From Clavulina sp. PMI_390 (Eukaryota; Basidiomycota; Agaricomycetes; Cantharellales; Hydnaceae), in assembly GCA_015039315.1 (NCBI GenBank), contig WIDE01000049.1, positions 13,439-77,438 on the forward strand: DNA of 64,000 nt, read 5' to 3'. The position numbers were made by a program, and so were the translations under genes. Shown here one piece after another: positions 1 to 64,000 of this stretch. The notes under the pieces were generated by a model. It did not search any database and had not been told where the DNA came from. It worked only from the letters and a program-made list of their open reading frames with translations. The number at the start of each line of letters is the position of its first letter. Position 1 is the first letter of the stretch.

Positions 1-66
1 TATTCTCCCGCCACCAATTCCATTCATCTCATCACAGGGATCAGCTTGTCGTTGTTCCAAAGATTC

Positions 67-1305
67 ATGACGAGGCAGTCCCCAAACACGACGGCGATAT
101 TGCCATGGGAAGTCATTTCTCTCATTCTTGAGCAGTGCGATCCAAAGTCCCTAAAGGCGACAACCCTAACTTCGAGACCAATGAAATTCGAAGCAGATCG
201 GTTTTTATGGAGGAGACTCCAACTCTGGCATGACGACTGGCCAGGAACTTTCCCTCCATTCCTTCACTCCGAGAGGGCTCTCCATGTGAAGGAGATTATC
301 ATTACGCTCCTCGGTGATCCGCCTGATGGCGGCCTCATAGCGGCCTTCCAATTTCGTAAAACGATGGAACACATGGTCAACGTGGCCCGTAACCTCGAGT
401 CGCTCTCGGTATTCGTTGAGGTTGATCACCCGAACTCTTCCACACCAGCGATCTCGAAATTCGGATCTGGTGTTCTGAATGACCTCATCGACCACCCTTG
501 TCCAAAACTCCTTGCGCTTGAGCTTCAAGTCATCGGGCCTGGTGGAATGCTCCTACACCCTCGTGATATGGAGGTGCTTTACAACAACCACCCACTGCTT
601 GAGAGTCTGACTCTCAATATCCCGCTATCGGAAAATGTCATCAATCAAACGTTGGTCACTCCCGGCTTTCCCCACCTGAAAGAGCTGGAGGTGTCAAATC
701 TAGCCCAATTTCACCTAGGCAAGGGATGCCGCCTGAAGCGCATCAAACTTAAACTCCAAGCATTCATGGTGGCCACTGAGATGATGTTCGCTGAGGTTGA
801 GACATTCTCGCAATCACTGGTGGGCTTTAGCCTCCACTGGGAGGTTGACTCATTCAGCAATTCCCCACTCAGATTCGACAAATTAATTAACAGAGCATTT
901 GGCATAAGTCTTCCAATGCTCGAGGTCCTTTCTTTTCGCTGCTCAATTTCTGGTTTCGATCTCAATGGGTATTTCAATATCGATAAGGAGGCAGAGGGCA
1001 TCCTTTGTGCTGCGCTCCTCAAAGTCAGGCAATTTGGGCTTCGGCCACGGTTGCGTTCGCTCAAATTTGCGCAATTCTCGGTCGAAAATATAGAGCTTTC
1101 CACTCAAGCACTGTTTCGAGACGCACCAACAAGCCTGAAATACATTGAAGTGCTATTCCCACCAAAGTGGGCCAGTTCCACAAGTCCGGTCAAACTCGGA
1201 GAACGGCATATGGTCAATAAGAGGATTGGTGAAGCTGGGTGTCCGATCTTCCTTCATACCCTGATCCCCAGTGGAGATGGGCAGGTGAGGGATCCTATCG
1301 TATAA
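67..1305 (+). CDS. F-box/leucine-rich-repeat-like protein
   Basis: A single-exon reading frame of 412 residues. The first ATG is at 67; the open frame extends 21 nt upstream without an ATG. The N-terminus (ILPWEVISLILEQCDPKSLK, about residues 12-31) has the LP.E....I...LDP.. pattern of an F-box. An RFLWRRLQL segment follows, common just after the F-box in agaricomycete proteins. The rest is rich in spaced leucines (LESLTLNIPL, LKELEVSNL, LEVLSFRC), as in irregular LRRs. Known role of the family: substrate receptors of SCF ubiquitin ligases. The substrate here is unknown. Mushroom genomes hold large families of such genes, and two more F-box-type genes lie in this window (31.6 and 59.5 kb). 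The F-box call is from pattern only. Confidence 0.72.
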   Translation: MTRQSPNTTAILPWEVISLILEQCDPKSLKATTLTSRPMKFEADRFLWRRLQLWHDDWPGTFPPFLHSERALHVKEIIITLLGDPPDGGLIAAFQFRKTMEHMVNVARNLESLSVFVEVDHPNSSTPAISKFGSGVLNDLIDHPCPKLLALELQVIGPGGMLLHPRDMEVLYNNHPLLESLTLNIPLSENVINQTLVTPGFPHLKELEVSNLAQFHLGKGCRLKRIKLKLQAFMVATEMMFAEVETFSQSLVGFSLHWEVDSFSNSPLRFDKLINRAFGISLPMLEVLSFRCSISGFDLNGYFNIDKEAEGILCAALLKVRQFGLRPRLRSLKFAQFSVENIELSTQALFRDAPTSLKYIEVLFPPKWASSTSPVKLGERHMVNKRIGEAGCPIFLHTLIPSGDGQVRDPIV

Positions 1306-1890
1306 ATAGTTCGCGACCTCTGACAGGACTTTGGGCAGGATCCGGCCATTTACATTGCTAGGCGGCAGACGATCACACATGAGTGACAAAACCACATCGT
1401 GGAACATCTCCCAGCGTCCTGAAGCTTGATCCCCTCCAAGTTTTGGATTGTTCCGCCCCTGCTGAATGTTTGTGTTTCCACGTTCAAATCCGTCCTTCAA
1501 CGTCCACTGGGCAACATGCCATCTCCCCAGTCCAATCCGGCCGATCATTACGCTTCACGGAGATGAAGAGGATGGTTGGCTGGTTGAACCAACTATTGTT
1601 GTTCGTTGCTCAAGCTTCATCACCCAGCATCAGTCCGAAACTACTTCTTGAGAAAGCCAGATATTGAAACTTTGCTAGTGCATCGCTTCGATAATTTTTA
1701 TATGCATATACTGCGACAATATCAATGATCTTTACTTCATCCCCAGACCCCCGGGTCTAGACAGCGTGCGTACCTCCTAATAACAAACGGCATCGTGCAC
1801 AGTTGACGTTTGTGCCAAGTGTGTCAAAACCAGCTCAACAGAACGACGCAGATTAAACATTTATCATGCAATGCATTCATTTCCACAACT
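1306..1890. other. Intergenic, convergent 3' ends
   Basis: This lies between the F-box gene stop and the ENP2 stop. Short open frames on both strands have no start context or family pattern I recognise. I see no gene, RNA or clear repeat here. Confidence 0.6.
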
Positions 1891-4800
1891 TTACATAGCC
1901 CTGAATGTATTCCGGCTCCCACTGCGTACGTTTGTTCTCCTCTTTGTGCGCCCCTTCCTCCCATCGCCTTCATCGCCATCTTCTCCAACAGCATCACCTC
2001 TTCCTCCTCTCCCACTACCACCTCTCTCCATCCCAGCACCAAACCTCTCAACTTTCCCTCCACCGTTTCCTGAGCTCCCATTTTTCTCCTTCCGCCTCGC
2101 AAGCTGATCAATTCCACGACCGTCATCGAATATTGAGTCATCTCCTGCTCCTCCATTTTGTGAAGGAACCCAAGAGACCTCGACGCCGCCTCCAGGAAGG
2201 TACATAGCGTGGTCGCTGGACTTTCCCTTTGCCGACACGGACCCTGATGCCGATGCTGAGGAACCGGCTGATCGAGGCACACGCTCGCCGAATGCTGCCT
2301 CTTTGTCACGGGCGGAGCCTCTCCCAGAAGAGGACGAGAGCGCGTTGGAAGGGCGAGCAGGCGCGAGTTTGGGTTGTTGGCGGACAACCGGGGATTTGGT
2401 GCTGGTGAATGATTGTGGTTGGGATTTTTGGTTGGAGGAGTGTTTAACAGCTGAGAGAAAGGATGAAGAGATGGGGGCGGAGTCCAATTCGCCATCGGGT
2501 TGTCGGGCTCGCGGGTTGTAGCTAATGAGCTCTGGATTGATTTAGAGTTTCGCAAGGAGGAACAATGGTCAGTTCAGCTAACGTAGCGAGCACAAAGCGG
2601 AAGCTTCCTACCTCCTTCATCGCTACTGTCCCCACCATCATCGTCGTCACCGCTCTCCGGGCTGCTCTCACCAAGGCCATCAGATGACGGCCGATCACTC
2701 TCTTCCTCCTCTTCTTCTACAGCAGTCTTCCGCTTGCCCTGTGAGGGAGTTCAAAACCCATCAGAATGTGTAGATAAGGAAATCGAGTATCACAAGTACT
2801 CACCAAGCTTGAGCTCGCGCCGATCGTACCCGACGCTCGCCCAACACCGACGGAAGCAGGGTTGAGCAAGGCATACTCGCGACTGGATTCGTCTACCTGG
2901 AACGCCGAGTTCTCGAACAGAGCCTTGAACCGGTCGTCTGTCAGAATAGACTTCTTCTCTGACTGCTTCGGCGCAGGCTTGTCCTCTCCATCACCATCGA
3001 CCTCCATCGCATCCTCTTCTCCAGCACCCGCTTCTGTTGTTGCCGCGGCTTTCCGCGCCGCGCGTTTCGCCTCTTTTCTCCTCTCCCTCTCTTCCTCCCT
3101 CAACACCTTCTCAGCCAGCGCGCGGTTAACCTTGGGCAGACCGTCCTTCCCTCCTGCTCCCTTGGCCGCGCGGATTCGAGAGTCAGCAAGCTTGGCCATC
3201 TTGTCTGATATAACGCGCTCGCGAGCCTCGGCGTATGCATGTGGGTTGGCGATGACGCGTGCGGCGTCGTATAGCTTGAGAGCCATGAAGTATCCATGCA
3301 TATAGGGTTTAAGAGCGGGTGTGCCAACGAGATGGGATAGCCCAAGTCTGCATTCGTATTATGAGATCAGTTTGCTTCGTCAGCGATGCAAGACAGTATC
3401 AATGGATGGGATAACACGTACGAGTCCACTTCAGCCCGATCCACAAACTTGAAGTCATCATACACGTTCCGCACGTTATCACCCTCCATCTCCTCGGTGA
3501 TATTGTCGAGGAACGTGCACCACCGAGGTGCAGGGCCCAATTGAGGGATGTAGTACGAGGTCATTTGGATGCCCTCATTCGCGGTCATGAGCATCCCTGT
3601 CCCAGGCAGGTGGTGAACAGAGTTGACGTCGGTTGCAGGGGTAATGGAGGCGAAATTTGACTGGGGCTGTGTTGAGCGAGGAAGTTGTGTATGAGAATTG
3701 AGAAATGGTGGAGTAGGATTTGAAGAGTCGAGTAAAGAAGAGGATAATGTCAGCGACTATACTCAGTGCATGATGGAAAGTAGATGAGGCGAAGACATCC
3801 ATCGGTGGAGGACAGGCGAAGTTCATATAAAGAGAGAGTGCTACACATGCCTCGTTACGATTCCACACTTTGATGACTTTGCGATCCGCGCTCACTACTA
3901 ACCCACCATCACCTGCCATCTTCGCGCCACTACCCTCGACCCACCCCACATGTTTGATAGGAAGGCCATAGCCCTGGTCTTTCGTTGCGTATGACCTTGG
4001 TGAACGCAAATCATACAGGAGTGTGTGACCTGTTGACGTCCCGACAGCTAATGATAGCCCGTCTGAACGAGAAGCAAGTGCCGTGACAGCGGGAGAAGAC
4101 GAGGCGGAGGTGAGAGCGGAAGGCATGGATGTGGCAAGGGATGAGGCGCCTGAGAGTGAGGTCCACGGCATCGATAAAGAGGCGAGTCGTGATCGACTCC
4201 GAGGATCCCAGAACTCGACCGTCCCTCCTCCTCCCGACGAGTCCGAGCCTTCGGTTCCAAATGCCCATAGCTGATGAGCAGGATTGACATCAATGCAGTT
4301 CACAGCGCCGACTCGGTCTTCTGATCCACCATTGTTAAGTTCCAGAGGGCTGAGGAAGCGGCCTTGGTCGAGGTTGAGCCTGTAGACGTCTGAGCCCGAC
4401 GCACCAACGAGTGCATCGCAGGAGGGGTATGAGTAGGCGAGACAGCGCCCGAATTTGGGTATGCGGGTTCGGTGGTGCAGGCCGCCTTGAGTGTGTAGCT
4501 CGAGGGTCCGATCGGCTTGGAGGTGCATGGTTTTGGTCCAGTCATCCGAGAGGATCTGGATTCGAGGAAGGATAAGAACAAGTACGAGGATATTAGGGTG
4601 CATATAGATACATTACATAGCAATTTCAGTGAAATCTTCTGGACTAGGGAGAATGAATCAAGGACGTACGACGAAATCAACATTCTCGCAATCTGCGTGC
4701 CTCTCAAACTTTAGTGTGAGCTCATCCAGATCAAACACTCTCATCTGCGGTTTGTATACCCCAGTAGCAATAGCATGATGTCCATCACGTGTGGTTCGTA

Positions 4801-5020
4801 TCCTGATGCTGGCTTCGGGGAACTCAAAGTGTTGAATGAGGTCGATCTTGCCCTCGATCTGTTCTTTGACAACCGCACGCTTGCCCTTGCCGCCCTTGGC
4901 AGCGCGTTTTCGAGTGAGCCAATCTGGGAGAGCAGAAGAAGAGCCAGAAGGTGCCCCGTTGACTGTGTAGACTTTGACGAGCTCTGCAGGCTGAGCAGCG
5001 GCAGAGGTGATGCCGACCAT
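1891..5020 (-). CDS. ENP2: ENP2/NOL10 ribosome biogenesis WD40 protein
   Basis: Six exons: 4670-5020, 3851-4555, 3422-3660, 2804-3347, 2612-2738 and 1891-2531, totalling 2607 nt (868 aa) in consistent phase. The N-terminal part (LPDWLTRKR, IDLIQHFEFPEAS, ATGVYKPQMRVFD, LSDDWTKTMHL, GGLHHRTRIPKFGR) follows yeast Enp2 and human NOL10. WD repeats continue through VEFWDPRSRSRLASL and KVIKVWNR. The middle has MTANEGIQMTSYYIPQLGP and PRWCTFLDNITEEMEG. The NUC153-type motif LTDDRFKALFE is followed by an acidic, basic tail ending SRNTFRAM, matching the yeast end. Known role: an essential nucleolar factor of the small-subunit processome, for 18S rRNA maturation. The second intron appears to use a GC donor (GAG|GCATGT). 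The start was chosen as MVGITS at 5020 because it aligns with the family; an in-frame ATG lies 11 codons upstream. Confidence 0.93.
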
Positions 5021-5342
5021 CGCACCAATGTAATGCGGAAAAGAGAGAAGCAATCAAAGAGCACCTCTGCAGTACAGCCAGGCCCGATCGAGCGTAGTGA
5101 TGCTAGTACGAAACCCTTCGCTCTTAGGGAAAAAAAAGCAAGCAGCCAGACTCAAAGCGATGTGCCACCGAACACAAAAAGTTTGAGTTTTCGTTTGCTG
5201 ACATAATCGCATTGAATTTATTCTTTCTCTTCCTCTCGCTTCCGACTCCTGGTCGTCCCATTCTCGTCTTCACCCTCCGCCTCCCTTCTTCCTCCTCTTT
5301 TCGCCAACGACCACGGCAGTAGAGACGACGGCAGTGACGACA
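5021..5342. promoter_or_regulatory. Shared divergent promoter ENP2 / SCS7
   Basis: A 322-bp gap between two divergent start codons must hold both core promoters and 5' UTRs. Long pyrimidine tracts precede the SCS7 start, a common fungal core-promoter feature. I see no clear TATA box. Confidence 0.5.
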
Positions 5343-6926
5343 ATGAGCGTAAAATCCTCAGCCACGGCACCCGCTGCCACCACCGTGAAAACCCGACTGC
5401 GTATATTTGCGGCCGCAGACGTCGCCAAGCATACGACGAAACGCGACTGCTGGGTCATCCGGGACGGCAAGGTGTACGACGTCTCGCCCTTTGTGGATGA
5501 CCATCCTGGTGGAGATGACCTCATTATGGCATGGGCTGGCAAGGATATTGGTGCCATCATGGCTGATCGGAGCGAGCATGAGCATTCGGACAGCGCATAT
5601 GCCATGTTGAGCGAATATCTCGTCGGCAAGATTGGCGCAGCAGCAACGATCGTCGACGAAAGTTAGTCCTTTGATTATTTAGATTCTCCACCCTCTACTT
5701 GCTTGCATGCTGACAATTTCTTGGAAATTTTCGTATAATAGACTGGGAGGCAACGGATGATTTCCATCCCGAGGAGACCCTGCCCGAGGAGGACTTTGCG
5801 CAGTGCGAGTTCCTCGACTTGAGCAAGCCCCTCCTGCGCCAGGTCTGGGAAAGCAACTGGAGCAAAGAGTTCTATCTGCAGCAGGTGCATCAGCCCCGAC
5901 ATGTCACCAAGACTGCGAGGCTGTTCGGGCCCAACGTTCTCGAGGTGAGTGAGCTGACCAAACCAAACCCCGTCAGCACTCATGACAAACCCCGGACTAT
6001 TCACTTACCCCAACCTTCCTTCCTAAATCACTAGATGCTCACTCGCACAGAGTGGTACGTTGTCCCGCTCGTTTGGGCACCCATCTTCTCCTTCCTCTAC
6101 CTCCGCTCGACCCTGCAATTCGCCGGCCTCGCCCCACCAACGGCACTGCAACACTTCCACGAGCATCTCCCATTCTCCGTCGCCCCGCTCCTGTCATCGT
6201 TCAACTCCACATCAGCGCCGATAGCAATATCGTCGGCTGCCCCTTATGCCCTCTCGTCGATCCCGGCATCAGCATTCCTCAAGAGCGGGGCATGCTTCTT
6301 CCTCGGCAATGTCATTTGGACGATCCTTGAGTATACACTCCATCGCTTCTTGTTCCACATCGATGCTTGGCTACCGGACACTCCCTTCTTCCTGATGCTG
6401 CATTTCTTGCTGCACGGTATCCACCACTACCTCCCTATGGATGGGTAAGTCTCGTTCCTTTCTCCTTTTTCAATCGTGCCGTCCAGATTCCTCTATGAGA
6501 AGCTCCCTATCCACCCTCCGTGAAAAGATCAGATGACTGACTATGCGACACATTCCATGTCCTACAGGTTACGACTAGTTATGCCACCAATTCTTTTCTT
6601 CTCGCTCCAGCTCCCCTTCACCCAACTAGCGCACGTCATCTTCCCAACTGCCGTCGCTAACGGGATCATCAGCGGAGCGTTCGCATTCTGTACGTCCTGT
6701 CCCTTCATACACCAGTCCCCAGCACCCCACACTCATCATCATCTCCACTATAATAGACGTCCTGTACGACTGCATGCACTATGCGCTGCACCACACGAAG
6801 CTCCCCGAGTATGTCCGTCAACAAAAGAAGTACCATCTTGCGCACCACTACAAGAACTTTGAGCTTGGGTATGGCGTCACGAGCAAGTTTTGGGACTGGG
6901 TATTCGGGACGATGCTTGTCGTCTAG
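5343..6926 (+). CDS. SCS7: Fatty acid 2-hydroxylase (cytochrome b5 fusion)
   Basis: Five exons: 5343-5661, 5742-5944, 6035-6444, 6568-6689 and 6757-6926. The total is 1224 nt (407 aa), phases consistent; yeast Scs7 is 384 aa. The N-terminal cytochrome b5 domain shows DDHPGGDD (heme His) and a second HEHSDSA site. The C-terminal fatty-acid hydroxylase domain has the di-iron histidine motifs HRFLFH, HGIHH, HYALHH and HHYKNFELGYG, with hydrophobic segments around residues 180-260 and 310-345. Known role: an ER membrane enzyme that alpha-hydroxylates the very-long-chain acyl group of ceramides in sphingolipid synthesis. The HHYLPMDGLRLVMPP junction crosses an intron and matches the family HHYLPMD..RLVMPP block. 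The start ATG at 5343 is the first methionine in frame. Confidence 0.95.
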
Positions 6927-7371
6927 GATCGCCACCCCTTTTATTTGCCTATATACCTCGTTCTCATCCAGCTATTCGTCCTCCCCACTCAAGTCATTTA
7001 TGTACCCTATCCATGCATGGTGCCGGTTGTTATTTGGACTTCTTTTGCTAGCTCGTTCCTTAGACTAGTACTCTCCGTTCGTTGTTTTGTCCGATCTCTG
7101 CTAGTACTAGCAGTTATGTTGACCTGGTCAATTCTGGCGATCTCCTCAACTCGATCAGACCTAATACCATCCCCTTCTCTTCCACAATCTCAACGAGCTG
7201 GGCACACCTCGATTGGTATACACAGGATGATATTAACGGCGAACGCGCCTTGAAGGAGGTGGATAATACAATAACATTGACAAGAAAACCACAAAGTGGC
7301 ATACATAGGTGAGGCGAGACTCAACGACGCAGTCGTGAACCAGCCCAATATTTGGGGATTGAGGGATACAG
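6927..7371. other. Intergenic between SCS7 and the glucanase remnant
   Basis: This contains the SCS7 3' UTR and the 3' flank of the convergent glucanase fragment. Open frames are short and not supported. Nothing else is visible. Confidence 0.6.
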
Positions 7372-8338
7372 TTACTGCCAGATGGTCACATTCTTGATGA
7401 CCCAGTAGGCGTCTAGAGGAAAGACATTAAGATAGATGAGGACGGGACCGCAAGGTGAGAGAAAGGAAAGCGTACCGTCGTAGTTGCGCGGGTTAGCGAC
7501 CATGTCCGTGCATGCTCCAGGGCAACCATTACCCGTGTACGCATCCGTGGCCCATCCACCACACAGCGTCGTGTCGAACTATGATATTTTGATACGCCAA
7601 ATAGGTTAGCTTGAATCTCGAGCGCACAGCGATGGAAGAGGTTTAGACTTACGACGATGCTTTGGGAGGTGATGAGCGAGGTGGTGGGGCAGGACGAGTC
7701 GCTGGGGAGCATCCCCGTAGGCAGACCCCATCCGTCAGGCTTGGGTGCGTGGCCTGCCTTGACGTCCTGCGGGACGGCGTTCCTTGGCCATTGCCCTGCG
7801 GAGAAAGAAATCCAAGTATTGATATCAGAACCGGAGGAACAAGGGAGATGATAGACGTTACTCACAAACTTTGGCTCCAGCGCTATTCAAGAGGAGAGCA
7901 AAGACACCTCCACCAGCAGCATTGAACGGATCGCCGTACATGGCCTGCGCAGGGTCATTCGACGTGAAGAATCCACACCCTGCATCTGCTGTGGCGTTTG
8001 ATGCGCAGAGGGGGTCGCCACGGCCTGGGGAGGTAACCCAGTTGGAGGGGACGTTGGTCGTGTTGCAGGCTGAGGGGTAGCCGGTATGGAAGGTTACTTG
8101 GTTGTTCGTGCTGTAAAAATTTGATAGCGTTAACGCAGATGAGTATCATGTAGATCACGAAAGAGACGATCCGGTGGGATCGATACTTACATATTGTTGA
8201 CGCCCTGTTTACATTATGAGTGACCATCGGCATGGCTGGCGGTATGATTCAGAGGAAAAAGCTTACCTCGATGATGTCGATCTCTCCCTGATTAGGCCAA
8301 TTTGGCCCCACGGTCCACAGCGTATAATATGTTTGTAC
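7372..8338 (-). pseudogene. 3' half of split WSC-GH16 glucanase gene
   Basis: Six exons: 8267-8338, 8191-8204 (14-nt microexon), 7866-8110, 7653-7795, 7476-7578 and 7372-7412. They total 618 nt (205 aa plus stop), phases consistent. The first exon holds WTVGPNWPNQGEIDIIE, with the GH16 catalytic ExDxxE (EIDIIE: nucleophile Glu and acid/base Glu). The tail (QWPRNAVPQD, FDTTLCGGWATDAYTGNGCP, YWVIKNVTIWQ) is typical of basidiomycete GH16 laminarinase-type enzymes. There is no start codon, signal peptide or N-terminal beta-sheet here. They lie about 9.9 kb away at 18245-19124 on the same strand. The break is exactly at the 10-bp direct repeat bounding the insertion, so this half is probably not expressed as an enzyme. 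Confidence 0.9.
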
Positions 8339-8340
8339 CT
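8331..8340. repeat. 10-bp direct repeat, left flank of the insertion
   Basis: The sequence gtttgtacct is identical to 18137-18146 and bounds the 9.8-kb insertion. The bases on either side differ, so the match is exactly 10 bp. On the minus strand it reads AG|GTACAAAC, so it overlaps the splice acceptor and the first exon bases of the interrupted gene. Confidence 0.85.
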
Positions 8341-9928
8341 TTCCTTTTTAGGAAGGAGCTAAGCGCGGGGAATGGAGGAGTTTTGCACTTGCGTAATTCA
8401 TGTTCGTCAGCGTTCTCCTTGTGCAGAATCGCCCACTATCGAGCAATGGACAACTTCTCGACTGAGCTGCCCTGGACGTCGCATCTGTATTGTCCCAAGC
8501 TCGCACTTTCTCTCTAGGCTCGCCGCCGAGGTTTGAACCAGTAGGTAGGAGTACGAGAGACAGGGCCGGACATTGTTGCTGGGAGGAATTCGAGGGTCGT
8601 GGGCCGTGACTGTAGCGTGGAGTCACACACCGCTTTTGGGCTGACGGACTCGGCTCTGTCTTTCAACATTCACTCTCGGGATGTATCTCCTAGTTGCTTC
8701 TCCGTCTCCGTCCTACGCATTCCTTCTCCGTGGCCGCCCATCTGTTTCCCATTCCCTCAAGGAACGGTCATCCACGCGTCATTGCCGTCGTTGGACCAAT
8801 CCTAATATTGATGGGGCTCAGCTTTGGCTAAGTCGCACTTTCTCGTCCTTGTCTGCTGCATCTTTTCGGCTAGTACGAGCCTCATTGTGCATCTTGATGG
8901 ATTCAACCGCGCATACAACGTGAAGAAACGGTACGCTGCTCCCATCCCTCCGCTCGCTGCAGAAACTCTGATTGTCACAGCATTGCTAGATAATATCTCA
9001 GGGCAAGGAGTGGGAGACAGGTACCATACAACTCTTTCGACACCCTCAGAGATGAACTTGTGGTTTTCGATCAACGCGCGAACATGTCGTGTCCAATGTC
9101 CTTCCACATTCGAGCACCGACAGCTCCAATGCGACAACAACTGCTGGATCACCATGGAGGAAGTTCCGGTGAGCCTAGATCCCCTGGGAAACTCCAACCG
9201 CAGAAATCAACTCAGATGACAAGCCCCACGACACCCGCACGAATATAGATGCCCCCTCAAGTAAATAGCCTTTCCATGTCCTCGAGCGGCAGCTGTATAA
9301 GTAGTTATTTGCCACCGAACCTATGTAAAGCGCCTCGCGTTGGGGGCCGAGCGCAAACAGCGCCGGTCCATTATTACAGTCCTTCTCGCTGCACTGCTCC
9401 GTGGCTGGCTACGTGAACGAGACTTTTCCACATTCTTATTCATTTCTCCCGTTCTCTCTGTACTGCACGCGATTACACTCGTTCATACATCTTTCTCCAA
9501 TGCTAAGTAACAACATCTCAACAAATGTGGTGAGTGCTGCGACCTCCTGTTTCCTTTGAGGCAATGATGACGTCGCTGTGCTGGTTGATCGAGGCACCAA
9601 CCCGCCATCACGTCCACCGACTCACACCGTGGCGATTACATTTTAGAAAAAAAAAATCAGTATTTTGCATGTTGGTATACTCTCGTCCTGCTCTCAGCAA
9701 CAGCCACCCTCTGCGACATTCTGTGTTTGACCTCGATACCTCCACTTGCCTTATTTGGGCATACGTCTAGGGTTGCCTCCACGGGTATGGCCTGCCCTTT
9801 CTTATTTCGCAATTTTGGCATCGTTCATGCCGTTATTCTCCTATCATATCCCCTGGCTTCCGTCCACCGTGCGGCTTTGTTCTCTTTCTCACTTGAACCG
9901 AGTGATCCGCCATGGCGTGCACCATAGT
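8341..9928. other. Non-coding left part of the element
   Basis: No convincing gene. The very end has a short palindrome, TTCC-TTTTTA-GGAA, at 8341-8354. A 17-bp string (gctaagtcgcactttct) at 8827-8843 recurs at 10702-10718. The ORFs at 8802-9219 on both strands have no recognisable motif. This could be decayed cargo or the recombinase-distal end of the element. Confidence 0.5.
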
Positions 9929-9946
9929 TCTCGCTCATCCCCCACG
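9929..9946. repeat. 18-bp target-site duplication, 5' copy (LINE)
   Basis: The sequence tctcgctcatcccccacg is identical to 10577-10594 and brackets the LINE fragment. The length is typical of target-primed reverse transcription. Confidence 0.8.
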
Positions 9947-10576
9947 TCCGCATTCGCTGGACCCGCCAATGGGCCGCCCACGCTGCCACAACCAACCACC
10001 GCTCGGGCTTCCGAGCAGCCAACTCCATCCCTCCGTCCACCAAACCCTCCCATCGCCTGTGCTCCCTACGGCCCAAGATACTAGCGAGAGTCCTCCAATG
10101 CCGAACCGGCCATGCCTTCATTGGCAGCTACTACGACTACTTCAACATCCCCGAGCCCACCCAGTGCCCATGCGGCGCCTTCCAGACCCGCAACCACATC
10201 CTGCTCAACTGCCCCCGCTTCGACGACTTCCGTCCTATCCTAAAGGACAAAAAAGGACGAATCGACCTAGAAGACCTGCTCGGCACCTCAAAAGGGTGCA
10301 AGCGCCTCATTCGCTTCATCAAAATCACGCGTGCCTTCGACAAGACGGCGAGAACGTAAATCCATACTATATGCCCATGCCCCTCCCCTATACCTTCCCC
10401 CTACTATAACTTAACCCGCATACCACTCAAAGCACACCAGACCAGACGGCTCAGACTAGTCATATATAGACCCGATAGCGGTTAGCCTACAACCCATGTA
10501 ATAAACACTGTAGTATAGCTCCCGCCCTAGGCGCCAAGGTTGGCAGCCCGACGCGGTAAAACCGATTCTCTCTCTC
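9947..10576 (+). mobile_element. 5'-truncated non-LTR retrotransposon (LINE) copy
   Basis: From 9947 to a TAA at about 10360 runs an open frame without ATG. It ends in the C-terminal module of fungal LINE polymerases: a basic helix (RWTRQWAAHAA), RVLQCRTGHAFIGSYY, a Cys/His cluster (PCPCGAFQTRNHILLNCPRF style: CxCG...H...C) and LLGTSKGCKRLIRFIK. An in-frame stop just upstream and the 18-bp duplications at both sides show that the copy is truncated at its 5' end. A 3' UTR of about 215 bp follows. Known family: Tad1-type LINEs with a C-terminal RNase H or zinc knuckle. The copy lacks the reverse transcriptase, so it is dead on arrival. It lies inside the larger recombinase element, hence inserted there after the element's sequence existed. 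Confidence 0.85.
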
Positions 10577-10594
10577 TCTCGCTCATCCCCCACG
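10577..10594. repeat. 18-bp target-site duplication, 3' copy (LINE)
   Basis: Second copy of tctcgctcatcccccacg, directly after the 3' end of the LINE fragment and a short CT-dinucleotide run. Confidence 0.8.
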
Positions 10595-11484
10595 CCGAGT
10601 TTGAGTTACTTTCGTGTCGCTCCCGCAGGCCATCTAATAGTGGTCGCACTTGTACAGCTTGGGAACTCTTCCGCCTTTCCTTAACCAATGCCGGAAAATC
10701 CGCTAAGTCGCACTTTCTTGCTCCACGCCTACTCGCATTCCTGATATATGCGCACCTTTTGTCTCTCTCTCCAGCATCCGCGTATTTGCTCCGTTCTGCG
10801 TCCTTCTCCTTCCTTGGTCGTGTGGGGATACAGATCACTCGCCTACTTGGTGACTCTTGCCCGGTCGGGAGAGCCGTGTTGCGGGCCTGGACCCGAAAGA
10901 GCCGGGGTGGTGGAGGGAAGACACTGCCAAGCACTTGCAGCAAACAGCATGACTGAGACGACGGTCCTGTGCCTCAACGACCTCCAACATGAAGAAGGAT
11001 CGAATTACATTTCCATTCATACTTATCCGTATCTAGTGAACCATATATGTGGACCAAGAAGGGGATGATTGTGGAGCGAGAGGATGATTTGGGAGCCCAA
11101 GACAATTGCTAATAATACAGTAATGGCATTGATCGAGACGGTCAATGAGTTTTCGATCCCAAGGGAAAAAAAGGGAAACTTCTGCTATGAGGCACGGAAA
11201 GAACAAACAGTGGGTGATGAGTATAGGTGCAGGCAGTCTGACACGGCGATCTAACGCAAATGGGAAGCAAATGAGAGACTTCTTTCGAGGGAGTACTCTA
11301 AAATGACAAGATGCTCACTTACCACAGCTAACGAACTCTAGCGCAATCTCGGAATCCCTGATATGAGAATCTTGACTAGCCAATTTAGAACGAAGTGGTC
11401 AGTCGTCGACATTGGACATGGGTGTGTGGCGCGCCGCGAGCAAACGGGCGGGCGAACAAACGAACGAACGACTTACCACAATCC
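10595..11484. other. Non-coding stretch within the element
   Basis: This lies downstream of the Cys-rich gene stop and may hold its 3' UTR. Acttac(c) strings near 11320 and 11471 on the minus strand could be UTR introns. The ORFs here look like shadows. The 17-bp string shared with 8827 lies at 10702. Confidence 0.5.
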
Positions 11485-12658
11485 TCATTCAGGCAGGGCA
11501 GCTAATAACGCATTAGCGAACATTGTGTATCGCTTGAGCCTCTGCGTTTCAGCCCTAATTTCCACAACGTCATCGAGTGCTTTGAGCGTATCGTTTCGGT
11601 ATCGCGTGAGTGCCTGCTGCTGCCCAGTCGTCAGGCCATTGTACTCGGGTATGTTGTAAACAAGGCGTGGAGTCGCCTTCGATGCCGCGATCGCCGTATC
11701 GAGCTGAGCGATCTGCGCCTTGACTTCGCGCTCTTTGCGCTCAACCAACCGAGGGATCATCTTCGTCACAAACCCAACGCAGTCAGGTTCCACCATTTCA
11801 TCCACCTGACATGCAAGTCAGTTACATGTATCGCGCAGACACTCGTACGGGTGGAGCAGAGGAGGAAGAAAAAGCTTACCGGGCGGTTCTCGGCGTCTTC
11901 ATTTGCAGCAAGGCGAATCTTCGCGTTTTTCACTGAGATTTTATTTGCACATAACGGACAACACATGGTCCTGGTATCGGTGATTATCTGCCGATAACAG
12001 GGGTAGTATTCCCAGCATCTCCAGCAATATTTCCTCGTCAGTGCGTGGGGCGGCGGAGCCTTCCGGTTTACGCAGACGATGCATGCTGAGGTTCCATACC
12101 ATTTCTTGAAGTGCCCGATCTTTTGGCGCTTGCCAGGCGGATTGGGATTCAACCTCGTGATGAAGAATTCAGGGGGGTGTTTAACCCGGCATAGTGGACA
12201 AACACGAGGAGCCTTGCCAAGCCATAGGCTTTTACGCTCACGAAAACCTTCAATGATGTCGACTGGGGCAGGATGGTTGGAGAGGCAAATGGAGCAGCAT
12301 GCGGAGAGCACTGAGCAGGTACTGAGCGTTGAACCAGGCTTGGGCTCGTGAAAAGTGAGGGTGGCCGTGGGGAACGTTGCAACTGTTCCGCTGGCTCCAC
12401 AGATGACACATTGAGGTTTTTGTTCATCTGAGGTAGCCGTAATCACTACCGATTTTGGAACTGCTGGTCGAGGGGTAACTTACCTTGACGACAGTAGCTA
12501 CACCAGACGCTGTCTTCCTCGCCTGGGATGGGAATGCAGTCTTCGGCACTGACCTCGTAGTGACAGACCCAGCAGATGGAATGGCCAGATCGCACAACAC
12601 GATTCTGTTCAAGTACGATGCTTTCAACAGCGGCGAGACTTGGCGGAAGCTCAGACAT
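11485..12658 (-). CDS. Cys-rich putative zinc-binding protein (element cargo)
   Basis: Three exons: 12484-12658, 11880-12427 and 11485-11805. The total is 1044 nt (347 aa), phases consistent, start ATG at 12658. The protein carries a run of CxxC pairs: CWVC and CSYC (about residues 29-55), CVICG, CCSICLSNH, CPLCRVKHP, CIVCVNRK, CWRCWEYYPC and CCPLCA. This suggests several zinc-binding knuckles or a RING-like module. The last exon (about 107 aa) has heptad-like leucines (LVERKEREVKAQIAQLDTAI), probably a coiled coil. No family is recognised. It is the distal gene of the 9.8-kb insertion and diverges from the Lys-rich gene at 12803 across 144 bp. A DNA-binding or ubiquitin-ligase role is possible but not shown. 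Confidence 0.7.
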
Positions 12659-12802
12659 GGTGAACAGGGATGAGAGGGGGTGGAACGCGTGTTTGGTCCG
12701 ACGCGCAACTTGTTGTTTGGTCTCATCGAATACCCTCGTAGCTTTCACTTTTCGTCTTATTTCCACTTCCCACCCAAGCTTACTGCAATAAATGAGACTC
12801 GA
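12659..12802. promoter_or_regulatory. Divergent promoter between the two cargo genes
   Basis: Only 144 bp separate the start codons at 12658 (minus) and 12803 (plus). The two genes therefore probably share control sequences and may be co-expressed. I see no clear TATA box. Confidence 0.5.
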
Positions 12803-14283
12803 ATGCCTCGTCCAGCAAAAAAACCAACTATTCTAGTCTGGAAACCATCTGATTATGCATACGACGTGCCACCTCGCACGCGTCGATCAGCTACGCGTCG
12901 ATCAGCTACGCATCGATCAGCTGCAGGACCCAGCACTAGCGCGCAGATCTATCACTCGGACGAAGCAGAACATGGAAGAGAACTGGATGAGCTGGAGAAA
13001 GCTGCTGATGACGACAGTCAATACGAATCCTCCACCGACGAGTACCGGACCCCACCCCCCAAAAAGGTCTGAGTGCATCAGTTTTACTTATCGACTTCTA
13101 CGCTTGACGCAATCCTGGTCACAGAGGAAGCGTGGCAGCATGGAATCAGACGAATCGGACAGCGAAGAGGACGAGGACGCTAGCATACGCACCAATGTTA
13201 TTCTCCGCGGCGCCCTCTTCATGTTCATACACTGATGCGCTACCACCCTCGCAGAAAGAGAAAACCCACCCCAAAAAGAAGAAGCTTACTCTTGAATTGT
13301 CTCAAAAGCGCAAACGCAATACTGCCGCTCATCATCAAGAACTTTCAGATGACGAGACGTCGGGGACTGATATCGGGTTGCGTGCAATCTAGACTTGCAT
13401 CACCTTTCCTTGTTCTCAACTCTTTTATAGCCTCATCAGAAACCTAAAGCCTCAAAGAAGAAATCAGCTGGACCGCCATCAAAAAAACGCAAGCGCAGTG
13501 CTGCCACCAATGAAGAAGAACTCGCCGACGACGAGGTGTCAGGAACAGATGGACTTGCGGTCAGTATCTCTCAACAAATATTCGACTTTGTTATTCACTT
13601 GACGGCCTCTATAGGATACTACTTTGGTTGAAGAGGACACGTCAATGCCGGGGAAGAGGAAATCGACAAAGAACCCGAAGGGCAAGGGCAAGGCGAAAGT
13701 GACGAAGACTGAGAACGCCAAATTTCCCCCTCCTGCCTCGCTGCGTGAGCACGGTCGTATTGTCTTGAAGGTCGGCCAGTGATCTTGTCTCTGGAGTCTT
13801 AACGGTCATCTCCCTCATTCGCGTCTCTCTCTCTCTCGCATCCAGGATCGAACGGAGAATCACTACCAAAACCTTGTTGATGCCCTACCCTCACTACTTG
13901 AACGCCTCACCGTCAGTGACACTCTAACCGAAGAGCTGGCTCGCCGCCAGGAAGAACTCCATGAACTTGAAATCCAAACTACTAGCGACCATACTCTCGT
14001 CCAAAAACTCTGCGAAATTGTACAGATCGACCGTACCTCTCGTCAACGAAATGCTTATGAAACCTTCATCGAAACCGCAACTGACAACTTGATCGCTATT
14101 CAAGAACGCAAGGCTGCTCGCAATGAATACGATGATGCTGAAGAACAACTCGAAAAGGCTGGGATTCGCGTTGGGACCGTGTTTGAGGAATGGTGTGACT
14201 CGATTGATCCAGATCGCTTCATTCACGACAACGTGTATCGAAGCGAAACCATCGCAAAGGGGCTCGCTGTGTTGGAGGACTGA
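12803..14283 (+). CDS. Lys-rich, acidic and coiled-coil nuclear-type protein (element cargo)
   Basis: Likely six exons: 12803-13066, 13125-13196, 13255-~13377, 13440-13559, 13615-13770 and 13846-14283. The N-terminus has short repeats of an RRSAT unit. Exons 3 and 4 encode two related segments (KKKKLTLELSQKRKR...DDETSGTD and KKKSAGPPSKKRKR...DDEVSGTD), each with a nuclear-localisation-like basic cluster. Exon 5 is Lys-rich (GKRKSTKNPKGKGKAK). The last 145 residues are charged and probably helical (LERLTVSDTLTEELARRQEE...). No family is recognised. The donor of exon 3 does not fit a simple GT site in phase 0, so that joint is unresolved or broken. The gene is convergent with the recombinase-like gene. 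It may be an accessory factor of the element or passenger cargo. Confidence 0.6.
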
Positions 14284-14461
14284 AACCGCTTATAGCTTCT
14301 CTCAATATTACACGAACAGCTCGGCCACGCCGAGTCTAGAACAGACCTGTAGACGATGTTTCATTCATTCATTATGACTACTGGGCGCAATCAATGTACA
14401 CCATTCACACGTCTTCAAGATGTACAGCGACGAGGCCGTCAATAAGCGATCCGATTTGGCC

Positions 14462-17400
14462 CTATGAAGATTTCCAAACATGATTCATTGAGTATGTATT
14501 AGTCATAAAAAGAAAGTGGCTCACTGTGAGAGGTGAGAGGGCGGGATCAGCTTGGGCGTCGCCGAGTAACTGTCGAGTAAGTATGTTGTGCAAGTGATCC
14601 GACCGCCTCACTTTGAGCTCGTCAGGTGTAGGGATAGTAGCCTGGCGTGCAGCTGAAAGGATCGGACCTTCTGCCTCGTTACTCATGGCTCCAAAATGAT
14701 CTCTGGCAGTACATTCGCCAATGCAGTGGGCCCTAGTGGATGCTATTGACGTAAACCTAGCCAATGTACAGTTAGATAGCCTAATTCCGCAGATGATAAG
14801 CATTCAACGTACAACTCGCCGCATGCAGGACAGGCAAAGACACCAGGTTCTGTCGTGAGCATCTTAAGTTCGAGATCATGCCATTCAGAGTGAAGTCTCC
14901 TGAGAAGGATTGTACCAATAGGATTAAGATGCAATCGGAATCACTCTCAAACTGATGAACGTACATGTGCCTGGTACAGTCACGCCAATTGTCGTGGATA
15001 CGGTCCGCGGCGGACTCGCTTTCTCCAGGAAGAATATGCGTGAAATGGATGCATAGAGGGCATCGGTGTCCCAGTTCCTATGAAACAAGATACATCAAAA
15101 GCACTTTCAGGCCATCAGAATACGTCATTGTACCATCCATTTGGGCCATAATAACTCGAGTTCGGCGCTATACTCGATGCCGACTGTCTCAAACATGGTG
15201 TGCATGATGTACATGATGACACTGTGGCGTTGAGTGCGAAGTTTTGCGCGTTCTTCAGGGGTGGCCGCGGTGCCTTTCGAAACAGCTGGTCGGACGCTTT
15301 CAACATTCTCAGTCGAACTATACACAATATTCTTGAAAGCATCTTGCGTTATTGCTGCTAAGCTGGAGTGAGTGACACGGATGAGCATATCGAATAGAAT
15401 AACTGACAGGGTGAGTCTTGTCGAGGCTTGTCACGTTCACCACGTCGAGCTTTGACGGCCTTGTCCATCCCATGCATTCGGCGAGCAAATACAATGGCGT
15501 CGCGATCTAGTTGCCTGAAATTGTCCTCACCAGGCTCGCCTTCCATTGACTCTTCATCGTCATCGTCAAAAAGTTCACCCTCATCATCCTGAGCCTCGAA
15601 AGGCGCCGCCGGGATCAGTCGGGAGGTCATTCGACCACGATTCTTCATGATTTGTTTGGCCTCTTCCACATCCGCTGGGGAAACCTTGTGAAGATCAAGG
15701 GAGGTAGTTGGGCCACGGCGCTTTTTGGTTGGCTGGACAAGATAATCAGACCCCAAGGCGAGTCGAAGGGAATGGGTAGAAACGTCACCTTGTCATCGAG
15801 TGTCTCTCCCCGGTCCCTCGCCTCCTGCATGTCCCGAATCAATACTTCAAGGGCTGGCGTGATCCTATCTTGCACACGCTTAATTGCATTCTACGAGCAT
15901 ACATGATAGGTTTTCTTGTCAGTTATCCAAACAGAGCATATTTACGAACCTTTGTGTTTTCTGTGCCGAACCTCGGGTTGTCTGCTAATCCGCTCTGGCC
16001 AAGCCGAATGTCGACCACGTTGCTCCTCTCCCAGACCGGAGCATAATACTGGTCAATGACCGCAAAAACCTTGTGATTCATCAACAGCGAGACATCGTGT
16101 CCATCCACGCCACTCTCTTTCCACTAGAATGTCGTTCACGTTAGAATAATTTGGAGATTGGATAAATTTCTGCTTACGTGTCGCGCCGTTGCTCGCCGAA
16201 TTGCGGTCCAGGGTAGGGGCCGAAGACCTGCGAGTTTGCACAGATTGCGGAGGGCTGCACTGAGTGTCCAATGATCCGCCGGTTCAGTGGGCACAAAGTT
16301 TCTTTTAGGGCCGTCTCGACCGTTGTGCCCCTTGAGGAACCTATCCAGATATTGGGGTTAGATCAGGTTAATGTATAATCCGCGGCAGACATACACGGCT
16401 TTATCAAGATATTCGTCCTTGATCTTAAGACGGACACACGAGTCATCGTCAATGAGCTCGCCAATGGTCTGTTACAAATATCAGTGGCCAGTCTGCTTCA
16501 ACTTGGCGACATCACTAACCGAGTATTTTTCAAAAATACCCCGGCTGAACCCAAGGCAGACATACCACAACGAGGGATCAAATAGAAGATCCTCTGCGCA
16601 TTCCACTGGGTCGAATTGGGTCGTCACTTCCATTGATTCATCGTTTTCATGTCCCTAGAGGAGAGGATTTTAACAATAGAGGGGGCAATAGACAAGGTAG
16701 CATACCTTGAATGCACGAATCGTGATGCGAGTAGTAAACGAACCATCAGCATTTCTCAAAAACTCGACATCACGCCAGCACATCATCTATGAATCGGACT
16801 AGTAAGCGTTGATATTATCTCCAGCACAGAGTTGACATACTTCACTGATTTTACGCGATTCATCGTGTGTCCCTACCAAGCTTGAAGGGCGAAAGGCTGC
16901 AAAGAATGAAGACAGGAGAGCGGCAATGATTTGTGTGTAGTGTGCTCGAGAAGAAACTTTCGAGAGGGTCATGCCAGCTACCATGAGTAAATCGAGTTCT
17001 GGAGCGTCCAGTCGCTCTTGTTTCTCAGCACCGCGAGGCTTGCGTAGTTTGAATTGACGAACAACTGAAGCAAGATAATACATGAGCAACAGCACGCAAC
17101 CATATTCTGTCATTTTGTGAGAAAGAGACATACGAGTGTGGACGCGCTTGCGCAATGAAAACCTCATCTTCGCCCAGAGTCGTGCTCCCACCGTCGTGTC
17201 ATTCACGTTCTTGGGATCATACGCGAATGAAATGACGTTGGACATATGAGCATCAAGCCAAGAATACACCGTACGTGACAACACACGTTCCTCGGGGGAA
17301 ACGTGGATGCCATGCTTGATAAAGATTGACTCGCATAGAGCATCTTCATCTTCAATTTCCTGCTGGGACCTGGGATGCAGAATATCATTGAGTAGCTCCT

Positions 17401-17908
17401 GCTCATCCACACCCTCAAGATCGTCGTTGTCTTCTACTAGGTCATTTTCATCTTCTGGATCATCAGGTGCATCTTCGACAGCGTCAGAAGGCGCTGGTCT
17501 GGGTCCGCCCCCTTTACGTTTACCAACGGATATGCGCCAGGCCATATATGGGCCGCTCCACTTCTCAATAATGTCTTTGTCCCATGCTTGTTCAGAGGAA
17601 GTATTAGGGGGCAATATCTTGAACATCCCGATGAACAATAACCACTGTTCTCGACTGGTTTGTAAGACTCTATCGGAGTTCGGGTTTGTGTAAGCGGGAA
17701 GCTTTTCCATGAAATTAGCAATGGCGTCGCGTTGGGCTTCCGTGTATGTGGATAGTCCTCCGTTCAGTGCAATAGCACGCTGGCCCAAGGGGTTCTTGGT
17801 TGTTGACTCGTTCACTTGGGCTATTGTCATCTGTCGCTCTAAGATTTGACGTTCGGCATTGGTCAATTTCTTAGGTTTTTGTTTCTTGGCTGGCTTGGAA
17901 TGCGACAT
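14462..17908 (-). CDS. Tyrosine-recombinase-like protein, first gene of the element
   Basis: Thirteen exons: 16841-17908, 16706-16786, 16520-16654, 16395-16468, 16178-16340, 15950-16123, 15789-15890, 15408-15732, 15134-15357, 14965-15077, 14813-14899, 14612-14780 and 14462-14569. The total is 2823 nt (940 aa), every junction in phase. The start at 17908 is the first ATG. Features that suggest a tyrosine recombinase, as in Cryptons or DUF3435 captains: AFRPSSLVGT (candidate first catalytic Arg, about R340); LRNLCKLAGLRPLPWTAIRR (box II, Arg about 501/502, without the classic HxxR His); and HDVSLLMNHKVFAVIDQYYA (His about 524, candidate nucleophile Tyr 533/534). An acidic linker lies near residues 140-185. 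The C-terminal part has CPLCIHF, CPACGEL and a C..H..C group, perhaps zinc-binding. It starts 228 bp from the element end and reads inward. The family call is by motif only, and the last 42-nt intron could be exonic. Confidence 0.72.
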
Positions 17909-18136
17909 GATGCTAGACTTGGGGTAAATGTTGTTTGCGCTGACGAATCAAAAGGGATAGGCGCGCGGCAGCAATACATGGGCAACCAACAATCAATACT
18001 GGCTCTCCATCCTCCTTGCCTGTGGTCGCCATCAAGGACACTTTTGCAGAAGAGCTATTGACCGATGTCCCTTCTCTCTCATGCTCATTGGAGGGAGTAT
18101 TAACATTGCAAACATTAATGATAAAGATGTATGTTG
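17909..18136 (-). promoter_or_regulatory. Recombinase-side end of the element
   Basis: 228 bp between the element boundary and the recombinase start codon must hold its promoter. At 18099-18119 the string ATTAACATTGCAAACATTAAT contains both an inverted repeat (ATTAA/TTAAT) and two ACATT direct copies. Such a site, about 20 bp from the end, could be a recombinase-binding sequence; this is inference. Confidence 0.45.
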
Positions 18137-18146
18137 GTTTGTACCT
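18137..18146. repeat. 10-bp direct repeat, right flank of the insertion
   Basis: The sequence gtttgtacct matches 8331-8340. Next to it on the minus strand lie the intact end of the host-gene intron and its AG acceptor. Confidence 0.85.
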
Positions 18147-18244
18147 ATTGGTCGAAAAGGGATACTATAAACCTGTATTTAGCAACGAGAAACGTCCGTG
18201 CTTTGGGTCAGACTAGCATGAGAAAGTCGGCTGTTAAGACGTAC

Positions 18245-19124
18245 CGAGCAACCCCACGGCATATGGATTATGTCAAAGATCATCAACGCCGTAGTGTACG
18301 TCGCCGAAGTCGAGATGCGCACGCTATTGCGGTTCGCTCCAGCGGCCAACGTAGACGTATTGTCGACCTTGAGAACGACAGTGCCGTCTGACTGGATATA
18401 CGCGAGCTTATCCGAAGTTGCCGTGCTTTTTGACACATACTCGACGTTGCCATTAGTAGGGTCACCGCCTGTGAAGAAGTTCCAGCCCGTGAAGAACGAG
18501 GACCCGGCGTGGATGGTCGCCTTGCTATAGGGAGATGCAGAGAGCGTGCGGTTGTACAAGGTGAGAGCCCAGGTGCCTCCACACGTCGTAGAGTTGGTGG
18601 AGTCTCCTACGCAAGGAACCGTGCAGTCGGAGGCGGGCAAAGTCGCACCAGCACCGGCAGCGGTGTCAAGAGAGTTGCCACACCAGCATTCCTCGCCGAA
18701 CTGGACACCAGCATAGGTGAATCCGTGGAAGGCACAACTACATGATCGAACAAAGAGCAGGGACGATCAGCGGAAAAATTTGGCGGTAATCACGCAGAGA
18801 CCTGACAGGAAAGATACTCAACTCGTTCAAGCAGGAGTTGATCGTCATGCCCGCTGGATTCTCGGACCACGAAAGCAAACGGCCTGGATCGGGAGCATCG
18901 CTGACGCAGCTCGCGCCAAGCTTCCAACCGCTAGGCAACGCGGTAGCAGCGGTAGCTCTTGGCGAAGGACCCAAGGGATTGGATCGTTTGTGAAGCCGAG
19001 CGCGAGCAGGAGCAGGGCGAACGTCAAAGTCACCAGAAAGAGTAGCGGTGGTATAGGGGAGCAAGCCCAGGGAAGAGGGCAATAGCAAAAAGAAAGACGA
19101 AAGGGCAAGCTTATTAGAGAGCAT
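18245..19124 (-). pseudogene. 5' half of split WSC-GH16 glucanase gene
   Basis: Two exons: 18823-19124 and 18245-18737 (795 nt, 265 codons). The start at 19124 is followed by a signal peptide (MLSNKLALSSFFLLLPSSLG). A WSC carbohydrate-binding domain follows at about residues 65-155 (GWKLGASCVSD, CAFHGFTYAGVQFGEECWCG, CTVPCVGDSTNSTTCGG). Then comes the GH16 N-terminal sheet (SSFFTGWNFFTGGDPTNGNVEYV, RNSVRISTSATYTTALMIFDIIHMPWGC). It stops at a GTACGT donor (18244) after HMPWGCS, just before the residues that start the other half. The combined gene would encode a 470-aa secreted, wall-active beta-glucanase. As it stands, the transcript runs into the inserted element. Whether a truncated WSC protein is made is unknown. 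Confidence 0.9.
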
Positions 19125-19874
19125 GGTGTCGTTGATTTTCGCGATTTGGGTTGAAAGAGTGAGAAGCTTTGCTTGGAAGGCGTAAATGCAGCCAAGTACA
19201 AAGGAAAGTGTTCCTCAGATAGAGAACTGTCGTGCAGCCCTAGGAAGGGGCTGGCAAAATCAGAGAGAATGTGGAGAAACTTGGTGGTGATGGTGGTAAG
19301 CAAGAAGGGTCCTAGCGGAGTGGTGCAGGTGGAGCAGATGATTGCTATGATACCAGTACGTACAGTACGGCGACGGCAATTACTGGGACACTCATTGATA
19401 TCTCGGCTTAATGTTGTCGGGGGAACTTGGGTCCTCGATGCTTGGCGTACCTCTATTGATGTGAATCCATGGGTTTGGAGGGTCACCACGTGAGCGTCGA
19501 GTATTCATCAATCGGAGCACATCCGATAAAATTTTCCATGCCTGCCAAAGTGCTATAATGAGCAAAACGTGTAGAGGTAGATATCTCACAACTATGATAT
19601 GTGGCTGCGCCACACAGTTGACAGACAAGCAGGTATATGTGTCGTCGGCATTCAATGTGAACCTTGGGTGATGTGGCGTCACGTGCAGCCGCTCTGTAAT
19701 TGCGAGGTCCATCCATTTTTCTCAACATATGCCAGTCCACCTACCTACTTGGGTGATTATCTTATAGAATAGTATCATAATCGCCTAGAGAATCCGGAGG
19801 CATCCAATTATAATTCCACATTTTGAGTACGCATACATCAATGCCAAGAGCGCGAAGTGAGCAACACTCTCATT
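19125..19874. other. Intergenic: glucanase promoter and 4E-HP 3' flank
   Basis: 750 bp between the glucanase start and the eIF4E-family stop. It contains small unsupported ORFs only. The promoter of the glucanase gene must lie here; I see no clear TATA box. Confidence 0.6.
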
Positions 19875-21496
19875 TTACCGTTTACCACCAGTGCCAAACG
19901 CCCCGAATGCGCCCCCACCCACGATCCCGCCACCCGATCCCCTCCAGCCAGATTTAGCGCCACCAGGAGTTTCCCCACCCGGGATATCACCAAGACGCGG
20001 GGAGATGTAAAGGAATTTGTTACGAGGAGGCTTGTCTTCCGAGTGATGCTGAAGAAATGAGGTTCGTAATTAGTGCGTTACTCGATATCTAGTAGAAGAT
20101 TGAAATGCGAGCAGACGCACTTGGAACTCGAGACCGATGCTAGGCTCATTCGCTAGATCGAGGAGCTTGTAGAGCTTCTTTCCGATTGCGTTCAGGACCT
20201 CCAGGTTTCCATCCTCAACGGTCTTAGTACGAGTCCATACTTGGATACGATCGATTTTGTTACGGACAGAAACAACTGGTGCATAGGATGATCAGGAAAT
20301 AAGTAACGATTTGCGAAGAGAACAAAACATAGCACACACCTGCTCCGCAAATCTCGTCGCGCTCGTCGATCTGCTCGCCTACGAGCGCCATAGCCAACCA
20401 CGACCAGGAGCGATCTAGCAGCGCTGGGTTGGAGCGCATCGTGATAACCCATTTGCCGCCCTATACAATAGACACACGTAGATCAGCTTCTCCATCTCTT
20501 GTACAGGTCTGAGACCTGGAGATTCTATAGAAAAGACCTCACCTCAGCATTCGCCTCGTCCTCCCATACGGGTCGGATCCCGCTCTTAAACAGATGGTAG
20601 TTACTGCCCACCTCAAGCTGGCTTGGTGGCTTGAGCCAATTGAAGTAGCGGCAGAAGCCCTCGACGGTCTCAAAGTCTCCAATCGCCGTTAGGTTAGCCG
20701 CGTAATGTCCCTGGTCGGTAGGGCTCATGACGGAGGCAAGGGCGGAAGGAGATGGAGAGGCGAGCGAAGCGGGCAAGGGCCGCTTAGAGTCATGGAATAG
20801 CGTCCACGTATACTGCAGCGGGTGCAGATCCGAGGGCGATTTCGTGCTTGGCTCAGGGTCCGCTTCAATTGCAGCGAGACCTTTCTCTACTGCAGGTGAC
20901 AAAGGCGGGGCGGGAAAGTCGATTCCCGGCGCACGCATGGCTGCTACCGCTCCGAGCCCGCTGAGCACTGGTTTTGCCTTCCTTACAGGGGGAGCGACTG
21001 GCTCTGCTTCTTTCAGGGATAGTTGTTCAACTGCCTCAACGGGGACGACAGGGTCGGAAGATGCCAGGGTGGCGCCAGCTGCAGCCAGGCTGTGGGAGTT
21101 TGTTCGCGCCCTCAGGCGTTCGGTGATGGCATCCAGGCTGGGCACATTCTTATAGCCCTTGTAGAACTTTTCCTTCTCCTTTGGAGCGGGTTCTTCCTCG
21201 GGTTCCACAGCAACAACAGCGGGTGGAGGCACCGTCTCAGCAGCAGGTGTTACACCTTCGCTAGTTGGGGGCTCTACCACTGTCGATGAGATGCTCCTGT
21301 TCCGCAGGACACCCTTTTCTAATCGTGGTCTACGGCTCGCATCGGATAAAGTAGTGGTGATCGTTGGAGCCGTGGAGGCGGACGAGGCTGAGCCTGCCTC
21401 TGAAACGTTACTGCTTATGCTGTCAGTTGAAGCGGAAGCTGCAGTTGGGTTGATCCTTTCGGTGTGCACGTTGTCAAAAGTAAAGTGATAGGTCAA
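19875..21496 (-). CDS. eIF4E-family cap-binding protein, 4E-HP-like
   Basis: Exons: 20543-~21496, 20340-20460, 20121-20275 and 19875-20048. The core follows the eIF4E fold: HPLQYTWTLFHDSK, TVEGFCRYFNWLKPPSQL, FKSGIRPVWEDEANAEGGKW, WLAMALVGEQ...EICGAVVSVR and IDRIQVWTRT. HPLQYTW and WEDEANAEGGKW are closer to 4E-HP (eIF4E2, class II) than to canonical eIF4E. Known role: binding the m7G cap of mRNA, often to repress translation. There is an unusual N-terminal extension of roughly 200 residues rich in Ser, Pro and Glu, including FYKGYKNVPSLDAITERL. The tail is Gly-rich. The true start is unresolved: no in-frame ATG precedes the long extension, so a small upstream exon is probable and the 5' limit given is that of the open frame. 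Confidence 0.85.
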
Positions 21497-22099
21497 AATG
21501 AAAGTGCATCAAGGCCCGTGGAGTTAAGTAGGGAACGTGCCAGTGCCACCAAGATGTGTGACAGAGAGGGAGGCAGGGTTAAGTTTAGAAGAGTATTGTG
21601 AGCACATGAGCTTGCAGCAGGCTATTCAAGCCTTTGAAACACACCTTCGTGCAAGCGCCTCTAACGTTGGCAGCCTCGATCCCTTGCGTTTCGTCGGATC
21701 CGAAGAGGAGTTCGTTGTGGCCATAACTCAGACAGATAGGTGCACAGATCTAGTAATGGGCTTATCGGGGCGCTCGAGGGTGATATTCCCGTCCAGTGGT
21801 GTTAACCTAAGTAACAGTTGGTGGAAGGGGACGGAAGGATTAAAGAAAGGCGGTGAGTGTGATGATCAGCGAGGTGTTGTCTGTTGTTTTGGTGACCGGC
21901 TTGATCTGATGCATTCGACCCTTCGTTTCATGTGAATGGAAGATATGAGAGCAGGAGTTGTCATCACAATTGAAGCGAGCACACGAAAACGACGCGTTTG
22001 TGACAAACGTCGCCGAAACGAGATAGAAAATTGAAAATTGAACGAAAACAAGAACGACTGGATGCAAAATAGCTAGGCAGGTGGTACAGTCCAACCAAA
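21497..22099. other. Intergenic: upstream of the 4E-HP gene
   Basis: About 600 bp between RPA2 and the 4E-HP open frame. It probably contains the missing first exon and promoter of the 4E-HP gene. I could not place that exon with confidence. No other gene is seen. Confidence 0.5.
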
Positions 22100-25000
22100 C
22101 TAGCTGGTGACCTCTAGCGAGACGTTGATGCCCATGGACGCTAGCTCAGCGCATAAGAACCGGAAGACAAACGGAATGGCGACCACATCCATGTCTCCGC
22201 CTTTCTTCGGGCGCCCAAAGACGTTTTGGCTCGGTAACGACACTTTGAGTGTATTCTCGCCGGGTACCGGTATACTGGGCATCCCATCAACCTCCGCGCC
22301 GAGTGCCTTCCTCGCACGCTCGTCTTCCTCTTCTGCCTCAGCCCTACACACTCGGCAATACTCTCCTGAGCTGGTGCTAGCCTTGGGGAGGTGGGCAAGT
22401 GAGTGCTCTTGCCCAAGTTTGACGTCGTCGAATCCTAGGGAAATGATGCTTCCACATGTACGGCAAACCCATGCTGTTGAGTAGTCAGAGCAGTTCATGA
22501 GGCGATCTTGTAGCAGGTAGGACGTTCCGTGCGCGATCAGAGCGTCGCGCTCCATTTCACCGAAACGGATACCACCACCACGCTTTCGACCCTGTGATTC
22601 GAGGTAAACGACGATAGAGCGAGAGAGCAAATCAGGGCAAGCCATATGGCTAGCATGAGAACAAAGTCGAAAGCAAAGAAGACAGAGATTTCGCCCACGA
22701 ACCTTGACTGGTTGTCGAGTGACAGGATCGACAGGACCTGTTGTCCGCACTTGGAACTTATCGTTCACCATGTGTCGCAAACGTTGGTAGTAGACAACTC
22801 CAAGATAGATATCGGCGGCAAATTCTTCGCCAGTGATGCCAGAGTACATAGGCTCATTCCCCCAATAGTTGTATCCTGCGGCGAGGAGCTGCTGCCCGAA
22901 ATGGTCTACGGCGGTATCTTGCTCATTGAACCTAGATTAGAAGCAAAGGGCATCCCTTAGTAAGATCACGCCTCAACAAGAAGCTTCACTACTCACATAA
23001 ATGGCGTGGCATCTTGTGCGATACCATGCATTGCACCTGCCTTGCCCGCCATACTCTCCACGAACATACCAATGGTCATTCGACTAGGGAACGCATGTGG
23101 GTTGATGATAACGTCTGGCTGAATACCGCTCTCGCTGAAGGGCATATCAACACTGGGCCACTTCTGGGAGCAGACTCCCTTTTGCCCGTGTCGAGAAGAG
23201 AACTTGTCGCCGATGACAGGTGAACGGGGAATGCGGATTGTGAGGTGCAGCTTGAGGCACTCGGACGAGCCATCATCACTGCCTAGTATTATCGGACTCC
23301 GTTAGTATCGGGACTATCCTGAGAACTTGAGCAGTAGAATAAAGTGGGATCGACACGTACCGAGCAATCGACACCGCTCAATATACCCAACTTCATCGCC
23401 TTTGTACTTGATGAACTTCGTCTGATGATTTACATCATCATAGTATGCCGCAATAATCTGCTTGGGCTTGATCTTCCTACCCACTTCGGGTAACCCATCC
23501 GCACCTACAGCCTCATACAGCCCATCGTCGTCCTTCTTGTCGTTCCCGCCGAGATATCTCTCCGCACTCCTCCCGGCGAATCCAAAATGCACCTGACTCG
23601 TCCCACCTGAGCGCCCTGCGAGCCCAGCGTGGCTAGCGACATCTGCAAGGTCGATGATCTGGCTCTTGTAAATCGTCCCGTAACCAAACCCACGCTCGTG
23701 CGCCGACTTATTCAGAATCATCGCGTCTTCCATGTCGTATCCAGTATACGAAATGACAGCGACGACCGCATTGGTGCCATTGGGGAAGTTGTCCATAGCG
23801 TACTCGTTGTGTAGCTCTGGGCGCACAATGGGGGTCTGACCAGTTTGCAGGCGATAGAGCTTATTATCGGTCCGGTGCTGAAGGGCAGTCGAAGGAGTTC
23901 CCATAGTTTGTTTACCCATCTGGCACTGGTAGATATTTCGCGGGCTCTGTTGTAATAAGGGTTGCATTAGAAAAACTGCAAGCTGCATCAGCAAAGAAGA
24001 AAATCAGAAGAACCTGGTTGAAATCAGAGAAAGGAGTTAGGTTTCCGAGGATAGAAAGGAAGTTTGTAGGCGAGTGTTCTACATGTGTCGATGCCTCTTC
24101 GATCTCCTCCGGGATGCACGCAATATCCATGTACACCTGCTCGAACGACCCAACTGAGTCATCCTTGCCTGTCTTGAGATACCTTACAGGCCGCATCATC
24201 CTTGCCCGATTCGCAAAGAGATACAAGCCAGGGTACTGCCCGCCTTTTGACACCGGGACCATCCCGATCTCCAAGTCCATCGGGACGTCGTTTGCTCCAG
24301 TTGTCTTCCATATCCGCAGCGTCTCGGCGAGGGATGCACAGACAGCCGGAGGGGCCCAGCCAATAATGCGACCGTCGAGCTGGATACAGAGATTGACGGA
24401 GCCGTCAATGGTAGGCGCAAAGGCTTGTGTCATGCCATTGTTGGCGAGAAGATGGGGGATGTGGGAAACGGTGAGGGGTTGGGTAGTGATGCGGCACGTT
24501 CGGGCGAGATGGTTGAGAAGACCACAAGGAGATCCATCGGGGGTATGTACAGGGCATATGAAGCCTAAAAAGAAGTCGTTAGAAGATATAAATTCCCAGT
24601 ACGCTCCAGACATACCCCAAGCCTCTGGAAGAAGTTTTCGTACTGTGGTAGTCTTCAGCTCAGCGAAGAAAGCACCACGATGCACTGAACGGAAATGGCT
24701 GATATATCGGTACCAGTTGAGCTTTTCAGCGACAACCGTGAAGCCTCCAACTTGCTGGAGATCAAGTCCCGTTTGGGACTTGAGTGTACCAGTAGCAAGG
24801 AAGAAGGCCATTTTAGAGCCAATGTCAAAAGACACTTTCGGTAGTAGTCTACTCATCCATCGAGCTAAATAGACAGACATCCAACGATCAGCCCAGTCAC
24901 CCCTATGCTGAGCAGGGAACGCGTACCATCTTGGAAGTTAAGAGGTTGGGTTGGGTGACGAGAGAGAATTTGAGTTTGGGTTTGGATGGCTTGGACAACT

Positions 25001-26436
25001 TCTTCCATTCGTTCCTTCAGAATCATCCCATAGAGGAAACCAGGGAGGAGGATTTCTTGATGTGCGGGAGAATCGGGATTGTCAGGGCAGCATGAATGTG
25101 ACACGAGGGCGTAGAGTTTGCGTATCATGAACCTGAGCAGTACCTTGTGTGAGTCGAGGTGATGGGGGTCGTGAGGAAATTTAACCTACAGAAGCAATCG
25201 GTATTTATCTCTTGACGAATCGAGATGGACTAGGAGCAGTTTGTCAATAAGCCAATACCCTATCTGGGCATCGGACCAGTCTGGAGGTAAGCCAAGGACA
25301 ACACGGAACTTCTCTCCGAGATATTCGAGACAGTCCTCGCCAGTGAAAAGCTTGTAGGATTTGAAGCTTCGGAGAAGGAGCTCAACTCGATCGGTGAGGA
25401 ACGTGTTGTCGTATTCTCCCATCATGACGCCTTCGAATATCTCTCTATCAGAAGCGGACACGAGGGCTTTGAGGATGAGAACGATCGGGATGAGATATTC
25501 CTGTTTGCGCCAGCTGAATCGCAGCATCGCGCTGCCGTTTGAAAGGTAGTGAAGGGTGTTTGTGATGCTGGACTGGTCCGGCCGAACACACCGGATAGTT
25601 ACGCCATAGCTGGTGTAAGATGGACCGCGTTTCGCAAAAGAGCTTCGTTCCAGGGCAACAACATGGTTTCTCCGTGGAAGGATAAGGTACCGAATGAGAC
25701 GCTCGTTGCCGTTGATGATGAAGTATCCACCGAACTCTTCCGCTTCTTCGTGCTTCTGCACGAGCTGGGCAGCTGTGAGCCCTCGGAGGTTACACCTGTT
25801 GGACTTGAAGGCAGTCAGTTCATCAATGCAATTTAGTCACAGTCAGCATGACGTACTCGAACCATTATGGGAAGCAGGCCACAATCTCGCACTTCCACAT
25901 GCTCCGCGCCCTCGTTCACTCGGAAAGATATTTTCATGGTGAGCTTTCCTCGATACGAAGATAGTCGTTCTCTTGCCTAGCCCAACTGCGTTCAGTAAGG
26001 GAAGAATTGCACATAAGGAGAAGTGACACACCTCAACAGGATAGACATTCGTATCGAGAGTGCCAACTGGACGAGCCTGTTTGTCGCTCATTTTTGGCTT
26101 AGCCACTACGAGCGAGAGCACTTTGACTATACAAAGGTGAATCTATCGAGATCTATTACGCGATGACTGTTGACAAATCGTACTTTCTAGTTTGTTGCCC
26201 CCCATAGGATTTTGTTTATCTCCAAAGCCATCATATATGACCTTAGGAGTCATATCGTCAATAGCAAGCTGTATGAGACTGGGTCCTTTGGAGTCGTCAA
26301 ACAGAGCATCAAAGGACTCGATGTGAGGTCGGACGAGCTCCTCTAACATTGGCTGGGCCGGCCCAGAAGGATTCGGATATCGGAAATCATGTTCTCTTTT
26401 CACTGTCCGGAACGATGTGGACGGTTCGCCCGCCAT
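22100..26436 (-). CDS. RPA2: RNA polymerase I second-largest subunit
   Basis: Eleven exons: 26184-26436, 26032-26126, 25857-25976, 25190-25803, 24927-25132, 24616-24864, 24014-24564, 23361-23946, 22997-23282, 22703-22931 and 22100-22591. The total is 3681 nt (1226 aa), every junction in phase; yeast Rpa135 is 1203 aa. Signatures: FGGYFIINGNERLIRYLI; the Pol I-specific RGPSYTSYGVTIRCVR; CPVHTPDGSPCGLLNHL; YTGYDMEDAMILNKSA; GDKFSSRHGQKG; GRKRGGGIRFGEMERDALI; and the C-terminal zinc site CRTCG...CRVC. It ends in ASMGINVSLEV. Known role: the beta-like subunit forming half of the active site of Pol I, transcribing rDNA in the nucleolus. With ENP2 and eL33, it is one of three ribosome-production genes here, though the linkage is probably chance. 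It diverges from MYND gene A over 229 bp. Confidence 0.96.
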
Positions 26437-26665
26437 TGCAAGTTTTTTGAGCGACCCACGATGGGTGTTTGTACCGGCTCGGCTCCGAAAGTAGTCCTCG
26501 ATATAAACACTGCTCGTGCCGTTCTTGAGACATCACGACCACCACTTCCGATTGTATCCCGCCACCGACTCGTGGCGCGTGTTATTGGGTAAATATGTGG
26601 TTCTATTAAACAAAAGACGCGTCGATCTCTCTGAAACTTGCTCCTAGACAGCCAACATCGCGACA
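26437..26665. promoter_or_regulatory. Divergent promoter RPA2 / MYND gene A
   Basis: A 229-bp region between two divergent start codons. Both genes must be promoted from here. No standard TATA box is visible. Confidence 0.5.
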
Positions 26666-28453
26666 ATGAGTGAACCAGTATGCACACACAGTGACCCTGA
26701 TCTCCAGAAAATAGAAGAATCTGCCAAGACCCCGCTTCGTGACATGCTTGCGATCTGTGGTATACCGCGATGCGATATTCTCCAGATGTGTATCCACAAG
26801 CGTTGGAGATTGCTTCGGAAACATCTGTCAGAAATAGATGATGCCAACAGCAAGTCTAAAAACCTTCTTATCCGCGCTCGGTGTCTCCTCGAGTTTGGTG
26901 CTCTGAAATTGCTGTCTCACCTGGTAATTGACCTAGCGCAAATCCCTCTCTCCCCTGTGAGCATCTGAGCTATTCTTGCTTTGACACAGTCTAACTACCT
27001 ATCAATAGGATTCATCTTGGTGCTTTGCGGTTTGGTGCTTGCATTCGGTCGCTAATTGGAGTCGAAGGCTGCCTTTGCCACGCCCCAACACCGCGTATCC
27101 TCCACGAGACTGGTCTGTTGTTGCGACGCCTCTCCTTACCTCACTCGGTCGATCGCAGCTTTTCGACGTCACTCGAGATCTTCCAGAATGCGAACCGGAA
27201 GAAGAAGAATGTCTCGTAGCTGTTCGAATGCAAGCGGCCGGACTCATTGAATTGCTCTCGTGTGATCTTCTTCACCACTCTGACACCTTACCCGACGCAG
27301 GGTGAGCTCACATACATTCCAATTTTTTTCTTCACCTGAACTAATAATACCCGGCCGTACCCTAGCTCTATAATCCCTTTTGCTCAAGTCACCGCTCCAA
27401 TCTTGGTCAGGCTCAGAATCGTGCTGCTTAAATATGAGGTATTCGACGTCCAAAGCTCTAGCTTCTCGCATTGCGCGGACCTTCTTTCCCGTTGTCTTTG
27501 TGAACTGCTCAAAAACCCTAAAGCAAAGGCGAAGGTCCATGTTGATGATGATGTGGCTCGCCAGGCTGTGCAACTTTCGCTTCGGAGGCTTGGCGAACTT
27601 GACGGTCGTCCAAATGACCAGCTTGGGGAATTAAGTGTTATCGAGGCAACTTGGCAGATCGGAAATAATCGATCTTCTCTTACGAGTGCTTTTGATCAAC
27701 ATGACGGCTTCGTAGTCACCGCTGCCCCTCTCTGCTCAGGCGCTTGCCTGCCTCACCACCCTAGACCAGAACCTCATCCCCACGACTCGGATACATTCGA
27801 ATATTACTACAAGCTGATGTCTCTCTGGTACGACGTCATTAAGGATGATTTTTCTGCTTGTGTGAAGGTGGCGGAAAAGGTGGTAGCTGCTGGTATCATC
27901 TTCAGGCTTGAATGGTTCGATGCCCACTTCGATACTCAGCTCATGCAGCCGTCGATCCGCAATTTGGGTAGGCAACGAAGCAGTGCAGCTTACCAGCCAT
28001 TCTAATAGATTTTTTTCAGTAGAATTATACCGTCGAGCCTTCTTACTGCGCATCATTGAAATCCTGCAACGTTCGACTTCTGTGCAGCTCCACCAACAAC
28101 TTCTTGATCAGCTTTCTTCCATTCATCGGCGGGTTACAACATCTCAATTTGCATCTTCCGATTTTATCGGCCTTGTCCGTGATGCATTTGATGTCGCCAC
28201 GAGCTCCTTCCCATCCCTACAGCCACAACGTCAAACCTGTCACGCACCTGCCTGTGATCACACTGAGCCTGCGTCTCTTCGATGCAGTGCTTGTCACGAG
28301 CTGTATTGTTGCAAAGAATGCCAAAGACGGTGAGTGTTTTTCGTGTGCCATTGACTACGCCAGTCTCGCAATATAACCTATCCTCTTTACACACGATTCA
28401 GTGATTGGAAATGGCATAAGAAAACCTGCCGCCAGCCCCGCAAATCGTCCTAA
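26666..28453 (+). CDS. MYND zinc-finger protein, tandem copy A
   Basis: Five exons: 26666-26956, 27009-27301, 27366-27967, 28020-28329 and 28402-28453. The total is 1548 nt (515 aa), phases consistent. The C-terminal MYND finger is complete over the last intron: CHAPACD...LRCSACHELYCCKECQR and DWKWHKKTC give the C4-C2HC ligand set. The preceding 460 residues are helical-looking (RIIEILQRSTSVQLHQQLLDQL, IHRRVTTSQ) and have no domain I recognise; there is no SET domain. Known role: MYND fingers bind proline-rich partners. Such MYND-only proteins are numerous in agaricomycetes and mostly uncharacterised. Gene B, immediately downstream, has the same exon layout and phases and about half-identical sequence, so the pair arose by tandem duplication. 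Confidence 0.88.
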
Positions 28454-28870
28454 TGACCCGCTACATGAATTCTATTGTTTGCTGCTTTCGCTAATACGCT
28501 CAAGATGACGCTTGCGTCCCACAAGATTGTTCGTAAATGGGTTCACACTGAGTGCGACCAACATTAGTATTATTCTTCACACATTATCTTGTTCAGACTT
28601 CCCCTTTCTTGATGGCCCCATATCACGATACATTCTGCATTGCGACTCTCTTCTCTTCATCGCGCTATTCCGAAACTTGTGCACGCTATTTGTACTGCCT
28701 GAAACCCCCACCTCCCCCTCGTGTTGAGAAATTACATATTCCTGTTCCACATCATCCTCGCTTGCACTCGCTAGCATCTGCCGTTGACCACAGTGGAGTA
28801 CATATGCGCGATTTCGAGTGTTGTCAACTCGTATTTTCGAGGATCTGACGTCTCCCCTGACTACTCTCTC
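28454..28870 (+). repeat. 3' flank of copy A, duplicated after copy B
   Basis: This intergenic stretch has no gene. Segments such as ctcaagatgacg, cccacaagattgttcg, attcttcacacattatcttgttc and tacattctgcattgcga recur in diverged form at 31070-31440, after gene B. The tandem duplication therefore included the flank. The rest (28871-29145) is upstream of gene B, with an open frame that may extend its N-terminus. Confidence 0.6.
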
Positions 28871-29145
28871 CATGAAGCACTCGCAGTTCGCCTAATCCAG
28901 TTGACTGTCCTCGCAGTGTGCATCTGAAGATGACGCCCCTCTACAGAAGCGGTAAAAAAGGCCCTTGTTCGCCTTCCCTTCCCAAGGCGACAAAGGTGGT
29001 TGTACCGCCATTATATTCTTTCCGAGACGAGCGCCTCGAGCACGTGCTGCTTAGCACCAACCACTCTTCGGCATCAACATCAACGCAACAGAAACAGGCA
29101 GTTCAATCCAGTCTCCTTGGAGTTTCTTCTGCTCATATCCTAAGT

Positions 29146-31023
29146 ATGTCCGCAAAATCCGGCCGTGAAACGTTCCATATATTTGACACTGACTGTTGGA
29201 AAGCTTACATCAACATAGTGAATGAGCCGACAGTTGGTGACCTAGATTTCGAGCACTTGGAAGATTCTGCCAAAAATCCGCTCCGGGACATGCTTGTAAT
29301 ATGTGGAGTAGCACGACGCGATATTCTTCAAATGTGTACTCACGAGCGGTGGGGTTCGCTTCGGAATGAACTATCCGAGATAGACGACGCGGACAGTAAA
29401 TCCACAATCCTCCTCACTCGCGCTCGCCGCCTTCTTGAGGCTGGTGCTATAACCCTGCTGTCGCGCCTAGTGATTAATCTAGCGCCGCTACCTCTCTCTG
29501 CCGTAAGTGGCTTGGCTACTTATCACTGAGCTTTGCTCTAATATTGGATCAAAAGGATTCAACATGGTGTGATGCAGTCTCCTGCCTATATTATGTTGCC
29601 TATTGGAGTCAAAATCTACCTATGACTCGCTCTAATAACCCATACCCCCCACGAGACTGGAGTAATCTCGCAATCCCTCTCCTTATTTCATTGGGCGAAT
29701 CATCCCTTTTCAGTGATACTCAACTTCCCCAAGGCTCGAAGACGAAACAAGGACGCCTCCCGGCCGTTCGTAAGGAAGCGGCTGAGCTCATCGAACTACT
29801 AGCGTGCGATCATCTGCATCATTCTAGTGACCTTTCCGATCCTACGTGAGCCCAATGTCAACTGCCACAATTGTTTGTTCAAACTAATTATGGTTCGCCT
29901 TGTTATAGCTCAGTGATCCCCTTTGCTCAGATAGCCATTCGGACACTACTTCGACTCAGAATCGTGCTTCTAAAGTTCCAGGTATTCAAGGCAACAGACT
30001 CGATCCTCCCTCACAGCGCGAATCTACTCTCTCACTGCCTTGATGAATTATTGGGTAATTCAACGGTAGAAACATACGCTTATATTGAGGGTAGTGAGAC
30101 TCAAGATGCCGTGCAATATTCGCTTTCGAGGCTGGGCAGCTCTCAACTTGATGGTCGCATTCGTGATCAGGCTGCAGAGATCAGTGCCCTGTCGGCCGCT
30201 TGGCACATCGGAAAGCACCGACACTCCCTCCTAGTCGCCTTTCAGCAGCAAAATAGCTTCATGATCACTTCCAACCCTCTTTGCTCAGGACCCTGCCTGC
30301 CGTATCAGCCTGATCCTAGCACCCACCAACATAGGTCAGATATATTCGATTATCATCAAAAGTTGATCGAGTTTTGGAGTGATGTGACTCGTGATGCTTT
30401 GAACTTCCGAGTGTCAAAGATTGCGGAGAATGCAGTGACTTGTGGCATCATCTTCAAGCTTGAATGGTTCGATATCCGCTTTGCTTCCCAGCCCTTGCGG
30501 CAGCCAGTTCAATATTTCAGTAGGTCAGATTCTCAATTCACCAAATACAGACTCTCATGATCCTCTGATAGAACGACATCGAAGAGCTGTCATACAGCGC
30601 GTCATCAAACTCATGGAAAAATCAGTTTCGAAGCAGCTCCAACAACGGGTTCTTGATCAACTCGCATGCATTCATCGACGCGTAACAACCTCTCAGGCTG
30701 CATCACCTGATTTTACTCAAGTTATTTGTGATGCATTTGATCTCGCTACGAAAACTTTCCCATCGTTCCAACCCCAAGGCCAAACCTGCCATGCACCTGC
30801 TTGTGATCGCACTGACCCTGCACCTCTTCAGTGCACCGCTTGTCATGAAATCTATTGCTCCAGGGAGTGTCAGAAACGGTGGGTACCTTTGATGAAGCTC
30901 TAAATGAGAAAGTATCGGAACCAGCCCGTTATCGCAAAGTAATCTGATCCACGTACCCTATCATCTAGTGACTGGAAATGGCACAAGAAGACCTGTCGTC
31001 AGTCGCATAAAGCTTTCTCATAG
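29146..31023 (+). CDS. MYND zinc-finger protein, tandem copy B
   Basis: Five exons: 29146-29502, 29556-29845, 29909-30519, 30572-30878 and 30969-31023. The total is 1620 nt (539 aa), all in phase and with the same exon-intron structure as copy A. It shares with A the N-terminal block DSAKNPLRDMLVICGVARRD, the YPPRDWS motif, LLRLRIVLLK, and the MYND finger CHAPACD...LQCTACHEIYCSRECQKR / DWKWHKKTC. The start is chosen at MSAKSG (29146). The frame stays open to an earlier ATG at 28930, so an extra 72-residue N-terminus is possible. Function unknown, as for copy A. Confidence 0.86.
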
Positions 31024-31563
31024 CCCTCAACTCAGAGCTTGGGCCCTCTTGCTTTCTGTTAATTCACTCAAGATGACGGTTCCATCGCATAAGATTATTC
31101 GCGAGCTACTCGCTGTGCACTCATAACAAAGTTGTAGACCGAAGTCAATACAACTCTTCGCCCATTATCTTGGTCATAATTCTTCTTTCTTGATGGCTGC
31201 AATTCGGCTTCATAGCCCTCTATATCAATTCTGCAGTTTGCTGATATCCTCAAGACAATACATACCCCACACGAATGTCGGTTCGCACCCATTGTGACCT
31301 CTCTCACCAAAATTATTGTTGTTCTTCACAAATCATCTTGTTCGGATCTCCTCTTTCTTGATGACGACCTCATATTGCACTACATTCTGCATCGCAAGCC
31401 TCTTCTCTTCATCCCACTATCTGACAGTTGCGCAAGCGACGTCCGTGCCTAAGTATCCTACCTTGAGCCTTTATCGAAAAATTATATGATCTTCTTCAGC
31501 AATTTTTTTCGCGTATACTGGCTCGTAACAGGTGCTAACCAATGTGGAGTGGAAAAAGTGTGA
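31024..31563 (+). repeat. 3' flank of copy B, with internal duplication
   Basis: A diverged copy of the flank at 28454-28870. Within it a unit of about 185 bp seems doubled: ctcaagatgac at about 31068 and ctcaagacaat at about 31250, each followed by a related attctt...ttcttgatg block. The similarity runs on into the last codons of the F-box gene (gttgactcgtag versus gttgtcaactcgtat near 28825). There is no gene. Confidence 0.55.
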
Positions 31564-32910
31564 TTATAAACGGCGTTGACTCGTAGCTTCAGAGATCTCG
31601 AGTAATCTCTCCTGATAATTACATACTTGTGCGTCTACTGACCATTCGCCATTCAGCTTTTCCGCACTAAAACGAATTGCAGACACGAATCCCTCGTAGT
31701 CACCATCGCAATCGATCCATACCCTTCGCAACGCCGCGCCTGAGTATGCCACTTCTGAGGAAAGAAATCTGCACAAGGCACCTTCGGCAGCCTTGACGGG
31801 AGCTGATCCCCAGCGGTAATTGGAGAATCTTTCAATCTCATCAAAGTCTGGGACAAACATGGGAACGAGTTCCCTGTGGGAGAGAATGAGATGGAGGGTT
31901 GTTAGGGATGGGAAGGAGCTGGCGAGCATGCCATAACGGAAGAAGTGGAGCAGAAGTTCGTCTGGTTGGACTTGCTCATCAGATGCCAGATCATCATCGT
32001 CGAAACTAATGGATACTTCCAGGACCTCCAGTGTGGGATGCGCAATGTTTGTGAACAGGGGGTTAGACGGCTCGGCCTCGTACACGGCGCAACAGGAGAA
32101 GCTGAGCTCTTTTAGGCTCGAGCACATTCGAAACAGATCTCCAATAGCCTGAGCGCCTTCAAAGGAATCCAAAGGAGGGCTGGAAGCACTCTGAACGAAT
32201 GTAGTGATCTTTTCGCACGGTAACGATGCGAGTAGGTTGCTATCTCCGCACACCACAGCCAGTTGTGATTCAGTACTGAGATGAGGGCCGACGTATTCGA
32301 ACGCTTCTTTGGGGGCGGTTGTACTTTCGACGTACAGAGTAGTGAGGTTTCTGTACCCATTAACAAAAGGCGCAAGTTGGAAGGGGCGAGTGATCTTTGT
32401 ATGAAGGATGGAAAGCGTGTGGCGGAAAGGAGCAGAAAGCAGGGCGGAGAGGAATTGAGAGGGTGGATTGACGTCCCAGAAGGAGGGGTGGTCAAGGTTC
32501 AAGGATAGTCTCTGAAGTGCCTTCATGCTATCGAGTGCGGTCTGGAACTGAGGCTCAGACCAGGAGGTTGCGATTTCGTCCCCGGTAGGGAAGATGCTCC
32601 AAAGTCTCCACGGAGAGGGGCAGTAGTAGCAAATAATGTGAAGCGATCGCACGAATATTGCACGGCGTGAATTCTGAAGGAGAAAGCTGCAGAAGTCCGA
32701 GATGCGCTGGCCCCCAGGATCAGCAGATGTTGGATTGAGGACGATGCTCGCCCACAAATAGGGCTCCGAGTCGATTCGGAACGCATTGGAGCAAATGGAA
32801 TAGCTTTTGAGATCTCTAAGAGCTAGATACGAGACGATCTCGGCTCTGAGTTCTGGAAGGAAAAGTTTTGGGAAGGTGGAAACTTCGTGATGCCCATGAC
32901 CACTTTGCAT
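31564..32910 (-). CDS. F-box-type protein
   Basis: A single exon of 448 codons. The start is ATG at 32910; the open frame reaches 9 nt further. The N-terminal FLPELRAEIVSYLALRDLKS (about residues 15-34) is an F-box-like segment. It is followed by AFRIDSEPYLWASIVL, the helix-plus-YLW pattern seen in agaricomycete F-box/LRR proteins. The remainder has scattered leucine-rich strands (LKELSFSCCAVYE, LEVLEVSISFDDD, LTTLHLILSHREL). Probable role: SCF substrate receptor with unknown target. Its last codons overlap the duplicated 3' flank of the MYND pair, so its C-terminus may have been set by that duplication. Confidence 0.75.
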   Translation of the reverse strand: MQSGHGHHEVSTFPKLFLPELRAEIVSYLALRDLKSYSICSNAFRIDSEPYLWASIVLNPTSADPGGQRISDFCSFLLQNSRRAIFVRSLHIICYYCPSPWRLWSIFPTGDEIATSWSEPQFQTALDSMKALQRLSLNLDHPSFWDVNPPSQFLSALLSAPFRHTLSILHTKITRPFQLAPFVNGYRNLTTLYVESTTAPKEAFEYVGPHLSTESQLAVVCGDSNLLASLPCEKITTFVQSASSPPLDSFEGAQAIGDLFRMCSSLKELSFSCCAVYEAEPSNPLFTNIAHPTLEVLEVSISFDDDDLASDEQVQPDELLLHFFRYGMLASSFPSLTTLHLILSHRELVPMFVPDFDEIERFSNYRWGSAPVKAAEGALCRFLSSEVAYSGAALRRVWIDCDGDYEGFVSAIRFSAEKLNGEWSVDAQVCNYQERLLEISEATSQRRL

Positions 32911-35505
32911 CGATGACACTTCAACATGATGTGCCTCAGCGCGACTCGGGCTGGTTCAAAGCGTTTTATTGGCAGTGAGGTGAGACATACCGACTTACTC
33001 CAACTTTGTTGGAGTTGCCTATTTGGTTGCCCAGACTACCCAAACAAGTCACCACAGCTGGACGCACGTTGCTTCATGTTGGAGAGGGAAAGGTGACAGG
33101 CTGAATATAGCTAGGGATTCTGTAAATGATAATATATCGTAAATAATGGAGATTAGCCCTAAAAAAAACCCCTAACGACTGATATATAGTCGTTTTACTG
33201 TCGATCCTAGCTTCATCCTCCTTGATCCGTGACAACGCGTGACAGAACGCGTCCATCAAAAAATTATTCCGATTGGATGCTATAGAAATTGGTCATGAAT
33301 GGGGAGGTGATAGGAAAAGCTGCGACTGGAGTCCTATTTCTTCGGCAAGCTGGCCTTAGTATGAGACAAGGTCATTGTGTGAATAGATGATAGTCACCGA
33401 GATAGTAGCATAGGTGATGAATTTAGCCACTGCTGTCACCAGTGCGTGGGGCTGATCGAACCAGTACCTCTGCAGAGAATCATCCTGGGAGCCTTTCTTG
33501 AAAGCCATCTTTGGCGTAGTAAATTGATAGCAATTTGGCTCACGAAGCCACAAAACGTTGATGGGGACTCGAAATCAGAGGGCTGCTTGAATAGCATATA
33601 TTGGTATGGGTGGCAGGAGTTACCTGGTGAAACTGTGTGTTGGTTTGATGACATCCTTACGAACAACTCAGCGGAGAAAGGCAGTTCCAAAGCGTGCAGA
33701 TATGGAGGAGAGGCAGCTTATTCGGCCAGCTGCTACATCCTGCAGCTGTGCCGGATATCCTTAAATGCGAGTAGGAGCCACTGTTCACGGGTGGGAGAAG
33801 AAGGCTGCTATACATGGACAAGTTCCAAGCTTCTGGCTTGGCGTCAAGGTATCAACGTGTTCTGCGATGGCGAGACGCATCCATTATATACTACGTGGAA
33901 GAGAACAAGGTCATATTGAGCCCCAGCCACTTTACCCATAGTATCTGCCGGAATCGGGCGACGATAATCCCATAGGAGAAGTTATTACCTTCATCACTCA
34001 GTTGATCATCCTGTAGTTTGATGATAGACGTCAACACAAGGTGAGCTCATAACCCCACAAAGATCAGGCGTCATTATTGGCCCCTTTTCCACCATCCGTA
34101 GAGTTTTCCCCGACCCACGCCGATGATTAAGAAGAGCGGTGGGGTTGGGCTAGCGATTGACGTCTAAGAGACCATCACTCAGGAAGCAGCGCGCGGCTCC
34201 GGGCCTTCGGCCTCCGCGTCCGAGTCCGAGCGCAACATTTGAGACTTGTGGATCAAAAAACCATTCTTTTATGCTTTAGGGGATACTGAGGGAAGGTCTC
34301 TGCAATCGTTTGCGGGGAAGGCTCTGGTTTTGATTGATCTGTGTGGTCTGAAGGACTACAAAAATCGTAAATGCGAAGGAGAGTGACAAAGATCACAGCC
34401 CGGCTCCGAATGTGACTCACCCGTCATCTCCCTCACCAAGGCGTTCGCTCGTCTTTTCTGCTGGCGAAGGTATACTACCTTAGGGGCCACACTAAATGTA
34501 ATGTAAGTGGGAGCCGTATAATTACTTCTCGGCGACCTTCGGCGGCGACTGGGCTCGTGGTCACTTATGATGTGCTGGTCCTGCTGAAGCCCGTACCAGA
34601 CCGCTCACTTATGTATGAGTGGTATATCTATATTACCTTCTCGAGCATCTTTAGATCCTAGGGCCCTACTTCAATGCAACAGCTTTGCATCTATGAAGTG
34701 CGCATATTGTATTTCTGCCTTACTCGGTGGCCTGCAAGCCATCACAAACGTCCTGGCCGGGCCGTCCTAGCAGACTACTACTATACCTTCGAACGTAATC
34801 TCCTTCCAGACTCCCCCTTACTTCTGAGTTGACTGTCTTATGCACCCACCTCTATCCGAATTAGCATATTGATACCAGCGGTCATATGGTCCTCCATATT
34901 ACGTCCAACATGTAGGGGCTTGGGCGTTGAGGCTGCCAAAATGTGCTAGTCATCAATTCACATGGCTGCTCACCCTCACCTTGGTACGTCCCAAGGCTGG
35001 CACACGAGGCCAGATCCAGTACCGGCGACGCAAATCATTAGATTAGCGGAACCAATCTTATCTAAGCGCTTCCCCGCGTCGGATTGTCTTGGCACGCGCA
35101 ACGGAATTCAATGGTTGTGAGAGGCTTTTGCGATCTTCCTCCGAGGCTGCACCGGAAATAGCACTGTGAAAGAGTACTAGAGCACCTGTGGACACGCCAC
35201 TAACGTGTTCTTCAGTGTTCGAAATGCGCGGGAAGGTCATCAAAACGTGGACGCTGGGATTGACAAGTCTGGTGGAGCCGGATCGGGTCATGAGCCTGCT
35301 GGCGGCGATCTTCGCGAACGAGTAAGATATAGGGTTCTCATTCAATCATAAATGCATAGTGTTTGTACGTACTTCAGGACGCTTCTTTCTCTTCCTCTTT
35401 CCCTCCACCCTTAGCCTCCTCGCCACCACCCTCCGAGTCGGGGACTAACTCTCTTTTCCCTCCGGTTTCCCGCCAGACCGCCACTCGTTCAGCGCCCCTG
35501 CGCTC
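32911..35505. other. Long gene-poor interval
   Basis: About 2.6 kb without a convincing gene. Weak candidates: a 65-codon minus-strand frame at 33356-33553 with a hydrophobic segment (ALVTAVAKFITYATISVTII), and a plus-strand frame at 33446-33919, mostly antisense to it. Neither has a clear start context or family. GC-rich and AT-rich patches alternate around 34100-34700. No LTR, tRNA or rRNA is seen. Confidence 0.5.
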
Positions 35506-35513
35506 TATAAATA
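35506..35513 (+). promoter_or_regulatory. TATA box of the chitin deacetylase gene
   Basis: TATAAATA lies 42 bp before the ATG at 35555, within a pyrimidine-rich leader. The spacing implies a very short 5' UTR, as often in strongly expressed fungal secretory genes. Confidence 0.55.
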
Positions 35514-35554
35514 CTCACTCTCTTTTTGGTCTTCTTCCCCCTTCCCGACCCACA

Positions 35555-37318
35555 ATGAAGTCGTTCGCCACCGTTGCCGCCGCTGCTGTTCTTGCTTCAA
35601 GCCTCCTCTCCTCTGTCTCTGCCGGCCCGCTTCTGGGTCACCTCAGCGAAAAGGGCGAGAATGAGGAGCGTGCTACTCTCGCCAAGGTCTACACTAGCTG
35701 CGTGAATCCCAAGCAGGTTGCGCTCACCTTTGACGATGGACCCTGGGTTTACGCGTATGTTCCTTTCTCTCTTTCTTGTTTTTTTCTTGATCCACCACTC
35801 CGCTATCCCCGTCCTTCCTACCGATAATTCGGGAGCTCTCGGGTCTACCATTTTGTCGTCCCCTACGGCAGACAGCAATTATCGCATTTAACGCCAGCTT
35901 GGCGTGGGAACTCACCTCCGGTCTCCCCATCTCGTTATAGATACGATGTCTCAAAGGCGTTAGTAGCAGCTGGAGCGAAGGGCACATTCTTCTGGAATGG
36001 AAACAACTGTACGTCTCCATGTTCGATTCTATCCAATTATTCGATAGACGTTGGTACGGATTGCCGCTCATTGATCCTTCGATTTGGCTACTCGCTTCCA
36101 CTTAGACGAGTGCATTTACAATGATGATGAGATCAAGCGTGTGAAATATGTTGTTGCCGCTGGCCATCAGGTAAGTTCGGAGTCCGGCTTACATGCCCGG
36201 AAGCTCATCGTCATTCTTTTCGGCTGGCCTCAGGTTGCATCACACACCTGGTCTCACCCTGTAAGTCTTTCGTACCATTGGTCCCAGATTTAGAAAGCAT
36301 TGTTGACTTATATGAATTCCCTTATTATAGGATCTCACCACTGTACGTCCTCACTAGGTCTTCCTAACGTTGTTGCCACCGAAACCCACTAACAATATTT
36401 TCAATCTATCTGATTATAGCTCACATTCGACCAGAGTATGTTCCAACTCTCACTTCGGTATATGCAGTACTATTAGTTCGCTCATAATTTCCATGCTCAT
36501 CAGTTCATAATGAGATGTGGCTGATCGAGCAAGCCCTTGAGCGTATCGTCGGCCTCTGCCCCGCTTTCATGCGTCCTCCTTACGGAAACTACAATGATCT
36601 CGTCCGACAAGTTGCTTACCAACGAGGACAGTCTCGTGCGTCTTTGATTTTGCGATTGATTATCGTGCAACGACCTCTGACGCGTCCTTGTCCTCCACCC
36701 CAAATTTGTTTAGTTGTAACCTGGGACTTCGATTCACAAGACGTATGTGCCTGCATTCTCCATTTATGGTATTTTCAGTTAACAGCATCTGATTATTCTT
36801 CCCTATAACCAGTCTATTGGCGCCACTGTCTCCCAATCCGAGACGCTGTACGCCCAGGCAGTGGCCAAGAATCCCAGCAACATGCTTGCCCTCAACCACG
36901 AGCCTATGGAGACCACTGTGCACCAGGTTCTTCCTTATGCTATTAATCTGCTTCAGAGCAAAGGCTACGAGCTCGTGACTGTGGCGGAGTGCCTTAACAT
37001 GGAGCCGTATCAGTGGACCACGACGCCTGGGACCAAAGACGTGAGTGCATCTGATCCATACTTGCCCCTAGAAGCTCTCCATATACTGAACCAATGCGAA
37101 TTTGGGCGTCTTCGTGCTCATAGTCTACCTGGACGTGCTAACTTTCGGCGTTACTGCCATCGAATCGCGCCCAAAGTTAACTTCTCTCTAGTTTCGTTTC
37201 GTGATTCCGTTGTGTCGGACATTTCATTCGTGCCTCATCCACATGTTTCATCCTCTCTCATGACCCCGACTCCACATTCGTTCTTTCAATATTTATTCGT
37301 CAACAGTCTGTTGGCTAA
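35555..37318 (+). CDS. Secreted chitin/polysaccharide deacetylase (CE4)
   Basis: Exons: 35555-35754, 35941-36008, 36106-36170, 36234-36260, 36331-36342 (12 nt), 36420-36435 (16 nt), 36504-36635, 36714-36742 and 36813-37040, all in phase (259 codons). A terminal exon follows, perhaps 37307-37318 (SVG-stop). A signal peptide opens the protein (MKSFATVAAAAVLASSLLSS). The CE4 motifs are complete: TFDDGP (catalytic base and metal Asp), HTWSHP (metal His pair), RPPYGN, WDFDSQD and LNHEP. Known role: removes acetyl groups from chitin oligomers or wall chitin to give chitosan, outside the cell. The last exon is uncertain; without splicing the frame reads on to 37373. The key motifs are spread over nine small exons. 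Confidence 0.92.
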
Positions 37319-39157
37319 CATATATTCATCGTGGTGGCTTCTGGCGATAGCTAGTGTTTATACCGGCATGTAGCTGCTATTACTGTTGCTACACCTATAT
37401 CAATAACCATCTATCGCAAAATATGTGCGCCTTGAGACTAGCCCCTCTCTACTGTTCTCAAAAGTGATGTCCAGGCTGAGCCAAGGCTGAAATTTGGCGG
37501 CGACATTCATGATTCAGCCATCACGTGCTCAGTCTTCCTCCTTCCCCATGTCGGAGGGCCGATTTCGTTGCCAGCATCACTCCTATCATGTAGAAATCGT
37601 GTAAACAGGACCTTACAATCGTTTTTGACCTTGAGGAAATGCTGTAGATTATTTAGATAGTATTTCCGCGACATGATCGATTTGGTGTACGATTTCTGCC
37701 ACTGCCAAAATGTCCCCAGCCTGGCGCCTTAGACCGTGACGAAGCGCGCTTTTTTGCTTAAATTTCTTCAGCATGGCGAGAAGATATACGAATGTGGTGG
37801 TACAGCGTGCTAATGTATGTCATTTGTTTGTAGAGTGCGAAGGGCCTCAGTGATGGCTATCGGAAGGGCCATCCAACTGTCACGATTTCGGTGTGACGGA
37901 ACGGTCCAACTGACACCTATGCTGCCTCACTTCTCCATCGTGTCACTCTTCATCCGCATTTTGACCTTTCAATGACCACGTGTATGATATCCTACGGAGA
38001 ATTTGGGCTATTGTGCCGAGTTATAGCCTGAGAAAGTGAACTTTTCGCGACGCGTTCCACTTAAGCTAGCGCGTCTGATTCCAAATGTGCCCCCAACACA
38101 TCCGCACTTCCGTCAGATTGCGCGTTTTTGTGATCATGTCCAGGTGGAAGTTGTACGGACAGCTGCGAAGGGTCCTCAGGATCCCGAAACGATAGCTCGA
38201 TTGGTCGTGAATGGATGGTAGAGGAGGGAAAGCACCAGAACGTGCTGTGAGGGGTTTGGAGAACACATTGGAGAATTGAATTGAACTGGCTGGCAACTCC
38301 TCCTGCATGGTACATTGGTGGCACTCACTTTCGCCGCCTCAAAAGGGGACGAGAGTCATATACAAATAAGTAGGAGAAATGGGAATGCGGGGCGCCTATA
38401 TAAATATTGGCTGTTTTCCTCATCGCAGCATGCTCTGTCGCGCGTGGTACTCATGATGTGATTGAATGGGCAGTCATTCATTGGGCTGATGCTGGGATAT
38501 TGGCAAAAAAGGCGCTATTTCTCGAGCCTCTCGCTAAGGCCGCCACGAATCCCTCCTATTCGCAAACATATTTGTCAGTGAAATGTGTCAAAAGTTCACA
38601 AGGGCCGCAGGTAACCATGTGCGTGACGTCGTTGACACCCCCCATGGACGGAAGCTGAAACACGTCGGACTTCCCCGAGACGGGGATCGTCAGGGATACA
38701 AGTGACGAGGTATTCGTCCCAATTACCGAGTTAGCGCCAAACGAGCGTCGGAAATGAGACTGGGAATGTTATGAGCGCCCAAACAATCTCCGGAAGGGGT
38801 CGGTCGTAGAAAGGCGTCAGTCGAATGTCAGTAATCATGCTTTGGGTAAGCTCATGGTAAAACAGAGAAATATTTATTTAACAAATTCCGGTTGCGATTC
38901 TGACCAGGGGTCGCGGAATTAAGGGTGGATGTTTAGGGACTAGGAGCTTGGCCAATGGAGACTCCGAGGTCACGTGACGAATGTTTTGACCCGTTGCGAC
39001 GACACTCTACAACACGTTTCACGCTCATTTTCGTGGTAGGGTGGTCCTGAATCTCCCTCAAGAGTACTTTATCTGACCACTAGAGTGCCCTCCTGCAGTG
39101 ACCCTGGCCAGCAAGTCAGCTTGTCGCGCGTTGTAAGCGCCCAGGCCTTTGTTTCCA
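37319..39157. other. Intergenic interval
   Basis: About 1.8 kb. The ORFs at 38036-38324 and 38407-38658 are short and unsupported. A TATA-like tatataaatat near 38397 has no gene after it that I can model. The region just before 39158 should hold the promoter of the large Ser-rich gene. Confidence 0.55.
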
Positions 39158-42100
39158 ATGTCTAACGGTTTGTGGCCGCCCATGTCCTCGCCAGCGCGTC
39201 CAAAATACTTACATGGCCCTCTTGTAGAACCCAGTGAAAACTGGGATGATGATTTCCTGTTTACGGCGAATGACCCTGCCCACGAATCTTCCCATCCAAC
39301 AACTACTACTCATGATGACTTCCAGCCCACCTCCTCTTCACGCCCTACGAATAACGTTACGCCTCATGATTACGCCGACGATACGGCTCATTCGCGATTC
39401 AGCTTTGCTTCCTCAGCTTGGGACGTTGATGATGCCCCAGTCGCCGGCCCATCAACCCCAAGATTGCAGGCTCACGACCCGGACGCCACGCGTCCAGCTC
39501 CCAATCTTTCCAAATGGTCCGAAGATGTAAACCCACAGTCCGAATCAATGGATGAAGACGACTTCCCCCTTGCACCAACTCGCGGTCTGGGGCGCCAGGC
39601 CACTAGCCGCCAGACGCCCAGACCCACCCCTCCACCATCTGCCTCTCTCGAACCCAGTACATCTCAATCCCAGGTCTTTAATCGATCGTGGGATGCCGAG
39701 ACCATCGATGAAGGCAACTATGACCGTGATTTTGAAGATTTCCCCTCATTAGACTCGGCCACTCCCGAACCCAGTTCAGCCATCAGACCTCCCTCATCTG
39801 CCTCGACGCGTTCAAGCACCCATCATAACACCCGTTCTTATCAGCATGGCCACACGAGATCGTCGCTATCACTTAATCTGCCTCAGGTCCACTCATTTGG
39901 CTCGCGGGGCATTTACCCCGGCAGTCCCGTGCCAGGCTCTGTTGGCTCACCAACCATGTCCACTTTTTCAGCCCTTGCCTCGCTCTCGTCGGAACGGAGC
40001 CGGAGTTCGACGAATCCGCTCATTGCCGAGAATGTATCACCCCCACGCGCTCGTCGGCGTCTGCGCAAGAAATCACGACCGCCAGAGTTGGACGGTAATG
40101 TCATGGAGATGTTACCGCAAATGCGCCCCATGTCACGAGGCGAAGAGTCTAGATACTCAATTTCGTCAGATGCATTTGTCGGAGGGTATCATGACTCTTT
40201 TGACGAATTGGATGAAGATATGACAGCGGAGCAACCGATTCATGGCCTACCACCCCCTCCCACATCCCAACGTGTTGCTCACCATCTCTCATCCCCGCCC
40301 CGCGATAACCGACGATCCCCATCCCCATTGGATATGCGAGCTGTAGGGGGAGCCGTCTCCCCGACTGGAGCCCCGTTTTTTCCTGTCCACTCATCTCATT
40401 CGCCTCCTTCCTCGCCGCCTCGCAAGGTTCCTCTCCTCTCCCGGATCGGGTCAATGAAGCGCTGGCGATCCCGCCGGTCCTCCACTGCAAGTCAGGATCT
40501 TACCATGGATACCTCTGTGGACTCGATTGCTTCTCATGCCAACACCTCTGGGGCCGGTATGTCCTATGTACCGCCCATGACGCCTGAACCCACCGACAAC
40601 ACTCGTGCTATATCTCCCACCCCTGCATCCTCATCAAACCATCGTACCAGCTGGCTCTTTTCCAGAGGCAGTCAGAGCCCCACCCCTGCTCCCTCGCGCG
40701 AGCCTTCTTCAAGTCCCGAGGTGAAGCGCACTAGTGGTCACACTCGTACGTCGTCGCGCTTTGGTGGACGGAAACGAAGCACGACGGCGGAGGAGATACT
40801 GCAGGAGGAGCATGAGGATACCGAGCGTGAGCGAGAGTTTGCCACTTCGTTCAAAGACAAGGGCAAGCGACGATCTACGAACCCCGAGCCATACGCCTCT
40901 GGTCCCTCCCGACCACCATCCTCCGCAGATTCGGTTCTTCCTGCTTCTATTAGCTCTCGTTCTGGCACAACAAGACGACCGCTATCGCTCCAACCACAAG
41001 CTCGACCAAGTGGTCCCCCTGCGAGCGGTGGACCTGCCAGCTGGCTTGGTTCGGTTGGGAGATCAACCTCGAATCCCTTCGGTTCACTTCGGTCCAAGTC
41101 GAAGGAGAATCTTGGCTCTACCCCTAGCTCGCCTATCGACACCCCTTCTTTTGCACTGAAGAAGCGGGTACCCAGTGGAGGTAGTTCTCGACTCTCTGGT
41201 TCCGTGCATAAGCGGAGCATTTCTCTCACTTCTGATGCTGAAGAGCCAGGGAATGTCTCTGGCAGTTCGACTGGGTTAGGGATAACCCTGCATGGTTCGC
41301 AGCTTCCCCCTGTCCCTCCTATCCCTCAGCATCATCAAAACGAGATAACCGGCAGCCCCCTTCTCCCACCCATCGCGCTACTCCCGCCCATTGCACTTAG
41401 TCCCCCATCACCACCGGATACCAACGGGCGGATAGGTGTACCTTCGAAACCGATCCCGGCCTCCTTCCTTTACCCCGACCCCTCGACTCCCCCTGCGTCC
41501 CCCAAGCTATCCAGTGCTCCTGCTCGTGTCCAGCAGCTGCAACGCCAACACTCTGCATCTGTCTCATCTTCCACTCCATCCACATCTTCTCTCGGCTCTG
41601 CTCGTGGACAGGCCATGCTTGCTGGTGTAGGCCCACCTCCATCTCTCAGCGCCACCCAATCACTTTCGCTCAGCCGCGGGACAAACGCAATGGCCTCCCA
41701 GCTTCTTTCGAACATGTCTGATTCCAGCTCTGGTGTCACATCAACCAGTCCGAAGGCACTGAACCTGACAAACCTCAATCCTCCTGTCCCTTCATCACTA
41801 AGACGGAGTAGTTTGGGTGATTTGAAGATCCCTGCAAGGATCAGCATGGCTCAGACTGGCTTGAGGAACAATCTTGGTATGCTGCGGGAGTTCGCCACGA
41901 AAGTGGATGGTATGTCCTTCATCTAATTGACTCCACCAGTAAGACAACAACTGACTGTTTGCTCCATCTGATCCACTTCTAGACATCCAAAAGCTGCAGA
42001 CCACACGCACCATCATCCTCACAGACATGTTTGGCCCTCCTACCCCTGCTCCTCCGCAATCTCCACCGGTCGTCGAGGACCCTGACCTTTCCTCTTCTTC

Positions 42101-43949
42101 CTTACTTCCTCCTTCCTCCTCCCCCCTTGTCTTCCAGGTCGAGTCGAATCCAACAATCGAGAAGTTAGAGCAGCAGTATGCGCTCTGGTGGGAGTGCGCA
42201 GAGCTTCTTGTCGACCTTGGAGGAACTGGCGCATCCTCTACCACTTCAGCAAAAGGAACTCCCCCTCCTACAAAAGCGACACCTCTTGATGCTAGCTCTA
42301 GTGACGAAGACCCCATGACCACCACGAAGGGTAAGGAAATCGCCACCGGGAACTCCAACGGAACCCCTTCCCGCCCTCCGCGAGAACGCCAGCGTTCTAT
42401 CACATTAGTCGGGAATGAGAAGCTGGATTCAGATAGTTCAGCGTTTGGGACGGTATCTCATCCCCAAACTCTGCGAGGCGCTCTCCCTTCCCCATCTGTC
42501 CTTTCATCCGGCTCTAACATGGATAGTAGAGGACGGAATGACCTATCGATGCGACAGCTCGCGCTCCTAAAGGAGATGCTTGAGACGCCTGACCCCAGCG
42601 TCTTTGATCGTCATCACGGTAGCGGCATCCGGTTTGCGTCGCAGCCGGAGACTCAACGACCACATGTCGGCCACCCAAGCGCATCTGCCATCACCCTTCC
42701 TTCCATCCCGTCATCACCTCGTCCTGGAATCAATGGCTCGTCGACTAGTGTCTCCGATCATTCCTCGAACCTGCAATCTTATCACGATCATGGGAGCACC
42801 AGCAGTAGAGCGAATGACAGTGCCAAGGGAACTGGGAAAGTGAAGCGATTGCAGCGCTTCAGGGACATGTTGCGCGCCCTTACCAACACGTCCCCGTCTA
42901 ACCGCGAGAAACCAAATCTGTCCTCGACGAGTGAGCTTGATGTGTCCAAGCGCAAGCCACTACCCAAGTCAACGTCCAACAGCCCCGAGAAGAAAGGCAG
43001 GCGACGAAAGAGCACAGACCCCGCTCTCGTCAATGGTAGTCCTCAAGATGAACCCATCGCCCTTCCCCACAAGCACACCAACTCGCCGTACGGGGCAACC
43101 TCGCTTGCAGATCGTGGACATAAGTCACCTCGACGACCATCCCTTGCGTCCATTTTCAAGATCGGGCAGGCCCATGCTAGCTCCCCCAATACTCCCCTCA
43201 CATCCAATCCGCGCAAGAAGCGCCTTCGGAGGAAGCCTTCTGCTCTCGCTCAGCCGTCAATGACCACTACAGACGAAGACGACGAGGACAGCTACTCGGA
43301 TTGGGACCGAATGGACAGCGCCTCGGACCTCGAGGATAGCGCTACCCCTCGAAGACCCACCAGTCCACGTGTGCGCCACGAGCCCTCGACCATAAAGGGC
43401 CGTCGCCTGCGTGCTCCTAGCGGCGAGTATCTCCGCGCGCACAACCTATCACCGCCTCCTGGTGCTGCGCCTTACGACCGTGCAGGTGCGGCCACTCCCA
43501 CTCCCCTCCCCCGGCACGGTAGCGCCAACATGTCACAAATCTCTCTTCGCTCATCACCGTCGAAACCTCGCCTGAATGGCCGCTCGCGATCGCAAACGAT
43601 CGAAGTCCCGCCCGCGACTCCTACCATCGGGCTCACGCGCCCTTCCATTTCAAGCTCTGGAATACAGAATGGGATTGGGAGCAGCGTGAATGGGAACGCG
43701 AACGCGAGTGGAAGCAGCTTGGCCCTCGGGTCACTCAACCCTGCTGACTTCAAGCTTGCCCTCACTCCAGAGAACATTCGCCCCCTACTGGAGTATGCAA
43801 AGGAGGTCAGTGTGAGGTTGAATGAGGCTGTGGCGGAGCTCAAGGTGCTGCATGCTGAAGCATTGCCGTCCGTGCTGTCTCCACCGCCTCCGCCAACCAG
43901 TAATGGTGATGCGCATGCGAATGGGAGTGTTCTTGCTGCTGTTAGATGA
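39158..43949 (+). CDS. Large Ser/Pro-rich protein, possibly Byr4/Bfa1-like
   Basis: Two exons, 39158-41909 and 41983-43949 (1572 aa), with the join in phase. The first ATG is used. The N-terminus has acidic clusters (ENWDDDFLF, DEDDFP, DFEDFPSL). The centre is long, low-complexity Ser/Pro/Arg-rich sequence with many SP/TP sites. A conserved-looking helix crosses the intron: LGMLREFATKVD then DIQKLQTTRTIILTDM, followed by NPTIEKLEQQYALWWECAELLVDLG and, at the end, LLEYAKEVSVRLNEAVAEL. Acidic N-terminus plus a C-terminal leucine-rich helix recalls Byr4/Bfa1, the scaffold half of the GAP for the Spg1/Tem1 GTPase in septation. That assignment is inference. It could be another cytoskeletal or polarity scaffold. 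Long antisense frames here are composition artefacts. Confidence 0.6.
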
Positions 43950-45479
43950 ACTTTATTCGATTTATCTTGTATTTTGCTTTTCTCTATTACTTCTTTCCTC
44001 CTTGTTTCCGTTTCCACCTTGCTATTTCTGTCTTCTTTTTCTCCTTACCCATTTTCTTACACTGGTTGTCATCTTTTGCTGTACATACATGTGTAGTTAA
44101 AGCTGATATTACCTTTATCGAATGTTTCCACTTTTGCCCCGGCCGATTCACCCCCATTCAGAAAATCGCGAACCAAATTTCGGTTCCACATTGATTAATC
44201 CAAGCTCTCAGTTGCTCTCAGTTGGCCCAGTGCGCCACCGATGGGAGTTCATACCTATATTACGGCACCAACGCGGCGAGATCTGAGTTAGATCCAGTTG
44301 AGCAACGACACTGCCCTCTGGGTGAATAGATGGTATGGGACAGATAGACGCTGGATCTGGATGCAACAATATGGCCGGCGCCTATAACCTCGCAAATCAT
44401 TGACTGCCCCTTCCTGGTCGCCCCCATAGTGGATCGAGCCTCATGGCATGAATAAAAGAGTTGAATATTGAGTAGCCTCAACCTATCCTAAGGAACTCAG
44501 CTTTCGACTACCACTTCTGATGTGCGGCTCTCGCCATTGACCATCGGTTAGGGCTAGCACGATCAACTGAATATGCTGTGCCCAGCTGGGCGTGTTCGAA
44601 ATCTTCACTCATCCTTATCGCACACCATAAACCCTTGAAGAGCTCGAAGGCAGGTAAATGAAACCAATTGCACGGCCGTCCAAGTTTCGAGTGGGCCAGG
44701 GCATAGGCATCGAGCGAGAAGAAAATTCGGGTGGTGGAGCATATCTAAGCCAGGTTGAGTCAAAGGCTGGAGCGATTGAACGCACGGGCGATTCAAATAT
44801 ACACGCAATTAGATCCCTCATTTTTATCAGGGGCGAAATGATATTAGAGAAGAAGACCCACAGCAACCTGGGCCCAACAACGGGAGGGAGATCACGATAA
44901 TGATAAAGATAGAAGAATCTGAAATAGAGAAGGGAGAATGGGCATGGTTCGTAACTCCGCCGCCCCCTCAGCAGGCCCTCGCCAGACAAGGGGCTGTCCT
45001 ACCTTCAATATTTGATCTAATTCATTGGTACAAGCAAAAGAATTAGATCTCGGTACCCATACAGAAACTCTCCCCGTCCAGTGGCACGCCTTCTTTTCGT
45101 TGCAAGAATGCAGATCCCAGATCCTTTCCTCTTTTTTGAGATCTCTTCGAAGGCGTTCCAAATTATGACGGCCACAGCACTTTTTTCGCTTCCCCTCTAC
45201 CTCCCCATATGGCATCACATTGAATCACAATGCCATATATCTCCAATGCAGCGCCACAAATACCTGGCTCGGAGAATGTACATATATCGAGCGCCCGCGG
45301 GGGGAAGGGCTTTCTCACTTGACACCTCTTTAATTTTCCCATCGATTAGCTTGGAACACCCCCTCGATATTCTTGAAGGTATTCTTCGCCTCGGTGCATC
45401 AGTGGTGTCCCTCTTCCCAGATCGCTCAAACATGGTGTGTCGACTCTTCGCAACTAGACATTCGGGGAGTGGATAATTG
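43950..45479. other. Intergenic interval
   Basis: About 1.5 kb after the large Ser-rich gene. It begins with a T-rich 3' UTR-like stretch. Frames at 44605-45218 (minus) are short with no motif. No gene is called. Confidence 0.55.
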
Positions 45480-46149
45480 ATGCATCGTCTTGGTCAGAAT
45501 CAAAACGACATCATGAGTGAGCAAACTCAGCAACTAGGTCTATACCTGGGTCAGGAACAAGGAATATTCGGTGCAGGTTAGCTCGCAGTAAGTAACCCGC
45601 GATTCCTCACTCACGACACCACTTTAGGTATACAAGATAACCCAGCAGCCGGGCTGATAACCCCTTCTCATAAAAATCTCCCCACCCGCACCGCTTTTGA
45701 TCATAAGCGTACAGTTTTGCACCCCCTTCCCATTTACCTCCCTTCCTCCCGCCTCTACCACTGGCATACACCTCCACCTGCCCGATCAATTCGCCGTGCA
45801 TGCCACTCTGGAAATCGTGCACCCAACGATGACATCGAATCGCTTTCCGACGCTGTACATTTTTCTTCGTCGCGGGTTGAATTGCTTCCTGTATTCATCT
45901 CCCTGCACTCTGAGTCTGATCATGGTACGCCAATGGTATTCTTACTGCCCACTAGTTGCCTCTCCTCACCCCTCTGCTATGATTTGCGCACGACATTTAG
46001 AGAATCCACACTCAACTGCCAAGATTGGACAGTGGTCTCGAGTACGAGAATGGAGCAAGAGTAAGATTACTGAGATAAACTGGAGTGGAATCCTTGGGGC
46101 AGCAGCCGCGGTGTGCACCATTGTCGGCTTGTTTACGGCGATGCGATGA
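45480..46149 (+). CDS. Small unknown protein, paralogue 1
   Basis: A three-exon model: 45480-45576, 45628-45954 (or ending 45924) and 46001-46149, all joins in phase 1; 190 aa in the longer form. The start is MHRLGQNQND, or the Met at 45513 (MSEQTQQ). The middle is Pro/His-rich (LPIYLPSSRLYHWHTPPPAR), with a strand-like segment, VFISLHSESD. The last exon encodes a Trp-rich stretch and a hydrophobic C-terminal helix: GQWSRVREWSKSK, then NWSGILGAAAAVCTIVGLFT. The gene at 49153 has the same exon number, phases and order of segments, and a similar last exon. No family is recognised. The C-terminal helix could anchor the protein in a membrane. The exact donor of exon 2 is uncertain. Confidence 0.55.
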
Positions 46150-49100
46150 TGCTAAGCTGTTTCTTTTCCAAAAGGGACCACCGAGAATTAGGCATTCTAG
46201 CCTCTGACATATACATTGCTTCACGAGTCGAATTTTCCTGTCATTTCCTGGTCAATCAATACACACTCTCAAGACCTCCAGATAATTAATGCCCACGTAC
46301 TATGTCTCCCCCAAAGGATAGTAGGATTGTTTTCGCGCGATAAGTATGGCCGGGTATGGTATGGGCTTATACGGGGATGTGAGTAGATGAGAAATCAGAT
46401 GATCATTGTCGGGTGCTTGGCTAGAGTCACATTTTGGAGCTTGGATTTAGTTCTCAGTTAAATTCATTGATGCGTAGCCGTAAAGGGTTTCACTCAGTGA
46501 GCTCGTGAGGGCCAATCGCAATCCCTTCTCCACATTTGAATAAAAAAAAAAAAAACCTCTAAGAGGCCCTTTTTGTGCCTCAGAATCGACCACGAAACAG
46601 CTCTGAGTGCATCGTCACCCTAATGTCTGCCATAGAGAGGGCCGAGAGATCAAGGAAGAGCTTTCCACTGTGGTCATCGCATGTGAGGTGGAACAGATAT
46701 CGAGAGGCTCAGTGCGTGCGATGGGCGAGGAAGAATTGACCCCACAAAATGGGATCAGCCCTTCCTGCCCCAAGTTCTTCAGCTCATTCTCCCAGAGTGC
46801 CATCCATCGCGATAATTTTCTGGATTGCAGATCTGGTTCCGACGCCAGGGGCTCCCGACCCTTGATGTTGGCAATAGATTTTATCGCGGCTCAATATACT
46901 TATCCATGCCGTGCCACTAGCAAAGAACCCACTCACGCGGCCTCTTAGACCTTGATTCGCACGATTAGGGGATCCACAGAAAAGTGAGGGTGTTATCAAG
47001 GCCCGTGGGAAAGGTCACGTGGAAAGTACAGCCATACAATCGAACCGCTTGAAGGCCGAGCGCTCCCCTTGCCTGCTTCTCTCGGATTACCTCTATTACC
47101 TTCTATAGGGAGGTAGTTTCCGTCATCGAACCAATAGGTGCTTTTAAATGAGTCAATCATAGCCCACATTTGTTATCCCTCATGCAATGAGAAGTTCACC
47201 TTCAACTGCTCATATATTTTGGGCGTCAATTGACCCTAAGACCCACGATCGCTACAAAGCAGAATGCCACCCGCGTCCAAATGGGATATCCATGGAGGGA
47301 GCAATCCTCCGTTGCACCAGCTTGCAAACGAGAAACCAAACCCGGATTGCTCAGCCTTTCGTCTGAGGTCTCAACCGTAGCCCTCCCATATTCCGCATGA
47401 TTGCTTCCTTTCCACCCAATATGGAGACTGAAGGTCATAGTCACTTTTTATAACTACAGCTTTCACTCTCAAAACGAGAGCTCCAGATGGCATGCCCGCC
47501 ACCATCGATTTGCAATTGCGGTGGCGGGATTCGATTTGCCCCACGGCATGAGACTCAAGGTCACATTTGAACTATCAGAGCGCATTTCTTGTTATTGGAC
47601 CGCAAACTCAATAACTCACTGATACATACCTCCGAAAGCGCAAACTTTGCACGACAGAGACCGCGGCAGAGCTGAGAGCACCAAATACCGCCAATTCATC
47701 CCTTGCTCTAGGCCACCGCCACCTCCTAGTACCAGAAACGCTTAAACAAATATTGGCATGGCTCCCATTAGCGTTAGGTAGGTCGTTCCACCTCGTTCTG
47801 TTTCTGATCTTACTCATGTCACACATTGTTCTATATGTCTTACTCCGTTTGCTGATAGCATCCTTTGCTACCTTGCTTTAATTTGATATAATTTGGGTGT
47901 CATATAACTCTCTTTGACGGTTTCCTATGTCCCTTCTCTTCTCGACACATCAGTATACACTGCGAAGGGGTTGAGCCAACGAACAATGTCTCGCGTTGGA
48001 AATATGCCACACTGCAGAGCGGAACCGCAGGCTATGCATTACTGGCAAATCACAATCTTCTATCTAAGACTCAATTTGACCATCTCGTGCGGGCGATGTG
48101 GCCTGCAAGAATGCATCTGGTCGCTAATTATGGATGGTCATCCTCAAGTGAAAATATGCACGTTTCTTGATTCAATCAATTAAACCCCATACGTAGCTTA
48201 CTGCATCTACGATGTGGCTACAGTTTTTACGCGCAGATCTCCAACTCTAACACGATTAGAGCGCGCCCATTTAGGCGAGGCATGGGAACGGGAAGGCAAG
48301 TGGTAGCTCCCCCATAGACTCCACGCACACGCTGAAGGGCAAACTTGCTCCTCTCAGCAATAATGGTCACGGCTTGTTAATTCAAATAGGCTCGCTTGGA
48401 CAGAATGGTGCCTAATATGGAGCCACTAAACATTCGTTACTGTGCTAAACCTGCGACCTCAATCGATTTGCCACAGCAATGAAGATGCAACCACGGATAT
48501 TCTCGGTGCTGCTGCTAAATAATTCACTTCTTCGCCGACTTTTTGCCTTGCAATCATGTGATTTGCAAACTTTAGGGATCGAACCACAAAGCAATAATGT
48601 TTTCCGAGGAGATGCCTCCCCACGTTCTGGAATACTTGTTCCCTGTTTTTTTTTCCTCTGGCTGTACACTACTATTATAGACGAATACATGGTTCCAACT
48701 GAGCGTTTTTGTCTCACGTGGTGGATAGGGACATCAACCATACAAAGATCTTCAAGATCCTCGCCTGAGTTCTCGTTTGGTCCACTAGCGATCTACTGCA
48801 CCATTTGTGACCCAAATCCCGCATGCGAGAACCGAGAATCGCAGGGATCTTCCTCGTCCTGGCAATAAATACACCTTGATAATGTAGCGAGCCCTTGGGC
48901 GCTCGCTTCTAGTGCTCCCACTTGATAAATGCAGGGTCCTCAACTGACACTACTTATAAGTACGACTTCCTGTCTCGATCTCCTGAATTATCCCCCAAAA
49001 CCAGTCTAACAGGAGCCATTTTCCTCAAGGGATTCCGAATACAAACTTTCAACTCCCCAAAGGTAGGTCAAACCTTAGTCTGTTGTGCTTGATGTTAGGA

Positions 49101-49152
49101 TCCTGATGGTCCCCACTGAGATAAATCTGGATTAGTGGAGGTTTGACTCCAA
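46150..49152. other. Gene-poor interval
   Basis: About 3 kb without a supported gene. It contains a poly-A run near 46542-46554 and small frames (46607-46948, 47226-47444, 48479-48868) with no recognisable motif. I see no transposon ends. Confidence 0.5.
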
Positions 49153-49781
49153 ATGAGTCATCAAATCCAAGCCCCAAAGTTACATCGCTTGTTGGAAGAA
49201 GTGTCGAGTCCAGGTGGATCCATAATACCTTTTCTGTCCCTTCTCACTGAGTAGCGTCTTTCAGGTCTACGCATCGGTGAAAATAACGGGGAGCTAAATC
49301 CTTCTCTTGAAGTTCCAAGACGGGACTTTGAGTTCGCACCCGGCAATGATTTTCCAATTTCTCTCCCACTTCCTACTCACATCCCCGTACGAGCTTACGC
49401 CATACCCGCCCATACCCCATCACTTCATCACTTCCATCGTGCACTCCACCCTACGCCGTCTGTTGAAGCCGAGGTGCACCCAAATAGCTTCTATCTCTCT
49501 TTAACCGGCGATGAGCCCCTCACTGCTGGTGGGCTTCCTGTTCACCTACCCCCCTTGTATAACAGTGGTAGGTCATCTCGATTTTACCTTCACCTCAAAT
49601 TCAAGTCTATTGGCGTCGGAATATTGACGCAATATATACAGATAACTCAGCAGCCCTTGGGCCATGGGCCAGCGCACAATATTGGGTCTGGGGCAAGGTC
49701 AGCAATATGAGCTGGGGCGAGGCGCTTGCAGGGGTAGCCGCTTTATGTACGATCATTACCCTTCTTCAGGGAGTAATTTGA
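49153..49781 (+). CDS. Small unknown protein, paralogue 2
   Basis: Three exons: 49153-49213, 49265-49567 and 49642-49781, 504 nt (167 aa). Joins are phase 1 with good sites (G|GTGGAT...TTTCAG|GT; G|GTAGGT...TACAG|AT). The N-terminus is MSHQIQAPKLHRLLEEV. The middle is Pro/His-rich (PTHIPVRAYAIPAHTPSLHH), then SFYLSLTGDEPLTAGGLPVH. The last exon reads GPWASAQYWVWGKVSNMSWG followed by a hydrophobic helix, EALAGVAALCTIITLLQGV. The order, exon phases and C-terminal Trp-plus-helix module match the gene at 45480, so the two are diverged paralogues. No known family is recognised. A membrane-anchored or membrane-active role is conceivable from the helix only. Confidence 0.6.
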
Positions 49782-52043
49782 CACCAAGGATTTTGGTCTA
49801 GACGCCAAAATGCGCTTTCCAATTGCGTGGATCTTAACTAGCCAGCTTTAGCTCATTCTCCCCCGACGTTACCTGTATTTGCTCTGCCACAAACCACGTA
49901 CATTCATTACGAGCCTTCCGATGCTTTAAGGATCACGCTGGTTAGAGATATGTGCCGTGTGGAGCTCTTGTCTCGGACCAGACAAGCCCAAATGCCGCTG
50001 AAATGAGGCTCGATTGGGATATAATCTATCCTGGCATCTGACACGCAAGGATTCTTCGGCCAATCTGATTGACAACCCTTTGCACAAAATTAGGAATCAA
50101 GCTCCCGGTAGGCAAGGTTCTATCAATCATTCATGTTGAAAGAGTCTAGTAAATCACATGGGACAATGCGATGAACAAATGATGAGGCGGCGAGGTTATT
50201 CCTGGACGTAGGATTTGGATGATTGGTATGGTAAAAAAACGGATTCAGACAATTCAGTTCATTAAGTCGATATGTAATCATATACAAGCCCGTGTTGGGA
50301 AAATACTGATGTACCAGTGACCAGATAGGTAGCGTGATGGCTGAGGATCGGGGTCAATATCCCTCAGCCCCTGCTGCTTTTTGTCTCATGGACGATCAGA
50401 CCTTTCCGCTTCCAATTCAGTAAGGGATTTCCTTTTCTCAGCTATTCGAACTGCTGGGCACGAATGCTGTGACTCTGATTCCAAGATTACCTAATTTGGA
50501 CACCACAGGCAGCGGAAACTGTGTGACAACTATAAATTCTCCTATGGAAAATATTGCGATCGGGGACGGGGAGGCGGCTCTTCTGCTGAGAGGATGCTCA
50601 CTAGATCTGCCATCGGCCAAGCATCTCCCGAGCGATCAATCTCCCTGCACATGGCCTATCTCTTCTTGGAAGGGCCGCGTGCTCTGCATCTGCATGCTCT
50701 CATCCTTCTCTTGCACGTGGACCTAGCTATCTAGAAATATATCATAAATATCACGCCCTCCTCCAGTGCCGGGAAACGCGTAAACGGAAGAGCATTCCCT
50801 ATCCGTTCCATTTTGAGGCACAATTTTACTCCAGCGATCACAACACTCTCACTGTAGTCATTCTCCTTCAGATATTCAATAAGAATCCAGCCACATTCTA
50901 GCTGGGAAATCGATGAATGGCCTTTTCAGGGGAAAATAAGAGAGCACAGCTTAACCATTAGTAACTGTAGACCATCTTCGAAGTTGCAGTTCATATTCCC
51001 CTTCCCGTGAATCATTGTTCCTTAATGAGCTAGCAGCCTGACAGCCCATCATTGCGGGAGCTTGCTTCCATAAAGGGTCCATCGCTCAGGACATCTTCTT
51101 CTCTCTTTGGTAATATTGTAATGCAAACGCTCGATCAACCTTGCAGTTGGGCTTCCACGGCGGCCTGCATAGCCCAACATTCAATAAGAAGAGTTACAAT
51201 CTTGCGAAAAATGAAGAGCACGCTGGCCACCACGGATAAAGTGATGCACGTGCGGTAAGTGTGGCTACGGGTGCCATGTATGCGAGAGTTGAGGGACTCT
51301 GCCTTCTTGAGGTGCTGGGCGTCAAACAATTGACCACAGATCCAAATATCAACTTTTCACTTCTTGTCCAAGGAGGCTGGTCGATCAAAGCACCGCGTCT
51401 TCGCCTCAACTGCTCAAAACAACCCAAGCAACACCTTCAGCGACTTTCGAACACCATGGTTATCTCGATTCTACCACGTGATCGGTGAGCTGTTCCTGCG
51501 TCAAATTTTCCTCGTGTTCAGGTGTACACATCGTGGATCTGTTTGGCGCCATCTCACGACTCCAGTTGAGGCTACGAGCCGCTATCAGAACTCCGTGCCC
51601 TTCGTGCTCAATGTTCATCGATGTCGCTCGTCTAAAACCACTTCCGCCATTCATCATGCTGCTCTCGCAGCATATGCTCCGCTCCCTATTCTTCTGGTCA
51701 TACTGCGCTTCATTTGAGCTAATGGGTATCGAATAATAATAACCGGTAGAAAACAACTACATAAAACCACATTTCACAGCGTGTATAACCATTGGCGATC
51801 ATCAGCATCAAGCCGACCATACACTTGCGTGTCCCGAAAAAAACAACAACAAATGGGATACAAAGACAAAGAAGAACGAACTGGTCTATTCACGATTTCA
51901 TCACCACGACTCTTTTCGCAACAGCCACTCGTGTGCACAGTATGCGGAGATAGTGGTCGGCTTGTAGTCTGCTGCTAGTCCAAGTCATGATGCGACGAAT
52001 ACTGCCTACGCCTCGACCCAAAGCGCGGCGGATGTATTCGCCC
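49782..52043. other. Gene-poor interval
   Basis: About 2.3 kb. Candidate fragments on the minus strand near 51100-51760 (for example a hydrophobic SVVASVLFIFRKIVTLLIE) could belong to another small gene but do not assemble into a consistent model. A plus-strand frame at 51987-52238 overlaps the end of the next gene in antisense. No firm gene is called. Confidence 0.45.
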
Positions 52044-53477
52044 TTATATGTGATAAGGATTAGTGGCAGCGGGGTCATCCTATTGGGCAATTTGACTGGT
52101 CAGCATCTGGCGTTTGGATACAACATCTACAGAGACACTTACGAAGACCTCGGCGCCACTAACAAAATGGAGGAGAGCCCGACCATGATCAACAACAACA
52201 TCCTCAAGGGTGCCTACCAAAACAACTCCCATGCGTAAGCCATATCGTAACAGGACGAGAAAAATAACTTACGATTATTGCTAGGTTCGGAAGATCCCAC
52301 ATCGGGAAGCTCGATAGTACGACGGCGGAGACGAGGGGGCTCGCTAGGGAACGCTATAGAAAAGTAAGTCAGCCCTACCTGAGAACCAATCGCCAGAGAG
52401 CACGCTTACCCTCATCATGGCCCACGTTATGCATAGCATCAGCTGTGGGAAGAGCAGAGGTGATACCTCCGAGAATGAGCTCGGTGGCGAACAGGGTGCC
52501 TGGAGAAGGGAGTCAGAAAAATTCTCTCCAACTCTGTATATCGGAGGAACATCGCGTACCTGCAGGCATTCCAACCTCAGGGGCGGAACTATTCATCAAG
52601 GGTTCCGCGGCCTGTTCTGCTGCCGCAGCAAGGGCAGCAGCATGGAGACGCTGGCCGGTCGCTTGGATGCCTGGATTTAGCTAGTTAGATGGTGTTAATG
52701 AATCCAAAGCATATCGCTTACTCTCATCACCAGCGAACGGGTCGGTCATTGTTGATAGGGGCGACCTGTGATGTGTGAAGGTCTGGCTGAGACCCAGCGC
52801 CCCAGTATTGTGGCCTTCAATGGCCTCTTCCTCGATCTGTTGTTGAATAGAACGTGTTGATCAGCGATGAGCGATCATATGCAAAGCATGATTCGTCCTA
52901 GAAAGGAAAGAGGGGTTGACGTACGAATGCAGTTCGTCTTGGGAAGAGGACATCCGCCAGGACTATTGGCAACAAGAGCGATGTCAGTGAGATTGAATGG
53001 CTTCTCAAATCATAGAGGCACGAACAGGACGCGTTGGAGGATAAATGGAAGTTGAATCGACGCCAAGCGCGCTCAGGGCGGCGGCCCACGGCCACCTGCA
53101 TAAAGTCCTCCACAAGTGTGATATGGATAAAGATGAGGGACTTGTGGACGACTGGTGTAAGACGAGCTCGGTGGGCCCGATGTCGTGTGTCAATGACATG
53201 CTGTACAATGGAGAGTTGGATGTCGGAACACGTGTGGGATTAGCACTACTCATCGCCTCATTTCTTGGCGAAGAGGTAATATCCAGCTCACCTGGATATG
53301 CACGCGGAGCCAAATGACGAGTGGATAGATGAATGCTGCCGTGTATGCGGCAAAGAGAGCATAAAGGAGACGATGGAGCAGATGCTCGATGGTCCGATCC
53401 CAAAATTGTTGCCCAAACCACTCAATGTGAGCGATATCTTGGATAGCTCGACGAGGGAAACGCGATATTGGGGACAT
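52044..53477 (-). CDS. Predicted membrane protein, eight-exon model
   Basis: Exons: 53292-53477, 52925-53200, 52722-52836, 52560-52670, 52410-52499, 52273-52353, 52143-52213 and 52044-52079. The total is 966 nt (321 aa). Every junction has GT-AG ends and consistent phase, which supports a real gene. The N-terminus (MSPISRFPRRAIQDIAHIEW) is followed by a hydrophobic segment, LLYALFAAYTAAFIYPLVIW. Two more possible membrane segments lie near residues 85-105 and 130-150 (ISLTSLLLPIVLADVLF). The second half is soluble and acidic, with an Ala-rich helix (LHAAALAAAAEQAAE), and ends DDPAATNPYHI. I recognise no family. The middle of exon 2 could hide an intron. Alternative hydrophobic frames exist in the last exons, so parts may be wrong. 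Confidence 0.5.
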
Positions 53478-54459
53478 AGTTGTGGAAATATGGAGAATTG
53501 GGTGAATTTGATGGTTAGGGGGAGGGGATGTTGGGGGGAGAGTGTAGAAGGAAGAGGGAGAGGCTGCATTGACTCCATTTTTATAGACACTACATGAACA
53601 TGTACGAACTGTTGTTAGAAACGATACCACCCTCGCCTCCGAATTGTATTACATCTTCAACGCTTGGGCCCTCAATACAATACTATTATTAGATTAAGGA
53701 GGATTTCCTACCACTTGGGCTGTCTGCAGTCGAGTCGAGTCAAAAAAACAAACCTCCTCAACGTGTAAAGGTTCTGGAGGAGCGCAGTGGGCTAATCTTT
53801 ATCATCTCTGAAGAGCGCAGCGAGGGATTAACCACTGTTGCCGGATGAATGGATCAATTCAAACATCCGGAAGATCCCCCAAGTCCTCGTGTCTGAGTGC
53901 GGGAAATGTTGTTGCTCCGTGCCCCACCACTTCACCCTAAATTCTCCAGAATAGGCAAGATTCTCACTAAAGCTAGATGGTCCGAGAAGTCCCCTTAGAG
54001 CTACTGAGAGGATATTGGTTTCGTAGAGAGGGTGGTCGTGACACATAGGGGCTTGCCCCACCTCCGAACGCTCGCAAGTCGCGAAAATCTCAATGACCTT
54101 AGGTGGTAGTGATGACCAGAAATTACCGCCTATTTATAGATTTAGGAAGCTCATCGCAACATTCACTTCAAGCACAAGCTTACATGCGCTAGGATGGAGT
54201 CGTTTGTGAGAACGAGCTGTTTTGCCTTGAGAGCCACAAAACAGATTTGAGAGATAGGCGTCGCTTTTAGACAACCCTTACTCCGATAAATATGCGCGGG
54301 GGATTTTCTACGTTGTCTAAGTCTATGATAGGTCGATTCATGCAATGGGTGGCGAGGAATGGTATCCCAAATGATGTCACATCCGGATAAGAAGTTGAGC
54401 AGCTGGTGTCACATGTAGAATAAAAAATAACGATGTTTATGACCAAATTAGATCTACAG
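53478..54459. other. Intergenic interval
   Basis: About 1 kb between the membrane-protein start and the carnitine acetyltransferase stop. Only small unsupported frames (53828-54061, 54163-54345 minus). Nothing else is seen. Confidence 0.55.
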
Positions 54460-57108
54460 TTACAGCTTTGCTTTTCCAGCGTGCGCACTAGTGATTACTG
54501 CCCGGATGTCTTCCGACGCACGATTGAGTTCTGCCGAGAACTCCTCGTTCGGCATCTCCTTCCTCGATGTCAGAGTGAACTGGAGGTAATCTACAATCAC
54601 AATGTCAATGCTAGGATCGATAGGTCAAAGAACTACATAAACGGAGTAGAGACTAACCATCTTGGCCGGCAGTGTATGGGATACCATATCCGTCAGGGAC
54701 AACTTCGCCCCAGCCGTACACATCAAAGTTGGGGTGCTGGATCGCAGACGTGCTGAGAACCCAATACGAGCTTCGGTTGAACAGAGGATCCGAGAACAAG
54801 GCAGGAGCCTCTTCTCCAGGACGAATCATCTTCCTCAGACCTGGGGTAAATAGATCCAAAGATTAGCCAATGCATTCAGTGGAACATCCGTGTAGCCACC
54901 CACGCACCAAACATGTGTCTGTCCACGCCAAGCCCATTACCAGCAGCCTTGGCATATGCTCCATGAGCCTTGATCGCATTCCCAAAGAGCTCAACGGCTT
55001 GCTTCTTGCTGTCCGCCGAGGACGAGGCATCGATCTTGTCCATCGCCTCGCAGAACGCCTCGCTCTCCTCGCTGACGACCCTAATGGCCTCTGTCCTCCC
55101 ATGCTGGAACTTGCGAGTCGTAGCAGCCTCGTAGGTGCCGCCGATCCTAGCAGCCTTGGTAGGGCCTTTGTTCCCCTTGTTGATGAGGCGGTGGTATGCG
55201 AGCTGGATGACCATCTGCGCGTATCCGTCAGGAGAGTAGCCCATAGCCTTAATAGCTTTCTTCCCGTACGAAGTGCGGAGGAATGAGAGGTGCTGAGAGT
55301 CTACGAGGGAGAGCGCGGCTGACTTGGCGCGGTCGATGGAGGCTTGTACGGTTGGAGAGACATCCCAGTCAAGAGGAAGAGGGGCAGAGAGCGAAGTGGA
55401 GGGGGTGGTGGGGCCATGGTCAAAGCTGGGAGACTTGAGGGCCTCAACAACTTCGCCACTCATACGAGCTGTGGGTGTACCGTCCATAACTACGATGCAT
55501 CCTCGTTAGAGAGCCATCATAGTAACATCGAAAGATGGATATATCATACCAGAGTGCTCGCCCATAATGGCGGCCTTGCCGTTATCCCAGATGACAAACT
55601 GGACAGGCTTGTCAACCCTAAGAGTATGGATAAAGTCAGAACTTGGAATCGTTTGAAAATGCATATCGCCATGTTACATACCAACGAGAACCGAGCTGAC
55701 CACCCTTGACACCACCATGCCACGCAGCCTTCGAGAAGTCGACATGACTTTCAGGCTTCTCCGTATCTAACGATACAACAAATGCGCTCGATTCGATGGC
55801 CTCAAGCACGGCACGATTCCTCGGTGCCTCGTATAGGAGGGCATAGTCCTGCAAGTTGTAACACGAGTTAATGTTCGGGCGGCAGAGAATTTGTTCGTGC
55901 ATATGGAACATACCTTTGCCCATACGTCTCGGTTATTAGATGGGAGGTACCCGACAGGAGGGAATTCTGCGGTCGTGTTGTCGTAGATGTACTGAACTTG
56001 TCTGGGGGAAACGAATATCGAGGTGAGGTCCAATAGTTGGTCAACTTGTGTGTCGAGAACTCACTTCTCGAGCTCAGCGGTGCTGAGGAGTCTCCCGTTC
56101 ACGGTCGCGTCGACCTTCCAGACTCTGCCCTTGCGAATGAAGACGATTGAGCCTGAGTCGCCATTATCGCCAGCCTTTGCTGCAGTGAGGCCAAAGTCCT
56201 TCCCATCAAGACCAGGGACTCGGCAACAGTCAAACATCCATCTGAATAGTAAAATTGTGAGCGAGTCTTCCCAGGAAGTGAATCGTGACAGCAGAGTAAG
56301 GAAGCTATAACGAACCGCCAAGAATCCATGCAGTGTGCACCATCCTTTACGCGGTCAGGTTGTATTTCCCCTCGTTTGAGGGCTTTTCGGAACAGTAAAG
56401 CAGATCGAGCGATAGTCGCCGCCCTATTTGCAGCGGTTTTGGGGAGATGTGGGGGAGGATCGATGAATCCATCTGGGAAAACGGGTGACAGGCTTCGGTC
56501 AGGGTCCTGAACGAGTTGCTTGAACAGAGTGTGGAAAGCATAACACACAGTAGTATGAGACGTATACGACCACTGAGCAGAAACAAGAGAGTTGGGTTAG
56601 CTCTGGTATCGAAGAAAAGGGGTGCTATACTGGGCTCACCAGAATCTCTGTATGTGAGGTAGGCGGCCTGCACGACGAACGCCATGGTCAGATGAGTGAA
56701 AAAGGTATTTAAGGCTCCTCTGCTTACATCGTCCCAGAACTCTTCGAGCCAGTTCGCGCGCTTTGGGTCGGCGGCGTGAGCGACCAGACGATCGTGGAGG
56801 GTCTGGCCAAAGCTTCCAGGCTCCCCCAGCGCGTTGATCTTCTTCCTAGCAGCCTCCAGCTCAGTGGGACTATGAGCCAGTGGTCTCAGAGTCTTCTCGA
56901 GTTTTGCCAGCGTATCTGGTAGCTTTGGCACTGGGAGACGTGGAAGGGCATCCTGCTCAGAGAAGGTGGTCGTGTTGGGGAGTGGCCTGGGGGCCTTGGA
57001 CTTCCAGTCAGGTGGCACAGGCGTCATCGTGTAGCGCCTGAGGGCAGAAGCAGATCCCAGACGCGCTGGACGCTGGATCAGAGGGGCTCGTCGAGGTAGC
57101 AGGTTCAT
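54460..57108 (-). CDS. CAT2: Carnitine O-acetyltransferase (with apparent frameshift)
   Basis: Ten exons: 56728-57108, 56640-56667, 56316-56572, 56065-56241, 55914-56001, 55682-55848, 55550-55617, 54908-55489, 54658-54840 and 54460-54590. Family signatures: ANWLEEFWDD, AAYLTYRDS, HCMDSWRWMFDCCRVPG, IYDNTTAEFPPVGYLPS, RAVLEAIESSAFVVSLD, the catalytic His in GEHSVMDGTP, and FRTSYGKKAIKAMGYSPDG-like C-terminal blocks. The start MNLLPRRAPLIQRPARL resembles a mitochondrial presequence. A second in-frame ATG (57027) and the C-terminal AKL (PTS1) suggest dual targeting, as known for yeast Cat2. Role: transfers acetyl groups between CoA and carnitine. The coding sum is 2062 nt, one more than a multiple of three. 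The frame breaks in exon 3 near a TGTGTG run (about 56543-56549), between DSVVVYVSYY and YAFHTLF. Confidence 0.9.
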
Positions 57109-58109
57109 CTTTCTTGCCCCAGCCTCCGGGTTCCGGCTCCGGTCGTGGGGGTGACCGACGGCGCTTATTTGGCCACGACAACAAAACTTTGGCCCGTGAT
57201 TTTCCGCACGCATCGTTCCCAGTCTTGTTAGTTCGCCTCCAAAACCCGTGGATGGAATGATTATGTGGAGATGCTGATTACTGAAGCTGTCAGCAATGGT
57301 GAATAAGTCCTCTAGCTTCTGGAAGATCCCATAATTCGATATCTCGTTCCTTGTCAGGCCTGGAGGTTCAAGCTTATTCTCTTCGAGCTATTAGCCGTAC
57401 ATTCGGGCTAGGTTTGGATTAAGCAGTTCTCGATGCCGCCATTACAAAAGCCGGGACAAAAAATATCAAAAAGGACTCGATTCTGCACATTCAAATCTGC
57501 CAGTTAAGGTTACTAGCGGAGCCCCCCGGCTGGTGTCCGGAATGTTTGCCCAGATATCTCTTAACGAGACATGATTTCTCTGCAATACCCATTCCTCTTG
57601 TGGCTCAGTCTGGATTCTAGGCTCTGACCAGCTGGTGCGGACATTGTGCGATTATCTACTGGCGACCCAGGCTTAACGCCTATCTACGTGTCGATGAACA
57701 CAGATTGTTGTTTTTGCTGAGGAAGGCCAATGCGCTGGCTTTGTTCTCAAGTTGCTGTTTCTCCGGTTACACCTTCCCTCCTCAACCTCTTGTCGTAAAT
57801 GTTGGATCTTCATATTGCTCTGGCCATCTATGCCGTTTATTCCGCATGTCGTAAATACGTCAGTCCTCACCGTGATCACCATAGCGAAAACGGTGGTTGG
57901 AGGACGATCAAGACTCCTATTGTTATAGCTTCAGACGGCCACCTCAATATCTAATGCCTTCTACCACCTAGAGCTGAACCATACCACTCTGCGTTTTCCG
58001 ATAAATTCACGCGCAACATACGATATGGAACCCTCCAAAAGCCCTCGCCGGTCGTCGCGCCATCTATCCAACCAGCCACTCTACAGCTAACATATACTAT
58101 CCCAGCTCT
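57109..58109. other. Divergent intergenic region
   Basis: 1 kb between divergent starts (CAT minus, unknown gene plus); both promoters should lie here. The short frames at 57673-58226 (minus) are not supported. Confidence 0.5.
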
Positions 58110-59054
58110 ATGGCCTTCGGTCCAAACGCCTTCGGTTTTCAGCGTCACGTTCCTTCTAGCCATGGTAGCGTCCGCTCTGTGAGCGACCGCACCACACGGT
58201 CTACGCTCCCTTCCTATAGCAATCATACATATGACAATATGGTGAACTGTCGGACATACGAGCCACTAGGTCATAGCAACGAGGACGCTCAGCGGCGAGC
58301 CTTCCATCCTCTCCCAAATCCTGCCACCGCCGGCTCGATGGTTTATCACAACGAAGACAATTACTACTACAATATTGATGTGATGGGGCAGCCTACCATT
58401 GATGAATCACCGAACATGCCAACTCCTCCACTTTACTCACCGTCACCGCCTTTCCAACAGTCAAGCGTCGCGAATTCGGCTGCTTCGTCATTCTGGCCGA
58501 GTGGACCAACCAATACTGAAAACCCAGACCCATCACTCTACCGAAAGCTTCAGGGACTCTTCCCTGGCATCGATGGTTGTTCCATCCTTCCTTATGACCA
58601 GTGGTGGGTGTATGAAGGATACTTTCCCCGTACAGTCAGCAAACTTCAACTCGTGGGACAGCTTCCCGAGACGCGACGCATACCAGTCTACTATCTGCAT
58701 GTCACATTCTATGACGGCACTACCCTGGGGATCTACATGGGCATTCCCCAGCCTCACTCAGACCAGCCATCTAATCGGGGCACATTAGAACTCAGGCAAT
58801 CTCTCTGGACTCATGACACCGACATGGCATCCTTGTATGACGTCTCCCAGTTCAGAAAGCTGCCTCACATGACGCTATGGGAACTATTACATCGTATTTC
58901 TGTGCACGACTTGTCCTACGTGGATTACCCGAGCTCTGGCATCAGCGCCGAGGCTGTAGAGCAAAATACACTGCAATGGGTAAAGAAGATCGAGAAAATA
59001 CTGAGATGGAAGTACGAGTCTCAGAGGATTCCCCAGTGTCATTCGCTTCATTGA
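58110..59054 (+). CDS. Unknown protein, 314 aa
   Basis: A single open frame from ATG at 58110, without visible introns. The first 150 residues are low-complexity and polar, with Pro/Ser/Asn/Tyr (PTPPLYSPSPPFQQSSVANS). The second half looks folded: YRKLQGLFPGIDGCSILPYD, QWWVYEGYFPR, RIPVYYLHVTFYDGTTLGIY, LWELLHRISVHDLSYVDYP, then QWVKKIEKILRWKYESQ. I recognise no domain. The composition, codon use and a C-terminal conserved-looking block suggest a real gene. A further upstream exon cannot be excluded. No signal peptide or membrane segment is seen. Confidence 0.65.
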   Translation: MAFGPNAFGFQRHVPSSHGSVRSVSDRTTRSTLPSYSNHTYDNMVNCRTYEPLGHSNEDAQRRAFHPLPNPATAGSMVYHNEDNYYYNIDVMGQPTIDESPNMPTPPLYSPSPPFQQSSVANSAASSFWPSGPTNTENPDPSLYRKLQGLFPGIDGCSILPYDQWWVYEGYFPRTVSKLQLVGQLPETRRIPVYYLHVTFYDGTTLGIYMGIPQPHSDQPSNRGTLELRQSLWTHDTDMASLYDVSQFRKLPHMTLWELLHRISVHDLSYVDYPSSGISAEAVEQNTLQWVKKIEKILRWKYESQRIPQCHSLH

Positions 59055-59536
59055 AGCTGTGAAGGGCGTCGCCCAGGGAGTTGAGGACGCCTGGGCTCCA
59101 GGGTATTATTATGCATATGTATTTAGGAATCATTGAATTACTTCCGTGATGACCCGTTTCTTGTGATTGAGACATATGGAAAGGCAACCATGAGCCTCTA
59201 TTTCTCCCGAGGCCAACATGCTCAACCTCTCGCGTACTGGAAGGACAAATAATCCGGGGCTCGTGAAACTACGAGGCCTCCGTGGGAACCTCGAAAGCGA
59301 AGCAGTGCCAGACTAAAATAGATCAGGGAGTGAGCGTAACAGACCACAACAGACACCCGCTCAGCACTCGAGCCAGAACTACATTTTGAGAAATGGATAA
59401 AATCCGAACTATATCGAAAAAAAATTGATCAAATGAGCGACGCTATGGCAAGGCATACTTTCAAACCCTCAAAGCCCGCAGGAAACCTGTACGTTGATTG
59501 ATCTTCCCCATGTCGTTGCCGCTACTTCGTTCTTAA
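59055..59536. other. Intergenic interval
   Basis: 482 bp between two co-directional genes. No gene or clear regulatory motif is seen. Confidence 0.55.
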
Positions 59537-61303
59537 ATGTATTTGCGCATTAGGGCGGAAGATCTGCTGCAGAGCCGACCTGTATCTAATGGACAGCCTA
59601 CGCAGCTGATCGATGGAAGCACAGCCCTTATTTTAAGGGAAGAAACGGGCACAAAGGTTGACAGGGCATCTGTTCACAATTCGCTGCAACCTTTCACGAG
59701 TCTTCCTTTCGAGATCTTTTCTCTCATCTGTTTTATCGCCTCACCGAGGTCAGATGACTCGATTAGGCGCAGAAAAGCTCGACCAGATACCCAAGAGAGA
59801 GAGCTTGTAGAAACCATGGGGCCATCGCGCTCCTTTGTCTCACTAAATCTCGCATGTAAGCGAGCGAGACAGGTCGCTGCAGCATCTTCACGTTGTTGGA
59901 AAGACATATATGTGATCATCGAAGGCAGCAAAATCATCACACCTTCACATGCGTTGGAAGATCGACTCTGTCGTTCCAAAGTCTGCTATATCGACCTTTT
60001 CTTCTATGATCGACGGGGGAGGGGGACCCATGTTACATCAGCAAAAAAGCTCTATAATGGAGAAATTCTGGGCGTCCTTAGTCCGCACATCCATCGTTGC
60101 CAACATATCGCATTTTATACTCCCTACGCTCGAGCGAACCAGAGCCCTACACATATGATCCGAATTCTGCAAGATTTCTCTTGGTCTTACCCCTCGCTTC
60201 AAAAAATCACCATCCTGCAGAGCGTATACACCGCGTTGAACCCGTCGTACCTGCGCCAATTCTGGCCCGATAACTCCAAAAACAACGTGGACTGTATCGA
60301 GCTTCTGTGGCCCCGGGGGATCCAATACGGGGTATCCTTGAGTAATTTGTTTACTCCTCCAGGCGTGAAGCATTTGCGGCTTCATAATGGATTTGAATAT
60401 TCTGCTGTGCTCGACTTTCTGCAGCAATCCCCTCAGCTGGAGCACCTAGACTGGGAGTTTGGGCCTGAGGCCGCACGGTTGGGGTTAGAACCTGAAACGG
60501 AGGCACATCTTGTCACTATCGCCCCGAAACTTCGTTCACTCCGTCTGAGATTCCAAGCACTACACCCAGGTTCGTTTGGGCTAGTTGCTCCCGAGTGTGA
60601 GGAGCTTTCCATGCACGAGCTTGACCTCTTATGGTCGAGATATTTGGCAGTGCCATGTAGAGAATACTGGAACTCCCTGACGCTCCCAAGCCTCAAGCGT
60701 CTTTCGATCCAGCGTTCTCCTTCGCATCTAGTGATGGATAATCCCTCACAGCCTAAGGGTATCGCACTCTCAGAAGCCATGATGGATTTCTTTGATCGTC
60801 ATTCCGAGCTTGGAGAGTTGTTCATATTCGAGAAAGAAGGGTGTTTCGATCTTACTTGGCGCTGGCTCTTTGTTTATTTGATAGGTCAACGACAGAGAGT
60901 CTTCGAACGCGATACATCTGGTGACAACTTCAATACTTCCACAGGCCATTGTTCTGACGCCACGCAAAAATTTCCTCTCCCAAAGCTTCGTGCACTGTGG
61001 TTCCAAGCCGGTGCATTCCAGTGGTCAGGCAAACTAGGCGATTCGTTCATTTCATCCATCCGGAATGTCCTTCTTGCCCGGCCAGATATTCTCATCACTT
61101 TGTGCACCCGCCCCACAACATCTAGCAAAGACGGGGAAGATAATCTTTCTCCGCCCCCTTTACGCCCCGAGTTGGAGGCATTAGGCATCAAGTTTGGCAT
61201 CAAGGGAGGGTTGGAAGTGACAGGCGGGCTGAAGATCGTACCCTGGTCAGCTATGCCCAAATGGCCAGAAGCCTGGGGGTTCAGCCGGTCTCACGAAAAC
61301 TAG
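59537..61303 (+). CDS. F-box-type protein, 588 aa
   Basis: A single-exon frame from ATG at 59537. After a polar N-terminus, TSLPFEIFSLICFIASP (about residues 53-69) starts an F-box-like domain. It is split by a charged insert (DDSIRRRKARPDTQERE) and resumes at FVSLNLACKRARQVAAASSR and CWKDIYV. The rest is a string of irregular leucine-rich strands (VKHLRLHNGF, LEHLDWEFG, LRSLRLRFQ, LKRLSIQRSP, LGELFIFEKE, LRALWFQAG). It probably works as an SCF receptor with an LRR-like platform. The third gene of this type in the window; the three are not obviously close copies of each other. Confidence 0.75.
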   Translation: MYLRIRAEDLLQSRPVSNGQPTQLIDGSTALILREETGTKVDRASVHNSLQPFTSLPFEIFSLICFIASPRSDDSIRRRKARPDTQERELVETMGPSRSFVSLNLACKRARQVAAASSRCWKDIYVIIEGSKIITPSHALEDRLCRSKVCYIDLFFYDRRGRGTHVTSAKKLYNGEILGVLSPHIHRCQHIAFYTPYARANQSPTHMIRILQDFSWSYPSLQKITILQSVYTALNPSYLRQFWPDNSKNNVDCIELLWPRGIQYGVSLSNLFTPPGVKHLRLHNGFEYSAVLDFLQQSPQLEHLDWEFGPEAARLGLEPETEAHLVTIAPKLRSLRLRFQALHPGSFGLVAPECEELSMHELDLLWSRYLAVPCREYWNSLTLPSLKRLSIQRSPSHLVMDNPSQPKGIALSEAMMDFFDRHSELGELFIFEKEGCFDLTWRWLFVYLIGQRQRVFERDTSGDNFNTSTGHCSDATQKFPLPKLRALWFQAGAFQWSGKLGDSFISSIRNVLLARPDILITLCTRPTTSSKDGEDNLSPPPLRPELEALGIKFGIKGGLEVTGGLKIVPWSAMPKWPEAWGFSRSHEN

Positions 61304-61897
61304 ATCGGTGATATGGCCAAGAAGTTCTGCCTAATAATCATTGGGGACACAGTTGGGGATCATCCCAGATAAAACTGTCAGCGGTTGGCAAGTTCCAGTA
61401 TATACCAAGCGGAGTTGGGTGTGTGAAGGCTGGCGATGTGTGAAGATGAAGAGAAACCTTTGGAAGGCAGCGCGATTGGTGAATAGGTCATGGATATGAT
61501 ACCTATACAGAATCACCAGGTAGATGGGATATTTACTCAGAATATGAAACGAAGCAACGCCGTGCGAATTGGTTGAATGGTGGAGTTGTAATTGGTTGTG
61601 CTCAGTGGATAGCTGACTTCTCAGGCGGACGGTTGGACGATGAAGAGAGGCACTGGGTAGGATGGGGGGTTAGTGGGTGATGTGGCCATGGGTGGATGCA
61701 TATCGCGAATGCTACCAGGGCGTAAGATCACGATATCACTCAGCGCATTAGTACTGGCAGTTTGTGTGTTAGCAGGCAGATGTAATTGCCACATATCATG
61801 CGAAAGATATCATAGAGAGCAGTACGCATAGACGTAGGCGAGAAGCGTGTAGGGCGAGCGGAGTAGTAAGTACACACAAAACGTCACGATTTAAGGT
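61304..61897. other. Intergenic, convergent 3' ends
   Basis: 594 bp between the F-box stop and the eL33 stop. Nothing recognisable. Confidence 0.6.
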
Positions 61898-62561
61898 TTA
61901 GATCGATGACGGGTAGAGCATCTAGGGGTAGAAAAAGAGCAGATCGAATGAGTTGAGAGAGAACGATCGGAGAAGCGAAAAGGATTGGGATTGGGCTGGA
62001 TGGTGGGGCAAGGGACGTACCACACGGATGCTTGCACCGAAGGAGTGAGGAGGAAGGTTGTGCTTGAACTTGCCCTTGACAACACCAGAGTTGCCGTGCG
62101 TTTTTGTTATGCGCCTGTAGGTGTGAGTGGAAAGAAGGGAAAGAAACATTGTTCGATGAGTTGGTATTCGTCGAGCTGGATCGAGTCATGGCGGCAGGTC
62201 GAATGCTCACCCCCAGATGACGCGGACGTGAGTCCCACGGACTTCCGTTTTCGTCTTGTAGACGTAGGCCACCCGCTATAAAACGAAATGTATGTTCAGC
62301 ATCGTTATCGAGCGGTAATATCAGGTTGCAGATACGAACCTTGCCCAGGTAGAACTTGGTATCGTCCTTGGAGGCGACACCCTCGATCTGGAGCAGCGAG
62401 GTGTTAGGGCGGGAGTTCCTCTTTGCCCGCTTGTGCCCAAGAATGCGGCCTTTGGTGTAGAGGCTATAAGATAGATGATCACAGAACGGCCGATTAGTTC
62501 GCCCAGTCCCAATTTGTTGTCGGTAGTCAAGAATCGATTATCCTCACCGAGTAGAGGCCAT
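61898..62561 (-). CDS. RPL33: 60S ribosomal protein eL33 (L35A family)
   Basis: Five exons: 62548-62561 (14 nt), 62340-62463, 62211-62275, 62021-62114 and 61898-61921. The total is 321 nt (106 aa), all in phase. The reading MASTR, LYTKGRILGHKRAKRN, TSLLQIEGVASKDDTKFYLG, KRVAYVYKTKTEVRG, THVRVIWGRITKTHGNSGVV, NLPPHSFGASIRV and MLYPSSI matches eL33 along its whole length. The first exon codes only four full codons. Role: a structural protein of the large ribosomal subunit in the cytoplasm. It was split over too many small exons to show as one long frame. Spliced short first exons are typical of fungal ribosomal-protein genes. Confidence 0.95.
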
Positions 62562-63366
62562 TATAAGAAGAAGAGAGGGAGTCTAGAGTGATACAGAAAT
62601 GAGTTCACGGTGATCAATGTCGTAAATATGGTCGGGGACGTGACTGACGGCGACGGAATGAGAAACTGCACAAGTACCTGTTGGAGTCACGTGCTCACAC
62701 AAGCGCCAGACCGTGGGACCTATGCCAGCACAGCCACCTTCATAGTAGGTCTTCGCTGGATATTCCTGGCTTCACAGCACATAAATGTGGTACATCTTCT
62801 TTAGTAAAACAATATCGTAACAAGACCCCAATGATATGGAAGTGATCGTCTGAGACGTCGAGGAGTGTGCTTGATGGTGTGGGAAAGTGGCATGTGACTG
62901 CAGCAAGTTGCTTATCTTTTCATGGAGAAGTGGCCTATAGTACAATGCTGGACTTGACATGTCTTTTGATATCTCTTTGAAATGTGCTTTGTTGGGCAAG
63001 ATCCTCTATTTCACTTCTTCGATCCTCACGGTTTCATGCATCCACTTTGCGGGGGGAGGAAAAACCTGAATATCACATCAACCAGCTCCACAACGCCCAG
63101 CATCCGCGAGTCGGGACGATGACGCGTCATCGGACTTAGTATCCCTTAAAGTATCCCATCGGATCGTCTCTTGGGGCCTTGAATCACTTCGTAATAAGTC
63201 CCACGTCGACTGGCAAGTCCATGTGGAGGCTTCCGAGGTCGCCAGTACGACGATGTGGAGGACATCCGAATCCGACCACACAACAGCGCTCGACCCCCGA
63301 TTTGACTCGCGGACGTTCTGTCATGCTCCACTTGGCCTGATATAGTCCTACCCATGTCCGAAAACT
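62562..63366. other. Divergent intergenic region
   Basis: About 800 bp between eL33 (minus) and the dehydrogenase gene (plus). Short frames only. It should hold the eL33 promoter. Confidence 0.55.
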
Positions 63367-63374
63367 TATAAAAG
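63367..63374 (+). promoter_or_regulatory. TATA box of the dehydrogenase gene
   Basis: TATAAAAG lies about 93 bp before the ATG at 63467, a usual fungal distance. Confidence 0.5.
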
Positions 63375-63466
63375 GCCTTGACTTCGCGGGGGTTGAGGGC
63401 TCATCATCCCCCGCCGCGTACCATCCACACCTCACATCCAGTTGCACTTTCTCATCTATTAATAAG

Positions 63467-64000
63467 ATGTCTTCGCCCAAGCCCACTATCTATATCCTCG
63501 GCGCTGGTCCCGGTGTTGGAAGCGAGCTCGCATCCCTCTTCGCCACCCACAACTTCAACATCGGGCTCACCACGCGCTCTACCTCCTCAAGCACCTCCAT
63601 CGCCGCCAAGCTCAAAGAGCTGCACCCAAATACGACGATCGTCACCGCCACTGCCGACGGGTCTCGCCCGGAAAGCGTCACCGCTGCACTTGACTCGCTC
63701 CGCGAGCAGTTCGAGGGCCGCGCTCCTACTGTTGTAGTATACAACATCGCGTCGCTCGGTAGAGACAACTCTTCATTGGGTCCTACGCCCTTGGAGAACG
63801 TCACTCTTGAGACGATGCAGACCCATCTTACGATCTCGCTTGCGAGTGGGTTCGTCACGGCCCAGTGGGCAGCGAAGAACCTTGCTCCTGCAAGCGATGG
63901 AATGAAGCCGATGCTCTTCTTCACTGGTACGTTCTGGCCCCCCATTCGCGTGTTGTGGTTGGACTTGTAATGATGCTTTCCGGTGACATGTGTAGGTGGT
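63467..64000 (+). CDS. Short-chain dehydrogenase/reductase, partial
   Basis: Exon 1 is 63467-63926. It ends at a GTACGT donor after MLFFTG. An acceptor (TGTGTAG) at 63995 starts exon 2, and the window then ends, so the C-terminus is missing. The N-terminus reads IYILGAGPGVGSELASLFA, a Rossmann dinucleotide site close to the SDR TGxxxGxG but with GAGPGVG. It is followed by a beta-alpha pattern, the NAG-equivalent region VVVYNIAS and a helix, LASGFVTAQWAAKNL. The catalytic YxxxK would lie beyond the window. Probably an NAD(P)-dependent oxidoreductase of unknown substrate. Confidence 0.8.

Follow-up and report, generated by a model that had tools for sequence, protein, structure and literature searches.

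What lies between the two halves of a split glucanase gene in the fungus Clavulina sp. PMI_390, and did it bring its own means of moving there? Within the window, which is the whole stretch of 64,000 nucleotides that was analysed, a WSC-GH16 glucanase gene runs from 19124 to 7372 on the minus strand in two parts of 265 and 199 aa. An earlier note on this DNA had read the arrangement as one gene cut in two and had left the gene content of the insert unidentified. The public gene model P0001 joins both halves and treats the block between them as an intron of 9.9 kb. The features around the cut are as follows.

18245..19124, minus strand: 5′ part of the WSC-GH16 gene, with signal peptide, WSC domain and the N-terminal part of the GH16 fold, ending ...HMPWGCS
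18137..18146: direct repeat GTTTGTACCT, recombinase-side copy, exact 10 bp
8341..18136, minus strand (orientation from the recombinase gene): insert enclosed by the two repeat copies, 9,796 bp
8331..8340: direct repeat GTTTGTACCT, far copy, exact 10 bp
7372..8320, minus strand: 3′ part of the gene, which starts at LWTVGPNWP, includes the catalytic EIDIIE and ends with the stop codon, ...WQ*

As the note had proposed, the two halves share a strand but no content; both reading frames are intact. The 5′ part extends from an ATG at 19124 to ...HMPWGCS at 18245 with one intron and without stop or frameshift, and includes a WSC domain (Pfam E 2.9e-09). The 3′ part, from 8320 to 7372, has five GT-AG introns and no internal stop. 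The host gene belongs with the GH16 laminarinase 2CL2 (PDB) and the basidiomycete WSC-GH16 proteins; the joined protein aligns with 2CL2 over nearly the full length (residues 11-303, E 2.6e-53). The closest protein that is uncut at the seam, the metagenomic orthologue P0063, aligns to both halves, with 73.5% identity to the 5′ part over 215 aa (from residue 51 onward) and 74.5% to the 3′ part over the first 47 residues; four residues separate the two matching stretches. An origin of the halves from two different paralogues can be set aside, as both find their best own-genome match outside this contig in the same paralogue, C81. The best other GH16 locus in the assembly is 45-54% identical. These comparisons support a single gene, later cut by an insertion with a 10-bp direct repeat at its flanks. 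A search of the same assembly for GH16 loci returned no empty allele.

The repeat itself is exact and flanks the block where it had been reported. With stretches of 70 x 140 bases, sizes that were picked after the repeat was known, a shared 10-mer arose in 0.63% of 20,000 shuffles; for real stretches paired at random the figure was 0.71% of 20,000. The word is an ordinary one, present at 49 places in 39.4 Mb with both repeat copies counted. Joining the halves through one copy does yield the 100-nt GT-AG intron and in-phase exon previously calculated. This join reads GCS-VQTYYT-LWTVG, whereas P0063 has HMPWGCS-VWPA-IWTVG and the family (V/T)WPA. HMMER places a 2-residue insertion in the joined protein exactly at VQTYYT, and WPA occupies the seam in 109 of the 120 homologues listed out of 1811 hits (106 by pattern and three by reading off). 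Compared with 2CL2 and the basidiomycete WSC-GH16 proteins, the joined protein has two extra residues at the seam and no conserved WPA there. A pattern search for a VWPA-coding stretch or micro-exon at either insert edge found none. Two parts of the original interpretation are consequently unsupported: one repeat copy does not restore the ancestral gene, since six other residues stand in place of VWPA, and the repeat does not define the ends of the element to the base, since the join carries VQTYYT where the orthologue and most listed homologues have WPA.

The true ends may lie up to ~110 bp away on the recombinase side and ~10 bp away on the other. A 5-bp word, GGTAC, at 18245 and 8339 is a possible alternative end and leaves the seam protein unchanged. 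In paralogue C81 the exon at the splice edge is ten bases longer and uses the same GTACGTC donor, a comparison which suggests that the insertion lies in an intron that is old, and that bases were lost at the edges of this intron. Two candidate accounts cover the missing VWPA codons: small deletions struck the splice edges during or after insertion, or the true ends are other than the repeat.

The insert encodes a likely tyrosine recombinase and two companion proteins, followed by a variable region.

14400..17908, minus strand: likely tyrosine-recombinase gene, at least 13 exons, about 905 aa; the low end is approximate (one model ends at 14462)
12803..14283, plus strand: companion gene 1, transcribed convergently with the recombinase gene; its product has a basic N-terminus; exon joins provisional
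11485..12658, minus strand: companion gene 2, cysteine-rich protein with repeated CxxC, exon joins provisional
8341..11484: variable third on the far side of the insert, absent from the copy on contig C191, no gene recognised
9947..10576, plus strand: nested within the insert, a truncated retroelement-like fragment with a copy of the 18-bp repeat TCTCGCTCATCCCCCACG on each side

The ATG of the recombinase gene lies 228 bp in from the repeat, and the gene is read towards the interior of the insert. Its catalytic residues occur in the order R317, K360, (T475), R478, H501 and Y510, and all six are identical in the C191 copy. The spacing T475-R478-H501-Y510 (+3, +23, +9) equals that of Cre H289-R292-W315-Y324, and the 35 residues from T475 to Y510 equal the distance Y381-Y416 in the Starship captain HhpA (Cre and HhpA numbering from sections of PMC12506042). 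The box-II H is replaced by T; the same position is Y in the Sanctuary captain (PMC12506042, in part). The catalytic domain is spread over several exons, and the C-terminus contains a CxxC/H-rich stretch.

Two profile families match overlapping stretches of the protein. DUF3435 does so at E 9.6e-06 (25.2 bits, early model) and 2.7e-05 (23.8 bits, later model), below the cutoff of 25.8; the 252-aa domain alone was not matched by DUF3435 (PF11917), even with E allowed to reach 10. Phage_integrase matches at E 0.004 and 0.007, and at 0.0011 with the domain alone (17.4, 16.5 and 19.2 bits, below the cutoff of 27.1). One of the two recombinases matches a PHROG integrase family (E 0.011), neither matches NCBIfam, and the C191 recombinase matches neither DUF3435 nor Phage_integrase. 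No recombinase among the solved structures was matched by sequence, and a structure model of the first exon was useless (mean pLDDT 41.9). In a protein library that contains Clavulina and Rhizoctonia proteins, no relatives appeared among the 7,991 candidates that had the most words in common with the whole protein, or among 282 candidates of exon-like length searched with exon 1. A DUF3435 search of the genome was blank, as it was in 14 control genomes, and is therefore uninformative. The weak DUF3435 match, together with the R-K-R-H-Y series in Cre-like spacing, makes it likely that the gene at the edge of the insert encodes a tyrosine recombinase.

Contig C191 carries counterparts of all three genes, with their order and orientation unchanged. 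The two recombinases are 56% identical, and their dN/dS of 0.136 over 893 codons, with dS near saturation, shows that the protein is under purifying selection. Between the loci, two stretches of companion protein 1 are 49% (143 aa) and 56% (68 aa) identical; for companion protein 2 the figures are 50% (60 aa) and 38% (287 columns, E 8e-75). Neither belongs to a known family: the C-terminal exon of companion gene 1 and companion gene 2 had no Pfam match above cutoff. In a blastn comparison of the insert with C191:36001-65800 the shared pieces stop at window position ~11477, so that the shared unit consists of the three genes.

In the remaining third, the 18-bp copies of TCTCGCTCATCCCCCACG lie at 9929-9946 and 10577-10594, and 32 of the 35 non-self genome matches of window positions 8341-14500 fall on the retroelement-like fragment between them, which has no Pfam match. 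A relative without this fragment is present on contig C247. The far end of the insert has one match elsewhere in the genome (72%, to an inner stretch, also on C247), and the leader at the recombinase end has none. With the repeats taken as ends, the best local score for a terminal inverted repeat (TIR) was no better than in shuffles. The window holds no tRNA genes and no Rfam matches at gathering score.

Could the insert instead be an ordinary chromosomal block of three genes that does not move by itself, and that broke the GH16 gene when it arrived through duplication, rearrangement or an assembly join? A genome search gave just two loci, and these have diverged; no same-species empty site turned up in the assembly, the VWPA codons were lost at the seam as from a messy break, and P0001 spans the block as if it were an intron. 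An inert block would have to account for the direct 10-bp repeat, for a recombinase gene placed at the edge, and for a second locus that has the three genes and nothing else in common with the first and no GH16 match (0 of the 44 in the genome lie on C191). It is therefore judged quite unlikely. No termini could be located for the C191 copy; the longest words common to its flanks have at most 12 bases. Three AGGTACG words on C191 (45144, 54536 and 56190) were considered as ends and rejected, their number being about that expected by chance (chance figure estimated).

The insert is probably a DNA transposon of compact size that encodes the tyrosine recombinase responsible for its movement. This reading draws on the recombinase-like matches, the Cre-like spacing, purifying selection and the second three-gene locus, as well as on the direct repeat (chance 0.006-0.007), the recombinase gene close to it, the uncut P0063 and the lack of GH16 on C191. 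It is opposed by profile scores below cutoff, the count of just two loci, the missing ends on C191, the lack of a same-species empty allele and the unrestored host gene. Such an element would have its recombinase gene at one end, reading inward, then the genes for the basic and the cysteine-rich protein, then a variable third. The recombinase would bind the short direct repeats and its tyrosine would cut and join the DNA, freeing the element as a circle carrying one repeat copy. Recombination of the circle into a short matching site would leave a repeat on each side, and terminal inverted repeats would not be required. Here the landing site would have been the intron/exon seam of the WSC-GH16 gene, with the result that the catalytic residues became separated from the WSC domain and the start of the fold. 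The two companion proteins may take part in this process. A circular intermediate has yet to be reported, even for Starships (PMC12506042, in part).

In its working the proposed compact transposon resembles both Starships and Cryptons, yet it fits neither class, since DUF3435 scores below cutoff, GCR1_C and a TIR are lacking and the size is under that of Starships. Like the insert, Starships have a recombinase gene at the edge that points inward, together with short direct repeats and a variable far part. The Sanctuary captain (786 aa against about 905 aa here) also has its recombinase domain in mid-protein, and lies about 350 bp from the repeat, compared with 228 bp here (PMC12506042, in part). 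Starships were described from Pezizomycotina (extracts of PMC12134995 and PMC12257634). Within the literature compared, the sole basidiomycete report, also consulted in extract, is of eight Starships in Tremella fuciformis (PMC13066641); these share with the insert a basidiomycete host and a recombinase lead, but measure 42-606 kb and were found with captain models.

A true Starship, small or degraded, would have a DUF3435 captain at its 5′ edge and companions that are cargo or accessory genes. Captain-like placement and orientation, the DUF3435 similarity, the Tremella precedent and a repeat within the published 2-12 bp (PMC12153272, in part) favour this assignment. Yet DUF3435 stays below cutoff and is unmatched in the C191 copy and with the domain alone, no TIR accompanies the insert, a feature present in 18 of 20 curated Starships, and its 9.8 kb fall below the 15-kb floor for elements with cargo genes (extract of PMC12153272); Starships measure 15-700 kb. 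NLR, patatin, ferric reductase and DUF3723 genes, which Starships usually carry (PMC12506042, in part), are not seen, as the companion models tested had no Pfam match above cutoff. The insert further differs in its own companion genes and its Agaricomycetes host. It is unlikely to be a Starship.

CryptonF elements, according to sections of PMC3212892, also use a tyrosine recombinase, lack TIRs, have short terminal direct repeats and occur in Basidiomycota, and the insert might be a Crypton-type element that gained two genes. However, fungal CryptonF proteins carry a GCR1_C domain beside the recombinase, which matched neither copy here at E up to 1, and their repeats are of 4-6 bp rather than 10 bp (PMC3212892, in part). 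Further, the weak match is to DUF3435, the recombinase has a CxxC/H-rich tail, and the insert holds three genes, two of them conserved companions. A Crypton origin is therefore very unlikely.

Tentatively, and with somewhat less than even confidence, the proposed compact transposon may represent an undescribed superfamily of Agaricomycetes elements, three-gene tyrosine-recombinase transposons intermediate between Cryptons and Starships. The basic and cysteine-rich partners would then move along with the recombinase, as machinery and not as cargo. A small recombinase-led element with conserved companions in Cantharellales would point to an ancestor or cousin of simpler organisation. A complete element would be small enough for a transposition test in yeast. 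The locus would also provide a case in which a public gene model takes an entire transposon for an intron.

The WSC-GH16 glucanase gene of Clavulina sp. PMI_390 (Basidiomycota, Cantharellales, Hydnaceae) lies in two parts on either side of a block (8341-18136) bounded by two copies of a 10-bp direct repeat (8331-8340 and 18137-18146) that stand 9,796 bp apart. The window belongs to a 235,556-bp contig (C246) of the 39.4-Mb assembly, and its place looks like ordinary core chromosome because NOL10-like and Rpb2-like genes are among the neighbors. The two parts are:

19124-18245, minus strand, 5′ part: open frame of 265 aa in two exons, with the WSC domain
8320-7372, minus strand, 3′ part: open frame of 199 aa in six exons

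One gene was cut here, as the earlier note had proposed, and there is a relative that crosses the seam without a break. That relative, P0063, a metagenomic orthologue from a 1,808-bp contig, is the best match to both sides of the seam among the 119 listed homologues (own model excluded): 73.5% for residues 51-265 of the 5′ part and 74.5% for residues 1-47 of the 3′ part, with four residues separating its two matches. P0063 departs from the family pattern past about residue 325; therefore the whole 3′ part has as its top match, among the matches listed, P0069, a 177-aa fragment (56%). Laminarinase 2CL2 aligns with residues 11-303 of the joined protein (E 2.6e-53); Pfam matched neither of the two GH16 halves nor their join at E up to 0.01. 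An origin of the halves from two paralogues is countered by the paralogue on contig C81, which is the best own-genome match of both, own contig aside.

The direct repeat, intron and phase described from the first reading hold as stated, and joining through one repeat gives HMPWGCS-VQTYYT-LWTVG. P0063 reads HMPWGCS-VWPA-IWTVG here and the C81 protein (P0012) MPYGCS-VWPA-MWTVG, the C81 exon being ten bases longer at this edge, ahead of an identical GTACGTC donor. The pattern GC-x-x-WPA fits 106 of 120 homologues (120 listed of 1811 matches), and WPA with small variation occurs in three more (P0040, P0075, P0100); the other 11 are the gene's own model, P0069, which lacks the region, eight Ceratobasidiaceae models with GCS(V/A)T(F/Y)W or GSGQATYW, and P0037 (Ceratobasidium), with a longer, odd stretch. 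Since the join differs from the family WPA and a pattern search found no VWPA-coding stretch at either insert edge, removing the block and one repeat does not recover the pre-insertion sequence, contrary to the earlier claim that the element's ends were defined to the base. Either small losses occurred at the splice edges or the ends differ from the repeat.

WPA is lost or garbled at this very spot in nine Ceratobasidiaceae GH16 models (P0008, P0009, P0010, P0015, P0016, P0017, P0020, P0029 and P0037). This suggests gene models stumbling over an intron, probably through mis-annotated intron edges or a micro-exon. The public model of the split gene itself (P0001, DL93DRAFT_2043787, partial, the GH16 product in the protein library) reads GCS-VRK-VQTYYT at the seam and apparently joins both halves by treating the block as a single intron of about 9.9 kb. 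That intron spans a likely recombinase gene.

The insert contains:

Starting 228 bp inside the repeat and running inward, minus strand: likely tyrosine-recombinase gene, 13 or more exons, about 905 aa
12803-14283, plus strand: convergent basic-protein gene, downstream of the recombinase gene
12658-11485, minus strand: cysteine-rich gene, after the convergent gene
9929-10594 including flanks, in the far part: truncated retroelement-like fragment with perfect 18-bp flanking repeats

The recombinase gene has GT-AG introns of 41-69 nt. Its early and later models match DUF3435 at 25.2 bits (E 9.6e-06) and 23.8 bits (E 2.7e-05), below the cutoff of 25.8; Phage_integrase matches have E 0.004 and 0.007, and a PHROG integrase family E 0.011. 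The 252-aa domain alone matches Phage_integrase (E 0.0011) and not DUF3435, and an NCBIfam search of the recombinase gave no match. The catalytic order is kept (R317, K360, R478, H501, Y510). T475-R478-H501-Y510 are spaced identically to H289-R292-W315-Y324 of Cre, and the 35 residues from T475 to Y510 equal those from Y381 to Y416 of HhpA (Cre and HhpA numbers from PMC12506042).

Most likely, the element would be cut out and inserted by its recombinase at short direct repeats, a mechanism reported for Starships (PMC12506042, PMC12134995) and proposed for Cryptons (PMC3212892). We do not claim the insert as a member of either, because DUF3435 is below cutoff here and unmatched in a second copy on contig C191, no terminal inverted repeats were found in the insert, its length is under the Starship floor of 15 kb (PMC12153272), and its recombinase has no match to GCR1_C, which fungal Cryptons carry. 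That a basidiomycete has recombinase-led elements is no novelty in itself, since Starships of 42-606 kb are reported in one species, Tremella fuciformis (PMC13066641). No compact three-gene form is named in the open-access titles and abstract openings listed, a subset of the matching papers.

Translated and DNA searches of the genome found at least one further recombinase locus, from C191:45591 onward, where 45591-52230 repeats the three-gene set with its order and orientation unchanged. The recombinases share 56% identity (dN 0.33, dS 2.4, ratio 0.136; rough, with dS near saturation), and for the convergent gene, dN/dS over its final 143 codons is 0.44. None of the genome's 44 GH16 matches lies on C191, and a search for the ends of this copy did not find them. 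A transposon family fits better than a chance duplication, because the recombinase is under purifying selection and the three-gene unit stands at two unrelated places, but two loci are few. In Pfam, the C191 recombinase matched neither DUF3435 nor Phage_integrase, despite its identity to the weakly matching insert recombinase.

The insert's last 3.1 kb is absent from the C191 copy. Within 8341-14500, 32 of 35 non-self genome matches sit on the retroelement-like fragment, one of them at 89% over about 570 bases; a related stretch on contig C247 lacks the fragment. It has no Pfam match, and its label as retroelement-like comes from a CPCG...H...CP motif. The scanned parts of both companion genes have no Pfam family match above cutoff. 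The first exon of the convergent gene contains three tandem 15-bp units (ACGCGTCGATCAGCT) at 12878-12922.
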